The notes beneath the pieces were generated by a model. It had not been told where the DNA came from. It made no database searches and saw only the letters and a program-made list of their open reading frames with translations. Shown in pieces: positions 1-50,208 of a DNA stretch of 50,208 nt (position 1 is its first letter; each line of letters begins with the position of its first letter). Position numbers and translations under genes: made by a program. The stretch covers positions 1 to 50,208 of the forward strand of contig CANQRP010000003.1 of assembly GCA_947626305.1 (NCBI GenBank). Reading direction: 5' to 3'. The stretch comes from an uncultured Clostridia bacterium. GTDB lineage: Bacteria > Bacillota > Clostridia > Christensenellales > Borkfalkiaceae.

Positions 1-18
1 ACGTATAAGGAGACAGCA

Positions 19-468
19 ATGAGAGTAGATACTTTATCTCCCGCAGAGGGAGCAAGAACTTCCGCAAAGCGGCTCGGTCGGGGCATCGGTTCGGGACTGG
101 GCAAAACGAGCGGCAAGGGTCATAAGGGTCAATGGGCGCGTTCGGGCGGCGGAGTTCGTCCCGGCTTCGAAGGCGGTCAGATGCCCCTCGCAAGAAGGCT
201 TCCCAAGCGCGGTTTCCACAACAAGTGGGGCAAGAGCTACGTCATCGTCAATCTTTCCACGCTCAGCGAACTTCCCGCGGGGACGGTGGTGGACCTCGGA
301 TATGTAATGGAAAACAATCTTGCAAAGTCCGTGAAGAACAATGCGGGCTTAAAGGTGCTTGCGGGCGGCGAACTGAACGTTGCGCTCACCGTGCGTGCCG
401 TTAAGTTCTCCGAGGCAGCGAAAGCCGCCATTGAAAAGGCGGGCGGCACGGCGGAAGTGATCCAATAA
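19..468 (+). CDS. rplO: 50S ribosomal protein L15
   Basis: Large-subunit protein L15, 149 residues, a normal length for the family. The N-terminal half is the typical Gly/Lys/Arg-rich extension (GIGSGLGKTSGKGHKGQ at about residues 22-38) that threads into 23S rRNA, and the C-terminal half is the globular domain ending in a helix and a short strand (GGTAEVI). The ATG is preceded by AAGGAG at a good distance, within the first 18 bases of the window. It is followed by secY, the usual spc-operon order, so it is presumably co-transcribed with ribosomal genes that lie before the window. Confidence 0.98.
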   Translation: MRVDTLSPAEGARTSAKRLGRGIGSGLGKTSGKGHKGQWARSGGGVRPGFEGGQMPLARRLPKRGFHNKWGKSYVIVNLSTLSELPAGTVVDLGYVMENNLAKSVKNNAGLKVLAGGELNVALTVRAVKFSEAAKAAIEKAGGTAEVIQ

Positions 469-513
469 ACGCTGCCGCGCGATCCCGTAATTCGGCAAAA
501 CAGGAGTAAAACC

Positions 514-1839
514 ATGTTTGAAACAATCAAAAATGCCTTTCTGAACAAAGACATCAGAAGGAAGATCATCATTACCCTGTTGCTCCTTCTTGTGTTCCGC
601 TTGGGATGCTACATTCCCGTTCCGGGGCTTGCGAGAAACTTCATCGAAAGTCAGATCTCCCAACTCGGCAGCAACAGCTTCCTTTCGCTCATGAGCAGCG
701 TCACGGGTGGCGCGCTCGCAAACGGAACGTTGTTTGCGCTCGGGATCGGACCGTACATCAACGCATCCATTATCGTAGAGCTTCTCACGGTCGGCATTCC
801 CGCCCTCGAGCGGCTCTCGAAACAGGGCGAAGAGGGCAGAAAGAAGATCACCACCATCACCCGTATCATCACCATCGTGCTTGCGGTCGTGCAATCCATC
901 GGCATCATTGTCAACTTTGCGGGCGGCTTCGGCGCAATGAGCGAGAGCGACGCGGTGAACTGGGCGCTCTTCTTCAACCAACAGTGGCTTGCCATCATCT
1001 ATATCACCGTGATCTATACGAGTGGCGCCATGCTCGTGATGTGGCTCGGTGAACGTATCACCGACTACGGCGTGGGCAACGGCATCTCCCTCATCATCTT
1101 CATCGGTATCATCTCCACGGCAGGTCTTTCCATTGTCGGAAAATTCCAAGAGATCACGGCGAATAACCTCGCGCCTCTCTTCGAGGTGCTCGGCTTCCTC
1201 GCCCTTGCCGTTGTCATCTTCTTCTGCATCGTCTATGTCGACCTTGCGGAACGCAAGATCCACGTGCAATACGCAAAGCAGGTGCGCGGCACCAAGATGT
1301 ACGGCGGACAGAGCTCCGTGATCCCCATGAAGATCACGGGAAGCGGCGTCATGCCTCTCATCTTCGCGTTTGCGATCATCTCCTTCCCGAGCATGATCAT
1401 GAGCCTCGTTCCTGCGTGGAGCGACGAACTCGCATGGTGGAACACCAACTTCGCGAGCGGCACTCCGTGGTATGTCGTCGTGCTTGTCGTTCTCATCTTC
1501 ATCTTCGCATTCTTCTATGCGCAGATCCAGTTCAATCCCGAGGACGTCTCGAAGAACATCCAGCAGAACGGCGGCTTCATTCAGGGCATCCGCCCCGGCA
1601 AGCCTACGGCACAGTATTTGAAGAAGATCAACAACCGTATTACGCTCTTCGGCGCGATCTTCCTCTCCCTCGTTGCATTCATCCCCTCCTTCATCTTCAG
1701 CTTTGTGACGAAGGACAGCACGCTTCTCAATGCCTTCTCCACGACGGGACTTCTGATCGTCGTCTCCGTGGCGCTCGAATTCGATAAGCAGCTCCAGTCG
1801 CAGATCATGATGAAGAACTACAAGGGCTTCTTGAAGTAA
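514..1839 (+). CDS. secY: Protein translocase subunit SecY
   Basis: Channel-forming subunit of the SecYEG translocon in the cytoplasmic membrane, 441 residues. About ten hydrophobic segments are visible, starting with the helix after residue 15 and the plug region near GGALANG. The family motif YGVGNGIS lies in the middle of the protein and the conserved cytoplasmic C5 loop reads RPGKPTAQYL. AGGAGTAAAACC precedes the ATG. It stands in the usual place between rplO and adk in the spc operon. Nothing unusual is seen. Confidence 0.98.
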   Translation: MFETIKNAFLNKDIRRKIIITLLLLLVFRLGCYIPVPGLARNFIESQISQLGSNSFLSLMSSVTGGALANGTLFALGIGPYINASIIVELLTVGIPALERLSKQGEEGRKKITTITRIITIVLAVVQSIGIIVNFAGGFGAMSESDAVNWALFFNQQWLAIIYITVIYTSGAMLVMWLGERITDYGVGNGISLIIFIGIISTAGLSIVGKFQEITANNLAPLFEVLGFLALAVVIFFCIVYVDLAERKIHVQYAKQVRGTKMYGGQSSVIPMKITGSGVMPLIFAFAIISFPSMIMSLVPAWSDELAWWNTNFASGTPWYVVVLVVLIFIFAFFYAQIQFNPEDVSKNIQQNGGFIQGIRPGKPTAQYLKKINNRITLFGAIFLSLVAFIPSFIFSFVTKDSTLLNAFSTTGLLIVVSVALEFDKQLQSQIMMKNYKGFLK

Positions 1840-1909
1840 GCGATCCGTCTTGCCGGGGGTCGGTCCGCTGTCTCCGGCAAGAGAAAAAAACCGATAAGGG
1901 GGCAAAATC

Positions 1910-2545
1910 ATGAATTTAATTCTCCTCGGTGCGCCCGGCGCCGGCAAAGGGACGCAGGCGACCAAGATCTCCGACAGATACGGTCTGGTGCACATCTCCA
2001 CGGGGGACATCTTCCGCGAGAACATCAAAAAAGGGACCGAGATCGGGTTGCTCGCCAAGTCGTACACCGAAAAGGGCGAACTCGTACCCGACGAAGTGAC
2101 GGTCGCCATCGTCAAAGACAGACTGACGTGGGAGGACTGCAAGAAGGGATACCTTCTCGACGGATTTCCGCGCAATCTCTTTCAGGCGGAGGAGCTCGAT
2201 AAGTTTACCCGGATCGACGGCGTTGTGAACATCAACATCGACCATGCTCTCCTCATGGACCGCCTCTGCGGGAGAAGAGTGTGCCGGGAGTGCGGCGAAA
2301 GCTATCATGTCTCCACCCTCAACGGCGCCACCAAGTGCGCGCGTTGCGGCGGGGAACTCTACCGGAGAAAGGACGATAATCCCGAGACGGTAGGGGCGAG
2401 ACTCGAAGTGTATAACGCCCAAACGGCTCCCCTCATCGACTACTACGAAAAACAGGGCAAACTCCTCAACTTCACCGGCACCGAGGCGCCCGCCGAAGTG
2501 CTCTTCGAGGAAGTCAAGGCAACGCTCGATAAACTCATCGGCTGA
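1910..2545 (+). CDS. adk: Adenylate kinase, zinc-type
   Basis: Catalyses ATP + AMP = 2 ADP in the cytoplasm. The protein has 211 residues with the P-loop GAPGAGKGTQ at 7-16, the AMP-binding segment STGDIFR near 30-36 and DGFPRN near 84-89. The LID domain carries four cysteines (C125, C128, C143, C146), so it is the zinc-containing form common in Gram-positive bacteria. AAGGGGGC precedes the ATG. The stop codon is separated by one base from map, so the two are translationally close, as in many Firmicutes. Confidence 0.98.
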   Translation: MNLILLGAPGAGKGTQATKISDRYGLVHISTGDIFRENIKKGTEIGLLAKSYTEKGELVPDEVTVAIVKDRLTWEDCKKGYLLDGFPRNLFQAEELDKFTRIDGVVNINIDHALLMDRLCGRRVCRECGESYHVSTLNGATKCARCGGELYRRKDDNPETVGARLEVYNAQTAPLIDYYEKQGKLLNFTGTEAPAEVLFEEVKATLDKLIG

Positions 2546-2546
2546 T

Positions 2547-3290
2547 ATGATCTTTCCGAAAAGCGAAGAAGAGATCGGGCTCATGCGAGAGCCTTGCCGC
2601 ATCGTGCGGGACTGTCTCGCCTTTGTGGGCGAGCGCATCCGCGCCGGCATGACAACGAAGGAAGTGGACGATCTCGTCTATCATTTCATCAAGGGGAGCG
2701 GCGCGGAACCCAGCTGTCTCGGCTACTACGGCTATCCCGCGTCCGCCTGCGTGTCCGTCAACGAAGTGGTGGTGCATGGCATTCCGGATGAAAGAGTGCT
2801 CGTCGAGGGGGATATCGTCAGCGTCGATCTGTGTGCCTACAAAAACGGATTTCACGGCGACGGCGCGAGGACGTTTTGCATCGGCAAGGTCTCTCCCGAA
2901 AAGGAAAAACTCGTGCGCGTCACGAAGGAGTGCTTTTTCGAGGGAATACAGGGTCTGAAAGCGGGCACCCCGCTCTTCGACATCGGCTACCGCGTTCAAA
3001 AGTATGCGGAAGCGAACGGCTTTTCCGTCATCCGCGCCTACACGGGGCACGGGATCGGGCGGGAGATGCACGAGGACCCTTCGGTCCCCAACTTCGGGAG
3101 AAAGGGCACCGGTGTGCGGCTCGAAGCGGGAACGGTCCTCTGCGTGGAACCGATGATCGCCGCGGGCGGCTGGCGCGTGAAAGTACTCGACGACGGCTGG
3201 ACGGCGGTCACGCTCGATAAAAAGCCCGCCGCGCACTACGAAAACACCCTCGTCGTCCGCGAGGACGGCGTGGAAATTCTGACGCTTTAA
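2547..3290 (+). CDS. map: Methionine aminopeptidase type I
   Basis: Removes the N-terminal methionine from nascent proteins; a dimetal enzyme of the pita-bread fold. The protein has 247 residues without the extra N-terminal zinc domain, so it is the short type Ia form. Metal and substrate residues can be placed: H77 in VVVHGIP, D94 in SVDL, D105 in HGDGA, the His of YTGHGIG, the Glu of CVEPM and the Glu near the end in YENTLVV. It begins one base after the adk stop and is followed by infA, the standard order. No separate promoter is evident. Confidence 0.98.
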
Positions 3291-3300
3291 GGAGAGATTT

Positions 3301-3522
3301 ATGTCCAAAGACGACGTGATAGAGGCAGAGGGCAGAGTGATCGAGGCGCTCCCGAACGCAACGTTCAAGGTGCAGCTCTCCAACGGTCATATCATTACCG
3401 CCTACATCTCGGGCAAGCTGAGAATGAACTATATCCGCATTATCGAAGGGGACGGGGTAAAGCTCGAAATGAGCCCTTACGACCTCACGAAGGGGCGGAT
3501 CACGTGGAGAAGCAAGAACTGA
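3301..3522 (+). CDS. infA: Translation initiation factor IF-1
   Basis: Small OB-fold initiation factor that occupies the ribosomal A site, 73 residues, normal length. Recognisable segments are [20 protein letters not shown] and the C-terminal [21 protein letters not shown] precedes the ATG. In most relatives rpmJ follows within a few tens of bases; here the stop codon is followed immediately by a structured repeat about 335 bases long that pushes rpmJ away. Confidence 0.98.
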
Positions 3523-3858
3523 TTTCGCACAATTCTTTTCCTTGTGCTATGCGCAAATCGCTTTAATTGTCATTTCGAGCGAAGCACGAAGCGCGGAGTC
3601 GAGAAATCTCACTTCGAAAATAATTGTGCGAGGAAACTTGCTTTTGCGGGAAACAAAGTCGTCCTCTTGTTCGCTTGCTCGGACAAGAAGCCGAAAGGGT
3701 TCGGCAAATTGGGTGGAGCGGCGCATTTCTGCTCAACAGCCCAGTGGGCTGTGAGCGCGCCGCGACAGGAGCGTTGGCAAACGCAACGGGCTTTGCGGCG
3801 GTACCTGCCGCCCAAAGCGCTTATGGAAAATGACGATTTTCCAACGCGCAGTGATTTA
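3523..3858 (+). repeat. Dispersed structured repeat, copy A
   Basis: This stretch has no credible gene. It begins directly after the infA stop. A first stem is formed by CGCACAATT (3526-3534) and AATTGTGCG (3622-3630), followed by GAGGAAAC-like bases. Its loop carries a nested palindromic repeat (3569-3612). A second hairpin is GCCGAA-AGGG-TTCGGC (3690-3705), flanked by CAAGAA and AAATTG. The right end is the palindrome GGAAAATGACGATTTTCC (3825-3842) flanked by GCGC. The same order of parts recurs at 29478, at 44424 and, reversed, at 31861-32004. It is probably a non-autonomous mobile or REP-like element; no transposase is near. Confidence 0.8.
3569..3612 (+). repeat. Nested GTCATTTCGAG palindromic repeat
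   Basis: Arms GTCATTTCGAGC and GTCGAGAAATCTCAC can pair through ATTTC/GAAAT. The element at 31800-31848 has the same layout but with ACCCT/AGGGT arms, so the pairing is kept while the bases change. Repeats of this general look are widespread in bacterial intergenic DNA (recalled, not searched). It sits in the loop of the larger copy A hairpin. Confidence 0.65.
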
Positions 3859-3884
3859 TAAATACAGAACAGAGGTATTGAAAA

Positions 3885-4001
3885 ATGAAAGTACGTCCTT
3901 CCGTAAAACCCATGTGCGACAAGTGCAAGGTCATCAAGAGAAACGGAAAAGTGATGGTCATTTGTTCCAAGAACAAGTCGCACAAGCAAAGACAGGGCTG
4001 A
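3885..4001 (+). CDS. rpmJ: 50S ribosomal protein L36
   Basis: Zinc-ribbon protein L36 of 38 residues (starts [15 protein letters not shown] and ends HKQRQG), too short for usual gene-length cut-offs. Metal ligands are C11, C14, C27 and H33; the last spacing is one residue longer than in the common 37-residue form, because of an extra residue in SKNKSHK. AGAGG stands upstream of the ATG. It belongs between infA and rpsM. Its 5' side is the end of a repeat element and its 3' side is a strong new promoter, so it is unusually isolated inside the operon. Confidence 0.96.
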
Positions 4002-4008
4002 AAAACAG

Positions 4009-4037
4009 TTGACAACTTGTTTTCGGCTGTGTTATAA
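4009..4037 (+). promoter_or_regulatory. Internal promoter before rpsM
   Basis: TTGACA (4009-4014), 17 bp, TATAAT (4032-4037): a perfect consensus sigma-A promoter. It begins 8 bases after the rpmJ stop and would start transcription near 4044, giving a leader of about 195 bases before rpsM. It probably restores expression of the alpha-operon genes independently of the spc promoter, downstream of the inserted repeat. Confidence 0.9.
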
Positions 4038-4043
4038 TCTATT

Positions 4044-4240
4044 TTGCGGTTCTATGCGAGGAACCGCTCAAATCATGCAAAAGGGCTGAATTTCCGCACA
4101 AAAGCGTGCGGAAAATCGGCTTGCTTTGCGCTTAAAAAGAAAACAAAGGGGTCTTTGCCGAGAAATATTTTCCACTATTTCCGCAGAGGATCCGTAGAAA
4201 TAAATCAAAATATATCCTAAAATTTTTTCGGAGGTTTTCC
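4044..4240 (+). promoter_or_regulatory. Structured 5' leader of rpsM operon
   Basis: No gene is seen in these roughly 195 bases. Hairpin 1 is GCGGTTC/GAACCGC (4045-4051 with 4060-4066). Hairpin 2 pairs TTTCCGCAC (4091-4099) with GTGCGGAAA (4106-4114), extended by GCTG/CGGC to 4085-4120. A second TTTCCGCA at 4178-4185 could pair with the same TGCGGAAA (4107-4114), so two folds compete. The region ends in TCGGAGG before the rpsM ATG. It may be an autoregulatory ribosomal-protein leader; the known S4 leader of Bacillus sits elsewhere (before rpsD), and I do not recognise this one. Confidence 0.55.
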
Positions 4241-4609
4241 ATGGCACGTATTGCCGGTGTCGATCTGCCCAGAGAAAAACGGGTAGAGATCGGTCTCACC
4301 TACATTTACGGAATCGGTCTTACAACATCCAAAAAGATCCTTGCGGAGACGGGCATCGATCCCGATACCCGCGTAAAGGATCTCGACGAGACCGCTGTTT
4401 CCAAATTGAGAGAATATATCGACCACCACTATGTTGTGGAGGGCGAACTCAGAGGACAGAAGAGCCTCAACATCAAGCGGCTGATGGAGATCGGCTGCTA
4501 TCGCGGCGTTCGCCACAGAAAGGGGCTTCCCGTGCGCGGTCAGAGCACCAAGCGCAACGCAAGAACGAGGAAGGGTCCCCGTCGCACGGTCGCGAACAAG
4601 AAGAAGTAA
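4241..4609 (+). CDS. rpsM: 30S ribosomal protein S13
   Basis: Small-subunit head protein S13, 122 residues, with the starting motif [10 protein letters not shown], the helix-two-turn-helix middle and the basic tail ([20 protein letters not shown]) that reaches towards the P-site tRNA. CGGAGG precedes the ATG at 8 bases. It is the first gene after the internal promoter and structured leader at 4009-4240, so it is the gene whose translation that leader could control. It is followed after 14 bases by rpsK. Confidence 0.98.
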
Positions 4610-4623
4610 GGAGCGTGTAAAAA

Positions 4624-5022
4624 ATGGCAGATAAGAGAAGAACGGTCTCTCGCGGCAAGAAGAGAGAAATCAAAAAAATCGATAAAGGACAAGTTCACAT
4701 CCAGTCCACGTTCAACAACACGCTCGTCACCATTACCGATATGAGCGGCAACGCCATCAGTTGGTCGAGCGCGGGCTCCCTTGGGTTCAAGGGGTCGAGA
4801 AAGGGCACGCCCTTTGCGGCGCAGATGGCTACCGAAACGGCGGCAAAAGCGGCAAAAGAACACGGGCTACGCTTTGTGGAAGTGTATGTAAAGGGTCCCG
4901 GTGCGGGCAGAGAGTCTGCGATCCGTGCGCTCGCGAACTGCGAGCTTCAGGTCACTTTGATTTCGGACGTGTCTCCCATTCCCCACAACGGATGCAGACC
5001 GCCCAAGCGCAGAAGAGTTTAA
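4624..5022 (+). CDS. rpsK: 30S ribosomal protein S11
   Basis: Platform protein S11, 132 residues. Visible family segments are [36 protein letters not shown] and the highly conserved C-terminus [14 protein letters not shown], which contacts 16S rRNA near the Shine-Dalgarno exchange region. It has its own ribosome-binding site (AAGGAGCG) and lies between rpsM and rpsD as in other Firmicutes alpha operons. Confidence 0.98.
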
Positions 5023-5034
5023 GGAGGCAAGAAG

Positions 5035-5661
5035 ATGGCAGTATACAGAGACGCAAAATGTAAACTTTGCAGAAGAGAAGGCGGCAAGCTCTTTTTGAAG
5101 GGCGAAAAGTGCTACCTCGACAAGTGCCCCTTCAACAAGCGCCCCACCCCTCCCGGGAAGGCGCCCTCCGCAGTCCGTAAAAAGGTATCCGAGTACGGTT
5201 TGCAGCTCCGCGAAAAGCAGAAGACCAAGCGCATTTACGGCGTTCAGGAAGGTCAGTTCCGCCACTACTACGAACTTGCCGACCGCATGAAAGGCATCAC
5301 GGGCGAGAACATGCTCTCCCTGCTCGAACGGCGGCTCGACAACGTGATCTACCGTATGGGCGTAGGCGCTTCCCGCACGCAGGCACGCCAGCTCGTCAAT
5401 CATTCCCACTTTATGGTAAACGGCAGAACGGTCAACGTTCCCTCGTACAGCGTAAAGGTCGGCGATGTCATCGCGGTCAAGGAAAACCGCAAAAACAACA
5501 AATTCTTTGAACAGATCAAAACGATGAAGGTTGCGAATATGCCCAAGTGGCTGGAATTCGACCCCGAGAAGTTGGAGGGCAAAGTTTTGGCGCTTCCTAC
5601 CCGCGAGGACGTCGACAGCCAGATCGCAGAGCATATGATCGTCGAATTGTACTCCAAGTAA
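5035..5661 (+). CDS. rpsD: 30S ribosomal protein S4, zinc form
   Basis: S4 initiates 16S rRNA 5'-domain assembly and in many bacteria represses its own operon. The protein has 208 residues. The N-terminus carries four cysteines (C9, C12, C26, C31 in [10 protein letters not shown] and KCYLDKC), so it is the zinc-binding version. The S4 RNA-binding domain follows, with [20 protein letters not shown] at about 99-118. AAGGAGGC precedes the ATG. In this genome rpsD is inside the alpha operon (S13-S11-S4-alpha-L17), unlike Bacillus subtilis where it is elsewhere. Confidence 0.98.
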
Positions 5662-5687
5662 TTTCATAAATAAAAGGAGGTAGCTTT

Positions 5688-6641
5688 ATGATCGAAATGG
5701 ATATGCCCAAAATCGAAGTGGTGGAGAACGACGAAAAGTCGTATGCGAAGATCGTCGTGGAGCCGCTTGAGAAGGGCTTCGGTCTTACGATAGGCAACTG
5801 TCTCAGAAGAATCTTGTTGTCGGCGCTTCCCGGCGCCGCAGCGCAGGGGATCAGGTTTATGGACGGCAGCGTAAAGCACGAGTTTTGCGCCATCCCGGGG
5901 GTCAAAGAAGACGTCACCGAGATCATCCTCAACCTGAAATTGCTTGCGATCAAGACGAAGATCACCGATAAAGATTATACCAAGACCCTTCGGCTCTGCA
6001 AGGAAGGTCCCGCGGTCATTCATGCGAGCGACATCGCGCAGGATGCCGAGGTGGAGATCGTGAATGCCGATCAGTACATCTGCACGGTAGACGCCGGCGG
6101 AAAGATCGATATGGAGATCACCATCGGCAGAGGCAGAGGGTATCATCCCGCCAAGGACAACAAACAGCCCATCATCGATTATATTCCCATCGACTCCATT
6201 TATACGCCCGTCCAAAAGGTAAACTACAATGTGGAACCGGCGCGCGTGGGGCAGAATATCGACCATGACAGGCTGACGATCGAAGTGTGGACGGACGGCA
6301 CTTTCTCGGGAAAGGAGATCGTCTCGCTCGCCGCGAAGATCATGCAGGATCACATCAATTTGTTCGTCAATTTGTCCGACAGCATCAAGGACATGGACAT
6401 CCTTGTCAAGACAGACGACGACAAGCAGCAACAGATTCTCTCCATGAAGATCGAGGAGATGGACTTCTCCGTCCGCTCCTACAACTGTTTGAAGAGAGCA
6501 AACATTCATACCGTGGAAGACCTCATCTCCAAAACGGAGGACGAGATGCTCAAGGTGCGGAACCTCGGCAAGAAGTCCCTCGACGAAGTGATTCAAAAAC
6601 TCGAACAGTACGGTCTTTCGCTGGAAAAAAAGGAGGATTAA
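5688..6641 (+). CDS. rpoA: RNA polymerase subunit alpha
   Basis: Alpha subunit, 317 residues, normal for Gram-positives. The N-terminal dimerisation domain shows EPLEKGFGLTIGNCLRRILL near 25-45. The C-terminal DNA/activator-binding domain begins near 245 and shows the helix-hairpin-helix segment LKVRNLGKKSLDEVIQKL. AAGGAGG stands 8 bases before the ATG. The gene is between rpsD and rplQ, with only three bases before rplQ. Confidence 0.98.
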   Translation: MIEMDMPKIEVVENDEKSYAKIVVEPLEKGFGLTIGNCLRRILLSALPGAAAQGIRFMDGSVKHEFCAIPGVKEDVTEIILNLKLLAIKTKITDKDYTKTLRLCKEGPAVIHASDIAQDAEVEIVNADQYICTVDAGGKIDMEITIGRGRGYHPAKDNKQPIIDYIPIDSIYTPVQKVNYNVEPARVGQNIDHDRLTIEVWTDGTFSGKEIVSLAAKIMQDHINLFVNLSDSIKDMDILVKTDDDKQQQILSMKIEEMDFSVRSYNCLKRANIHTVEDLISKTEDEMLKVRNLGKKSLDEVIQKLEQYGLSLEKKED

Positions 6642-6644
6642 ATT

Positions 6645-7151
6645 ATGCCGGGTAAATTGGGCAAGACAACCAAACAGAGAATTGCATTGTTGAGAGGTCA
6701 GGCTTCTCAGCTTCTTTGGTACGGAAGGATCGAAACAACGGCAGCTCGCGCGAAGGAACTTCAATCCTATGTCGAAAAACTGATCACAAAGGCGGTAAAC
6801 ACCTACGACGATGTCGTGGAATACGACGTTGTGATCAAGGATAAGAAGGGCAAGGACGTGAAGACGACTTCGGTGAAGGACGGTCCCAAAAAGCTCGCCG
6901 CTCGCCGTGCGATCATTGCGAAGACGTACGATCTGCAAGAGATCAAAGAGTTCAGCGAGAGCAAGAAGGACTATAAGAAGCGTACCGACCAGATCCAGCA
7001 TCCGCTCATCGAGAAGCTGTTCAACGAGATCGCACCCAAGTATGCTCAGCGGAAGGAAGAGCTCGGTCAGGGCGGCGGATACACGAGGATCTATCTCCTC
7101 GGTCAGCGCCGCGGTGACGCAGCCGAAACCGCGATCATCGAATTGGTATAA
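6645..7151 (+). CDS. rplQ: 50S ribosomal protein L17, long form
   Basis: L17 with the classical start (MPGKLGKTTKQRIALLRGQ) and the classical end (GGGYTRIYLLGQRRGDAAETAIIELV). At 168 residues it is some 45-50 longer than the roughly 120-residue Bacillus protein. The extra part is charged and lies in the middle, around residues 58-125 (VVIKDKKGKDVKTTSVKDGP and nearby). AAAAAGGAGG lies inside the end of rpoA. It is the last gene of the operon and is followed by a strong hairpin terminator. Confidence 0.97.
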   Translation: MPGKLGKTTKQRIALLRGQASQLLWYGRIETTAARAKELQSYVEKLITKAVNTYDDVVEYDVVIKDKKGKDVKTTSVKDGPKKLAARRAIIAKTYDLQEIKEFSESKKDYKKRTDQIQHPLIEKLFNEIAPKYAQRKEELGQGGGYTRIYLLGQRRGDAAETAIIELV

Positions 7152-7172
7152 TCGGAGCATAAGAGAAATTCA

Positions 7173-7209
7173 CGCCGCCCGAGGCAAAGCCTCGGGCGGC
7201 GAATTTTGT
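7173..7209 (+). terminator. Terminator after rplQ
   Basis: CGCCGCCCGAGGC, loop AAA, GCCTCGGGCGGCG (7173-7201), followed by AATTTTG. A 13-bp GC-rich stem ends the ribosomal operon. Confidence 0.85.
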
Positions 7210-7239
7210 TGTCGCAAACAATCCCGTTACGAATATTAT

Positions 7240-7290
7240 AATTCCGAAATTCGGAATTGTCAATCCGTTTTTCGGAATTTATTTTATAAT
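7240..7290 (+). promoter_or_regulatory. xre promoter with palindromic operators
   Basis: A perfect 9-1-9 palindrome, AATTCCGAA-A-TTCGGAATT (7240-7258), is followed by a related imperfect site with TCCG/CGGA arms (7262-7279). TATAAT is at 7285-7290, 6 bases before the xre ATG. TTGTCA (7257-7262) is 22 bp from that box, or 17 bp from an alternative TATTTT (7280-7285). The palindromes overlap the promoter, so autoregulation by the Xre protein is likely. Confidence 0.65.
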
Positions 7291-7296
7291 TTCCCC

Positions 7297-7503
7297 ATGA
7301 GTAAATTCGGGGAACGGTTAAAAGAGTTGCGGAGAGAGCGAGGGATCACGCAAAAGCAATTGGCGGAAATTTTAGATGTGAGTAAGACGACGGTATGCCA
7401 ATGGGAGACGATGAAACAGGAACCGAGCATTGAAATGCTGATGAAACTTGCCGATTTTTTTCATACGTCCGTTGATTATATTGTTGGACGAAATGATATT
7501 TAG
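7297..7503 (+). CDS. Xre-family helix-turn-helix regulator
   Basis: A 68-residue protein that is essentially one HTH_3 domain: ERLKELRRERGITQKQLAEI (helices 1-2), VSKTTVCQWETMKQEPS (recognition helix) and LMKLADFFHTSVDYIVGR, the standard Xre/Cro ending. There is no room for a sensor domain. The ATG at 7297 was chosen because the domain starts there. It lies 7 bases after the last base of a TATAAT box and has no Shine-Dalgarno sequence (TTTCCCC upstream), so the mRNA is probably leaderless. It probably represses itself through the palindromes at 7240-7279; other targets are unknown. Confidence 0.9.
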   Translation: MSKFGERLKELRRERGITQKQLAEILDVSKTTVCQWETMKQEPSIEMLMKLADFFHTSVDYIVGRNDI

Positions 7504-7560
7504 CGTAATGGAATTTTCACCCGTTATTTCGATGAGCACAAGTAAGTGACAAATACAATG

Positions 7561-7589
7561 GCGCCCCGCGGCTTCGCCGCGGGGCGCCA
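7561..7589. terminator. Hairpin between convergent xre and 5'-nucleotidase genes
   Basis: GGCGCCCCGCGGC, loop TTC, GCCGCGGGGCGCC (7561-7589). It lies between two convergent genes and could end both transcripts, although neither side has a good T run. Confidence 0.7.
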
Positions 7590-7607
7590 AATGATATTCG
7601 AATTCTT

Positions 7608-9611
7608 TTATTCCTCGGGGTCGTAGAAATAGAAGCAATAATATCCTTCCTTGGTATAGAAATCGGGGGCTTCTTCACCGCCTTCCGCAACGCCCGTGCC
7701 CGAGTAGTTGTTCACATACACATAGTTGTAGGTCTCGGCAAGGAAGAGGGTATGCGCGCCCTTCGGAAGAGTTACGGTGAGACATCCCTCGCCGTCCGTC
7801 GTGACTTTTCGGGGCTCTTCGCCGTCCACCGAGAGAGTAAAGGTCTCATTTGCCTGCGGCTCGTCGCCTCGCATCACGCGGAGTTTCACCGTGTAGCTCT
7901 CGGGCGAGCGATCGCCTGCGATCAAAATGCGGTCGTAGTTGCATTTGTAATCGAGAATGCCGTCGTTCTGTCCGCTCAGATAGAGGATATAGTCCTCGAT
8001 GAGGATGTCCTCGCCGCCGAGTTCTCCCAGCTTTTCCGCCTGCGGGAAGAAGGTGGAGACGTAGTTGTTGGTGGCGAGCAGGAGTTTCTTTTCGGTATCC
8101 GTGCGGTCGAGCACGGTGCCGTCTGCGAGCTTGACTTCCACGACCTTCTTGCCCGTTTCGCCCGCGGGGTCGTAGGTGTAGGTGAACCCGCTGCATTGGA
8201 GGAAGGAACCGCTCACTTTCTCGCGCAGGAGAAGCCCGCTTTCGTCCTGTCCCGTCGTGACGAGTCCCTTTTCGATCGCCGCAAACAGCTCGGCGGGGGA
8301 GACTTTCAAAGCTTCCACCAAATTGCCGTGGTTAAAGGCGCTGAGCACGTCGCCGCGGGTGACGGTCTTGCCGCCCGAATGCCAGGTGGGCAGGCTCTGT
8401 GCAATGCCGCCGCCGTTTTCCACCGCCACCACGGGAAGGGAGAGCTCCTCGTTTTTCGCAAACTGCTCGGCGTAGTAGCGGAAGGCGTCCGTCACAAAGT
8501 CGCCGTACGCGGTCTCCACGATCCGCGATTCCGCATAATTCCACGCGATGTTGCCGCCCCAGAGGGGGGAGGCGATCCCGCAGAGCACTTCGCCTAAAAT
8601 TTCATCCTGTTGGAGTGCGATCGCCTCGAGGGTTTCTTCTACTTTGTGCGCCTTTTGCTCACCCGCTTCGGTCACGGGGTATTCGTCGGCTTTCTCGCGG
8701 TCCAGAACCTTGCCGGTGGCGGCAACGGAGACGCCCGCCTCGCCGTCCCGAAATTCGAGCGTCAGTTTCCCGAGGTTGGCGAAATTGACGCCGGTTTGCA
8801 GAATGGGAATGCCTTTTACGATCTGCGCGCCGTTTTCTCCGCCCTGCGGGGAGGCAAATACGGTTTCCTCCACCGTGTGGCTGTGTCCGTCTATGACGGC
8901 GGTGACTTCCGCCTGTTCTTCTGCGGTCAGCGCCCGCAAAAGCTGTTCGCTCGTGCAGGAGACGGCGGCTTTGTTGTCCCCCAAATGGCAGACGAGCACG
9001 ATCGCGTCCGTCTCGTCTTTGAGGGCGGCGATCTCCTTTTTCGCGGTCGTCGCTTCGTCTTCAAAGCTCACGCCCGTGAGGAGGGTGGGGTTGGTGGAGG
9101 TCGCCGTAGAGACGGTCGTCAGTCCGATAAAGCCGATCTTGTAGCCCGCAACTTCGAGCACGGCGGAGCTTTCCAAAAGGGGTTTGCCGTCCTTTTGCAC
9201 GTTCGCGGCGAGAATGGGGAAGTTTTCAAGTTCCCCGTTTTCGAGCAATACGTCCGTGCCGTAGTCGAATTCGTGGTTGCCCGCCGCCATGAGGTCGTAG
9301 CCCGCCTCGTTCATCATGCGGATGACGTCCGCACCCTGCGAGACGGAGGCAAAGGAGGCGCCCTGTGTGGCGTCGCCTGCGTCCACGAGGAGGGAATTGG
9401 GGGTGGAGGCTTTGATCTTTGCCGCCTGCACAATGCCGACCGCCGTCTCGCCGGCGAGGTTGCCGTGCATATCGTTGGTGGTAAAGATCGTCACCGTGGC
9501 GTTTTCACGGGGAGCCGATTGTTCGGACGGCTCCTTTTTGCATGCCGCAAGGGCGCAGGTCGCCGCCGTCGCCATCGCCGCGGCAAGGAACAGCGCAGTC
9601 CATCGTTTCAT
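7608..9611 (-). CDS. 5'-nucleotidase / cyclic phosphodiesterase-type lipoprotein
   Basis: A 667-residue exported hydrolase of the UshA/5'-nucleotidase family. The N-terminus is a lipoprotein signal (hydrophobic stretch ending CALAAC at about residue 24). The metallophosphatase domain follows, with NDMHG, DAGD, GNHEFDYG and GHSHT, which supply the dimetal ligands. A 5'-nucleotidase C-terminal domain (substrate-binding, from about 330) is next. The last ~100 residues look like a small beta-rich domain (TFTLSVDGEEPRKVTTDGEG). It probably removes phosphate from extracellular nucleotides to release nucleosides. The exact substrate (5'-nucleotide, 2',3'-cyclic nucleotide or UDP-sugar) cannot be read from sequence. 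Confidence 0.88.
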   Translation of the reverse strand: MKRWTALFLAAAMATAATCALAACKKEPSEQSAPRENATVTIFTTNDMHGNLAGETAVGIVQAAKIKASTPNSLLVDAGDATQGASFASVSQGADVIRMMNEAGYDLMAAGNHEFDYGTDVLLENGELENFPILAANVQKDGKPLLESSAVLEVAGYKIGFIGLTTVSTATSTNPTLLTGVSFEDEATTAKKEIAALKDETDAIVLVCHLGDNKAAVSCTSEQLLRALTAEEQAEVTAVIDGHSHTVEETVFASPQGGENGAQIVKGIPILQTGVNFANLGKLTLEFRDGEAGVSVAATGKVLDREKADEYPVTEAGEQKAHKVEETLEAIALQQDEILGEVLCGIASPLWGGNIAWNYAESRIVETAYGDFVTDAFRYYAEQFAKNEELSLPVVAVENGGGIAQSLPTWHSGGKTVTRGDVLSAFNHGNLVEALKVSPAELFAAIEKGLVTTGQDESGLLLREKVSGSFLQCSGFTYTYDPAGETGKKVVEVKLADGTVLDRTDTEKKLLLATNNYVSTFFPQAEKLGELGGEDILIEDYILYLSGQNDGILDYKCNYDRILIAGDRSPESYTVKLRVMRGDEPQANETFTLSVDGEEPRKVTTDGEGCLTVTLPKGAHTLFLAETYNYVYVNNYSGTGVAEGGEEAPDFYTKEGYYCFYFYDPEE

Positions 9612-9640
9612 TTTTTTACCTCTGTTTCTGTCGTTTTTTT

Positions 9641-9669
9641 ATTCTATCACCCTTTCCCGAAAATTGCAA
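9641..9669 (-). promoter_or_regulatory. Promoter of the 5'-nucleotidase gene
   Basis: On the minus strand TTGCAA (9669-9664), 17 bp, TAGAAT (9646-9641), about 30 bases before the start codon. It is back to back with the M18 promoter. Confidence 0.75.
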
Positions 9670-9698
9670 GCACGCGAGAGGATAGTCGGTCATTTTCA

Positions 9699-9727
9699 TT
9701 GCCTTTTTGCGGCGAGGGTGATATAAT
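9699..9727 (+). promoter_or_regulatory. Promoter of the M18 aminopeptidase gene
   Basis: TTGCCT (9699-9704), 17 bp, TATAAT (9722-9727). Leader of about 24 bases with the SD sequence ACGGAGG. Confidence 0.85.
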
Positions 9728-9757
9728 AATGTGGAAAAAATCAAACGGAGGACGGAT

Positions 9758-11158
9758 ATGTCTGAAAAAAAGAGCAAAGGGCAAGCGCTTTTGGAGCAAC
9801 TTGCCTATAAGAAACAAAATTATTATGAGGTCGCGGACGAAAAAGAGCGCAAGGCGATCTTCGACTACGCGGAGGAATACAAACAATTCCTCGATGCCGC
9901 AAAGACGGAGCGCGAGGCGTGCGAGTTCGCCGTTGATGCGGCAAAGCGCAGCGGCTTCACCGAATATCGGTTCGGCGACAAGCTCAAAGCGGGCGACAGA
10001 AAATATTTTGTCAATCGCGGCAAGTCGGTCGTCGTCTTCCGCGTGGGCACCGAAAATTTGGAAGAGGACGGCATGCGCGTCATCGCCTCCCATATCGACG
10101 CGCCCCGCATCGACATCAAACAGAATCCTCTCTATGAGGACAGCGGCATGGCGTTTTTCAAGACCCATTACTACGGCGGCATCAAAAAATATCAGTGGAC
10201 GGCGATCCCGCTTGCCCTGCACGGCGTTATCATGCTCAAAAACGGCGAAAAGGTCACGGTCCGCGTCGGGGAAGACCCTGCCGACCCCGTGTTCTACATC
10301 AACGATCTCCTTCCTCACCTCGGCGGCGAGCAGATGGGCGGCAGCGCAAGTAAGCTCATCGAAGGCGAACAGCTCAACGTGTTGGTGGGCGGACTCCCTT
10401 ACGGCGATCGGGAGGTCTCCGAGAAGATCAAGCTCTCCGTCCTCTCCGTTCTCCATGAACGGTACGGCGTGTGCGAAGAGGATCTCCTCTCCGCGGAACT
10501 CTCCGCCGTTCCCGCCTACGGTGCGCGCGACGTCGGTCTCGATCGGGCGCTCATCGGCGCCTACGGGCACGACGACAGGGTATGCGCCTATCCCGCGCTT
10601 ACCGCGGTCCTTCGGAACGATACGCGGCACACCGTGCTCGCAATGCTGGTCGACAAAGAGGAGATCGGCAGCGAGGGCACCACGGGCATTCAATGCAAGG
10701 TGTATGAGGACCTCATGGAGGAGATCTCTCTCGCGCTCGGCGCGAACTTCCGCAAGGTGCGCTCGGCGAGCAAATGCCTTTCCTCCGATGTAACGGCGGC
10801 ATACGACCCCAACTTTGCGAACGTCTATGAAAAGATGAACTCGGCGATGCTCTCCTGCGGGACCGCGATGTGCAAGTTTACGGGCGCGCGGGGCAAGAGC
10901 GGCAGCAACGACGCCAATGCGGAATTCGTGGGCGAAGTGCGCAGGATGTTTGCGGAAGGCGGCGTCGTGTGGCAGACGGCGGAGCTCGGCAAAGTGGACA
11001 TCGGCGGCGGCGGAACGGTGGCGAAATTCGTGGCGCAGCTCAATATCGACACAGTGGATTTGGGCGTTCCCGTCATCTCCATGCACGCTCCTTGGGAGGT
11101 CGTCTCCAAGGCGGATGTGTACAGCAACTATAAGGCGTTCCTCGCCTTTATGAAGTAA
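9758..11158 (+). CDS. M18-family aminopeptidase
   Basis: Cytosolic zinc aminopeptidase of 466 residues, of the clostridial aminopeptidase-1 type, that trims peptides from the N-terminus. Metal and catalytic motifs are SHIDAPRID (first His and Asp), YGHDDRVCAYPALTAV (bridging Asp), DKEEIGSEG (Glu pair) and VISMHAPWEV near the C-terminus (last His). The start at 9758 (MSEKKSKG) is preferred over an in-frame codon at 9731 because ACGGAGG lies just before it and the promoter at 9699-9727 would leave 9731 almost without a leader. A single-gene transcript is likely. Confidence 0.93.
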   Translation: MSEKKSKGQALLEQLAYKKQNYYEVADEKERKAIFDYAEEYKQFLDAAKTEREACEFAVDAAKRSGFTEYRFGDKLKAGDRKYFVNRGKSVVVFRVGTENLEEDGMRVIASHIDAPRIDIKQNPLYEDSGMAFFKTHYYGGIKKYQWTAIPLALHGVIMLKNGEKVTVRVGEDPADPVFYINDLLPHLGGEQMGGSASKLIEGEQLNVLVGGLPYGDREVSEKIKLSVLSVLHERYGVCEEDLLSAELSAVPAYGARDVGLDRALIGAYGHDDRVCAYPALTAVLRNDTRHTVLAMLVDKEEIGSEGTTGIQCKVYEDLMEEISLALGANFRKVRSASKCLSSDVTAAYDPNFANVYEKMNSAMLSCGTAMCKFTGARGKSGSNDANAEFVGEVRRMFAEGGVVWQTAELGKVDIGGGGTVAKFVAQLNIDTVDLGVPVISMHAPWEVVSKADVYSNYKAFLAFMK

Positions 11159-11203
11159 CGAAAAAAAAGGGGCTCTCTTTTCGAAGAACCCCCCGATCTC
11201 AAA

Positions 11204-11234
11204 AAGCGCCCACCTCTTTGTGAGGCGGGCGCTT
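11204..11234 (-). terminator. Terminator of the repeat-rich lipoprotein gene
   Basis: Stem AAGCGCCC-CCTC / GAGG-GGGCGCTT. On the minus strand it is followed by five T residues, so it ends the minus-strand gene whose stop is at 11249. Confidence 0.8.
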
Positions 11235-11248
11235 CGTATGTTTCATTG

Positions 11249-14200
11249 TTACTTCTTCCACTCTCTCCACTCGTTGGGATAGTAGTAGCGCAGCAGGATC
11301 GCCGCCTGCGTGGGATCGGAAAAGTCGCGCGAATCGATGCCTCTGCCCGCGCCGCCGCGGTTTGTGGCAAAGAAGGCGCATTCTGCATCGAACGTCGCGG
11401 TTTTCAGAGAGGAATCGGCAAAAGCGTTCACGCCGATCCACTTCACCTTTTTGGGAATGTTGACGCTCCGGATGTTTTGGAACTTGTAGAAAGTGTTGGG
11501 CGAGATCGTCACGGTCGAGGTTTTCAGCGTGACGGCGCCGTCGTTATACTTTGCGATCTCCTCGTCGTTTGCGGCGATCAGATGATTGTCGATATAGAGC
11601 AAGCCGTTTTTCCAGTTTTTGGGATCCTTATAGTAAGCGGTCCCCTTAAAGGCGTCTTCGCCGATGTAGGTCAACGTGTCGGGCAGCTTGATATATTCAA
11701 GACTTGCGCAATCTTCAAAGGCATGCGCGCCGATCGACGTGATGCTCGAACCGGAAAGATCGACGCTCGTGATCTCGGTGTTGCGGTAGGTCCCCGCGGG
11801 GATCGCCGTCACGCTCGCGGCGTTCTCGGCGGTGAGGTTGCCGCGCTGCCCCGAAATGGTGAAGGCAGATGCGTAGTGGAGGGGACTTGCATAGTCGTTT
11901 TCGAAGACGATGCCGAGCCACTGCTTCGTATCCCCTTTGAATTCCGCGGTCGTAAGCGCCGTGCAGCCGAGGAAGGCGTCCGCGTCGAAGGTCTTCACGC
12001 TTGCGGGAATGATAACTCCCGTGACCTTCGTGCAGTCTCCGAACGCTCCCGCGCCGACGGTAACGGTCCCCGATGCGATCTCGAAGGTGCCCTCATAGTC
12101 GGGATACACCCGGATGAGATGCTTTTGGAGATAGAGCGCGTGATTCGCCACATCCCAATTGTTGCGGTCGTTGTAGAGCCCCGTACCGGTGAAGGCTTCG
12201 TTTTCGATCTTCACGTCTTCGGCAAGGTCGATTTTGTTGAGCGCGCTGCAATTGAAGAAGACTTGGGTGTCGATCAGCTTCACGGTCAAAGGCAAATTGA
12301 CGGAAGCAAGTTTTTTGCAATTGGAGAAGGTGTTGCGCTCGAGCGTCGTAAGCTCGGAGTTTCCGAGGAACTTGACTTCTTTGAGGTTGTCGCAATCGCT
12401 GAAGGCGTACATGCCGATCGTCTTGACGCTATCCGGGATCTCTACCGACTCGATGAAGTCGTTGTTCTGGAAGGCGTACCGAGAAATGCCGGTCACGGGA
12501 TACCCTTTGTAATTGGCGGGGATCACGATGTGCTTCGACTTGTTCACGCGCGCGTCGTCCTGTACGAAATAGGAAGTCGTAGTTCCGGTCGCAGGTTTCT
12601 GCGTGACGGCGTCGTAATAGATCAATCCGTCATATTTGCAGATGCTGCAGAGGTTGCTCTCCGTAAAGTCATGCTCGCCGGAAGCGGTTTCTCCGCAGTC
12701 ACCGCGATTGCACGTTGCTTTGTGCGTGGTTTCGGTTTGCTCGCTGAGTACCCAGCTGTGCCCGAGCGCGGGCTGGGTGATCTGTTCGATGTGATAGCCG
12801 CATTTCGAACAGGTCTTCACAATGCCGGCGGGAACGGTACAAGTCGCTTCGCTTGCCTCCGTGCCGACCAGGGTGCATTCCTCTTCCAAGGAGTAGCCGC
12901 AGCCGTTCTCACAGACCTGGATGTGGCGACCGTCGTTGGTGGGCTGCACGGGACCCATTTTGTGGTTGAGTTTTTCCACGTCGGTAACGCCGATGGAGTA
13001 GGTGCAAACGGTGCATTTCTGTCCCTTTCTGCCCGCGGCGTTGCAGGTGGGAGCCTGCGCAACGCTCTTCATCGTGCAATTTTGCTCTTCGCGGAATTGG
13101 CAGCGGGTGCATTCGCGGTAGTGCTTGCCCGCGTTGTCCGAGATCCAGGTGTTGATCTCCGTGCCGAAGTCATGCCCGAGCTTGGAGTAGGTCTCGCGCG
13201 CGGATCGGGTGCAGGTCTTGCACCGTCTGAGCACATAGCCGCCCGTCGTGCAGGTAGCCTTTTCTTCGGAGGCGACTTCCATGTTGCACGGCTTCGAATC
13301 TTTTGCAAGGCAAACGGTGCAGGTGCGGTAGTGGGTCTGTCCGTCGAGAGATTGCGCCCACGCGCGGCTCCATACATGTTCGCCGAGCGTATCGGATCGG
13401 TCGTCGATCGAGTCTCCGCCGCACACGCTGCACCGATATTCGGTATAGCCGTATGTCTGGCAGGTCGCCTTTTGGGTCTTCGTCACTTCGCGAGAGCAGG
13501 CTACGGGTTCCTCCGAAAATTCGCAACCTCCACGGGTGCAGGTGCGGTAGTGGGTGTTGCTCTCCTTGTTGAAGTAATAGCCGCTCAACTTGTGCCCGAG
13601 CGCCACGCCTTCGTCGTGTTCATAGACGTGCGCGCACACCGAACAGGTATGGATGTGCCTTGCGGGGGTGGTGCAGGTCGCGGGCGTCGTCTGCGTGTTG
13701 TAGGTGCAGCTCTGCCGATCGGTCGAGGAGCACCGCGTGCACTTCATAACGTGGGTGGAATCGTCGATCGAAATGGGTTGCGCGTCGTCGAGCACCCAAT
13801 TGTGCCCGAGCGCTCTCTGCCCCTCTTCCCGGATCTGATAGTGGCACACCGTGCAGGTCCTTGTGGTGTAGCCCGCGTCGGTGCAGGTGGGGGGAGTGGG
13901 CGTTCCCGCGTCGTAAGAGCAGTTCACGGTATCCCGATGGTTTTTATCGCGGGTGCAATAGCGGTAGTGGGTGCCGTTTTCGCCCATGATCCAAACGCTG
14001 CCGTTGTAGTCGTGACCGAGCGCTTCCTGCACGTCGAGATGCTGCACGCCGCCGCAAGTCCGGCAGGTATACACGGTATAGCCGCCCGTCAGGCAGGTCG
14101 CGGCGATCGTCTCGCTCACTTTGAGGTCGCACTCCGTGATCACTTCTCTTTCGTCGCCTCCGTCGCAATTGGGGCGCATGCACACCTTTTTGTGCGTCTG

Positions 14201-16027
14201 CGTGCCGGGGATCAGCTCTTCGCGACCGTAGTCATGCCCGAGCGGCGCACCCGTCGTCTCGGTGTATCGGTTGGTGCAGTGGGGGCAGGTGAAGGTCGTC
14301 GTCCCCGCGGTGAGGCAGGTGGAGTTGACCGTCGACGCCTCAAATGCGCAGGGCTGCTTTTCGCTGTACGCCTTCGAGCCCACCTTCGCCTCGCAGTTTG
14401 CGCGGGTGCAGGAATGCTCGTGATAGTAGACCGTCTTGCCGTTTTCCACTACTTGGGTCGCCGTCCACGGACCCCACTGATGTCCGAGCGCCGCCACATC
14501 GCCCACATCCTTGGAATAGAGGCAGGTCTCGCACACTTCGGTCACGTCCGCGGGCGTGGAACAAGTGGGTACCCCGCTGACCCGCTTCATCGTGCAGTCG
14601 CTGTAATCCTTTTTGCCGCACGTCTGGCAGGTGCGGTAGTGGCGGGAGCGCTGGGTAAATTCGTTGTCGTGCGTGTAGGTCGCGGACCAGTCGTGGGAGA
14701 GCATGGGGATCTCCACCTCGTAGCTGCCGCGGCAGGTGTCGCAGGTGTATGTCGTCTTTCCGGCTGCGGTGCAGGTCGCATTTTCGGTGACGGGGGTGTA
14801 TTCGCACTGCACTTTGTCTTCGTTCCCGCACACGTCGCACACCCGCTTATGGAATCTTTCCCCGCTCACTTTCTGCCAAGCGCCGTAGGAGTGCAGCCCG
14901 AATTCCTCGGTCTCCGTGGTGTAGCTGTACGTGCAGTATTTGCAGGTATACGTCGTCTTGCCCTTCGTCTTACAGTCGGGCGCGGTGCTCGAAGCGTCGT
15001 ATTCGCAGCTCTTCGTCTCGCGGGCGTCGCAGTGGAGGCAGGTGTGATAGTGCGAACCTTGAGAGGTTTCGTCCATCGTCCAACTGTCGGGGTAGGTATG
15101 TCCCGTTGCGCTCTGCGTCTCGGGATCGAATGTCTGATAGCTGCCCTCGCAGATCGGGCAGATGTGGGTGGTGTATCCGTTCTGCGTGCAGGTCGCCTTC
15201 GTCTCCACTTCGGTGAGGAATTCGCACTGCGCTTCGTTGTGCTCTTCGCATACCGCACAGTCCTGATAGTGCTTGTGCTCCTCTTCATCGAATTTCCATA
15301 CCGACCAGTTGTGCCCGCTCGTCAGCACTTCGTTTTTCTGCACTTTGAGGTGACAGTCGTCGCATTCGTACACGTCGTAACCGTTATCGGTGCAGGTGGG
15401 CAGCACTTGTTCCTTGAAGGTGGGCTCGCACGGTGCGTCCTGCTCTTCTTTGCAGTTCGTCCGCGTGCAGTAACGCACATGGAGCCCCGTGCCCTCCACG
15501 GGCTGCCACGCGCCCCACGTGTGCGTCAGGGGCGCTACGATGTCGTCTTTGAAGCTGCCCGCGCAAACGGAGCAGGTCTTCAAAGTAAAGCCGCTTTCGG
15601 TGCAGGTGGGGTCGGTCTTCACTCCCTCGTCGAACGAGCAAGCCTCGCTCGTGGTGTGGGTGCTGTCCCGCTTGCAGACGCCGATGTGCGTGTGGGTCGC
15701 TTCGTCGAAGGTCCACACCCAATCATGCCCGAGTTTCTCTGTCTCGTTGTCGGTGTAGCGGTATCCGCAGGCGGTGCAGCCGTAGGTCGTCACGCCGCCC
15801 TCGGTGCAGGTCGCGGTCGTCTCCGCGGAGACGAGGAAGTCCTTGCATTCGCCCGTCTCCACATGGGAGCTGTCGAGCTTGCAAGTGCGGGTATGCCCGC
15901 CGTTGCCGTCGGAGACCCACGCGCCCCAATCGTGCGTGTGCGTGTGAGCTTCTTCGCAGGCGGCAAATCCCAACACGCCGCACAGCGTTGTCAAAAGAAC
16001 CAAACAGACGGTTAAAAGTTTTTTCAT
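11249..16027 (-). CDS. Giant lipoprotein: 15 Cys-rich repeats plus BspA-like LRRs
   Basis: A 1592-residue surface protein. The start at 16027 gives a signal peptide (MKKLLTVCLVLLTTLCGVLG) with a lipobox-like FAAC, and TAGGAGAG precedes it. Residues ~27-1130 hold 15 modules of roughly 70-75 residues. Each has a W/H/Y-rich start (HYRTC type), a Cys near the middle, ATCT-GY-T-Y-C-x-x-C and a closing LGHxW. The part after about 1150 has BspA/LRR_5-type repeats (e.g. VKTIGMYAFSDCDNLKEVKF), which in other bacteria mediate adhesion. It probably forms a stalk and binding head on the cell surface. The Cys/His pattern may bind metal or form disulfides; this cannot be decided here. No partner genes lie near; it has its own promoter and terminator. 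Confidence 0.85.
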   Translation of the reverse strand: MKKLLTVCLVLLTTLCGVLGFAACEEAHTHTHDWGAWVSDGNGGHTRTCKLDSSHVETGECKDFLVSAETTATCTEGGVTTYGCTACGYRYTDNETEKLGHDWVWTFDEATHTHIGVCKRDSTHTTSEACSFDEGVKTDPTCTESGFTLKTCSVCAGSFKDDIVAPLTHTWGAWQPVEGTGLHVRYCTRTNCKEEQDAPCEPTFKEQVLPTCTDNGYDVYECDDCHLKVQKNEVLTSGHNWSVWKFDEEEHKHYQDCAVCEEHNEAQCEFLTEVETKATCTQNGYTTHICPICEGSYQTFDPETQSATGHTYPDSWTMDETSQGSHYHTCLHCDARETKSCEYDASSTAPDCKTKGKTTYTCKYCTYSYTTETEEFGLHSYGAWQKVSGERFHKRVCDVCGNEDKVQCEYTPVTENATCTAAGKTTYTCDTCRGSYEVEIPMLSHDWSATYTHDNEFTQRSRHYRTCQTCGKKDYSDCTMKRVSGVPTCSTPADVTEVCETCLYSKDVGDVAALGHQWGPWTATQVVENGKTVYYHEHSCTRANCEAKVGSKAYSEKQPCAFEASTVNSTCLTAGTTTFTCPHCTNRYTETTGAPLGHDYGREELIPGTQTHKKVCMRPNCDGGDEREVITECDLKVSETIAATCLTGGYTVYTCRTCGGVQHLDVQEALGHDYNGSVWIMGENGTHYRYCTRDKNHRDTVNCSYDAGTPTPPTCTDAGYTTRTCTVCHYQIREEGQRALGHNWVLDDAQPISIDDSTHVMKCTRCSSTDRQSCTYNTQTTPATCTTPARHIHTCSVCAHVYEHDEGVALGHKLSGYYFNKESNTHYRTCTRGGCEFSEEPVACSREVTKTQKATCQTYGYTEYRCSVCGGDSIDDRSDTLGEHVWSRAWAQSLDGQTHYRTCTVCLAKDSKPCNMEVASEEKATCTTGGYVLRRCKTCTRSARETYSKLGHDFGTEINTWISDNAGKHYRECTRCQFREEQNCTMKSVAQAPTCNAAGRKGQKCTVCTYSIGVTDVEKLNHKMGPVQPTNDGRHIQVCENGCGYSLEEECTLVGTEASEATCTVPAGIVKTCSKCGYHIEQITQPALGHSWVLSEQTETTHKATCNRGDCGETASGEHDFTESNLCSICKYDGLIYYDAVTQKPATGTTTSYFVQDDARVNKSKHIVIPANYKGYPVTGISRYAFQNNDFIESVEIPDSVKTIGMYAFSDCDNLKEVKFLGNSELTTLERNTFSNCKKLASVNLPLTVKLIDTQVFFNCSALNKIDLAEDVKIENEAFTGTGLYNDRNNWDVANHALYLQKHLIRVYPDYEGTFEIASGTVTVGAGAFGDCTKVTGVIIPASVKTFDADAFLGCTALTTAEFKGDTKQWLGIVFENDYASPLHYASAFTISGQRGNLTAENAASVTAIPAGTYRNTEITSVDLSGSSITSIGAHAFEDCASLEYIKLPDTLTYIGEDAFKGTAYYKDPKNWKNGLLYIDNHLIAANDEEIAKYNDGAVTLKTSTVTISPNTFYKFQNIRSVNIPKKVKWIGVNAFADSSLKTATFDAECAFFATNRGGAGRGIDSRDFSDPTQAAILLRYYYPNEWREWKK

Positions 16028-16078
16028 AAACTCTCCTAAAAACTGTCGAATTTGCAAAAATAATGACACTGCCATAAG

Positions 16079-16107
16079 ATTATATCATATTCGGGGAGAG
16101 CGGTCAA
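16079..16107 (-). promoter_or_regulatory. Promoter of the giant lipoprotein gene
   Basis: On the minus strand TTGACC (16107-16102), 17 bp, TATAAT (16084-16079). Confidence 0.85.
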
Positions 16108-16165
16108 GATTTCGCCGCAAAATTTTTCGACAAAAATAGTGAGGGCGCGCGGGCATGCGCGCAAA

Positions 16166-16188
16166 GCCCTCCGCATGGTGCGGAGGGC
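16166..16188 (-). terminator. Possible terminator downstream of SRP RNA
   Basis: Stem GCCCTCCGCA/TGCGGAGGGC with a short loop. On the minus strand it is followed by TTTGCG, a weak T run. It could end the SRP RNA transcript before the next gene's promoter. Confidence 0.45.
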
Positions 16189-16221
16189 ATAAAAAAACTG
16201 TGAGGGCTTTTTTTGTTGCAA

Positions 16222-16463
16222 TTTACCGGAGCGGGAACGCGGCAGGTGACTCCGACAAAGCTACCTCATGGCACACGCGCGGCACCGTTTAGTGCTGCTG
16301 TATCCCTACCCTGACACGGTTCGCGGACGCACGTTGCATAAGACCTTGTTATCAACATTCCTTGTCGCGCGCAGCCTCCCATAGACTGCACCGAGAAAAG
16401 CGTTCGGCTCTGCTATAGCGGATTGCAGATACAGGGCACCGCTAACTCCCCGCCTATCACAGC
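16222..16463 (-). ncRNA. ffs: Signal recognition particle RNA, large type
   Basis: 4.5S-equivalent RNA of about 240 bases with an Alu domain, as in Bacillus and Clostridia. The decisive part is the helix 8 tip, on the minus strand GTCAGG-GTA-GGGA-TAC-AGCAGC (16315-16294): the symmetric Ffh-binding loop closed by a GNRA tetraloop. The 5' part carries GGCGGGGAGTTAGCGGTGCCC, typical of clostridial SRP RNA. The promoter TTGCAA-17-TATACT (16498-16470) fixes the start near 16463. The 3' end near 16222 is an estimate from the end of the complementary terminal region. The gene fills most of the 570-base space between the giant lipoprotein and the ABC exporter. Confidence 0.9.
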
Positions 16464-16469
16464 ACAACC

Positions 16470-16498
16470 AGTATACCCCAAACGCGCAAAATTTGCAA
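16470..16498 (-). promoter_or_regulatory. Promoter of SRP RNA
   Basis: On the minus strand TTGCAA (16498-16493), 17 bp, TATACT (16475-16470). Confidence 0.85.
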
Positions 16499-16547
16499 GC
16501 GTTTTTTCCGAGAAATCGCACAAGCCGCCGCGAGGGGCGCAATTTGC

Positions 16548-16576
16548 TTGTCTTTCCCTGCGAATCGTGATAGAAT
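16548..16576 (+). promoter_or_regulatory. Promoter of the ABC exporter operon
   Basis: TTGTCT (16548-16553), 17 bp, TAGAAT (16571-16576), leaving a leader of about 16 bases that contains AAAAGGAGG. Confidence 0.8.
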
Positions 16577-16598
16577 ATGGGGAAAAAGGAGGAGAAAA

Positions 16599-18422
16599 AT
16601 GGGCGTCGTCAAATTCGGCTTCAAATATTGGAAAAAATATCTGCCGCTTTCTCTCCTTGCCAAAGTGTTTTCGTTTTTGGCGATCCTCTGCGACCTTGCG
16701 CTTCCGCTGCTCGACGCGGGGTTTATCGACTATATCATCGCCTACGACCCCGCCTCTCCTCCCGCAAGCGAGAGCTTTCTCGACGTGCTCTTTCGGGGCA
16801 TGCTCGGCGAACCGGGGACCTGGACGCTGTTCTGGCACATTTCGCTCGTCTTTGCTGGGGTGTTCCTGTGCCGCATCCTCTTTTTGTACCTCAAAAACGT
16901 CACCTTTCAGTGGTGCGGGTTGAGAATGGAGTGCGACCTCCGCGCCGCAACCTACGAAAAACTCCTCTCTCTCGACGAAGAGACGATCTCGGGCTACAAC
17001 ATCGGCGAACTGCTGACCACGATGAACCGCGATACCATCATCTTAAAAGAGATGTATTCGCGCATTTCGATGAACATTTTCGATTCGCTGTGCGTGCTCG
17101 TGTTCTCGGTCGTCATGCTCACGAGTTTCGACCCCTACCTTCTCATTCTGCCCGCATGCCTTGCGCCCTTTTACGCGGCGGCGCTCCTGCGCTATCTCAA
17201 ACTCTCGCGGAAGCATTTCCGCGCCATCCGCGAAGGATATTCCCGCATCAATCTCACCGTGCAGGAGAACATCGACGCCGTGCGCATCGTGCGCTCCTTC
17301 GCGGGCGAGGAGACGGAACTTCGGAAATTCGATCGGGACAACAACGAGGTGTACCGTCTGCAACGGGAGGAAGTCAAGCTCTCGGCAAAGTACGAGAGCA
17401 TTTTCTCCGCCTTTCAACAAGCGGCATATGTGGGAACGGTCATCATCACGGTGGTGCTCGTGCTCGGCGGAAAGTTCCACATCGGCGCGCTGACCGCGGT
17501 GACGACGTACGTCACCAAGATCGTCTCCCACATCACCCAGCTCTCCCGCTCTTTTTTTCAGATGCAGAACCAGCTCGTCTCGGGCGGGCGGCTCAAACGC
17601 TTCCTCACCGAGGAGGGACGGGTGGCGGATCACCCTTCCGCGCTTGTGCCCTCGCGGCAGCCGCACATCGCATTCGAAGGCGTCTTTCTCACGTTGGGGG
17701 AAAAGAGCGTGCTCAAAAACATCACCCTCGATATTCCGTACGGCAAACGCGTGGGGGTGATGGGCGGCACGGGCAGCGGAAAATCCGTGCTGCTGAAAAC
17801 GCTCTGCCGCACCTTCGACGTCACGTCGGGGCGGATCACGCTCGACGGAAAAGACATCCGCGAATATTCTCTCGAAGCGCTCAGGAGCGAATTTTCCTAC
17901 GTCTTTCAGGACGTGTTCCTCTTTTCCAACACGGTGGATGCGAATATTGCGTTCGCCCATCCCGAATGCGAAGAGGAGATCGTGCTCGACGCCGCCGAAA
18001 CGGCGCAGGCTGCGCGCTTTATCGAGCGGCTCTCCGAGGGGTATGAGACCATCGTCGGCGAACGCGGGATCGGGTTGTCCGGCGGGCAGAAGCAGCGCGT
18101 CTCCATTGCCCGTGCGCTCGTAAAGGGAGCGCCCGTGCTCGTGCTGGACGACGCCTCCTCCGCCCTCGACATGGCGACCGAGCGCCGCGTGCTCGCCGCT
18201 TTGAAGGAGACCTGCCCCGGGCAAACGCTCCTCATCTCCGCACACCGCGTCTCCTCCGTGATGGATTGCGACGAGGTGATCTATCTCCGCGACGGCGAGA
18301 TCCTCGAACGGGGCACCCCGCAGGAACTGATCTTGCGGGACGGCGCGTTTGCGGCGATCTGGAAATTGCAGACGAGCGACGGACAGCTCGACGATTCCTC
18401 TTACGGAAAGGGGGAATTGTGA
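16599..18422 (+). CDS. ABC exporter half-transporter, degenerate-site subunit
   Basis: 607 residues: an N-terminal exporter membrane domain with about six helices and a C-terminal ATPase. Walker A is GGTGSGKS, the signature is canonical LSGGQ, and Walker B is VLVLDDASSALD, with Asp where the catalytic Glu should be. With the downstream gene, which has the Glu but a degraded signature, this gives one working and one silent ATP site, the pattern of heterodimeric exporters. Start chosen at AAGGAGGAGAAAAATG. It overlaps the next gene by one base (TGATG), so translation is coupled. Substrate unknown; drug, lipid or peptide export are all possible. Confidence 0.92.
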   Translation: MGVVKFGFKYWKKYLPLSLLAKVFSFLAILCDLALPLLDAGFIDYIIAYDPASPPASESFLDVLFRGMLGEPGTWTLFWHISLVFAGVFLCRILFLYLKNVTFQWCGLRMECDLRAATYEKLLSLDEETISGYNIGELLTTMNRDTIILKEMYSRISMNIFDSLCVLVFSVVMLTSFDPYLLILPACLAPFYAAALLRYLKLSRKHFRAIREGYSRINLTVQENIDAVRIVRSFAGEETELRKFDRDNNEVYRLQREEVKLSAKYESIFSAFQQAAYVGTVIITVVLVLGGKFHIGALTAVTTYVTKIVSHITQLSRSFFQMQNQLVSGGRLKRFLTEEGRVADHPSALVPSRQPHIAFEGVFLTLGEKSVLKNITLDIPYGKRVGVMGGTGSGKSVLLKTLCRTFDVTSGRITLDGKDIREYSLEALRSEFSYVFQDVFLFSNTVDANIAFAHPECEEEIVLDAAETAQAARFIERLSEGYETIVGERGIGLSGGQKQRVSIARALVKGAPVLVLDDASSALDMATERRVLAALKETCPGQTLLISAHRVSSVMDCDEVIYLRDGEILERGTPQELILRDGAFAAIWKLQTSDGQLDDSSYGKGEL

Positions 18423-20191
18423 TGAAGAGAAACACCTATTATCTCGACGAAGAACTCAATTCGGACAAGGTGGACATCAAATATCTGAGGCGCCTGCTCT
18501 CCCGCCTTAAATCGCGGAAGAAACTTTTTCTCATTGCGCTGGCGCTGCTTGTTGCGTCCTCCGTTTTCGTGCTCATTCCGCCGGCGATCATCCGCTACCT
18601 CGTCAACGATGTTCTCACACGGGAGGGCGACAAGACCCTCTCCCTCACGCTCTGCATGGTTGGGTTGGGCGTCCTCGGCGTTCTCACCTCCCTCATGCCC
18701 TATTTCCACAAATCGATCATGGGCAATATCGGGCACGGCGTCATCGCAGAACTCAGGAGAGAGATCTTCGAACGTTTGCAGGAGCTCCCCTTCGAATACT
18801 ACGACGCCCGTCCGGCGGGCAAGATCTCCATACGGGTCACGGAATACATCAACGAGCTTGCCGATTTTCTCACCGAGCATCTGCTCAATTTTATTGTGGA
18901 CATCCTGAAGATCTGCACGGCGACGGTCTTCATGCTCTGCATGAGTCCGCTGCTCACCGCCGTGGTGTATGCCGCCATCCTTCCGCTCGTCGTGAGTATC
19001 TTTCTCATCAAAAAGCAGGTGCGGCGGCTCTTCCGCAAACACCGCGCCAAAAATTCCAACCGCAACGCCTTTATCGTCGAGTCAATTATGGGCGAAAAGG
19101 TCATCAAAAACAGCAACCGGAGCGCGTTCAACCGCGCGGTGTATCGCGACTTACAGGAGGACAGCGCCGCCTGCTGGATGAAGATCGTGCGCAGAAACGA
19201 GCTCAATACCCCCATATCGGAGTTTTTCTGGAACGCGGGCATCCTCGCCATGTATGCCGTGGCATTCGCCTTCGCAGCGGATGCGACCATGGCGGGGACC
19301 GTCATCGCCTTTTTGCTGTATGCGAGCGTGTGCGCGGAGCCTCTGCTTCAACTCGGCGCGGTATTGCAACAGTTCTCGCAGGTCTCGGCGAACCTCGAAC
19401 GCATCTACGAGACGATCGACGCGCCCGTCTCCATCCGCGACAAGGAACATGCCGTCACGCTCGAAAACATCGAGGGGAGGGTGGACTATCACGACGTCAC
19501 GTTCGGCTACGAAGAGGGGGTGAACGTCCTCGAACACTTCGACCTCCACGTGCGGGCGGGGGAGAAGATCGCCCTCGTCGGTCCCACGGGTGCCGGCAAG
19601 ACGACCGTCATCAACCTGCTCACCCGCTTTTACGATGTGAAGGAGGGGAGCGTGCAGGTGGACGGCAAGGATGTGCGCGACGTCACGCTGCGCTCTCTGC
19701 GCAAGGAGATCGGCGTGCTCATGCAGGAGCCCTTCCTGTTCAAGGGGACCATTCTCGACAATATCCGCTACGGGACCCCCGAAGCGACGGACGAGGAATG
19801 TATCGCCGCCGCCGAAAAGATCTATGCCGACCGCGTTGCGGCGCGCTTTCCCGAGGGATTTTTCGGGCAGATCGAGGCGCGCGGCGAGGGGCTTTCCGCG
19901 GGCGAGAAACAGCTTGTCTCCTTTGCGCGCATCGTGCTGAAAAACCCCAAGATCATCATTTTAGACGAAGCGACCAGCGCTATCGACTCGGAGACGGAGC
20001 TCCTCATCCAAGGAGCCCTGGACAGCATTCTCGCGGGCAAGACGGCGTTCATCGTGGCGCATCGGCTCTCCACCATCCGCAAGGCGGACCGCATCCTCTA
20101 CATTGCGGATAAGGGCATCGCGGAAGAGGGGAGCCATGAGGAGCTCCTTGCAAAGCAGGGGCTGTATTACAGGTTGAATATGCGGAAGTGA
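18422..20191 (+). CDS. ABC exporter half-transporter, catalytic-site subunit
   Basis: 589 residues with the same layout: a six-helix exporter domain (from about residue 35) and an ATPase. Walker A is GPTGAGKTT, Walker B is IIILDEATSAID with the catalytic Glu, and the signature is LSAGEKQ instead of LSGGQ. These features complement the subunit encoded upstream. A long N-terminal cytoplasmic segment (MKRNTYYLDEELNSDKVD) precedes the first helix. The ATG overlaps the stop of the upstream gene. Function is export across the cytoplasmic membrane as a heterodimer; substrate unknown. Confidence 0.92.
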   Translation: MKRNTYYLDEELNSDKVDIKYLRRLLSRLKSRKKLFLIALALLVASSVFVLIPPAIIRYLVNDVLTREGDKTLSLTLCMVGLGVLGVLTSLMPYFHKSIMGNIGHGVIAELRREIFERLQELPFEYYDARPAGKISIRVTEYINELADFLTEHLLNFIVDILKICTATVFMLCMSPLLTAVVYAAILPLVVSIFLIKKQVRRLFRKHRAKNSNRNAFIVESIMGEKVIKNSNRSAFNRAVYRDLQEDSAACWMKIVRRNELNTPISEFFWNAGILAMYAVAFAFAADATMAGTVIAFLLYASVCAEPLLQLGAVLQQFSQVSANLERIYETIDAPVSIRDKEHAVTLENIEGRVDYHDVTFGYEEGVNVLEHFDLHVRAGEKIALVGPTGAGKTTVINLLTRFYDVKEGSVQVDGKDVRDVTLRSLRKEIGVLMQEPFLFKGTILDNIRYGTPEATDEECIAAAEKIYADRVAARFPEGFFGQIEARGEGLSAGEKQLVSFARIVLKNPKIIILDEATSAIDSETELLIQGALDSILAGKTAFIVAHRLSTIRKADRILYIADKGIAEEGSHEELLAKQGLYYRLNMRK

Positions 20192-20216
20192 TCCCGCGCA
20201 AAATAAAGGAGAAATT

Positions 20217-21062
20217 ATGGCAAATTGTACGCACGATTGCTCTACATGCAGTTCCGCCTGCAACACGAGGAGCAAGCAGTCGTTTATCAAGCCGCTCGGC
20301 AAGGGCTCGCACGTCAGGCGGGGGATCGCCGTCGCAAGCGGGAAGGGGGGGGTCGGCAAGTCGCTCACCGCTTCCCTTCTCGCCGTCCGCGCGAGCGCAA
20401 AGGGGTATCGGACCGCCTTGCTCGACGCCGACGTCACCGGTCCCTCCATACCCAAGATGTTCGGCGTGCACGAACTCGCAACGGGAGAGGAAAATGCGAT
20501 CCGCCCCGTTCTTGCGAAAGGGGGTATCAAGCTCATGTCCATGAATTGCCTCTTGGAGCACGAAGATGACCCCGTGGTATGGCGGGGCTCCCTCATCGCG
20601 GGGGCGTGTCTGCAATTCTGGACGGACGTCGTTTGGGGAGATGTCGACATTATGTTCATCGACATGCCGCCCGGAACGGGGGACGTGCCGCTCTCCGTCT
20701 TCCAGAGCATCCCGCTCAGCGGGATCGTCGTCGTCACCACTCCGCAGGACCTCGTGGAGACCATCGTGGGGAAGGCGGTGAAGATGGCAAACCTCATGAA
20801 CGTGCCCATCCTCGGGCTCGTCGAGAACATGAGTTATCTCAAATGCCCCGGATGCGGCAGGGAAATCGAACTCTTCGGCAGGAGCAAGGCGGAGGAACTA
20901 GGCAAAAAGTTCGGCGTGCCCGCCACGGCGCGCATGCCGCTCGATCCCTCGCTCGCTTCGCTTGCGGACGAGGGCAGGATCGCGGAGGCGGATACCGATC
21001 CGCTGGCGGAGATCTTCTTGCAGGTCGAGCATTCGCGTGAGATCGAGGACCGTTTGGGGTAA
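20217..21062 (+). CDS. apbC: Mrp/NBP35-family iron-sulfur carrier ATPase
   Basis: 281 residues of the ParA-like Mrp/ApbC family, which bind and transfer Fe-S clusters in the cytoplasm. The deviant Walker A reads GKGGVGKS (about residues 42-49), the switch region is DMPPGTGD, and the cluster-binding CPGC is near residue 206. A Cys-rich N-terminus (CTHDCSTCSSAC) is an NBP35-like extra and may bind another cluster. AAGGAG precedes the ATG. It sits 25 bases after the ABC operon and may be read with it, but a functional link is not evident. It ends at a hairpin shared with the convergent gene. Confidence 0.92.
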   Translation: MANCTHDCSTCSSACNTRSKQSFIKPLGKGSHVRRGIAVASGKGGVGKSLTASLLAVRASAKGYRTALLDADVTGPSIPKMFGVHELATGEENAIRPVLAKGGIKLMSMNCLLEHEDDPVVWRGSLIAGACLQFWTDVVWGDVDIMFIDMPPGTGDVPLSVFQSIPLSGIVVVTTPQDLVETIVGKAVKMANLMNVPILGLVENMSYLKCPGCGREIELFGRSKAEELGKKFGVPATARMPLDPSLASLADEGRIAEADTDPLAEIFLQVEHSREIEDRLG

Positions 21063-21126
21063 ACCAAAACGGAGCATCCCTTCGTCGGTATGGGGCTGCG
21101 CCTGCTTCTTATCAAAAAAATCATGC

Positions 21127-21155
21127 AAAAACAGCGAGGGAGCTCCTCGCTGTTT
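21127..21155. terminator. Bidirectional terminator
   Basis: Stem AACAGCGAGG/CCTCGCTGTT with a short loop. T runs follow on both strands (five on minus, four on plus), so it can end apbC and the convergent DUF1508 gene. Confidence 0.85.
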
Positions 21156-21187
21156 TGATGTGACGTTCGCTTCGTTTTGTACCGTGT

Positions 21188-22081
21188 TTACTTTTTGGCA
21201 TCCTCTTCGGGGGTCTCCACAACGATAATATGGGTCGCCGCCCAGCGCTTGATGGAATCCAGCGCGTTCTCGCAGGAAGTGCGGGTCTTGTAGTCGGCAC
21301 TCGTCGCAAGCAGTCGCTTGTTCGCATTGTTCACCTGTACGAAGAAGCTGCCGCTCTTCGTCTCCACCACTTCGAGCCGCCCCGCCGCGATATTGTCCTG
21401 ATAGGTCTTGATGCCGGACTTGGCGCTCGAGAGGCTGGCGTAGGGGGAGCTGCTCTTTATCATCACTTCGCCGTTGGAGGCAACGAGGCGGAAGCCGTAG
21501 CCTCCCCGATCTTCCTCATAGACGATCCATTTGCCCACGGACTCCTTTTTTACGGGCTTTGCGGGCACAGCCTTCTTTGCGGGTTTGTCTTGCTTCATGG
21601 TCTCCTCCCTTTCATCCGTCGTTTCCGCGGCGGTCTTTTTCTCTTTTTTCACGGGTACGAACACATATCCCGCCATATCGTTCTTTGCGGTTTTTTTGGG
21701 CTCCTCGGGAGCGGGCTCCGGCTCGGGCGCAGGTTCCGGCTCGGGAGCGGGCTCGGATGTCTCTTCCGCGGGGGCGGGTTCCTCCCGCACTTCTTCTTCC
21801 GCGGGGGCGGGTTCCTCCCGCACTTCTTCCTCCGCGGGAGCGGGTTCCTCCCGCACTTCTTCCTCTGCGGGAGCGGGTTCGTGCGCGGGCGCCTCTTCGC
21901 CGATCCGAGGAGACTCCTCCGCGGGCGTCTCTTCCGCGGGCGCGGGCGCCGCTTTGCGCTTCTTGGAGCGGGCGATCTCCACCGCAAGCAACACCACCAA
22001 CGTGACGATCAGCAGGAGCACGACGCCGAGCACCGCGATCAGCGCAACATGGTCTTTCATATACTCGATCAAAGGTTCCAT
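21188..22081 (-). CDS. Membrane-anchored tandem DUF1508 protein
   Basis: 297 residues. One membrane helix lies at 13-36, followed by a positive stretch (RSKKRKA), a Pro/Glu/Ala-rich spacer (44-130) and a Lys-rich segment. Two DUF1508-like units follow, at about 184-230 (KWIVYEEDRGGYGFRL to AKSGIKTYQDN) and 236-281 (EVVETKSGSFFVQVNNANKRL). DUF1508 (YegP fold) usually occurs as two tandem copies; its function is not established. The membrane helix and the long acidic spacer are additions. Its promoter is back to back with that of the flavoprotein on the other strand. Confidence 0.8.
   Translation of the reverse strand: MEPLIEYMKDHVALIAVLGVVLLLIVTLVVLLAVEIARSKKRKAAPAPAEETPAEESPRIGEEAPAHEPAPAEEEVREEPAPAEEEVREEPAPAEEEVREEPAPAEETSEPAPEPEPAPEPEPAPEEPKKTAKNDMAGYVFVPVKKEKKTAAETTDEREETMKQDKPAKKAVPAKPVKKESVGKWIVYEEDRGGYGFRLVASNGEVMIKSSSPYASLSSAKSGIKTYQDNIAAGRLEVVETKSGSFFVQVNNANKRLLATSADYKTRTSCENALDSIKRWAATHIIVVETPEEDAKK
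21764..21877 (-). repeat. In-frame 33-bp tandem repeat in the DUF1508 gene
   Basis: Three near-identical 33-bp units encode EPAPAEEEVRE-type 11-residue repeats (residues ~69-106). This is followed by shorter PEPA repeats. It is a spacer likely to vary in length by slippage. Confidence 0.85.
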
Positions 22082-22105
22082 ATTTTCTTCTCCTCCATTT
22101 TGCTC

Positions 22106-22134
22106 ATTATACCATATTATGGGGCGTCTGTCAA
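22106..22134 (-). promoter_or_regulatory. Promoter of the DUF1508 gene
   Basis: On the minus strand TTGACA (22134-22129), 17 bp, TATAAT (22111-22106): full consensus. Confidence 0.9.
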
Positions 22135-22138
22135 TTCA

Positions 22139-22167
22139 TTGACAAATTTTTTTATTTGCGCTATGAT
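22139..22167 (+). promoter_or_regulatory. Promoter of the HI0933-type flavoprotein
   Basis: TTGACA (22139-22144), 17 bp, TATGAT (22162-22167). The ATG at 22174 falls at the predicted first transcribed base. Its -35 box and that of the divergent gene together form the palindrome TGTCAATTCATTGACA. Confidence 0.85.
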
Positions 22168-22173
22168 AAAAAC

Positions 22174-23307
22174 ATGAATGTGATCGTCATCGGCGGGGGC
22201 ACCGCCGGCATGGTATCAAGTATCCTTCTTGCGCGGCGCGGATGCAGCGTCACCCTGCTCGAACGCGGCGAACGGCTGGGGAGAAAGCTCTCCGCGAGCG
22301 GGAACGGGCAGGGCAACGTCACCAATCTCGGGATGGGCGCGGAACACTATTTTTCGGACGACAAGGAGAAAGTCGCGCGGGCGCTCTCCCGCTTCGGCGC
22401 GGAGGATACGGTGCGCTTTTTGGAGGAGATGGGGGGGATCTTTTTGCCCGACGCCCGCGGAAGGGTATATCCCGCAAGCCGTCAGGCGTCCGCCGTCACC
22501 GACCTTCTGCGTGCGGAACTCTCCCGTCTCGGCGTGGAAGTCCGCCTGAATGCGCGGGTGTCGGCGCTCTCCCACGACGGCGATTTTCACGCCCTTTGCG
22601 GAGGTGAGCGCGTTTCGGCGGAACGGGCGATCCTTGCCGCGGGCGGGAAGGCGGCGCCGAACTTCGGCACGGACGGTTCCGCGTTTGCGCTTGCGGAGGG
22701 GTTCGGGCACACCGTCGTGCCCTGCGCTCCCGTGCTCGTGCAGCTCCGCTGCGACCCGTCGCGCGTGCGCGGGCTCAAGGGGATCCGCGTCGACGCGGTT
22801 TTGTGCGTCGAGCGGAAGGGGAGATGTATCTTTCGCGTCCGCGGCGACGTGCTTTTCACCGAGAGTGGCGTATCGGGCGACGCGGTATTCCGCGCCTCCT
22901 CTTACGCGGAAGCGGGGGACAGATTGCTGCTCGACTTTCTTCCGGACGTGGAGGAAGGGCGTCTCCGAGCGGCGCTCGAACGCAACCCGGGCGCCGAAAA
23001 ACTGCTGTGCATCGTCAACAACGGGCTGGGGCGCGCGCTCCGCAAACAAGCCGCGGACGACGCGGGGCTGCTCCGGCTTATCAAGGCGTTTCCGCTCGAA
23101 GTCAAGGGCACGCTCGGTTTTCCCTATGCGCAGGCGACGCGGGGAGGCATTCCGCTCGGCGAGACGGACGAAAATTTGCAGAGTCTCAAACGGCGCGGGC
23201 TGTTTTTTGCGGGGGAGATGCTGAACGTGGACGGCGAGTGCGGCGGCTACAATCTGCAATGGGCGTTCACGTCGGCGCACATTGCGGCGGAGGGGGCGCT
23301 CTCATGA
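22174..23307 (+). CDS. HI0933/BaiN-type FAD-dependent oxidoreductase
   Basis: 377 residues of the HI0933-like flavoprotein family (also called YhiN/BaiN-type). The FAD-binding Rossmann start is VIVIGGGTAGM; further family signs are GRKLSASGNGQGNVTN, the AAGGKAAPNFGTDGS segment and the C-terminal GLFFAGEMLNVDGECGGYNLQWAF. The family has been linked to reductive steps in bile-acid and related metabolism, but the substrate here is unknown. The start at 22174 gives the Rossmann strand directly; the upstream in-frame ATG at 22156 lies inside the promoter. No Shine-Dalgarno sequence is present, so a leaderless mRNA is likely. The stop overlaps the next start (ATGA). Confidence 0.9.
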   Translation: MNVIVIGGGTAGMVSSILLARRGCSVTLLERGERLGRKLSASGNGQGNVTNLGMGAEHYFSDDKEKVARALSRFGAEDTVRFLEEMGGIFLPDARGRVYPASRQASAVTDLLRAELSRLGVEVRLNARVSALSHDGDFHALCGGERVSAERAILAAGGKAAPNFGTDGSAFALAEGFGHTVVPCAPVLVQLRCDPSRVRGLKGIRVDAVLCVERKGRCIFRVRGDVLFTESGVSGDAVFRASSYAEAGDRLLLDFLPDVEEGRLRAALERNPGAEKLLCIVNNGLGRALRKQAADDAGLLRLIKAFPLEVKGTLGFPYAQATRGGIPLGETDENLQSLKRRGLFFAGEMLNVDGECGGYNLQWAFTSAHIAAEGALS

Positions 23308-24796
23308 CGCTGCAATTCACCCTTTCCCCCGGGCAGAGCGAGGAGGAGCTCAAAAAGCTCTGCGAAAAGAAATTTCATGCGCCGATGCGCTACTTCAGGA
23401 TCCTCAGAAAGTCGCTCGACGCACGCAGGAAATCGGACATCCGCTGGGTATACACGGTGGAGTGCGATACCCGCATTCCCGCCGAAAAACCGCACCCGTG
23501 TGAAAAGATCAAAGGGGAAACGCCGCACGTCGTCATTGCGGGGGCGGGTCCCGCGGGACTGTTCTGCGCGGTGCGGCTCGCAGAACACGGCATCGCGCCG
23601 CTCGTCGTCGAACGGGGGAAAGCCGTGGAAGAGCGCGCAGGCGACGTCGCCGCGTTCTTTCGCACGGGGGTGCTCGACCCGCAAAGCAACGTCCAGTTCG
23701 GAGAGGGGGGCGCGGGCACGTTTTCGGACGGAAAGCTGAACACCCAAACGAACACGCCCTTCAATCGGGAGGTGATCGAGACCTTTCTCGCTTTCGGGGC
23801 GCCCGCGGAGATCGGCTACCTCAACAAGCCGCACATCGGCAGCGACAATTTGCAAAAAATCGTCGCGAACATGCGCAAGTTTCTCCTCGAGCAGGGGGGC
23901 GAGATCGAATATTGTTCGAAGTTGGAGGATATAAAATTGCAGGACGGCGCCCTGCGGGAAGTCAAGATCGGCGGCGCGTGGCGGCGGGCGGACGAGCTTG
24001 TGCTCGCCGTCGGTCACAGCGCGCGGGACACCTTCGAAATGCTCCTTTCCCGCGGCTTTTCGATGGAACAAAAAGAATTTGCGGTGGGGGTGCGCATCGA
24101 GCACTTGCAGGAGCGGATCGGCAAAAGTCAATACGGAGCGCAATTCGGCTTGTTGCCGCCCGCCGATTACAAGCTCGTCTCCCATGCGGGGGAACGGGCG
24201 GCGTTCACCTTTTGCATGTGTCCCGGGGGAACGGTGAGGGCGGCGTGGTGACAAACGGGATGAGCAACTTTGCACGGGAGGGGAAAAACGCAAATTCCGC
24301 GCTCGTCGTGCAGGTCAAGAGAGCGGATTTCGGCGGAACGCATCCGCTTGCGGGCGTGGAATTCCAGCGGAAGTTGGAGCGTGCCGCATTCCGTGCGGGC
24401 GGCGGGGAATATCGCGCTCCCGTGCAGCTTGCGGGGGACTTTCTCGCGGGGCGGGAGAGCACGCGCTTCGGCGAAGTGTTGCCAACCTATGCCCGCGGAA
24501 CGGCATTTGCCCCCATGGACGCCCTCTTTCCCGCCGCGATCACGGGTGCGCTGCGCGCCGCGTTGCCCGATATGGACGCCCGATTGAAGGGTTTTGCGGC
24601 TGCCGACGCGGTTCTGACGGGGGTGGAGTCGCGCACCAGTTCGCCCGTGCGCATTGTGCGGGGGGAGGACTTACAGGCGATCGGCAAGCGCGGGATCTAC
24701 CCCTGCGGCGAAGGCTGCGGATATGCCGGCGGGATCATGTCGGCAGCGGCGGACGGGCTGCGCGTGGCGGAGCGCATCGCCGAAAAATATCTGTAA
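23304..24796 (+). pseudogene. FAD-dependent oxidoreductase broken by a frameshift
   Basis: Two adjoining frames together encode one flavoprotein of about 495 residues. The first frame (23304-24251) holds an N-terminal domain, the FAD site VVIAGAGPAGLFCAVRLAE and FGEGGAGTFSDGKLNT, then stops just after FTFCMCPGGTVRAAW. The second frame takes over at about 24236 with GEGGVVTNGMSN and runs to AERIAEKYL, including the C-terminal FAD site GIYPCGEGCGYAGGIMSAA. The family (YdhS/anaerobic glycerol-3-P-dehydrogenase-like) has CPGG, a few residues, then GVVTNGMS in one frame. Either the gene is inactivated, or a sequencing or assembly error is present. Start overlaps the previous gene (ATGA). Confidence 0.85.
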
Positions 24797-24806
24797 CGCA
24801 AACATA

Positions 24807-24841
24807 CAAGCAAGCCCCCGACAATGCCAGGGGCTTGCTTG
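24807..24841 (+). terminator. Hairpin after the oxidoreductase pair
   Basis: CAAGCAAGCCCC / GGGGCTTGCTTG with an 11-base loop. There is no T run, so factor-independent termination is uncertain. The following ~160 bases up to the GH43 promoter hold only a small hairpin, AGGCATCTC/GAGATGTCT, at about 24882-24903. Confidence 0.6.
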
Positions 24842-25001
24842 TGAGAGAATATGAAAAAATTGTGGAGTATGGGAAAGTTGAGGCATCTCTTCGTGAGATG
24901 TCTATAATTTACCATCCTTTCGTGTTCGTTTCGTGAAGATTGGGTCAAAGATCGAAGAATTCTCGCCGATGAAAAAAATCAAAAGAATTTCGGGCTACCC
25001 C

Positions 25002-25030
25002 TTGCAAACGCAAACGAATTATGGTAAAAT
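25002..25030 (+). promoter_or_regulatory. Promoter of the GH43 gene
   Basis: TTGCAA (25002-25007), 17 bp, TAAAAT (25025-25030); leader of about 25 bases with AGGGGGAAAG. Confidence 0.8.
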
Positions 25031-25061
25031 AAAACAAACTTTATATTTAGGGGGAAAGAAC

Positions 25062-27062
25062 ATGAGAAAGACTCAAGGCATTCTTGCGCTTGCGCTCGGC
25101 TCCGTACTGGCGCTCGGCATGTTTGCGGGCTGCGGAGACAAGGGGGACTACGAGCAACTTCCCGAAGCAACGCGCATTTGTTATGACAATTTGCCCGACG
25201 ACGGCATTTCCATCGCCGCGGCGGACACCGTTTGCGAAGTGAAGGGAGCTACCTCCCGCAAGGAATACGGCATCGACGGCAGCGAAGTGCCCGAGAACAC
25301 CGTCGTCTCCTACGAGGGAGACACCGTTACCGCAAAGAGCGCGGGCACCGCGGTGTTTACGATGAAGGACGGCTCTACGGAGCGCGTCGAGGTCGTTCCC
25401 GCCTACACCACCGATCCCGGCAACCAATATGCGGGAATTTCGCAGGGAACTTCGCAGGATTATTTGCAGAGCGGGACAATGCTCGGCGGCACCCACGATC
25501 CCTCTCTCATCGAGGTGATCGAGGACGGCAAACCCGCCTATTACATCTTCTCCACCGGCTGGGATGAAGGCAACGAAATCAGAAAATCGACGGACCTTAT
25601 TCACTGGAAATACTTGGGAAAGGCGACGACGGCTAACGTGCAAATTTCCGCGATCGCGGAGTGGGAAGAGGAAGTCAATCAGGAGACTACGATCGCAGGT
25701 CATGCGGGGCAACCCAGCATACAATGGTGGGCTCCCGACATCGTGCCCGCTTCGGGCGGCGGATATTGGCTGTACACCTGCTGCGTCTCCAACATTCTCC
25801 ATCAACAGTCCGACGGGAAGTCCTACTCCAAGGCATGTATCGTACTCTTCTATTCGGATAGCTTGGCAGTCGGCTCCTTTACCTACAAGGGCGTTCTGAT
25901 GCAGTCCTGCATTCCGGACGGCTCCGAGGGGGCGATCGACGTCAACTCCATCGACCCGCAGATCATCTACGACCCCGACGGCAAGATGTATATGGCATAC
26001 GGCTCCTTCGGGACGGGCAACTGGATGCTCGAACTCAATCCCAAAACGGGGCTCAGAAAGGACGGCGTCTATAAGGACGGCAAATTCCTCGATTGGCAGA
26101 AGATCAGAGAGTACCGCACCGAGGCGACGGGCATCTACACCAAGTACAAACAGGGCGAGGAAGTCAAGCACGATTTCTACGGCACCATGATCTCGCAGGG
26201 CGCGATGGAAGCTCCCGTCATCGCCCGTCACGACAACGTCACCGTCTCCGACGAAACGGGGAAGGTGATCGAAGAAGGCAAAACGTTCTACTATTCCATG
26301 CATTCCTACAATGGGCTCGCGCAGGCGTACCAGATGTGGGGCGGCAGAAGCGAGAGCCCTTGGGGCAGATATACCTCCGTCGGCGGCGAGGGGGTCTATA
26401 ACGAGCGCCCCGGCGCAACGGCAAACTCGGGTAATAAGTACATGGGGTCGTTCACGTGGTCGTATAAGGCGGCGGGCGTGTTCGAACCCGACATCGTGCT
26501 CCCCGGGCACAACGACCTCTTCACCACGAGCGACGACGTGAACATCGCGGCGTACATCACGAGAACGCCCTCCTACAATCCCAACGGCGATCTCGTGTTC
26601 ATGGTCCAGCTCCACCAGTACTATCTGAACAGCTTCGGCGACATCTGCATCAATCCCAACCGCTATGGCAAGGAGATCGACCGCACCGTCACCAAAGAGG
26701 AGCTCTTCAAGTACACCGACAACGGCAAGTTCCAGCTCATCGCCCTCGAAAACGGCACACATGCGCAGACGAGCGCAAGCAAATCGGTCGACGTCACCCT
26801 CAGTGAAGACGGCAAGATCGATTATGCGGGCACGCAGATCGGCACATGGGTCATGTACGGAAAGGGCTATATCAAGCTCTCCTTCACCGTGCTCGACAAG
26901 ATCCCCGGCTTGCAGGATACCTACTACGGCGTCGTTCGTCCCGCATGGCTCAACGATCAGAACAAGTCGGGCTTCACTGTCACCTGTCTCAGCCACGGCG
27001 GCGTTGCGGCGCGCAGCACGGCGCTCTTCATGAACAACTATTCCACGCTCGACGTGCAGTAA
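25062..27062 (+). CDS. GH43-family glycoside hydrolase, lipoprotein
   Basis: 666 residues. It begins with a lipoprotein signal (MRKTQGILALALGSVLALGM, then FAGC). A short Ig-like/Big-type region precedes the five-bladed propeller. The three carboxylates of GH43 can be placed: Asp in THDPSLI (general base), Asp in NSIDPQII (pKa modulator) and Glu in AMEAPVIA (general acid). QWWAPDIV is also typical. The C-terminal ~130 residues look like a beta-sandwich accessory domain. GH43 enzymes attack arabinan and xylan side chains; endo-arabinanase is the nearest look. It stands alone with its own promoter and terminator, without transporter genes, so it probably feeds on plant polysaccharide at the cell surface. 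Confidence 0.88.
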   Translation: MRKTQGILALALGSVLALGMFAGCGDKGDYEQLPEATRICYDNLPDDGISIAAADTVCEVKGATSRKEYGIDGSEVPENTVVSYEGDTVTAKSAGTAVFTMKDGSTERVEVVPAYTTDPGNQYAGISQGTSQDYLQSGTMLGGTHDPSLIEVIEDGKPAYYIFSTGWDEGNEIRKSTDLIHWKYLGKATTANVQISAIAEWEEEVNQETTIAGHAGQPSIQWWAPDIVPASGGGYWLYTCCVSNILHQQSDGKSYSKACIVLFYSDSLAVGSFTYKGVLMQSCIPDGSEGAIDVNSIDPQIIYDPDGKMYMAYGSFGTGNWMLELNPKTGLRKDGVYKDGKFLDWQKIREYRTEATGIYTKYKQGEEVKHDFYGTMISQGAMEAPVIARHDNVTVSDETGKVIEEGKTFYYSMHSYNGLAQAYQMWGGRSESPWGRYTSVGGEGVYNERPGATANSGNKYMGSFTWSYKAAGVFEPDIVLPGHNDLFTTSDDVNIAAYITRTPSYNPNGDLVFMVQLHQYYLNSFGDICINPNRYGKEIDRTVTKEELFKYTDNGKFQLIALENGTHAQTSASKSVDVTLSEDGKIDYAGTQIGTWVMYGKGYIKLSFTVLDKIPGLQDTYYGVVRPAWLNDQNKSGFTVTCLSHGGVAARSTALFMNNYSTLDVQ

Positions 27063-27072
27063 AAGCAAATGC

Positions 27073-27102
27073 GAAAGGGCTCCCCGCGGGGAGCCCTTTT
27101 TG
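27073..27102 (+). terminator. Terminator after GH43 gene
   Basis: AAAGGGCTCCCC-GC-GGGGAGCCCTTTTT: a strong 12-bp stem with a T run. Confidence 0.92.
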
Positions 27103-27125
27103 CGCCCGCCGCCCCGCACCGTCCG

Positions 27126-28310
27126 TTAAACGATCACGCTTTCATATTCGTTGGTATGCGCTCCCGTGAGGATGTTGTAGAGCTCGTTCGCGCGCACATC
27201 CGTCTCGAAGCAGGCGAGGGCGTCCTTTTTGAGACTGCCCGCGTCGCTCTTGCGCATGATGCAGGGGTAGCTCCCGCGGTTGAGTGCGCCGAGCAGTTCG
27301 GGCATATCCTTGCGGGATACGGCGAGCACCTTGCAGTAGAGGGGCGCCTCCGAGAACCCGCGCGCCTCCTTGCGCCCGATGCCCAAAAAGTTTTGCAGCA
27401 AGATCCGCTTCAAACGGGAGAGGGTGTACCGCTTGGATACGACTTTTTCGAGCGCCGCGTCGTAATCGGGATTGCTCTTTGCCATGGCGCGCAATCTGTT
27501 TTCGAGCCCCTCCGAACAATCCGGGCACTTTGTCACGCGGTCGGGCTCGTTCGCGAGCAGCGCGCACATCGCCGCCTGTTTGTAGGGCGGCTCGCGGTAA
27601 GAGGCAAGGTCGCGCAGCACGTTAGCGGGCACATTGCTCTTCAAAAGTTTGAGCGCTTTCTTGTCGCCGCTGCCGAGTGCGGTGCGCAGCGCGGTCGCGG
27701 AGGAAAAGTTTTTGAGCAGCGCGGCGTCCGCATAGCCGCCGCCCACCCGCGGAATGGGCAGGGGTTGGATCTTCGCCCCGGAGGAGAGAATGGCGCGGCA
27801 ATATTCCACCCCCAAAATGTTGTTGGGGGAAGTGAGAAGTTTTTCGTCGATGTCGTGATTCAGGGAGAGCACCGTCTGCGTGCGCGCCTTTACGTAGGAA
27901 GTCCCGTCCTTCATGTTCTCTTTGAGGGTGGCTTTGAACTGCTTGTCCTCCGAAAGGGTAGCCCGCGCCGTTTTGAGAAAGTCCTCCTTGGTTCCGCTTT
28001 CGCAGCCGAAGGCGAGCACCGTCACCTCGGGGAGGGAGGAGAGGATGTGAATGGCGCCGCCCGCAAAGAGTTCGGCGGGGGAAGCGGCGAAGGCGGCGGG
28101 CAATTCCAACACGATGTCCGCGCCGCACTCCACGGCATGCCGTGCCCGTGCATATTTATGGAGCACGGCGATCTCTCCCCGCTGCGTAAAATTCCCGCTC
28201 ATCAGGCAGAGGATCTTGTCGCACCCGCTCAGTTTGCGTATTTGTTCGAGCTGATAGAGATGTCCGTTGTGAAACGGGTTGTATTCCGCGACGACCGCAC
28301 AAATTTTCAT
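27126..28310 (-). CDS. tmcAL: tRNA(Met) cytidine acetate ligase
   Basis: 394 residues of the nucleotidyltransferase-like TmcAL family (formerly YlbM/DUF795), which acetylates C34 of elongator tRNA-Met using acetate and ATP. The start MKICAVVAEYNPFHNGHLYQ contains the HxGH-type nucleotide-binding motif, followed by MSGNFTQRGE. The start at 28310 was chosen because the fold begins there and GAGGG precedes it; an upstream in-frame ATG lies inside the divergent promoters. The neighbour on the other strand is pta, then ackA, which make or use acetate. TmcAL consumes acetate, so the arrangement fits metabolically, but may be chance. Confidence 0.94.
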   Translation of the reverse strand: MKICAVVAEYNPFHNGHLYQLEQIRKLSGCDKILCLMSGNFTQRGEIAVLHKYARARHAVECGADIVLELPAAFAASPAELFAGGAIHILSSLPEVTVLAFGCESGTKEDFLKTARATLSEDKQFKATLKENMKDGTSYVKARTQTVLSLNHDIDEKLLTSPNNILGVEYCRAILSSGAKIQPLPIPRVGGGYADAALLKNFSSATALRTALGSGDKKALKLLKSNVPANVLRDLASYREPPYKQAAMCALLANEPDRVTKCPDCSEGLENRLRAMAKSNPDYDAALEKVVSKRYTLSRLKRILLQNFLGIGRKEARGFSEAPLYCKVLAVSRKDMPELLGALNRGSYPCIMRKSDAGSLKKDALACFETDVRANELYNILTGAHTNEYESVIV

Positions 28311-28328
28311 CTTTTTGCCCTCTTGTCC

Positions 28329-28357
28329 TTTACAATTTTTTTCGAATGGTGTATAAT
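28329..28357 (+). promoter_or_regulatory. Promoter of pta
   Basis: TTTACA (28329-28334), 17 bp, TATAAT (28352-28357). A minus-strand TATAAT lies at 28388-28383, giving the inverted repeat GTGTATAAT / ATTATACAC, so the two promoters face each other. Confidence 0.85.
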
Positions 28358-28432
28358 GACTTGGAAGAAGTTCCCAAGCGCTATTATACACAATACGCGG
28401 GGAAAAATAAAGCAAATTACGGAGATTTTATT

Positions 28433-29476
28433 ATGGCATTCATGGACAAGCTCAAAGAGATCGGCAGAAAAATTACCGAGAGCGGCACGATCGTGGAAGA
28501 GATCAAGACCAAAGCAAAAGAACTCAACAAGAAAATCGTCTTGTGCGAAGGCGAAGATAAACGGGTCGTCGAAGCGGCGTCCGTCTGCACGCAGGAGCGG
28601 TTGGCTCGCATCGTTCTGCTCGGCAATGAGGAGGAGATCAAAAAGAACAACGAGGGCGTGGACCTCAGCTGCATCGAGTTCATCGACCCCGCAACTTCTC
28701 CCAAACTCAAAGACTATGCCGCCCTGCTTTACGAATTGAGAAAGGCGAAGGGCATGACGGAAGAACAGGCATTGGAGCAGGCGAAAGATCCCACCTTCTT
28801 CGGCGCGCTCATGCTCAAAAACGGCGACGTGGACGGGCTTGTCTCCGGCGCTTGTCATTCCACCGCAAACACGCTGCGCCCCGGGCTTCAGATCATCAAG
28901 ACCGCACCCGGCGTCTCCTCCGTCTCGAGCTTCAACCTCATGGTGGCGCCTGCAACGGGGAATAAATATGTGCCCGATGGGAAGATCGTGTTTGCCGATT
29001 GCGGGCTCAACCCCACTTACACCGCGGAAGGGCTTGCCGACTGCGCCATCGCCACGGCAAAGAGCGCAAAGGAGATCGCGGGGCTCGAACCGAGAGTTGC
29101 TATGCTCTCCTTCTCCACCATGGGCAGCGCGAAGCACGACCTCGTGACCCTCGTGCAGGAGGCGACGCGCATCGCAAAAGAAAAGGCGCCCGACCTCAAG
29201 ATCGAGGGCGAACTGCAATTCGACGCGGCGATCGTCCCCGAAGTTGCCGCCCTCAAAGCGCCGCAGAGTGAAGTTGCGGGGCATGCGAACGTATTCATCT
29301 TCCCCGATCTTCAAGCGGGGAACATCGGCTACAAGATCGCGGAACGGCTCGGCGGATTCCAGGCGATCGGTCCCATCTGCCAAGGCTTTGCAAAACCGCT
29401 CAACGACCTTTCCCGCGGCTGCAAGGCGGACGACATCGTCTGCGCGGTCGCGATCACGGCGCTGCAAACAAGATAA
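28433..29476 (+). CDS. pta: Phosphate acetyltransferase
   Basis: Converts acetyl-CoA and phosphate into acetyl phosphate, the first step of acetate formation with ATP gain. 347 residues, the short form with only the catalytic domain. Family segments are IVLCEGEDKRVVEAA, VDGLVSGACHSTANTLRPGL and the C-terminal GNIGYKIAERLGGFQAIGPI. ACGGAG lies before the ATG at 28433, and the sequence aligns with the family from that point. ackA follows after 278 bases that are occupied by a dispersed repeat, so the usual close pta-ackA pair has been spread apart. Confidence 0.96.
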   Translation: MAFMDKLKEIGRKITESGTIVEEIKTKAKELNKKIVLCEGEDKRVVEAASVCTQERLARIVLLGNEEEIKKNNEGVDLSCIEFIDPATSPKLKDYAALLYELRKAKGMTEEQALEQAKDPTFFGALMLKNGDVDGLVSGACHSTANTLRPGLQIIKTAPGVSSVSSFNLMVAPATGNKYVPDGKIVFADCGLNPTYTAEGLADCAIATAKSAKEIAGLEPRVAMLSFSTMGSAKHDLVTLVQEATRIAKEKAPDLKIEGELQFDAAIVPEVAALKAPQSEVAGHANVFIFPDLQAGNIGYKIAERLGGFQAIGPICQGFAKPLNDLSRGCKADDIVCAVAITALQTR

Positions 29477-29477
29477 A

Positions 29478-29660
29478 GGTTCACACGATTTCTTGCTTTG
29501 CAATAAATCGTCGTGAGCGGATAGGCTTTCGTGCCTTTCAGAACTCTTAGCCGCGCAGACTTTCTGTTTTATCGGACAAGAAGGCAAAAGGTTTTGCCAA
29601 ATTGGGTCGCCCTACTTCGCCTTTGGCTCGTGCCGCGCTTAGAGAAACAGAATAGCGCGC
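29478..29660 (+). repeat. Dispersed structured repeat, copy C
   Basis: It begins two bases after the pta stop. First hairpin: TTCACACGATTTCTTGC / GCAATAAATCGTCGTGA-like arms (29480-29517) with the apical TTGCTTTGCAA. Second hairpin: GGCAAAA-GG-TTTTGCC (29583-29598) flanked by CAAGAA and AAATTG, then GGGTCGCCCTACTTCGCC. The right end, GCGCTTAGAG to AGCGCGC (29635-29660), resembles the GCGC-bounded end of copy A. The rest of the gap up to ackA (29661-29754) holds nothing recognised except the ackA ribosome-binding site GAGGT. Confidence 0.75.
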
Positions 29661-29754
29661 GGGGCGGCGGAAGTGAATTCCGCCTAAGGCAAGTCATTAG
29701 AACGAAAGAGACGTATCCCAAACAAAAAAAATCGACCTGACCATGAGGTAATCT

Positions 29755-30948
29755 ATGAAAATTTTAGTTATCAACGCGGGGAGTTCCTCCCTTAAATATC
29801 AACTCATCGATATGGAAACGGAATCGGTGCTCGCAAAGGGCGGGTGCGAACGCATCGGCATCGACGGCGGCAAGCTCACCCATAAAGCGAATGGCGAGAC
29901 GTTTGTCATCGAGCAGGACCTGCCCGACCACACCGTGGCGATCTCCCTCGTGCTCAAAGAACTCGTCGACGCAAAGGCGGGCGTCATCAAGAGCATGGAC
30001 GAGATCGACGCCGTGGGGCACCGCGTCGTCGCGTCGGGAGAGGCGTTCACCAAGACGACGCTCGTCACCGACGAAGTGATGGAGACGATGGAGGTCATCA
30101 AAGAACTCGCGCCTCTCCACAACCCCGCCGCCATTTTGGGCGTAAACGCCTGCCGTGCCGTGATGCCCGGCAAAAAGATGGCGCTCGTATTCGACACCTC
30201 CTTCCATGCCACCATGCCCGACTACGCCCATCTCTATGCGGTGGATTACGACGACTATAAGCAGTACAAAGTGCGCCGCTACGGCGCGCACGGCACGTCG
30301 CATAAGTTCGTGTCGCAGGCGGCGGCTGAGTACCTCGGCAGAGACATCGAGGACCTCAAGATCATCACCTGCCACCTCGGCAACGGTTCCTCCATTTCGG
30401 CGGTGAAGGGAGGAAAGTGCATCGATACTTCCATGGGCTTCACTCCCTTGGCGGGCGTCCCGATGGGGACCCGCAGCGGCGACATCGACTACGCGGCAGT
30501 GGAATTTTTGTGCCGCAAGAAGGACATGACGATGGCGGAAGGGCTGACCTATCTCAACAAAAAGTGCGGGATGCTCGGCGTCTCGGGCGTCTCTTCCGAC
30601 TTCCGCGACCTCTGTGCCGCCAAGGAAGCGGGCAACGACCGCGCCCGCCTTGCGCTCGACATGTTCAACTATTCCTGCAAGAAGTACGTGGGCGCCTATA
30701 TGGCGGCGCTCGGCGGACTCGACGTTCTCGTGTTTACCGCGGGCGTGGGGGAGAACACCTCGTCCGTGCGGAAGGCGATCTGCGAGAATATGGAGGCGTT
30801 CGGCATCGTTCTCGACGAAAAGAAAAACAACGAGAAGAACGACGGAACGATCCACGATCTCTCCGCGGAGGGTTCGCGCGTGAAGATCCTCGTCATCCCC
30901 ACCAACGAAGAACTCGTGATCGCGCGGGAGACGGCGGCGCTCGTGTGA
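29755..30948 (+). CDS. ackA: Acetate kinase
   Basis: Converts acetyl phosphate and ADP into acetate and ATP. 397 residues, normal length. Family signatures are the start KILVINAGSSSLKYQLI, GHRVVASGEAF, the FDTSFHATMP segment (catalytic Asp), RYGAHGTSH and CHLGNGSSISAVKGGKC. GAGGT lies before the ATG. It completes the acetate pathway with pta, from which it is separated by repeat copy C. No terminator with a T run is obvious after it; the DUF177 promoter begins 37 bases beyond its stop. Confidence 0.97.
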   Translation: MKILVINAGSSSLKYQLIDMETESVLAKGGCERIGIDGGKLTHKANGETFVIEQDLPDHTVAISLVLKELVDAKAGVIKSMDEIDAVGHRVVASGEAFTKTTLVTDEVMETMEVIKELAPLHNPAAILGVNACRAVMPGKKMALVFDTSFHATMPDYAHLYAVDYDDYKQYKVRRYGAHGTSHKFVSQAAAEYLGRDIEDLKIITCHLGNGSSISAVKGGKCIDTSMGFTPLAGVPMGTRSGDIDYAAVEFLCRKKDMTMAEGLTYLNKKCGMLGVSGVSSDFRDLCAAKEAGNDRARLALDMFNYSCKKYVGAYMAALGGLDVLVFTAGVGENTSSVRKAICENMEAFGIVLDEKKNNEKNDGTIHDLSAEGSRVKILVIPTNEELVIARETAALV

Positions 30949-30984
30949 TTTTTCGGAAAAATTGCAAATCACAGGCAAAAGCGA

Positions 30985-31013
30985 TTGACAAACCCGCCGA
31001 AAAATAATATACT
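30985..31013 (+). promoter_or_regulatory. Promoter of DUF177-rpmF
   Basis: TTGACA (30985-30990), 17 bp, TATACT (31008-31013). The ATG at 31024 would have a leader of only about 4 bases. Confidence 0.85.
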
Positions 31014-31023
31014 TTTTAAGTCA

Positions 31024-31440
31024 ATGGCGTTCAAACTCGACGTCCGCAGGGCAAATGCGGAAAAAAAGTACGCGGGAGAGCTCTCTTTCACCTTCGAAGC
31101 GGACGCTTCGCTCGTGGAGATCCCCTTCGTCTCCATCTCCTCGCCCGTGGAGGCAACCCTCCACTACGAGATCTTGGAGGACGACTCCGTGGAGATCACG
31201 GGGAGTCTTGCCTTCTCGCTCAAAGGAAGCTGTTCGCGTTGTCTTCGCGAAACGCAGCAGCGCATCGTGGGCGATGTGGAGGGGTACTTTGTTCCGGACG
31301 GAGAGGACGGGGAAGATTATTCCTATTCGGGCGGCGTCATCGATTTCGGCGAGTTTTTGCGTGACAGTGTGATTTTTCTCATGCCCGCGCGGCTCGTTTG
31401 CGGCGATTCCTGCGCCGCTCCCGATTACAAAGAAGATTAA
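31024..31440 (+). CDS. YceD/DUF177 family protein
   Basis: 138 residues of the YceD family, which in bacteria is almost always encoded beside rpmF, as here, and is linked to 23S rRNA/large-subunit maturation. Visible features are an acidic beta-rich body, CSRCL at about 77-81 and a second Cys pair near the end (VCGDSC), which together could bind a metal. The start at 31024 was chosen because an upstream in-frame ATG coincides with the -35 box. No Shine-Dalgarno is seen (TTTTTAAGTCA), which with the short leader suggests leaderless-like initiation. Confidence 0.85.
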   Translation: MAFKLDVRRANAEKKYAGELSFTFEADASLVEIPFVSISSPVEATLHYEILEDDSVEITGSLAFSLKGSCSRCLRETQQRIVGDVEGYFVPDGEDGEDYSYSGGVIDFGEFLRDSVIFLMPARLVCGDSCAAPDYKED

Positions 31441-31457
31441 GGAAAGAGGTGAGATAA

Positions 31458-31649
31458 ATGGCAGTACCCAAGGGAAAACAATCGAAGAGCAGAACGAACA
31501 AGCGGTTTGCAAACTACAAGGCAACGGAGCCTACGCTCGTCGAGTGCCCGCATTGCCACGAACTGAAAGTCGCGCACAGAGTCTGCAAGAATTGCGGCTA
31601 CTACGACGGACAGGAAGTCGTCGCACAGAAAGAAGAAAAGAAAGACTGA
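31458..31649 (+). CDS. rpmF: 50S ribosomal protein L32
   Basis: Zinc-ribbon ribosomal protein L32 of 63 residues: MAVPKGKQSKSRTNKR start, then CPHC (about 30-33) and CKNCG (about 43-47). An acidic/lysine tail (EKKD) follows. AAAGAGGTGAG lies before the ATG. It is co-transcribed with the DUF177 gene and followed by a clear terminator. Confidence 0.97.
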   Translation: MAVPKGKQSKSRTNKRFANYKATEPTLVECPHCHELKVAHRVCKNCGYYDGQEVVAQKEEKKD

Positions 31650-31667
31650 GGCATTTTTCAGGCAAAC

Positions 31668-31698
31668 AAAAGCGGACTTGACGGTAAGCCCGCTTTTT
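31668..31698 (+). terminator. Terminator after rpmF
   Basis: AAAAGCGG-CTT ... AAG-CCGCTTTTT, a good stem with a T run. Confidence 0.88.
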
Positions 31699-31799
31699 GA
31701 CTTTATGTAAGATTTTGCGTGAAGGCATGAATGAGCGTTTTATGCGTCACGCTGAGCCGCCCGCACGTTTTAATGTCACCCTGCCCGCCCGCTTCTGTT

Positions 31800-31848
31800 G
31801 TCACCCTGAGCCGCCGAGCGAAGCGAGACGTGTCGAAGGGTCGCCGCA
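31800..31848 (+). repeat. GTCACCCTGAG palindromic repeat
   Basis: GTCACCCTGAGC ... GTGTCGAAGGGTCGC; ACCCT pairs with AGGGT. It has the same layout as the GTCATTTCGAG element at 3569-3612. Two shorter GTCAC fragments, at about 31747 and 31775, look like decayed or partial copies. Confidence 0.6.
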
Positions 31849-31860
31849 GTATTAAAAATA

Positions 31861-32004
31861 AGGCGAAGTAGGGCGACTCAATTTGGCAATTACTTTTGCC
31901 TTCTTGTCCTTCAAGGCGAGAAAGAGGACAATAAAAGTTAAAACGATAAGGAGGGTTTCCTCACGGAAAAAGATTTTGCAAAGCAAAAGATTTTTCGTGA
32001 ACAC
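31861..32004 (-). repeat. Dispersed structured repeat, copy B
   Basis: Read on the minus strand it starts 5 bases before the hrb-like ATG with GTTCACG. Its first hairpin pairs TCACG/CGTGA around TTTTGCTTTGCAAAA (plus coordinates 31961-32000), followed by GAGGAAACC. Its second hairpin is GGCAA-AAGTAA-TTGCC (31900-31885), flanked by CAAGAA and AAATTG, then GAGTCGCCCTACTTCGCCT. These parts match copies A and C in order and spacing class. The right-end palindrome is not recognised here. Confidence 0.75.
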
Positions 32005-32008
32005 ATTT

Positions 32009-32803
32009 ATGGACAGCACCGCTTTTTTCAATTTATCGTACGGAGTGTATTTGTGCACCACCTGGGATAACGGCAGACCCACGGGTTGCGTCGCCAACAG
32101 CGCCATGCAGATCACTGCAAACCCCGCTACCATTGCGGTAAGCATCAACCGCGAAAATTACACCCACAAGTGCATCAAAGACTGCGGCTATTTTGCCATG
32201 GTCGTGCTTGCGGAGGACTCCGACCCCAAACTTATCGGCAGGTTCGGCTTCATGAGCGGCGAAAAGACAGACAAGTTCGACGGGACTCCCTATTCGGTGC
32301 GTGGCAAACTCCCCATCCCCGACGGCGGACTTTGCTACTTCGTCTGCAAAGTCATCGATACGATGGAGGCGGCGACGCACACCGTATTCCTCGGCGAAGT
32401 GCTCGAGGCGGAGAACCTCCGGAAGGGCACCCCCATGACGTACGCCTACTATCACAAGGTATTAAAGGGCAAAACGTCCACCAAGGCACCCACCTATGTC
32501 GCCGATGAGCCCAAGGAGGAAGCCAAATACGTCTGTAGCATTTGCAGTTACGAATACAACGGCGACATCCCCTTCGAAGAGCTCCCCGACGATTGGGTAT
32601 GTCCACTCTGCGGAATGGGCAAGGAATTTTTCCAAAAGGTCGGCGCGGACGGCAAAAAGACGTCTGCGGTCAAGAAGGAAAAGTGGGTGTGCAAGGTATG
32701 CGGCTACGTGTACGACGGAGACGTCCCCTTCGAAGAACTGCCTGACGATTGGCTGTGCCCCATCTGCGGCATGGGCAAGAGCGAGTTCGAAAAAGCAGAA
32801 TAA
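32009..32803 (+). CDS. Flavin reductase with two C-terminal rubredoxins
   Basis: 264 residues. Residues 1-155 form an FMN-binding flavin-reductase domain of the high-molecular-weight rubredoxin type ([20 protein letters not shown]). Two short rubredoxin domains follow, with ligands C176, C179, C198, C201 and C228, C231, C250, C253. Relatives such as Moorella Hrb pass electrons from NADH to flavodiiron proteins for oxygen or NO removal, usually with one rubredoxin; the doubled unit is unusual. No flavodiiron gene is in the window. The start (MDSTAFF) fits the family, but there is no Shine-Dalgarno sequence directly upstream; repeat copy B ends 5 bases away. Confidence 0.9.
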
Positions 32804-32815
32804 ACCACATAAAAC

Positions 32816-32848
32816 GCGGCGGCGGGCAGAGGATCTGCCCGCCGCCGC
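32816..32848 (+). terminator. Terminator after the rubredoxin gene
   Basis: GCGGCGGCGGGCAGA / TCTGCCCGCCGCCGC (32816-32848), a 15-bp stem, with only a short T stretch after it. Confidence 0.8.
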
Positions 32849-32875
32849 TTCATAAAAAATTTTTTCTCCAAACGC

Positions 32876-32926
32876 TTGACAAAATACCCCGAGGAGGTAT
32901 ATACTGTGTATACCCCCACGGGGTAT
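32876..32926 (+). promoter_or_regulatory. csoR-copA promoter with two CsoR operators
   Basis: TTGACA (32876-32881), 18 bp, TATACT (32900-32905). Operator 1 ATACCCC-GAG-GAGGTAT (32884-32900) fills the spacer, and operator 2 ATACCCC-CAC-GGGGTAT (32910-32926) covers the start site. Both match the known CsoR box with its GC-rich arms, so copper should release CsoR and switch on the operon. Confidence 0.9.
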
Positions 32927-32950
32927 TGCATAATATAAAGGTAGAACGGT

Positions 32951-33247
32951 ATGGAAAATTGTTGCTGTCAGACGAAAACGAAAGTGCGAAGCGAGGAGGA
33001 GAAGAAAAAGATCGTCTCCCGCATCAATCGCATCGCCGGGCAGATCGGCGGCGTTAAAAAAATGATCGAGGAAGATCGCTATTGCGACGACGTGCTCATT
33101 CAGCTCGCCGCGATCGACAAATCGGTGAAGAGCCTTGCGGGGGTCATTTTGGAGAGCCATATGCACTCCTGTCTCATCGAAAACATCAAGGAGGGGAATC
33201 TTTCCGTTGTGGACGAGGTCGTGGACCTCTTCAAGCGTTTCCAATAA
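32951..33247 (+). CDS. csoR: Copper-sensing repressor CsoR
   Basis: 98-residue all-helical DUF156 repressor. The copper ligands of the family are all present with the right spacing: C45 in RYCDD, H70 and C74 in SHMHSC. A Cys-rich N-terminus (MENCCC) is an extra that may add metal or redox sensitivity. It is the first gene of the copper operon and binds the two operators just upstream. copA begins two bases after its stop codon. A weak A-rich GTAGAACGGT ribosome-binding region precedes the ATG. Confidence 0.95.
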   Translation: MENCCCQTKTKVRSEEEKKKIVSRINRIAGQIGGVKKMIEEDRYCDDVLIQLAAIDKSVKSLAGVILESHMHSCLIENIKEGNLSVVDEVVDLFKRFQ

Positions 33248-33248
33248 T

Positions 33249-35801
33249 ATGAAGAAAAGATACAGCATCACGGGGATGACCTGTGCGGCGTGCGCCTCGG
33301 GCATCGAGCGCACGGTAAAAAAGCTCGGCGGGGTGCAGGCTTGCTCCGTCTCTCTCATGGGCGAGTGCATGGACGTGGAATTCGACGACGCCCTTTTGAG
33401 CGACGACAAGATCAGGAGCGCCGTCTTTTCGCTCGGCTACGGCGCATATGACTATGGCAAAGCGCCCCAAAAAAAGAGGAGCGTCAGCCCGCTCTTGGTG
33501 CGGTTCTTGCTCTCTGCCGTATTGCTTTTGCCCCTCATGTACCTCTCCATGGGGCTCTCCATGGAGGACAATTTACATCTGCCCGTGCCGCACGGTTGGT
33601 GGAACTACGGCTTCCAGATCGGGCTCGCTACCGCCATTCTCGCCATCAATTACCCGTTTTTTACGAGCGGCGTGCGCGCAATCTTCAAGCTCGTCCCCAA
33701 TATGGATACCCTCATCACGGTGGGGAGCGGCGCGTCCTATCTTTACAGCCTGATCGTGCTCATTTCGGGCGCAACGGGCGGGGGACACGGGCACCTCTTC
33801 TTCGAATCGGCGGCGATGATCTGTACTCTCGTCTGCCTCGGAAAATGGCTCGAAGACCGCTCAAAACGCAAAACGGGTCGCGAAATCGAGAAGCTCATGT
33901 CCCTCGCGCCCGACGTCGTCACGGTGGAACGGGAGGGGAAGGAAGAGAAGATCTCTCTTTCGGACGTGCGCGTCGGGGACCTTCTCATCGTGCGGCAGGG
34001 GGAGTCGATCCCCGTAGACGGCGTTGTCGCCGCGGGGCATGCCTTTGTCGACCAAGCGGCGATCACGGGCGAGAGTTTGCCCGTGGAACTCACCGCGGGG
34101 AGCAGGGCGATGAGCGCTTCCCTCGTCACGAGCGGTTTTCTCAAAATCAGGGCGGAAAAGGTGGGCGAGGACACCATGCTCTCCGGCATCATCCGCATGG
34201 TGCGGGAAGCGGGCGCGAGCAAGGCGCCCATCCAGAAGCTCGCGGATCAAGTTGCCGCGGTGTTCGTGCCCGCCGTCTGCCTCATCGCGCTCGTCACCTT
34301 TGTCATCTGGATCGCGGTCACGCGCGACTTTTCGCAGGCGATCAATTATGCGGTCAGCGTGCTCGTCATCTCCTGCCCCTGTGCGCTGGGGCTTGCGACC
34401 CCCGTCGCCATCATGGCGGCAACGGGCAGGGGCGCGGCGCTCGGGATCCTCTATAAGAATGCCGAAGCGTTGCAGAAAATGGCGACGGTGCACGAAGTCA
34501 TGCTCGACAAGACGGCGACGATCACCGAGGGAAAACCGAAGGTCGTGTACTATGAGGGGGACGCGGAAGCGCAGAAAATCGCATATGGGTTGGAAAAAAA
34601 GCTCAATCATCCCCTCGCGCGGTGCATCGTGGAGTTCACGAAAGCGGGCTACGAGGCGGAGAATGTGGAATATGTCGTCGGGCAGGGCGCCGTCGGGAAA
34701 GTGGGCGGCAAGACCTATTTTCTCGGCAACGAAAATCTTATGCAGGCAAAGGGCGTGAAGTTTATCGAATTGTTCGAAACGTTCGAACGGCTCACGGGGG
34801 AGGGAAAGACGGTGCTCTTTCTCGCGGACGGGAAGAACGTACTCGCTCTTTTCGCGCTTGCCGACACCTTAAAGGAAGGGAGCCGCGAGGCGATCGGCGC
34901 GCTGACCAATATGGGCTGCCTGCCCTTCATGCTCACGGGGGACAACCGCGCCGTGGCAAGTTATATCGCAAGAGAGGCGGGCTTCCCGCCCTACGACGCA
35001 TGTCTTTGCGCCGAGCTGTTGCCCGAGGAGAAGCTCCGTTATGTGCGCGAAATGCGCGAGCGGAACGAGCGGGCAAAGCAGGAACTCCCCGCGGCGAGGA
35101 AGGCAAACCGCTATGTCGCCATGGTGGGGGACGGCATCAACGACGCACCCGCTTTGAAGGAGGCGGACGTCGGCATTGCAATGGGGAACGGCACGGACGT
35201 CGCCATCGAGAGTGCGGACGCCGTGCTCGTGAGCGGAGACATCGCGGCGTTGCCGCGGGCGATCGCGCTCTCCAAGCGCACCATACGCATCATCAAACAG
35301 AACCTCTTTTGGGCATTTTTCTATAATTGCATCGGCATTCCGCTCGCCGCGGGCGCATTTTCGTGGGCGGGCGTTGTGCTCAATCCCATGATCGCGGCGG
35401 CGGCGATGAGTCTTTCTTCCCTCTTTGTGGTGACGAACGCGCTGCGCCTCATGCGCTTTGGCAAGAGGACCGAAAGGGGAGAAGCCCGTTCCGCTCGCTG
35501 CCCCCTTGAGGGGGAAGCGGCGAACAGCGCCGAACGGGGTGAAAAAACGAAAAACCAAATAAAAGGAGATAGCAACATGAAAAAGACAATGCAGATCGAC
35601 GGAATGATGTGCGCGCACTGCGTACAGCACGTAACGGAGGCGCTCTCCGCGGTGGAGGGCGTGAAGAAGGCGGAAGTGAGCCTGAAAAAGGCGTTCCAAA
35701 AACACGGCACCGCCGTCGTGGAACTCGACCGCGATGTGGCGGACGACGTGCTCATTGCCGCCGTTACGGGCGCAGGATACACCGTCGTCGGCGTGGCGTA
35801 A
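33249..35801 (+). CDS. copA: Copper-exporting P1B-ATPase fused to a CopZ domain
   Basis: 850 residues. N-terminal metal-binding domain with GMTCAAC (C12, C15), membrane domain, ITGES actuator motif, the copper site CPC (C376, C378), phosphorylation site D420, NHPLA, TGDN and GDGINDAP. Two oddities. The phosphorylation motif reads DKTAT, with Ala instead of Gly at 423. The normal C-terminus (near RLMRFGK) runs on through a 37-residue linker into a full second metal-binding domain from residue 777 (DGMMCAHC). The linker is translated from a palindromic repeat plus a former intergenic region. Exports Cu(I) from the cytoplasm; the fused chaperone could deliver it. Confidence 0.93.
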   Translation: MKKRYSITGMTCAACASGIERTVKKLGGVQACSVSLMGECMDVEFDDALLSDDKIRSAVFSLGYGAYDYGKAPQKKRSVSPLLVRFLLSAVLLLPLMYLSMGLSMEDNLHLPVPHGWWNYGFQIGLATAILAINYPFFTSGVRAIFKLVPNMDTLITVGSGASYLYSLIVLISGATGGGHGHLFFESAAMICTLVCLGKWLEDRSKRKTGREIEKLMSLAPDVVTVEREGKEEKISLSDVRVGDLLIVRQGESIPVDGVVAAGHAFVDQAAITGESLPVELTAGSRAMSASLVTSGFLKIRAEKVGEDTMLSGIIRMVREAGASKAPIQKLADQVAAVFVPAVCLIALVTFVIWIAVTRDFSQAINYAVSVLVISCPCALGLATPVAIMAATGRGAALGILYKNAEALQKMATVHEVMLDKTATITEGKPKVVYYEGDAEAQKIAYGLEKKLNHPLARCIVEFTKAGYEAENVEYVVGQGAVGKVGGKTYFLGNENLMQAKGVKFIELFETFERLTGEGKTVLFLADGKNVLALFALADTLKEGSREAIGALTNMGCLPFMLTGDNRAVASYIAREAGFPPYDACLCAELLPEEKLRYVREMRERNERAKQELPAARKANRYVAMVGDGINDAPALKEADVGIAMGNGTDVAIESADAVLVSGDIAALPRAIALSKRTIRIIKQNLFWAFFYNCIGIPLAAGAFSWAGVVLNPMIAAAAMSLSSLFVVTNALRLMRFGKRTERGEARSARCPLEGEAANSAERGEKTKNQIKGDSNMKKTMQIDGMMCAHCVQHVTEALSAVEGVKKAEVSLKKAFQKHGTAVVELDRDVADDVLIAAVTGAGYTVVGVA
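35485..35538 (+). repeat. Palindromic repeat inside copA-copZ linker
   Basis: Outer arms CCCGTTC (35485-35491) and GAACGGG (35532-35538); inner perfect hairpin CCCCCTTGAGGGGG (35501-35514). A similar core, CACCCCTTGAGGGGTG, occurs in the loop of repeat copy D (about 44459-44474). Its insertion near the end of copA appears to have removed or bypassed the stop codon. Confidence 0.7.
35577..35801 (+). CDS. copZ: CopZ-like copper chaperone, internal start
   Basis: 74-residue heavy-metal-associated domain starting MKKTMQIDGMMCAHC, with the Cu-binding MxCxxC. The ATG is preceded by AAAAGGAGATAGCAAC, an excellent ribosome-binding site, so the chaperone can be made as a free protein even though it is also in frame with copA. 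In most Firmicutes copZ is a separate gene after copA. Whether the fusion product, the free protein or both are made cannot be read from the sequence. Confidence 0.75.
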   Translation: MKKTMQIDGMMCAHCVQHVTEALSAVEGVKKAEVSLKKAFQKHGTAVVELDRDVADDVLIAAVTGAGYTVVGVA

Positions 35802-35885
35802 GACAAAACCGCATACCGTTCGACAAAACGGGAAAATTCGCGCAGGTGCACATATGTTATTCTGTCATAAAAAAGGAGAACGGTC

Positions 35886-36224
35886 ATGACGGAAACATTG
35901 TTGCTCGATAAGCGCACGCAGTCCATGGTGGAGGGATATGTCCCCGCGGGGGAGATCCTCTCCTCTCTCGTACGTTTTTTTTCCGTTTTTTCGGACGGAA
36001 CCAGGCTTCGCATCCTCTCCGCGCTCGCCATTTCCGAAATGTGCGTCACGGACATCTCCCGCGTCCTTCGGATCAACCAGACAACGGTCTCGCACCAGCT
36101 CCGCTTTTTGAAAGACGCGGGCATGGTAAAAACGGAGCGCCACGGAAAGATCATCTTTTATTCCGTGGCGGACGAAGTCGTCAACGGCGTTCTGTTGAAG
36201 GGCGTGGAGTTTTTGGGGTACTGA
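35886..36224 (+). CDS. ArsR-family transcriptional regulator
   Basis: 112-residue winged-helix repressor. The core is VFSDGTRLRILSAL, then the recognition helix INQTTVSHQLRFLKDAGMV and the wing RHGKIIFYSV. The alpha-3 metal motif of ArsR (ELCVCDL) reads EMCVTDI here, with a single Cys (C53), so the classical arsenic/cadmium site is absent. The sensed signal is unknown. AAAAGGAGAACGGTC precedes the ATG. It follows the copper operon but no metal transporter follows it. The ~85 bases before it hold CACATATGT, a possible partly palindromic site. Confidence 0.88.
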   Translation: MTETLLLDKRTQSMVEGYVPAGEILSSLVRFFSVFSDGTRLRILSALAISEMCVTDISRVLRINQTTVSHQLRFLKDAGMVKTERHGKIIFYSVADEVVNGVLLKGVEFLGY

Positions 36225-36235
36225 CGTCGGGGAGC

Positions 36236-36274
36236 AAAGCGCCGCCCGCGGACATTTGTCCGCGGGCGGCGCTT
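36236..36274 (+). terminator. Terminator after the ArsR gene
   Basis: AAAGCGCCGCCCGCGGAC / GTCCGCGGGCGGCGCTTT; an 18-bp stem with a short T stretch. Confidence 0.8.
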
Positions 36275-36323
36275 TGCGTTCGCACAATCTTCTGCCGTTT
36301 CGGAAAATTTTCTCGCAATTCCC

Positions 36324-36352
36324 TTGAAAAAAATCGTTTGCTTGTGTATAAT
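36324..36352 (+). promoter_or_regulatory. Promoter of uvrC operon
   Basis: TTGAAA (36324-36329), 17 bp, TATAAT (36347-36352). The uvrC ATG at 36359 lies at the predicted first transcribed base. Confidence 0.88.
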
Positions 36353-36358
36353 AAGGCT

Positions 36359-38170
36359 ATGAGTGAGAGTGTACTCAGGGACAAACTCAAACTTCTGCCC
36401 GATTGCCCGGGCGTGTACCTCATGCTCGACAAAGAGGGCACGATCATCTACGTGGGCAAGGCGCGGGTGCTCAAAAACCGCGTGCGGCAATACTTCCACT
36501 CTTCCGAGAAGCCCGTCAAGGTGCAGGCGATGGTGGAACAGATCGCCGATTTCTCCTACATCGTCGCTCCGACGGAGGTGGACGCGCTCGCCCTCGAAAA
36601 CAATCTCATCAAAAAATACAAGCCGAAGTACAACATCCTCCTCAAAGACGACAAGACCTATCCCTACATCAAAGTGCATACCCGGGAACCGTTCCCGCAT
36701 CTCTCCATCACCCGTCGGGTGAAGAAGGACGGCAGATACTTCGGTCCCTTTATGGGAGGGATCTCCTGTAAGGACATCCTCGACGTCGCCGCCAAGGTCT
36801 ACCACGTCCGCCTCTGCAATACGACCGTCACGGAGAAGCCCAAAAAACCCTGTCTCAACTATCACCTCGGGCGGTGTCTCGCCCCCTGCGCCCACCTCTG
36901 CGACGAAAAAGAGTACGGGGAGCGGATCGACAAAACGATCTCCTTCCTCTCGGGGAACTATGAGGAGGCGGAAGAACTCCTGCGCCGAAAAATGGAGGCA
37001 TTTGCGGAAAACGAGGAGTTCGAACTCGCCATGGAATACCGCGACCGCATCGGAATGCTCAAAAAATTGCAGTTGAAGCGGATCACCTCCATGCCGCGGG
37101 ATGTGGACGCCGACATCTGGGCGATCGCCTCCAACGGGCTCTACGCGGTCATCTGCGTGCTCGTCACCCGAAAGGGCATCATGCAGGGCAGCCGCAACTT
37201 CCCCCTCGAAGAGGGGGCGGGAGAGGACGGCGAAGGCTTTCTTTCCTTTCTCATCCAGTACTACGGCAACCATGAATTCCCGCACGAGATCGTCACCGAC
37301 GAGCTCTTCGACGAAAAACTCTTCCGCGATTACGCCTTTGAAAAGACGGGAAAGCGCCCCGAGATCGTCCGCCCCAAATTGGGGGTGAGGCGGGAACTCA
37401 CGAACATGGCGCTCGGCAACGCCAAGGAATTCCTCGAAAAGTCGGTCTCCGCCATCGAGCACAAAAACGACATGACGAAGAACGCCTGCGCGCGCCTCCA
37501 AACGCTGCTCGGGCTGCAAAGGTACCCAAAGCGCATGGAATGTTACGATATTTCGGACATTTCTGGCGTGGACAAAGTGGGCAGCATGGTGGTGTTCACG
37601 GACGGCGAGGCGGATAAGTACGCTTATCGCCGCTTCAAGATCAAGACGGTGGAGGGTGCAGACGACTTCGCCTCTCTGAAAGAGGTGCTCTTCCGCCGCC
37701 TTGCAAAGCTCGGAACGGAGGAAGAGGAGCGGTTCCCCAAGCCCCAGCTCATCGTCATCGACGGCGGCAAGGGGCAACTCTCCGCCGTGAAGGAGATCTT
37801 CGACGAGCTCGGCATCACGGACATCGACCTCATCTCCCTTGCGAAGCAGGAAGAGGAGATCTTTACGTTACATCGCGCGGAGAGCGTGCGGCTCTCCCGC
37901 AGGGATTACGCCTTGCAGACGGTCCAACGCATCCGCGACGAGGCGCACCGCTTCGCCATTACCTACTTCCGCAACCTGCACAGCAAGCGCAACCTCGCCT
38001 CCGTGCTCGACGAGATCGAGGGGGTGGGCGCACAGAAGAAGAAGGCGCTGATGGAAAAGTTCGGCACCATCGACAAGATCATGCACGCCACCGAAAAAGA
38101 ACTCTCGGAGGCGGAGGGGATCGGTCCCGGGCTCGCAAAGCGCATCCGCAATTATTTCGAAGAACTATGA
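36359..38170 (+). CDS. uvrC: Excinuclease ABC subunit C
   Basis: Nucleotide-excision-repair nuclease that makes both incisions after UvrAB. 603 residues. GIY-YIG domain at the N-terminus (GVYLMLDKEGTIIYVGKA), the Cys-rich stretch CLNYHLGRCLAPC, a UvrB-contact motif near 200-235, the RNase H-like endonuclease domain (ECYDISDISG, VIDGGKGQL) and a C-terminal helix-hairpin-helix (IEGVGAQKKKALMEKFG). The start MSESVLRDKL is the normal family start; there is no Shine-Dalgarno sequence, and the mRNA is predicted to be leaderless. First gene of a tight five-gene run; overlaps the next gene by 4 bases. Confidence 0.97.
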   Translation: MSESVLRDKLKLLPDCPGVYLMLDKEGTIIYVGKARVLKNRVRQYFHSSEKPVKVQAMVEQIADFSYIVAPTEVDALALENNLIKKYKPKYNILLKDDKTYPYIKVHTREPFPHLSITRRVKKDGRYFGPFMGGISCKDILDVAAKVYHVRLCNTTVTEKPKKPCLNYHLGRCLAPCAHLCDEKEYGERIDKTISFLSGNYEEAEELLRRKMEAFAENEEFELAMEYRDRIGMLKKLQLKRITSMPRDVDADIWAIASNGLYAVICVLVTRKGIMQGSRNFPLEEGAGEDGEGFLSFLIQYYGNHEFPHEIVTDELFDEKLFRDYAFEKTGKRPEIVRPKLGVRRELTNMALGNAKEFLEKSVSAIEHKNDMTKNACARLQTLLGLQRYPKRMECYDISDISGVDKVGSMVVFTDGEADKYAYRRFKIKTVEGADDFASLKEVLFRRLAKLGTEEEERFPKPQLIVIDGGKGQLSAVKEIFDELGITDIDLISLAKQEEEIFTLHRAESVRLSRRDYALQTVQRIRDEAHRFAITYFRNLHSKRNLASVLDEIEGVGAQKKKALMEKFGTIDKIMHATEKELSEAEGIGPGLAKRIRNYFEEL

Positions 38171-38976
38171 AATATCCGCTTTTTCTCTCCGATTTCGACG
38201 GCACCCTCGTGCGCGCCGACGGCACGGTCTCACAAAAGAATCTCAAAGCGATCGAGGCATACTCCGCGGCGGGGGGCGTGTTTGCCGTCGTCACGGGCAG
38301 GATGCTCTGTTCCATCCGCCCCCGTTTGAAGGAACTCGGGCTCGACCACGGGCTCGTCGTCGCCTACCAGGGGGGCATGATCGCGGAGGTCGCCACGGGG
38401 AAGATCATACGCAACGAAGGCTTTTCGCCCGAGGCGGCGCTGGCGGTCATCCGTTTTCTCGAAGCGGGGAACTTGCATCTCCATGTCTATTCGGACGACA
38501 AGCTCTATTCCAACCGCGACGACGAATATCTGAAACTTTACGAACGGGTATGCGGCGTGAAGCGGACCGCCGTGACGCACCCGCTTTCCGCATTCGTCGC
38601 GCGGGAGCGGAAAACGGTGAACAAGGTGCTCGTCATGCTTCCGCCCGAGGAGAAAAAGGGGCTCATCGCGCGCATGCAACGCGCGTTCGGGGAGAGCTGT
38701 TTTGTCACCGCCTCTTCCGACGTTCTGGTGGAGGCGCTGCCCGCGGGGGTGAACAAGGCGCGCGCGGCGGAGTTTCTCGCCGAACACTGCCGTCTTCCGC
38801 TCGCGAGGGTGGCTGCGATCGGGGATCAACTCAACGATCTGCCGATGATCTGCGCGGCAGGCGGCAAATTTGCCGTTGCCAACGCGCAGGAGGAATTACG
38901 AAAGATCGCAACGGTCGTCTCCTCGTGCGAAGAGGATGGCGTAGCGGAAGCGCTCAACATTGCGATGGGGGAGTAA
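38167..38976 (+). CDS. Cof-type HAD-superfamily hydrolase
   Basis: 269 residues of the Cof/YidA-like HAD IIB family. Motif I is DFDGTLVRADG (nucleophile D9, acid D11), motif II is VVTGR, motif III Lys lies near KARAAEF and motif IV is IGDQLNDLPM. A C2-type cap lies between motifs II and III. Family members remove phosphate from sugar phosphates, flavin precursors or related metabolites in the cytoplasm; the substrate is unknown. ATGA overlap with uvrC means coupled translation. Two bases separate it from hprK. Confidence 0.92.
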   Translation: MKYPLFLSDFDGTLVRADGTVSQKNLKAIEAYSAAGGVFAVVTGRMLCSIRPRLKELGLDHGLVVAYQGGMIAEVATGKIIRNEGFSPEAALAVIRFLEAGNLHLHVYSDDKLYSNRDDEYLKLYERVCGVKRTAVTHPLSAFVARERKTVNKVLVMLPPEEKKGLIARMQRAFGESCFVTASSDVLVEALPAGVNKARAAEFLAEHCRLPLARVAAIGDQLNDLPMICAAGGKFAVANAQEELRKIATVVSSCEEDGVAEALNIAMGE

Positions 38977-38977
38977 A

Positions 38978-39904
38978 ATGAACGAAATGTTTTTGCCGAG
39001 CGAAACGCTCATGCTCGACAAGTTCGCGACCGATCTCGGGCTCGAACTTCTCTATGCTGGGCGGGGCATTCTCACCTTTACGAGCGCGAGCGTCGATCGC
39101 CCGGGCTTGCGGCTCGCGGGCTTTTTCAGCTATTTCGATACCCGCCGTATCATGGTGATCGGGCTCACCGAGTACGAATATCTGCGCTCCGTCTCGGACG
39201 AGGAGCGGAAGGAGAAGATTGAAAAGCTCTTTGATTGCGGGGAGATCCCCTGTATCGTCTTTTCGCGCGATCTTCCCGTTTTGTCCGAATTTATGAACTG
39301 CGCGCGGGACACGGGCACCCCCGTCTTCCGTTCGGGCAAGATGACGACGCTGCTCATGAGCGATCTCGTCATCTATCTCAACCGTCTGCTCGCGCCCTCC
39401 ACCACCATCCACGGCGTGCTCATGGATGTGTTCGGCGTGGGGCTCCTGCTCACGGGCAGCAGCGGCGTGGGAAAGAGCGAAACGGCAATGGAACTCATCA
39501 AGCGCGGGCATCGCCTCGTCGCGGATGACAGTGTGCTCATCAAGCGGGTGGAGAACGAACTCATCGGCACCTCCCCCGAGCGCATCCGCTATTTCATGGA
39601 ACTGCGCGGGATCGGCATCATCAACGTCAAAAACATGTACGGTTCGGGCTCGGTCCTCGGGGAGAAAGAGGTGGAGCTCGTCATGGAACTCGAACCGTGG
39701 AAAAAGGAAAAGGAGTACGACCGCATCGGCGGCGAACGCAACACCGAGGAGATCTTGGGGGTAAATGTTCCCAAGCTCGTCATTCCCGTCTCCCCCGGGC
39801 GGAATCTTGCCATCCTCATCGAAGTCGCCGCGCGCAACAGCCGTTTGAAGGAGATGGGTTACGATGCGGCGCAGGAACTCATTCAACGTACGATCGGAAG
39901 ATGA
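38978..39904 (+). CDS. hprK: HPr kinase/phosphorylase
   Basis: Phosphorylates Ser46 of HPr and reverses it, the central switch of carbon catabolite control in Firmicutes. 308 residues: N-terminal domain, catalytic His145 in TTIHGVLMDV, P-loop GSSGVGKS at 160-167, and the family signature MELRGIGIINVKNMYG at 207-222. GGGGGAG at the end of the upstream gene serves as ribosome-binding site for the ATG at 38978. In other Firmicutes hprK is often beside lgt; here it lies within a repair-gene run. It overlaps the next gene (ATGA). Confidence 0.96.
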   Translation: MNEMFLPSETLMLDKFATDLGLELLYAGRGILTFTSASVDRPGLRLAGFFSYFDTRRIMVIGLTEYEYLRSVSDEERKEKIEKLFDCGEIPCIVFSRDLPVLSEFMNCARDTGTPVFRSGKMTTLLMSDLVIYLNRLLAPSTTIHGVLMDVFGVGLLLTGSSGVGKSETAMELIKRGHRLVADDSVLIKRVENELIGTSPERIRYFMELRGIGIINVKNMYGSGSVLGEKEVELVMELEPWKKEKEYDRIGGERNTEEILGVNVPKLVIPVSPGRNLAILIEVAARNSRLKEMGYDAAQELIQRTIGR

Positions 39905-42072
39905 AACCTTATGAGATCCTCGCCCCCGCAGGGGACATGTTATCCGCCCGCGCCGCCCTTTCCTGCGGCGCGGACGCAGTCTATCTCGGGCTTTCCCGCT
40001 TTTCCGCACGCAGCAGTGCGGAAAATTTCGGCTACGACGCATTGCGGGAGACGGCGACGTATGCTCATCTGCTCGGCGCCAAGGTGTACGTCTGCCTCAA
40101 CACTCTCATCAAAGACGAAGAGCTCTCCGAATTTTTCGAAAGCGTTGCCAAGGCGTGGGAGGCGGGCGCAGACGCCGTTTTGATGCAGGATATGCTCCTC
40201 GGCAAAAAGGTGAGAGAGACGTATCCCGAAGTCGTGCTGCACCTCTCCACACAGGCGGGATGCTGCAACGAGCGCGGGGCGGAATTTGCCAAGGCGTGCG
40301 GGTTTTCCCGGGTCGTGCTCGCGCGGGAGACGCCGCTTTCGGAGATCGGAAAGATCTCGAAGCTCCTCGAGACGGAAGTATTCGTACAGGGAGCTCTCTG
40401 CACCTGTTTTTCGGGGCAATGCTATCTTTCTTCCTTTGCGGGCAACAACAGCGGCAATCGCGGGCGGTGCAAACAGCCCTGCCGCAAAAAATATTCCATC
40501 GACCGGGAGGGGTACGGGGAATTCGCCTACGCCCTCTCCCTCTCCGATCTCTCGGTGGGGCGGCGGGTAGAGGAACTTCTCTCGGCGGGGGTGATATCCC
40601 TCAAGATCGAGGGCAGGATGCGCCGTCCCGAGTATGTGGCGGCTGCGGTAACGTATTACCGCACCTTGCTCGAAGGGGAAAACGGGGCTTCCGCGCTCTC
40701 CGATTTGAAACGCGCCTACAACCGCGGCGACTATACGGCGGGGCTCGCCTTCGGGCAGGAGCGTTCCCTCCTCTCCCGCAAGGTACAGGGGCACATCGGC
40801 GAGAAGGTGGGCGAGATGCGCAGCGCGACCTTTTGCGCAAGCGACTACGTTGCCCAAAAGGGAGACGGCTTCAAAATTTTGCGCGGCGGGCGGGAGGTCG
40901 GCGGCGCCCTTTTCCGTGAGAACGGCAAGGGCGGGTTCTTTCTCACATCCCGCGAACGTCCCAAGGCGGGGGACGAGGTGCGCCTCACCACCGAAACTGC
41001 GCTGCCCGGGCGGCTTACATCCGAACGCAAGCGGGAGCTCACGCTCTCTCTGAACTTTGTCGCGGGGGAGCGTGCAAGCGTCTCCTGCGGCGATTTTTCG
41101 AAGACATATGACATTTTGGAGGCGGCAAAGCGGGCGCCGCTCACCGCGGAAGAGCTCATGGGCAATTTCGCGAAAACGGACGGTCTGCCCTTTGCAGTCT
41201 CCTTCGACAGGGTGGAGACGGCGGGCGCCTTCCTGCCCAAGTCGGCGCTGAACGCCCTGAGGCGGGATTTTTTCCGTTCGCTCATATCGCATCTCCTTCC
41301 CGTGCGGGAGAGTTTGGAGGGGAGGGAAGTTGTCTTTCCCGCACCCGGGAAAGGGGCAAAGGAGGACCGCACGGCGATCGTCTCGGACGATCTTGCGGGG
41401 CTCGAAGCGGACATTCTCATCTATAAGCCGCGCGATTTTCGGCACATCTTGCCCGAAGAGGTGCAAAAGGGCAAGGGCGAAAAGTTTTTGTATCTGCCTC
41501 CCTTCTTTTCTTCGGTGGACGAGGCGCTCATCCTGCCTTCGCTGTCTCTTTTCGACGGCATTTATTGCGACGGCTACTACGGGCTCCCGTTCGCCAAGGC
41601 GCACCGCAAGAAATTTTTTGCGGGTACGGGTTGGAACCTCACCAACGCGGTCGCGGTCATGGGCGCAAAGGAGGCGGGAGCGGATCTTCTCGCCCTCTCG
41701 AAGGAACTCACGCTGCGCGAACAGGACGACCTCGCGGACGAGGGCGTTTTCTCGCTCGATTTCGGCGGCGTAAAGGTGATGGACCTTTGCTACTGTCCCT
41801 TCGAAAAGAGCTGCGATCGATGCGACCGGAGAGACCGCTACTTCCTCACCGACGAAGAGGGAAGGAGATTCCCCCTGCGCAGGTACCGCGCCGCGGGAGA
41901 CGCCTGCCGCTTCGAGGTGTATAACTGCGCCCTGCTCCGCGTGGAACAACATGCAACGGGCAGGCTGTTCGATCTGACGGGCGAAAAAACGCTTGCGCCC
42001 TATGCAAAGGACCCCGACAAGGCGCCCCTTACGGGCGTCAACCGCGGACACGCAAACAGGAGTATGTTATGA
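39901..42072 (+). CDS. U32-family peptidase / RlhA-type tRNA-rRNA hydroxylation protein
   Basis: 723 residues. The N-terminal ~330 residues are the peptidase U32 TIM barrel (ILAPAGDMLSARAALSCGAD, EVFVQGALCTCFSGQCYLSS, with KQPCRKKY and LKIEGRMRRPEYV). The C-terminal half is a DUF3656-like region with a late Cys cluster (DLCYCPFEKSCDRCDRRD) that may hold an Fe-S cluster. U32 proteins of this class (RlhA, TrhP) are known to be needed for RNA hydroxylation rather than being proven proteases, so the peptidase label is historical. Four-base overlaps on both sides tie it to hprK and mutS2. Confidence 0.9.
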   Translation: MKPYEILAPAGDMLSARAALSCGADAVYLGLSRFSARSSAENFGYDALRETATYAHLLGAKVYVCLNTLIKDEELSEFFESVAKAWEAGADAVLMQDMLLGKKVRETYPEVVLHLSTQAGCCNERGAEFAKACGFSRVVLARETPLSEIGKISKLLETEVFVQGALCTCFSGQCYLSSFAGNNSGNRGRCKQPCRKKYSIDREGYGEFAYALSLSDLSVGRRVEELLSAGVISLKIEGRMRRPEYVAAAVTYYRTLLEGENGASALSDLKRAYNRGDYTAGLAFGQERSLLSRKVQGHIGEKVGEMRSATFCASDYVAQKGDGFKILRGGREVGGALFRENGKGGFFLTSRERPKAGDEVRLTTETALPGRLTSERKRELTLSLNFVAGERASVSCGDFSKTYDILEAAKRAPLTAEELMGNFAKTDGLPFAVSFDRVETAGAFLPKSALNALRRDFFRSLISHLLPVRESLEGREVVFPAPGKGAKEDRTAIVSDDLAGLEADILIYKPRDFRHILPEEVQKGKGEKFLYLPPFFSSVDEALILPSLSLFDGIYCDGYYGLPFAKAHRKKFFAGTGWNLTNAVAVMGAKEAGADLLALSKELTLREQDDLADEGVFSLDFGGVKVMDLCYCPFEKSCDRCDRRDRYFLTDEEGRRFPLRRYRAAGDACRFEVYNCALLRVEQHATGRLFDLTGEKTLAPYAKDPDKAPLTGVNRGHANRSML

Positions 42073-44420
42073 AGAAACATCACATTCGCTTGGAACTCGA
42101 TAAAATTCTTGCGGCGGCATCCGCCTACGCTTCTCTCGAGGGCGGGCGGCAGGCGGTACTTGCGCTCGAACCCGTTACGGACCTCGCCGAAGCGCGCCGC
42201 ATCCTCGCGCTCACGGGGGAGGCGGTGGAACTTCTGTTCCGCCTCGGCGCGGGCAAGGTGGAGTACTTCCCCCCCCTCGGCGACAGTCTGGAACGCGCCG
42301 AAAAGCGGGCGACGCTTTCCTGCAAGGAACTCACCGACGTCGCGCTCCTGCTTCGCGCCGCGCGGGTGTGTCACAATTCGGTGCATTCCCTTGCGGATGA
42401 GACCGTCTCGGGGATGAAAGAACTCACGGGGCGGCTCGTCTACGACAAGAGGTTAGAGGAGGAGATCGGCGAGAAGATCGTGGGGGAAAACGAGGTCGCC
42501 GACCGTGCCAGCGAAGCGCTTTCCGCCATTCGCCGCGAGATCAGGCTCTTGAACGACCGCATCCGCGCCCGTCTTTCGGAGTATCTTGTGGGCGAGGAGA
42601 GCAAATATTTGCAGGACGCCGTGATCACGATGCGGGGAGACCGCTATGTCATCCCCGTCAAAGTGGAATATAAGCGGAGCGTCAAGGGCTTTATCCACGA
42701 CCGCTCCCAAACGGGGCAAACGGTGTTCGTCGAGCCGGAGGAAGTGCTCGAAATGAACAACGAGCTCCGCTCCCTCATCATCGACGAGCAGGAGGAGGTC
42801 GAGCGCATCCTGAGCGAGCTCTCCCACGCGGTCGGCGCCATGCGGGAGAGCCTCGAACGCGACGTCGCGCTTCTCTCGGAGACGGACAGCTACTATGCCC
42901 GCGCGGAGTATGCCTATCACCTGCACTGCGTCAAGCCGGAACTGAGCGGTCGCGGGGTGGTGAAGATCGTCAAAGGGCGGCATCCGCTGCTCGATCAAAA
43001 GACGGCGGTGCCCGTCTCCGTCTCGGTGGGGGAGACGCAATCCTTCCTCCTCATCAGCGGCGCGAACACGGGCGGCAAAACGGTAACACTCAAAATGTGC
43101 GGGCTCTTCTGCCTGATGGCGGCGTGCGGCATGTTCGTTCCCGCCGCCGAAGGCACCCGCCTCTCGGTGTTCGAAAACGTGTTCTGCGACGTGGGCGACA
43201 GCCAATCCATCGAGGAAAATCTGTCCACTTTCTCTTCCCATGTATTGAATTTGAAGGAGATTTGCGAGCAGGCGGGGAAGAACAGTTTTGTGCTCATCGA
43301 CGAGCCGGGCGGCGGCACCGACCCGGAGGAGGGGCAGGCGCTCGCCCGCGCGGTGCTCGTGCACCTGCTCAAAAAAGGGTGCCGCGGCATCGTCACCACC
43401 CACTATTCCGCCCTCAAAGAATTCGCCTTCGAAACGGAGGGCGTTGAGAACGGCTGTATGGAATTCGACGGCGCAAGCCTGCGTCCGCTCTTCCGCTTGA
43501 AGATCGGGCTTCCCGGTCCCAGCAACGCCCTGCTCATCTGTTCCCGCTTGGGGCTTTCCGAGGACATCATCGAGGAGGCGCGGGGGCATCTTTCGGACGG
43601 TGCGCGCGCATTCGAACACACGGTCCGCGCGGCGGAGGAGAGCAGGGTGCGCTCCGAGGCGCTCCTCTCGGAGACGGAGGAACTCAAAAAAGAGTGGGAA
43701 GTCCGTCTTTCCGCGCTCGAAAAAGAGGAGGCGCAGCTGAAAAAGGAGCGCGAAAAATTGCAACTCACCTCCCGTGCGGAGGCAAAGCGCATCGTCGCCG
43801 CCCGCACGGCGGAGGCGGAAGAGCTGCTCGCACAGATCGAGGACATCTTCAAAAAGGAATTCGTGGAGGAGGGGGATCTCATCAAGGCGAGGACCCTCAA
43901 AAACAAGATCGCCGATCTCACCCTCGAGGAGGAAGAGGAAAAGACGCGCGCCCTGCCCGTCGACCCCGCCTCGCTCAAAGAGGGGGACAGAGTATACCTC
44001 AAAAGCATGGACGCGGAGGGAACGGTGCTCTCCCTGCGCAGGGAAAAGGGAGTTGCGGAGGTCAAGTGCGGCTCCATTCAGGCGCGCGTCAGGATCTCCG
44101 ATCTCTTTTTGCCCGTTCGCAAGCGGGAGGAGGCGACGTCCGTCAAAGTGACCCGCGACCTCAAAGACCGCGCCACTCTCCCCCGCGAGTGCAACGTCAT
44201 CGGCATGACGGTAAGCGACGCGCTTGCCGAGGTGGAGGCGTTTTTGGACAGCGCGCTTCTGCAAAACATGTCCGAAGTGCGCATCGTGCACGGCATGGGC
44301 ACGGGCGCGCTGCGGAAGGCGGTGGGCGAGTATCTGCGTAAGCACAAGCGGGTGGAAAGTTTTCGTCTCGGCAAGTACGGCGAGGGCGAATCGGGCGTGA
44401 CGATCGTAATACTCAAATAA
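42069..44420 (+). CDS. mutS2: Endonuclease MutS2
   Basis: 783 residues. MutS-type core and clamp, then the ATPase with Walker A GANTGGKT near residue 335, LIDEPGGGTDPEEG (Walker B), a long coiled coil with KOW-like part, and a C-terminal Smr nuclease domain (VIGMTVSDALAEVEAFLD, VRIVHGMGTGALR). It lacks the N-terminal mismatch-recognition domain, as all MutS2 do. Roles reported for the family are suppression of recombination and splitting of collided ribosomes. It is the last gene of the uvrC-hprK-U32 run; repeat copy D begins three bases after its stop. Confidence 0.96.
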   Translation: MKKHHIRLELDKILAAASAYASLEGGRQAVLALEPVTDLAEARRILALTGEAVELLFRLGAGKVEYFPPLGDSLERAEKRATLSCKELTDVALLLRAARVCHNSVHSLADETVSGMKELTGRLVYDKRLEEEIGEKIVGENEVADRASEALSAIRREIRLLNDRIRARLSEYLVGEESKYLQDAVITMRGDRYVIPVKVEYKRSVKGFIHDRSQTGQTVFVEPEEVLEMNNELRSLIIDEQEEVERILSELSHAVGAMRESLERDVALLSETDSYYARAEYAYHLHCVKPELSGRGVVKIVKGRHPLLDQKTAVPVSVSVGETQSFLLISGANTGGKTVTLKMCGLFCLMAACGMFVPAAEGTRLSVFENVFCDVGDSQSIEENLSTFSSHVLNLKEICEQAGKNSFVLIDEPGGGTDPEEGQALARAVLVHLLKKGCRGIVTTHYSALKEFAFETEGVENGCMEFDGASLRPLFRLKIGLPGPSNALLICSRLGLSEDIIEEARGHLSDGARAFEHTVRAAEESRVRSEALLSETEELKKEWEVRLSALEKEEAQLKKEREKLQLTSRAEAKRIVAARTAEAEELLAQIEDIFKKEFVEEGDLIKARTLKNKIADLTLEEEEEKTRALPVDPASLKEGDRVYLKSMDAEGTVLSLRREKGVAEVKCGSIQARVRISDLFLPVRKREEATSVKVTRDLKDRATLPRECNVIGMTVSDALAEVEAFLDSALLQNMSEVRIVHGMGTGALRKAVGEYLRKHKRVESFRLGKYGEGESGVTIVILK

Positions 44421-44423
44421 TAG

Positions 44424-44648
44424 GTTCACGCGTTTCTTTTCTTCCTCCCCCCTTGCCCACCCCTTGAGGGGTGGGTGTCTCCGAAGGAGACGGAAGGGGT
44501 GTCGTTCGAAAAGAAACGCCGTGAGGAAACGTGCTTTCTACATCAACCGAGTCACTCTCTCATTCGCTCGGCTTGAACACTAAGCCGTAAGTGTGCGGCA
44601 AATGTTGTGCGCTTATGGAAAATGGCGATTTTCCAACGCGCAGTGATT
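44424..44648 (+). repeat. Dispersed structured repeat, copy D
   Basis: Outer stem TTCACG-CGTTTCTTTTC (44425-44441) with GAAAAGAAACG-CCGTGA (44508-44525), followed by GGAAAC-GTGCTTTC, as in copy A. The loop carries a nested CACCCCTTGAGGGGTG palindrome. The second hairpin has changed to CGGCTT/AAGCCG (about 44569-44587). The right end, 40 bases at 44609-44648, matches the end of copy A (3817-3856) with only one difference: GGAAAATGGCGATTTTCC versus GGAAAATGACGATTTTCC. Confidence 0.8.
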
Positions 44649-44650
44649 GA

Positions 44651-44771
44651 GGATGAAACCCCCACCACCCGCTCCGCGGGAGCCTCCCCCTCGCAAGCGA
44701 AGGGTAGGCTTTGACCCTACCCCAACTTGTTGGGGGTGGCACGAACGAAGTGAGTGACGGGTGGGGGTATC
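44651..44771 (+). repeat. Second palindromic repeat with ACCCCCACCACCCG ends
   Basis: Arms ACCCCCACCACCCG (44658-44671) and CGGGTGGGGGT (44759-44769) bracket internal hairpins: GCTCCGCGGGAGC, a TCGCAAGCGA-type stem, GGGTAGG/CCTACCC and CCCCAACTTGTTGGGG. It abuts copy D and does not encode a credible protein. The ACCACCC-type G-rich ends recall repeats common in gut Clostridia (recalled, not searched). Confidence 0.6.
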
Positions 44772-44788
44772 GCTTCGAAAGCAATCAT

Positions 44789-44817
44789 TTGGAGAGCACA
44801 AAAACCTGCGGTATAAT
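44789..44817 (+). promoter_or_regulatory. Promoter of the deacetylase gene
   Basis: TTGGAG (44789-44794), 17 bp, TATAAT (44812-44817), directly after the second repeat. Confidence 0.75.
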
Positions 44818-44862
44818 TCCTCCCGAGCGCTCATACAATGAAGGGAATTGTATGGGGGTGGC

Positions 44863-45567
44863 ATGAAAAAGCTCTCTGCGCGCGCGCTTGCCGCGCTGAC
44901 CAACGTCTTTCTCGTCTGCATCGTTCTTGCCGTGGGGGCGGTCTGCTTTTTGCCCGCCTCCCGCACTGCTTCCAACATTCGGGACCGCGTTTATTACCGC
45001 GGCAACAGCGAAAACGGCATTTCGCTCATGTTCAACGTATATTGGGGCACCGAAGAGGTCCTTCGCATCCTCGACATTCTGGACGGCTATAACGCCAAGG
45101 CGACCTTCTTTCTCGGCGGAAGTTGGGCGGACGACAATTCCGATTGCGTCAGAGAGATCGCTGCGCGGGGGCACGAGATCGGCTCGCACGGTTATTTTCA
45201 CCGCGAACACGACAAACTGAACTATGAGGGAAATTACGGCGAGATCAAGACGAGCGTCGACTTTCTCTCCCTCATCTCGGGAAAGGAGGTCCTGCTCTTC
45301 GCTCCGCCCTCCGGCGCCTATAACGAAAACACGGTGACTGCCGCCGAGCGGCTCGGGCTGAAAACGGTGATGTGGACCAAGGATACCGTGGATTGGCGGG
45401 ACAAGGACGCGGAACTTTGTTTTCGGCGCGCCACCAAGGACGCAAAGGGAGGAGACCTCATCCTCATGCACCCCATGGAGCACACGGCGGAAGCGCTGCC
45501 GAAGATCCTCGAATATTATCGGGTCAACGGCTTAAAACCCATTACGGTAGGCGAAAACATCGCATAG
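44863..45567 (+). CDS. Polysaccharide deacetylase family protein
   Basis: 234 residues with one N-terminal membrane helix (about 11-30) and an extracellular NodB-like deacetylase domain. Instead of the usual TFDDG the first motif reads LMFNVYWG, so the catalytic Asp pair is replaced, while the second motif HGYFHREH (metal His pair) and the later APPSGAY and LMHP motifs are kept. The nearest look is the SpoIIAB-independent PdaB/YlxY-type sporulation deacetylases, but the missing Asp makes activity uncertain. The start at 44863 follows GGGGGTGG; an upstream TTG is less likely. 24 bases before the M16 peptidase gene, so probably an operon, as the ylxY-mlpA pair of Bacillus. Confidence 0.85.
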   Translation: MKKLSARALAALTNVFLVCIVLAVGAVCFLPASRTASNIRDRVYYRGNSENGISLMFNVYWGTEEVLRILDILDGYNAKATFFLGGSWADDNSDCVREIAARGHEIGSHGYFHREHDKLNYEGNYGEIKTSVDFLSLISGKEVLLFAPPSGAYNENTVTAAERLGLKTVMWTKDTVDWRDKDAELCFRRATKDAKGGDLILMHPMEHTAEALPKILEYYRVNGLKPITVGENIA

Positions 45568-45591
45568 AGTTCTACATAAGGAGAAAAACAA

Positions 45592-46830
45592 ATGGTGACA
45601 ACAAAAACGATGAGCAACGGCATACGGGTGATCGTCAAGCGCATGGAAGGGCTGCTCTCCGTCACGATGGGGGTCCTTGTCGGCACCGGCGCCGCCTACG
45701 AGACGGACGCGGAGGACGGGATTTCCCACTTCATCGAACACATGCAGTTCAAGGGGACGGACAGGCATACCGCCTTCGAGCTCTCGGACGCCTTCGACGC
45801 GCTCGGCGCGCAGGTCAACGCCTTTACCGGCAAAGATATGACCTGCTACTACGCCAAGTCCACGAGCGACCATGCCGCCGAGTCCTTTGCGCTCCTTGCC
45901 GAACTCTTCCTCGATTCCACCTTCCCCGAAGAGGAGATGAAACGGGAGAAAGGGGTCGTCGTCGAAGAGATCAACATGGATGAAGATTCCCCCGAGGACC
46001 TCTGTCTCGACCTGCTTGCCCGCGCCGCATACGGCAACCGCGGCTACGGCAGAAATATTTTGGGTCCCGCGACCAACGTCAAGGGTTTCACGCGCGAGCA
46101 GCTCTTTGCCTACAAAAAAGAGCGTTATTGCCCGCAGAACATCGTCGTCTCCTTTGCGGGGAACATCGAGCCCTCCCTCGCTTTGGAGCTCACGGAGCGG
46201 TATTTCGGCGGCATGCGGCAGTGCGAATTCCCCCGCAGGACCCCGCCCACGGAGCGGGAAAAGGACAACCTGTTCCGCAAAAAGTCCATCGAGCAGGCGC
46301 ACTTCGCCTTTGCCTTTCCCGCGATCGCGCGCGACGACCCCGCCTTTGCGGCAACGCAGGTGATGAATGCGATTTTGGGGGGCGGCATGAGTTCCCGCCT
46401 CTTCAAGAAGGTGCGTGAGGAGCTCGGACTTGCCTACTCCGTCTATTCCTACTCCTCGCACTACGAAAAGACGGGGCTGTTCACGGTGTATGCGGGGGTG
46501 AGCCCGCAAAAGGCGGAGGAGGCTGCCGCGGCGGTCGTCTCCGTGATCGAAGAATTCAAGGCAAACGGGGTCACGGAAGAGGAATTTCTGCGCGGCAGGG
46601 AGCAGCTCAGATCGGGCAACATCTTCGCGCAGGAGAACACCTCTTCGCAGATGCTCCTCTACGGCAAACAGCTCCTCTACAAAAACGAAGTGTACGACTT
46701 CGAAAAACGCATGGAGGAGATCTCCGCGCTCTGTCTCGACGACATCCGTGCGGCGATCGCGCAGAATTTCGATTTCGAACGGGCGAGCGTCGCCTCGGTG
46801 GGCAATCTCGAGCGGGGCATCCGTCTATGA
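45592..46830 (+). CDS. M16-family zinc peptidase
   Basis: 412 residues of the M16B processing-peptidase family (Bacillus MlpA/YmxG type). The inverted zinc motif HFIEH (H46, E49, H50) and the third ligand in the EEINMDEDSPEDL segment (E126) are present. The second, non-catalytic half follows from about residue 215, with GGGMSSRLFKKVREELGLAYSV. Cytosolic peptide degradation is the likely role. AAGGAGAAAAACAA precedes the ATG. It lies after the deacetylase gene, the same order as ylxY-mlpA in Bacillus, and overlaps the next gene by 4 bases. Confidence 0.94.
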   Translation: MVTTKTMSNGIRVIVKRMEGLLSVTMGVLVGTGAAYETDAEDGISHFIEHMQFKGTDRHTAFELSDAFDALGAQVNAFTGKDMTCYYAKSTSDHAAESFALLAELFLDSTFPEEEMKREKGVVVEEINMDEDSPEDLCLDLLARAAYGNRGYGRNILGPATNVKGFTREQLFAYKKERYCPQNIVVSFAGNIEPSLALELTERYFGGMRQCEFPRRTPPTEREKDNLFRKKSIEQAHFAFAFPAIARDDPAFAATQVMNAILGGGMSSRLFKKVREELGLAYSVYSYSSHYEKTGLFTVYAGVSPQKAEEAAAAVVSVIEEFKANGVTEEEFLRGREQLRSGNIFAQENTSSQMLLYGKQLLYKNEVYDFEKRMEEISALCLDDIRAAIAQNFDFERASVASVGNLERGIRL

Positions 46831-47336
46831 CCCACGCAGAGGGTTTCCCGCCCGTCTGCAACGGGGAGAGCGAACTTCTCATTTTGGGAAGTTTTCCCTC
46901 CGTCATGAGCCGTCGGGCGGAGTTCTATTACGGGAATCCGCAGAACCGTTTTTGGCGCACCGTATGCGGGTTTTTCGGCGAAGAGGTCCCTTCGGACAGG
47001 GAGGGCAAACAAGAATTTTTGCTTCGGCGCCGCATCGCGCTGTGGGACGTCGTGCTCTCCTGCGAGATTGAGGGCTCCGCAGATTCCTCCATCCGCAACG
47101 CCTGCGTCGCGGACATCCCCGCACTGCTCTCAAAGAGCTCCATCCGGCAAATTTTTTGCAACGGCGGAACGTCGTTTGCGCTGCTGGAAAAGCATTTCCC
47201 GCAACTTCTCCCCATCGCGAAAAAGTTGCCCTCCACCTCGCCCGCCAATCCGCGCTTTTCCGAGGCGGTTTGGCATAGCGCTTTGGAGGAATTCCGCATT
47301 TTCCGCACTTCGGGCAATTTTTCCGAAAGGGGTTGA
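46827..47336 (+). CDS. DNA-deoxyinosine glycosylase (UDG superfamily)
   Basis: 169 residues of the UDG fold, hypoxanthine-DNA-glycosylase-like (family 6). Motifs are LILGSFPSVMSRRAEFYYG (motif 1), NPQNRFW and LPSTSPAN (motif 2, DNA-intercalation side). It would remove deaminated bases such as hypoxanthine from DNA. The ATG overlaps the stop of the M16 gene. The stop codon lies inside the -35 box of the acpP promoter. The assignment within the UDG superfamily rests on these motifs; activity on uracil cannot be excluded. Confidence 0.87.
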   Translation: MTHAEGFPPVCNGESELLILGSFPSVMSRRAEFYYGNPQNRFWRTVCGFFGEEVPSDREGKQEFLLRRRIALWDVVLSCEIEGSADSSIRNACVADIPALLSKSSIRQIFCNGGTSFALLEKHFPQLLPIAKKLPSTSPANPRFSEAVWHSALEEFRIFRTSGNFSERG

Positions 47337-47361
47337 CATTTGCCGCGAATTACGTTACAAT
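47333..47361 (+). promoter_or_regulatory. Promoter of acpP
   Basis: TTGACA (47333-47338), 17 bp, TACAAT (47356-47361); the stop codon of the glycosylase gene lies inside the -35 box. Confidence 0.88.
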
Positions 47362-47399
47362 AAGAAAAAAAGGACCGCTTTGCGGCTATGGAGGACGAT

Positions 47400-47627
47400 A
47401 TGTTGGAAAAAGTATGCAAGATGCTCGGCGAGCACCTCGGCATTGCGCCCGAGAGCATCCGCCCCGAGCAGAAGATCGTAGAAGATCTGAATGCGGATTC
47501 TCTCGACGTCGTGGAACTCATGATGGCGCTCGAAGAGGAGTACGGCATCACCTTGCCCGAAGAGGAAATGGAAAACATCAAAACGGTGCAAGACGTAGCG
47601 GACATGATGGAACGCATCACAAAATAA
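47400..47627 (+). CDS. acpP: Acyl carrier protein
   Basis: 75-residue four-helix carrier for fatty-acid synthesis. The phosphopantetheine serine lies in NADSLDVVELMMALEEEYG. The start at 47400 was chosen because GGAGG lies 5 bases before it, which itself covers the upstream in-frame ATG at 47388. Not next to other fab genes; it has its own promoter and a strong terminator. A neighbouring PPTase or rnc gene, often seen near acpP, is absent. Confidence 0.96.
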   Translation: MLEKVCKMLGEHLGIAPESIRPEQKIVEDLNADSLDVVELMMALEEEYGITLPEEEMENIKTVQDVADMMERITK

Positions 47628-47636
47628 AACGCAGAG

Positions 47637-47668
47637 AAAAAGGGTCTCCCGCGCGGGGGACCTTTTTG
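47637..47668 (+). terminator. Terminator after acpP
   Basis: AAAAAGG-TCTCCC / GGGGGA-CCTTTTT followed by GTTTT: a stem with A and T tracts that can work in both directions. Confidence 0.9.
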
Positions 47669-47729
47669 TTTTCGCATTCGCCGCCCGCCCGGACTTTACC
47701 GCCCACGGACTTTACCGCATGCTCGGAAC

Positions 47730-47775
47730 TTCGCCGCCCGCCCCGCGCTTTTGCCGCGGGGCGGGCGGCGTCTTT
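47730..47775. terminator. Large GC hairpin before the STAS promoter
   Basis: CGCCGCCCGCCCCGCG / CGCGGGGCGGGCGGCG around TTTTGC. It is followed by TCTTTCC. It probably insulates the STAS operon from acpP. Confidence 0.6.
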
Positions 47776-47816
47776 CCGAAAAGGCGAAAAAATGTCGAAA
47801 AATGCCCGTTCGTCCT

Positions 47817-47845
47817 TTGCTTTTTTTCGTTGTCCGTGTTATAAT
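47817..47845 (+). promoter_or_regulatory. Promoter of the STAS-phosphatase operon
   Basis: TTGCTT (47817-47822), 17 bp, TATAAT (47840-47845). Confidence 0.85.
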
Positions 47846-47886
47846 GAAACAGAGTCCGCAGAATGATCTGCGGAGAGGAGCCGCCC

Positions 47887-48183
47887 ATGGAAATCAACAA
47901 AATCACCGACGGAAACGCCGTCATGCTCTCGATCGTCGGCAGACTCGATGCGCTCTCCGCGCCCGCGCTCGCCGCGGCGGTGGGAGAAGTGTCCGACAAT
48001 TGCGACCTTGTGCTCGATCTCGAGGGGCTCGAATATGTCTCCTCCGCGGGGCTGAGGGAACTCGCCCGTGCGCGTTTGAAAATATCCGAAAGAGGCAGTT
48101 TTACCGTTGTGCATGTGCCGGAGACCGTCGCCGACGTCCTCCGCATGACCGGACTTTACGAGAGGTTGAACATATTGGCATGA
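47887..48183 (+). CDS. STAS-domain anti-anti-sigma factor
   Basis: 98 residues, one STAS domain of the SpoIIAA/RsbV type. The phosphorylatable serine is S52 or S53 in the motif YVSSAGLREL. In partner switching the dephosphorylated form binds the anti-sigma kinase and frees a sigma factor. GAGAGGAG lies before the ATG. It overlaps the next gene by 4 bases (ATGA). That gene encodes both a phosphatase domain that could dephosphorylate it and a kinase-like domain that could phosphorylate or bind it. No sigma factor gene is in the window. Confidence 0.92.
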   Translation: MEINKITDGNAVMLSIVGRLDALSAPALAAAVGEVSDNCDLVLDLEGLEYVSSAGLRELARARLKISERGSFTVVHVPETVADVLRMTGLYERLNILA

Positions 48184-49691
48184 AACAGAAACGCAGATCG
48201 CTATTTTCTCCGTTGGCGCTTTTCTTCCTCCTTCTCGCGCTCGCCGTCATCGTCTACGGCGTCGTGCGCTATTTCGTTGCGGTGCAGGCGTGGAGCTTCG
48301 ACCGCGACGCATTGTTCCGTGTGCTTTGGGAAGTTCTGCCCGCCATCGTCGTGCTTGCGGCAGTCGGGCTGTTCGCTCTGATCTATTGTGCCGCCCGCAT
48401 CTTAAAACCGGTCAAAAAATTGCGCCTTCGCGCTTCGGAGACCGCAAAGCGGATCGCAGACCGTGAAGAGGCGCCCGTCGCGTTCGGCGCGGGTTGCATC
48501 GGCGCGCTCTCCGAAACACTCGAAAAAGAGGAGGGGAAACTCGCGCAACTTTTTGTAAAGACCGCGCACGAGACGGACGCCGAGGCGACGGAGCGGGAAC
48601 GGCTCGCCGCCGCCCTTCGCATTCTGACCGAAGTCTCCCCCGAAAAGCGCACCCTCGAATCTCTCACCTACGGCGTGCAGATCGACATCGCGCGCGCCGC
48701 GGAAGTCGGCGCCGACTTCTGCGACTGCTTTGCGCCGGATAAGCGGCGGGTCTTTCTTGCCGTCGGCGATGTGTGGGAGAGAGGACTTCCCGCCGCCCTC
48801 TTTGTTGCGGGGCTCTTGCGGGAACTGAGGGAAAAACTCGTGGCGGGCAGCACCCCCGCCGAGGCGCTCTCGGCGCTCAACGCGAGCGCGCTCACAAGAG
48901 AGGACGGTATGGCGGCAACGCTCTTCTGCGCCGTATTCGACAGCATCTCGGGCGAATTGCGCTATGCGAACGCAGGGCATCTTCCGCCCGTCATCGCGGG
49001 GGAGAGATCGGGCTTCCTCCGCATGCGCGCAGGCGTTCCCATCGGGCTGTTTGCCGACGCGCAATTCACCGACGAACTGTGCAGGTTGTTGCCCGGTCAG
49101 GGACTGATCGTGTATACGGACGGCGTTGTCAACGCCCATAACGGCACCGAATATTTCGGCTACGAGCGGCTGCTGTCGGCAGTGGGGGAGCACTACGGGA
49201 GCGGGCTCACGGCAGACACCGCCGCGGACGGCGTGATGGACGCGGTGAACGAGTTCGGCAACAGCGGAGACGACCGTGCGGTTTTGGCGCTGTACTTCCC
49301 CGCCGGCGTGCAGCGGTTGCTTGCGCCTCAGCTCTCGGAACTCAACAAAATGCGGGAGCTTTTGGAGCATTGGCTGCAAAACGACCCCCGGAGGAAGAAC
49401 ATCGAACTTGCCTGCGAGGAGATCTTTACGAACATCGTCAACCACGGAGGCGCAAAGTCCATTCAGATCGCCTGCGAGAGGGAAGAGAGCAGTTTCGTCA
49501 TTCGCTTTACGGACGACGGCGAGCCCTTCGACCCCCTGCACGTGGAGGGCGGCGAAAAGGACCTCTACTCCCTGGCGGAAGGAGGTATGGGCGTCACGAT
49601 CATCCGGCGTATCGCGGGCGAGATCTTCTATCGCACCAAACAGAACATGAATGTGCTCACCGTGCGCTTCCCCGTGATCAAGGGGATCTGA
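48180..49691 (+). CDS. Membrane PP2C phosphatase fused to RsbW-type kinase
   Basis: 503 residues. Two membrane helices (about 10-32 and 48-72), a linker that may be HAMP-like (RILKPVKKLRLRASETAKRI region), then a SpoIIE/RsbU-type phosphatase domain (about 150-360: VGADFCDCF, VGDVWERGLPAALF, YANAGHLPP, GLIVYTDGVVNA). The end is a GHKL ATPase of the RsbW class (370-503: N box ELACEEIFTNIVNHGG, G1 FTDDGEPFDP, G2 GGMGVTII). It is thus phosphatase and kinase in one chain, paired with the STAS protein. It likely senses a signal outside the membrane. Whether the GHKL part is a kinase or only a binder is unknown. Confidence 0.88.
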   Translation: MKQKRRSLFSPLALFFLLLALAVIVYGVVRYFVAVQAWSFDRDALFRVLWEVLPAIVVLAAVGLFALIYCAARILKPVKKLRLRASETAKRIADREEAPVAFGAGCIGALSETLEKEEGKLAQLFVKTAHETDAEATERERLAAALRILTEVSPEKRTLESLTYGVQIDIARAAEVGADFCDCFAPDKRRVFLAVGDVWERGLPAALFVAGLLRELREKLVAGSTPAEALSALNASALTREDGMAATLFCAVFDSISGELRYANAGHLPPVIAGERSGFLRMRAGVPIGLFADAQFTDELCRLLPGQGLIVYTDGVVNAHNGTEYFGYERLLSAVGEHYGSGLTADTAADGVMDAVNEFGNSGDDRAVLALYFPAGVQRLLAPQLSELNKMRELLEHWLQNDPRRKNIELACEEIFTNIVNHGGAKSIQIACEREESSFVIRFTDDGEPFDPLHVEGGEKDLYSLAEGGMGVTIIRRIAGEIFYRTKQNMNVLTVRFPVIKGI

Positions 49692-49740
49692 GGCGAGACG
49701 GCGGCGGATAAATTTTCCTTGCAAAAGTCCCTTCGAGCGG

Positions 49741-49769
49741 TTGCCTTTTTCCGTCGGACCTGTTATAAT
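49741..49769 (+). promoter_or_regulatory. Promoter of the 6S-like RNA
   Basis: TTGCCT (49741-49746), 17 bp, TATAAT (49764-49769). Confidence 0.85.
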
Positions 49770-49775
49770 AAGAAC

Positions 49776-49958
49776 GACACCTGCGGTGTACGGAATTCGG
49801 AGACTGCGTGATCCACAATGTAATTTCGGGAGCCGACGTCGGGCGGACTGGGCAAGGTCTGCTATTTTGCGGAAAGACCGATGTCCGCGCGCACGGCACC
49901 CACCTGCGAGAAGCGGGTTAACCTTTTCCGAATTGCGGCACAGGCGGATGTCTTTTTT
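49776..49958 (+). ncRNA. ssrS: 6S RNA (ssrS) candidate
   Basis: About 183 bases, with a promoter and a T-run terminator but no coding sequence. The ends pair (GACA at 49776-49779 with TGTC at 49949-49952), the arms continue with AATTCGG (about 49794-49800) and CCGAATT (about 49928-49934), and the far part forms another stem (GCGGAC / GTCCGC and GGTCT / AGACC). Between them is a large open region holding GAGAAGC. A long rod with a central bubble is the known shape of 6S RNA, which mimics an open promoter and binds sigma-A RNA polymerase. No family model could be run. Confidence 0.65.
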
Positions 49959-50012
49959 TCTCGAAATTTACCGCCGAAGAAAAAATTTTTCGCATTCGGC
50001 TATAAAAATCGG

Positions 50013-50041
50013 TTGCAAGAACGCGGCGATTATGGTATAAT
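50013..50041 (+). promoter_or_regulatory. Promoter of tRNA-Glu
   Basis: TTGCAA (50013-50018), 17 bp, TATAAT (50036-50041). Between here and the tRNA is a roughly 90-base leader with the hairpins CGGC/GCCG and TCGATT/AATCGA. Confidence 0.88.
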
Positions 50042-50136
50042 CACAGAGCGATCGAGAGGTTGCATCGATTTTTGTTCGGCGGAAAAGCCGAGCGGGATCG
50101 GTCGATTTTCCCTTGGCGGAATCGAAAAAAATATAC

Positions 50137-50208
50137 GGCCTTGTGGTCAAGCGGTTAAGACGGCGCCCTCTCACGGCGCAATCCCGGGTTCGATTCCCGG
50201 CAAGGTCA
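50137..50208 (+). tRNA. tRNA-Glu (anticodon CTC)
   Basis: Cloverleaf: acceptor GGCCTTG/CAAGGTC, D arm GTC-GAC, anticodon arm GCGCC-CTCTCAC-GGCGC with anticodon CTC, T arm CCGGG-TTCGATT-CCCGG and discriminator A. Length 72 bases; it decodes GAG. The window ends at the discriminator base, so it cannot be seen whether CCA is encoded or whether other tRNAs follow. Confidence 0.95.

Follow-up and report, generated by a model that had tools for sequence, protein, structure and literature searches.

A repeat behind infA, pta and mutS2

The window, as we call the whole 50,208-nucleotide stretch analysed here, is contig C3 of a 1.54-Mb draft genome (127 contigs, 74% complete) from an uncultured Clostridia bacterium. 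It carries four copies, A to D, of a structured intergenic repeat (Table 1). Copy A follows infA, copy C sits between pta and ackA, copy D follows mutS2, and copy B, on the minus strand, has its 5′ end 7 nt away from what is probably the start codon (window 32009) of a gene of opposite orientation. The names infA, pta and mutS2 had been proposed from the letters alone; NCBIfam confirms them, together with the identities of ackA, rpmF and rpmJ. That sequence-only reading also saw a common order of parts in the four stretches, and rightly so: all are present, and one covariance model recovers all four (D 129.4, A 74.6, B 55.8 and C 30.6 bits). Some of its details need correcting. Copies A, C and D were said to start 1–3 bases after the stop codons; the actual gaps are 0 nt (A, infA), 3 nt (C, pta) and 4 nt (D, mutS2). 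The GCGC-bounded right end ascribed to the same three copies is there in A and D but not in C, where GCGC seems to be part of an insert. Two hairpins per element turn out to be too few: a short P2 and an H3 bounded by GCGC must be added, and for sister genera a clear P3 as well. The third hairpin of copy C (29666–29684) is of another type, and this copy has GAGCGGAT in place of GAGGAAAC; copy D houses a palindromic insert in the apex of H1. Elsewhere in the window, at 11249–16075 on the minus strand, lies a 1608-aa open frame containing seven repeats of ~60 nt.

Table 1. Positions of the four copies and their parts in the window
Feature	Position	Strand	Details
Copy A, whole	3523..3856	+	from the base after the infA stop (3520–3522) to GTGATT
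Copy A, H1	3523..3632	+	5′ arm TTTCGCACAATTCTTTTCC 3523–3541; 3′ arm AAAATAATTGTGCGAG 3617–3632
Copy A, foreign repeat in H1 apex	3569..3609	+	GTCATTTCGAGC...GAGAAATCT
Copy A, GAGGAAAC and P2	3630..3666	+	GAGGAAAC 3630–3637; GAGGA 3630–3634, TCCTC 3662–3666; overlaps the H1 base by 3 nt
Copy A, short P3	3666..3687	+	CTTGTTCG / CGGACAAG
Copy A, H2	3690..3705	+	GCCGAA / TTCGGC; then AAATTG 3706–3711
Copy A, second foreign repeat, between H2 and H3	3713..3816	+	GTGGAGCGGCGC...CTGCCGCCCAAA
Copy A, H3	3817..3849	+	GCGCTTATGGAAAATGACGATTTTCCAACGCGC
Copy C, after pta stop (29474–29476), inside pta-ackA pair	29480..29684	+	H1 29480–29517, H2 29583–29598
Copy B	31827..32001	-	H1 32001–31960, H2 31900–31885
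Copy D, after mutS2 stop (44418–44420)	44425..44648	+	H1 44425–44525, H2 44584–44599, H3 44609–44641

A BLAST search with copy A as query against the own genome returns 59 partial matches. They group into blocks, and this block pattern tells the element apart from the two foreign repeats within the copy. Query positions 189–294, the module at 3713–3816, match other places in the genome without the rest of copy A; the module is ~105 nt long, has hairpins of its own and stands alone elsewhere in the genome. The GTCATTTCGAGC...GAGAAATCT repeat has 88 core matches in 1.24 Mb (the window and three relatives) and sometimes sits in an H1 apex.

Without inserts a unit is ~165 nt long and runs H1, GAGGAAAC, short P2, H2, AAATTG and the GCGC-bounded H3. 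Eleven of 12 strict-pattern matches measure 161–172 nt; the twelfth is no proper unit. In a complete unit the TTC... 5′ arm of H1 pairs with ...GAG, and P2, GAGGA/TCCTC in the RNAalifold consensus, lies in the spacer between GAGGAAAC and H2. The form found in sister genera is longer and has P3 clearly, which by eye is missing from many copies of the window's own genus. In the own genus the H1 base (GAG) and the 5′ side of P2 (GAGGA) share 3 nt (window 3630–3634), so that H1 and P2 may compete there; in a sister-genus unit folded as five hairpins, the two are separate and do not overlap. Among 97 units with a well-scored H1, 58 have an H1 loop longer than 45 nt, often housing foreign palindromic repeats. 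It looks as if hairpin tips were preferred landing sites for such repeats, though some of the long loops may be wrong arm assignments.

Copy number and range

Our searches relied on a covariance model of the core, built from 22 copies, which replaced regular-expression unit searches that had been too strict; helix 1 of the model R1 (three pairs) is probably spurious. The genome-wide search that the sequence-only reading had proposed finds copies well beyond the four: in the own genome 56 matches pass E <= 0.1, and 51 of these have E below or around 1e-6. Across the genus, 54 of 61 sampled genomes have matches, from 1 to at least 58 per genome, and seven show none in the covariance-model search. 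In the family sample, matches occur in 31 of 121 genomes and 4 of 18 genera. Of the 248 genomes in the order sample 14 have matches; all of these belong to the same family, and the model found none outside it; these larger samples were run with stricter filters and fewer candidates scored per genome, so weak matches may be lost. Among the matches listed, the relatives that carry a name are for the most part MAGs entitled 'uncultured Clostridia bacterium' with the label Lapin. Thirteen of at least 80 loci picked up by pattern (eleven non-Clostridial ones, L129 and L149) have no covariance-model match, and one strict pattern scan of viral contigs, run to see whether phages carry the element, gave a single match that by eye is not the element.

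Pairing and folding of the stems

Pairing in the stems was scored on an alignment of 51 distinct matches which, being fitted to the model, leans towards pairing. Partners pair in 97.3% of 924 cells, against 84.9% in shuffled alignments (0 of 500 as high) and 37–59% (maximum 58.6%) with slid partners, and the covariation score is 0.417 against 0.197 in shuffles. The number of further pair types, 26, is no higher than the 25.4 of the shuffles. On most measures, then, pairing lies above both the shuffled and the slid controls, and on those measures the covariation claimed from the four copies passes the check set for it. H1 allows a freer test, as its 5′ arm is outside the model. A score of at least 9 is reached by 87 of 123 units and by 54 of 350 swapped-arm controls; at 11 or more the figures are 36 of 123, with 30 different stems, and 6 of 350. 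Twelve sister-genus sequences, aligned without a structure model, show double changes in 27 of 38 predicted pairs (H1, P3, H2 and H3).

One sister-genus unit folds into five successive hairpins, H1, P2, P3, H2 and H3, at -104.5 kcal/mol (z -8.35). For a compact own-genus unit z is only -2.36, with H1 in its minimum-energy fold and H2 missing from it. Of 170 isolated units, 116 form H2 in their minimum-energy fold; the mean pair probability is 0.67. The opposite strands of these own-genus and sister-genus units fold about as well (z -1.94 and -8.73). We rejected wobble asymmetry as proof of RNA folding: three helices together have 75 G-U against 5 A-C pairs, and this fails once each distinct H2 is counted a single time. 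For H2 the ratio is 71 to 6 by copies and 2 to 6 by distinct hairpins, one allele contributing most of the G-U pairs. Since distinct H2 hairpins show no G-U excess, sense orientation becomes the main evidence for a role at the RNA level.

Exchange of whole hairpins

When units are anchored by sequence alone, H2 takes just 13 forms across 170 of 181 distinct units, and eight of these forms make up 165. The pta orthologues make the point at close range: the window copy and that at L326 have an unusual spacer in common, yet one has GGCAAAA/TTTTGCC as its H2 and the other GCCGTA/TGCGGC. At L179 and L169, where the flanking protein is 98% identical, H1 is nearly the same and H3 is different. The few forms of H2 and the swapping of H3 as a whole mean that cassette exchange accounts for much of the covariation. 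The covariation noted by the sequence-only reading therefore stands at the level of whole hairpins, in which pairing is kept, and is in part the product of such exchange, even between orthologues; with ready-made hairpins passing around, fewer independent compensating events are needed than that reading supposed. The pattern of exchange between copies is plain; the process behind it we infer to be gene conversion or template switching.

Placement behind stop codons

Gene neighbours were taken from calls made by a simple home-made method. The 53 matches in the window and three relatives overlap the 108 in named contigs, some contigs belonging to the same genomes, and the distinct copies number 152. 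Eighty have both neighbours in sense, 17 have both in antisense, 22 are in convergent gaps and none is in a divergent one; the remaining 33 are at a locus end, with one neighbour undefined. None of the 152 lies inside a called gene. The 30 own-genome copies, counted separately, include two divergent cases. Among 126 units with a readable upstream neighbour, that gene is antisense for 22; by eye, elements whose 5′ neighbour runs antisense often have their 5′ end adjoining its ribosome-binding site. A control repeat in the same DNA, GTCATTTCGA, gives 35 sense, 21 antisense, 19 convergent and 5 divergent placements (n=88). The palindrome CCCACCCCTTGAGGGG, often found within H1, gives 8, 1, 3 and 0 in the same order (n=13), and two further control repeats have just 3 and 5 matches.

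The distance to the stop codon was read for the first H1 of each array in the named Lapin contigs. From the 108 matches, 28 with an H1 score below 8, ten near a locus edge and six tandem followers were left out; the 64 rows hold 61 distinct H1 starts, three appearing twice, and a few H1 assignments are doubtful. Of these starts, 39 follow a sense stop codon by no more than 15 nt, another 15 follow one at a greater distance of up to 150 nt, and 7 have no stop of this kind. The distances measured in the window and three relatives are 1, 1, 1, 1, 4, 4, 5, 5, 6, 7, 8, 17, 924 and 1027 nt, so 11 of 14 lie at 1–8 nt. The stop codons at distances up to 12 nt are mixed (23 TAA, 11 TGA and 6 TAG), and no single DNA motif of the stop can thus explain the adjacency. 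It may simply have been forced where the original gap was only 10–40 nt.

Filled gaps, short gaps and tandem arrays

The model finds units between infA and rpmJ at 7 of 30 loci, and none at the other 23; a further locus, L243, has two by eye. This gap is readable in 28 loci, and in 11 of these stop and start are only ~40–85 nt apart. For pta and ackA the model likewise finds units in the gap at 7 of 30 loci; at 20 the ackA start is by eye within ~60 nt of the pta stop, and the remaining three have other repeats or a partial unit. Further gene pairs also come with both filled and short gaps. Units inside infA-rpmJ, pta-ackA and other pairs mean that the element enters operons. Close relatives often have the same positions filled, with different types of unit; insertion thus often predates the species, and the content turns over.

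Units also occur in tandem. The own genome has six pairs of neighbours with core starts 162–169 nt apart, on C5, C19, C31, C52 (two) and C60, and genome G006 has three units in its infA-rpmJ gap. In three relatives, the unit pairs at 0.98 identity or above are tandem neighbours. Thirty own-genome copies have a mean identity of 0.76, and 0 of their 435 pairs reach 0.95, so recent transposition is not visible among them. At L220 (115–581), three units follow infA; by eye, one unit and the next differ in H1 by a compensated change, and in the third unit the H1 stem combines one arm of each type.

Candidate movers and known families

We looked for an enzyme whose presence follows the element. The Y1 transposase (PF01797) occurs in 14 of the 61 genus genomes, but not in G005 (54 matches, 99% complete), in G006 and G024 (at least 58 each) or in the own genome (74% complete), while G038 and G049 have a Y1 gene and no element match. 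Reverse transcriptase (PF00078), as expected for a group II intron or other retroelement, occurs in 10 of the 61, the IS110 transposase (PF01548) in 3 and the TnpB-type nuclease (PF07282), as expected for an IS200/IS605 or IscB/TnpB-associated RNA, in 1. Four of the five most element-rich genomes (G006, G024, G052, the own genome and G005) lack all four enzyme families, and G024 has the reverse transcriptase. None of the four tracks the element, and none is supported as its mover. Nor did we find a target-site duplication, the filled and empty sites compared having come from different, too-diverged species. In a comparison with MITEs, the unit ends are by eye 5′ TTCACG and 3′ GTGATT, with at best 4–5 complementary bases, and the autonomous partner was sought among the four enzyme families above.

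The element had not been matched to a named family, and it has no match in Rfam 15 at gathering score. At that score the window matches just SRP, tRNA and 6S, all away from the element; a 701-nt tandem array has no match at E <= 10, and in 12 sister-genus loci nothing reaches gathering score. No HEARO is among the Rfam matches for the window, the array or the sister-genus loci. At L353 (304–393, minus strand) a TPP riboswitch-like match falls just under gathering score (E 1.7e-7). Copies A and D contain no sense-strand intrinsic terminator (GC-rich hairpin and T run), and their terminator-like sites are at shuffle level. One array has four such sites against 1.7 expected, two of them weak sense-strand H3 matches. 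The scans of these two copies and that array give H1 no support as a terminator, and we dropped the idea. No promoter-like site turned up in copies A and D; the array has three, all on the antisense strand.

Among described repeats, BOX of Streptococcus pneumoniae, a small modular intergenic repeat with RNA-level stem-loops that is over-represented between convergent genes (PMC3049150), comes nearest in its modularity and in favouring convergent gaps. The present element is likewise modular, with a variable number of internal modules, and nests with other repeats. BOX is set apart by its A-B-C arrangement, in which the inner module is repeated, and by a degree of similarity in terminal repeats to an insertion sequence (PMC3049150). 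Here, in a comparison made by description, whole units stand in tandem as a chain of separate hairpins whose 5′ end abuts stop codons in sense.

REP and BIME elements (see also PMC2817692 and PMC3116915) are, like this one, palindromic intergenic repeats in high copy, and some REP lie within 15 nt of a stop codon (PMC12306157). In Escherichia coli, REP hairpins no more than 15 nt from the stop are linked to ribosome stalling and lower expression, according to an earlier study cited in PMC12306157; H1 usually begins nearer the stop than that. REP are described as single palindromes of 20–40 nt (PMC3733652) and tied to Y1-type transposases (PMC2817692), whereas the units here are ~165 nt long and no Y1 (RAYT-type) gene tracks them among the 61 genus genomes. 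RUP and SPRITE of S. pneumoniae are also short interspersed repeats, SPRITE near gene ends; SPRITE differs in its resemblance to a terminator with a U-rich tract, and RUP has terminal inverted repeats (PMC3049150). ERIC and Correia elements, compared by description, are transcribed with their neighbours and can alter mRNA decay; Correia differs in its 26-bp inverted repeats (PMC3049150). We found no report of this repeat in the open-access literature. As no named family agrees with it on all tested features, we class it among the interspersed structured repeats.

Interpretation

Our best reading is of a new REP/BOX-like interspersed element that acts, if at all, as a hairpin next to the stop codon. 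Put in full, and with a probability of about 0.6, it would be a high-copy, non-coding chain of hairpins behind stop codons, found in a single family within the genomes sampled, that exchanges its hairpins as cassettes and has a REP-like effect on the upstream message. It would have entered the space that follows stop codons, in most cases oriented with transcription, and multiplied locally into tandem arrays at ~162–169 nt per unit. Hairpins would pass between copies as cassettes, through gene conversion or template switching, so that stems change and pairing stays. In the mRNA, H1 would be close enough to the stop for a ribosome terminating there to meet it and, by analogy with REP, might act on the upstream message through termination, recycling or 3′ decay. 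Because the element lies inside operons, it would be no classical terminator. It is probably a selfish repeat that the genomes tolerate behind stops and in some places retain. The sequence-only reading had called it a structured mobile or RNA-level 3′ element: dispersed, structured and mostly 3′ of genes it is, and mobility as an event stays putative, neither a responsible enzyme among the four families nor a target-site duplication having turned up.

A purely selfish repeat acting at the DNA level would settle in any tolerated gap; its orientation and stop adjacency would then come only from selection that spares promoters and ribosome-binding sites, and its pairing from the copying of DNA palindromes, with no RNA function involved. 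We consider this possible, if rather unlikely. It agrees with the absence of the 152 distinct copies from genes and divergent gaps, with the discrete palindromic alleles, with two strands that fold about equally well and with the seven genus genomes free of matches, and the GTCATTTCGA control, too, leans away from divergent gaps (19 convergent to 5 divergent). It does less well with the sense bias, which at 80 to 17 exceeds the 35 to 21 of that control and is not explained by promoter avoidance, and copying of palindromes would not account for the conserved GAGGAAAC and AAATTG. Position and sense orientation are also what one would expect of a domesticated cis-acting RNA (a terminator, processing site or 3′ stabiliser) on which the preceding genes depend, and the same gene ends, pta for example, are filled in several species. 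Against such a need, ackA follows pta without the element at 20 of 30 loci, 23 of 30 infA loci have no unit and 7 of 61 genus genomes no match, while the sites lie inside operons and the terminator-like sites of A and D are at shuffle level; we think this account improbable.

The ordered multi-hairpin fold of the sister-genus unit and the tandem copies could bring to mind a dispersed small-RNA gene acting in trans. The idea sits poorly with sense placement behind unrelated genes and with the fast turnover of hairpins, and with no promoter-like site found in A and D and only antisense ones in the array it strikes us as very improbable. A bolder proposal, which we see as a long shot, keeps the cassette exchange of hairpins and makes the element a class of mobile hairpin chains. 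Its insertion would be linked to the ends of genes and to the direction in which they are transcribed, for instance via the terminating ribosome or transcript, and would be carried out by an enzyme outside the known hairpin- or RNA-using transposases.

A repeat of an uncultured family

Small interspersed repeats shape bacterial genomes. Many of the well-described ones are known from a handful of cultured groups, and several have an associated transposase. Here an uncultured family carries a structured repeat that prefers the sense space behind stop codons and changes its hairpins as blocks. With 0 to at least 58 matches per genome across 61 genomes of one genus, it becomes testable what moves such repeats and whether a hairpin next to a stop codon alters expression genome-wide.
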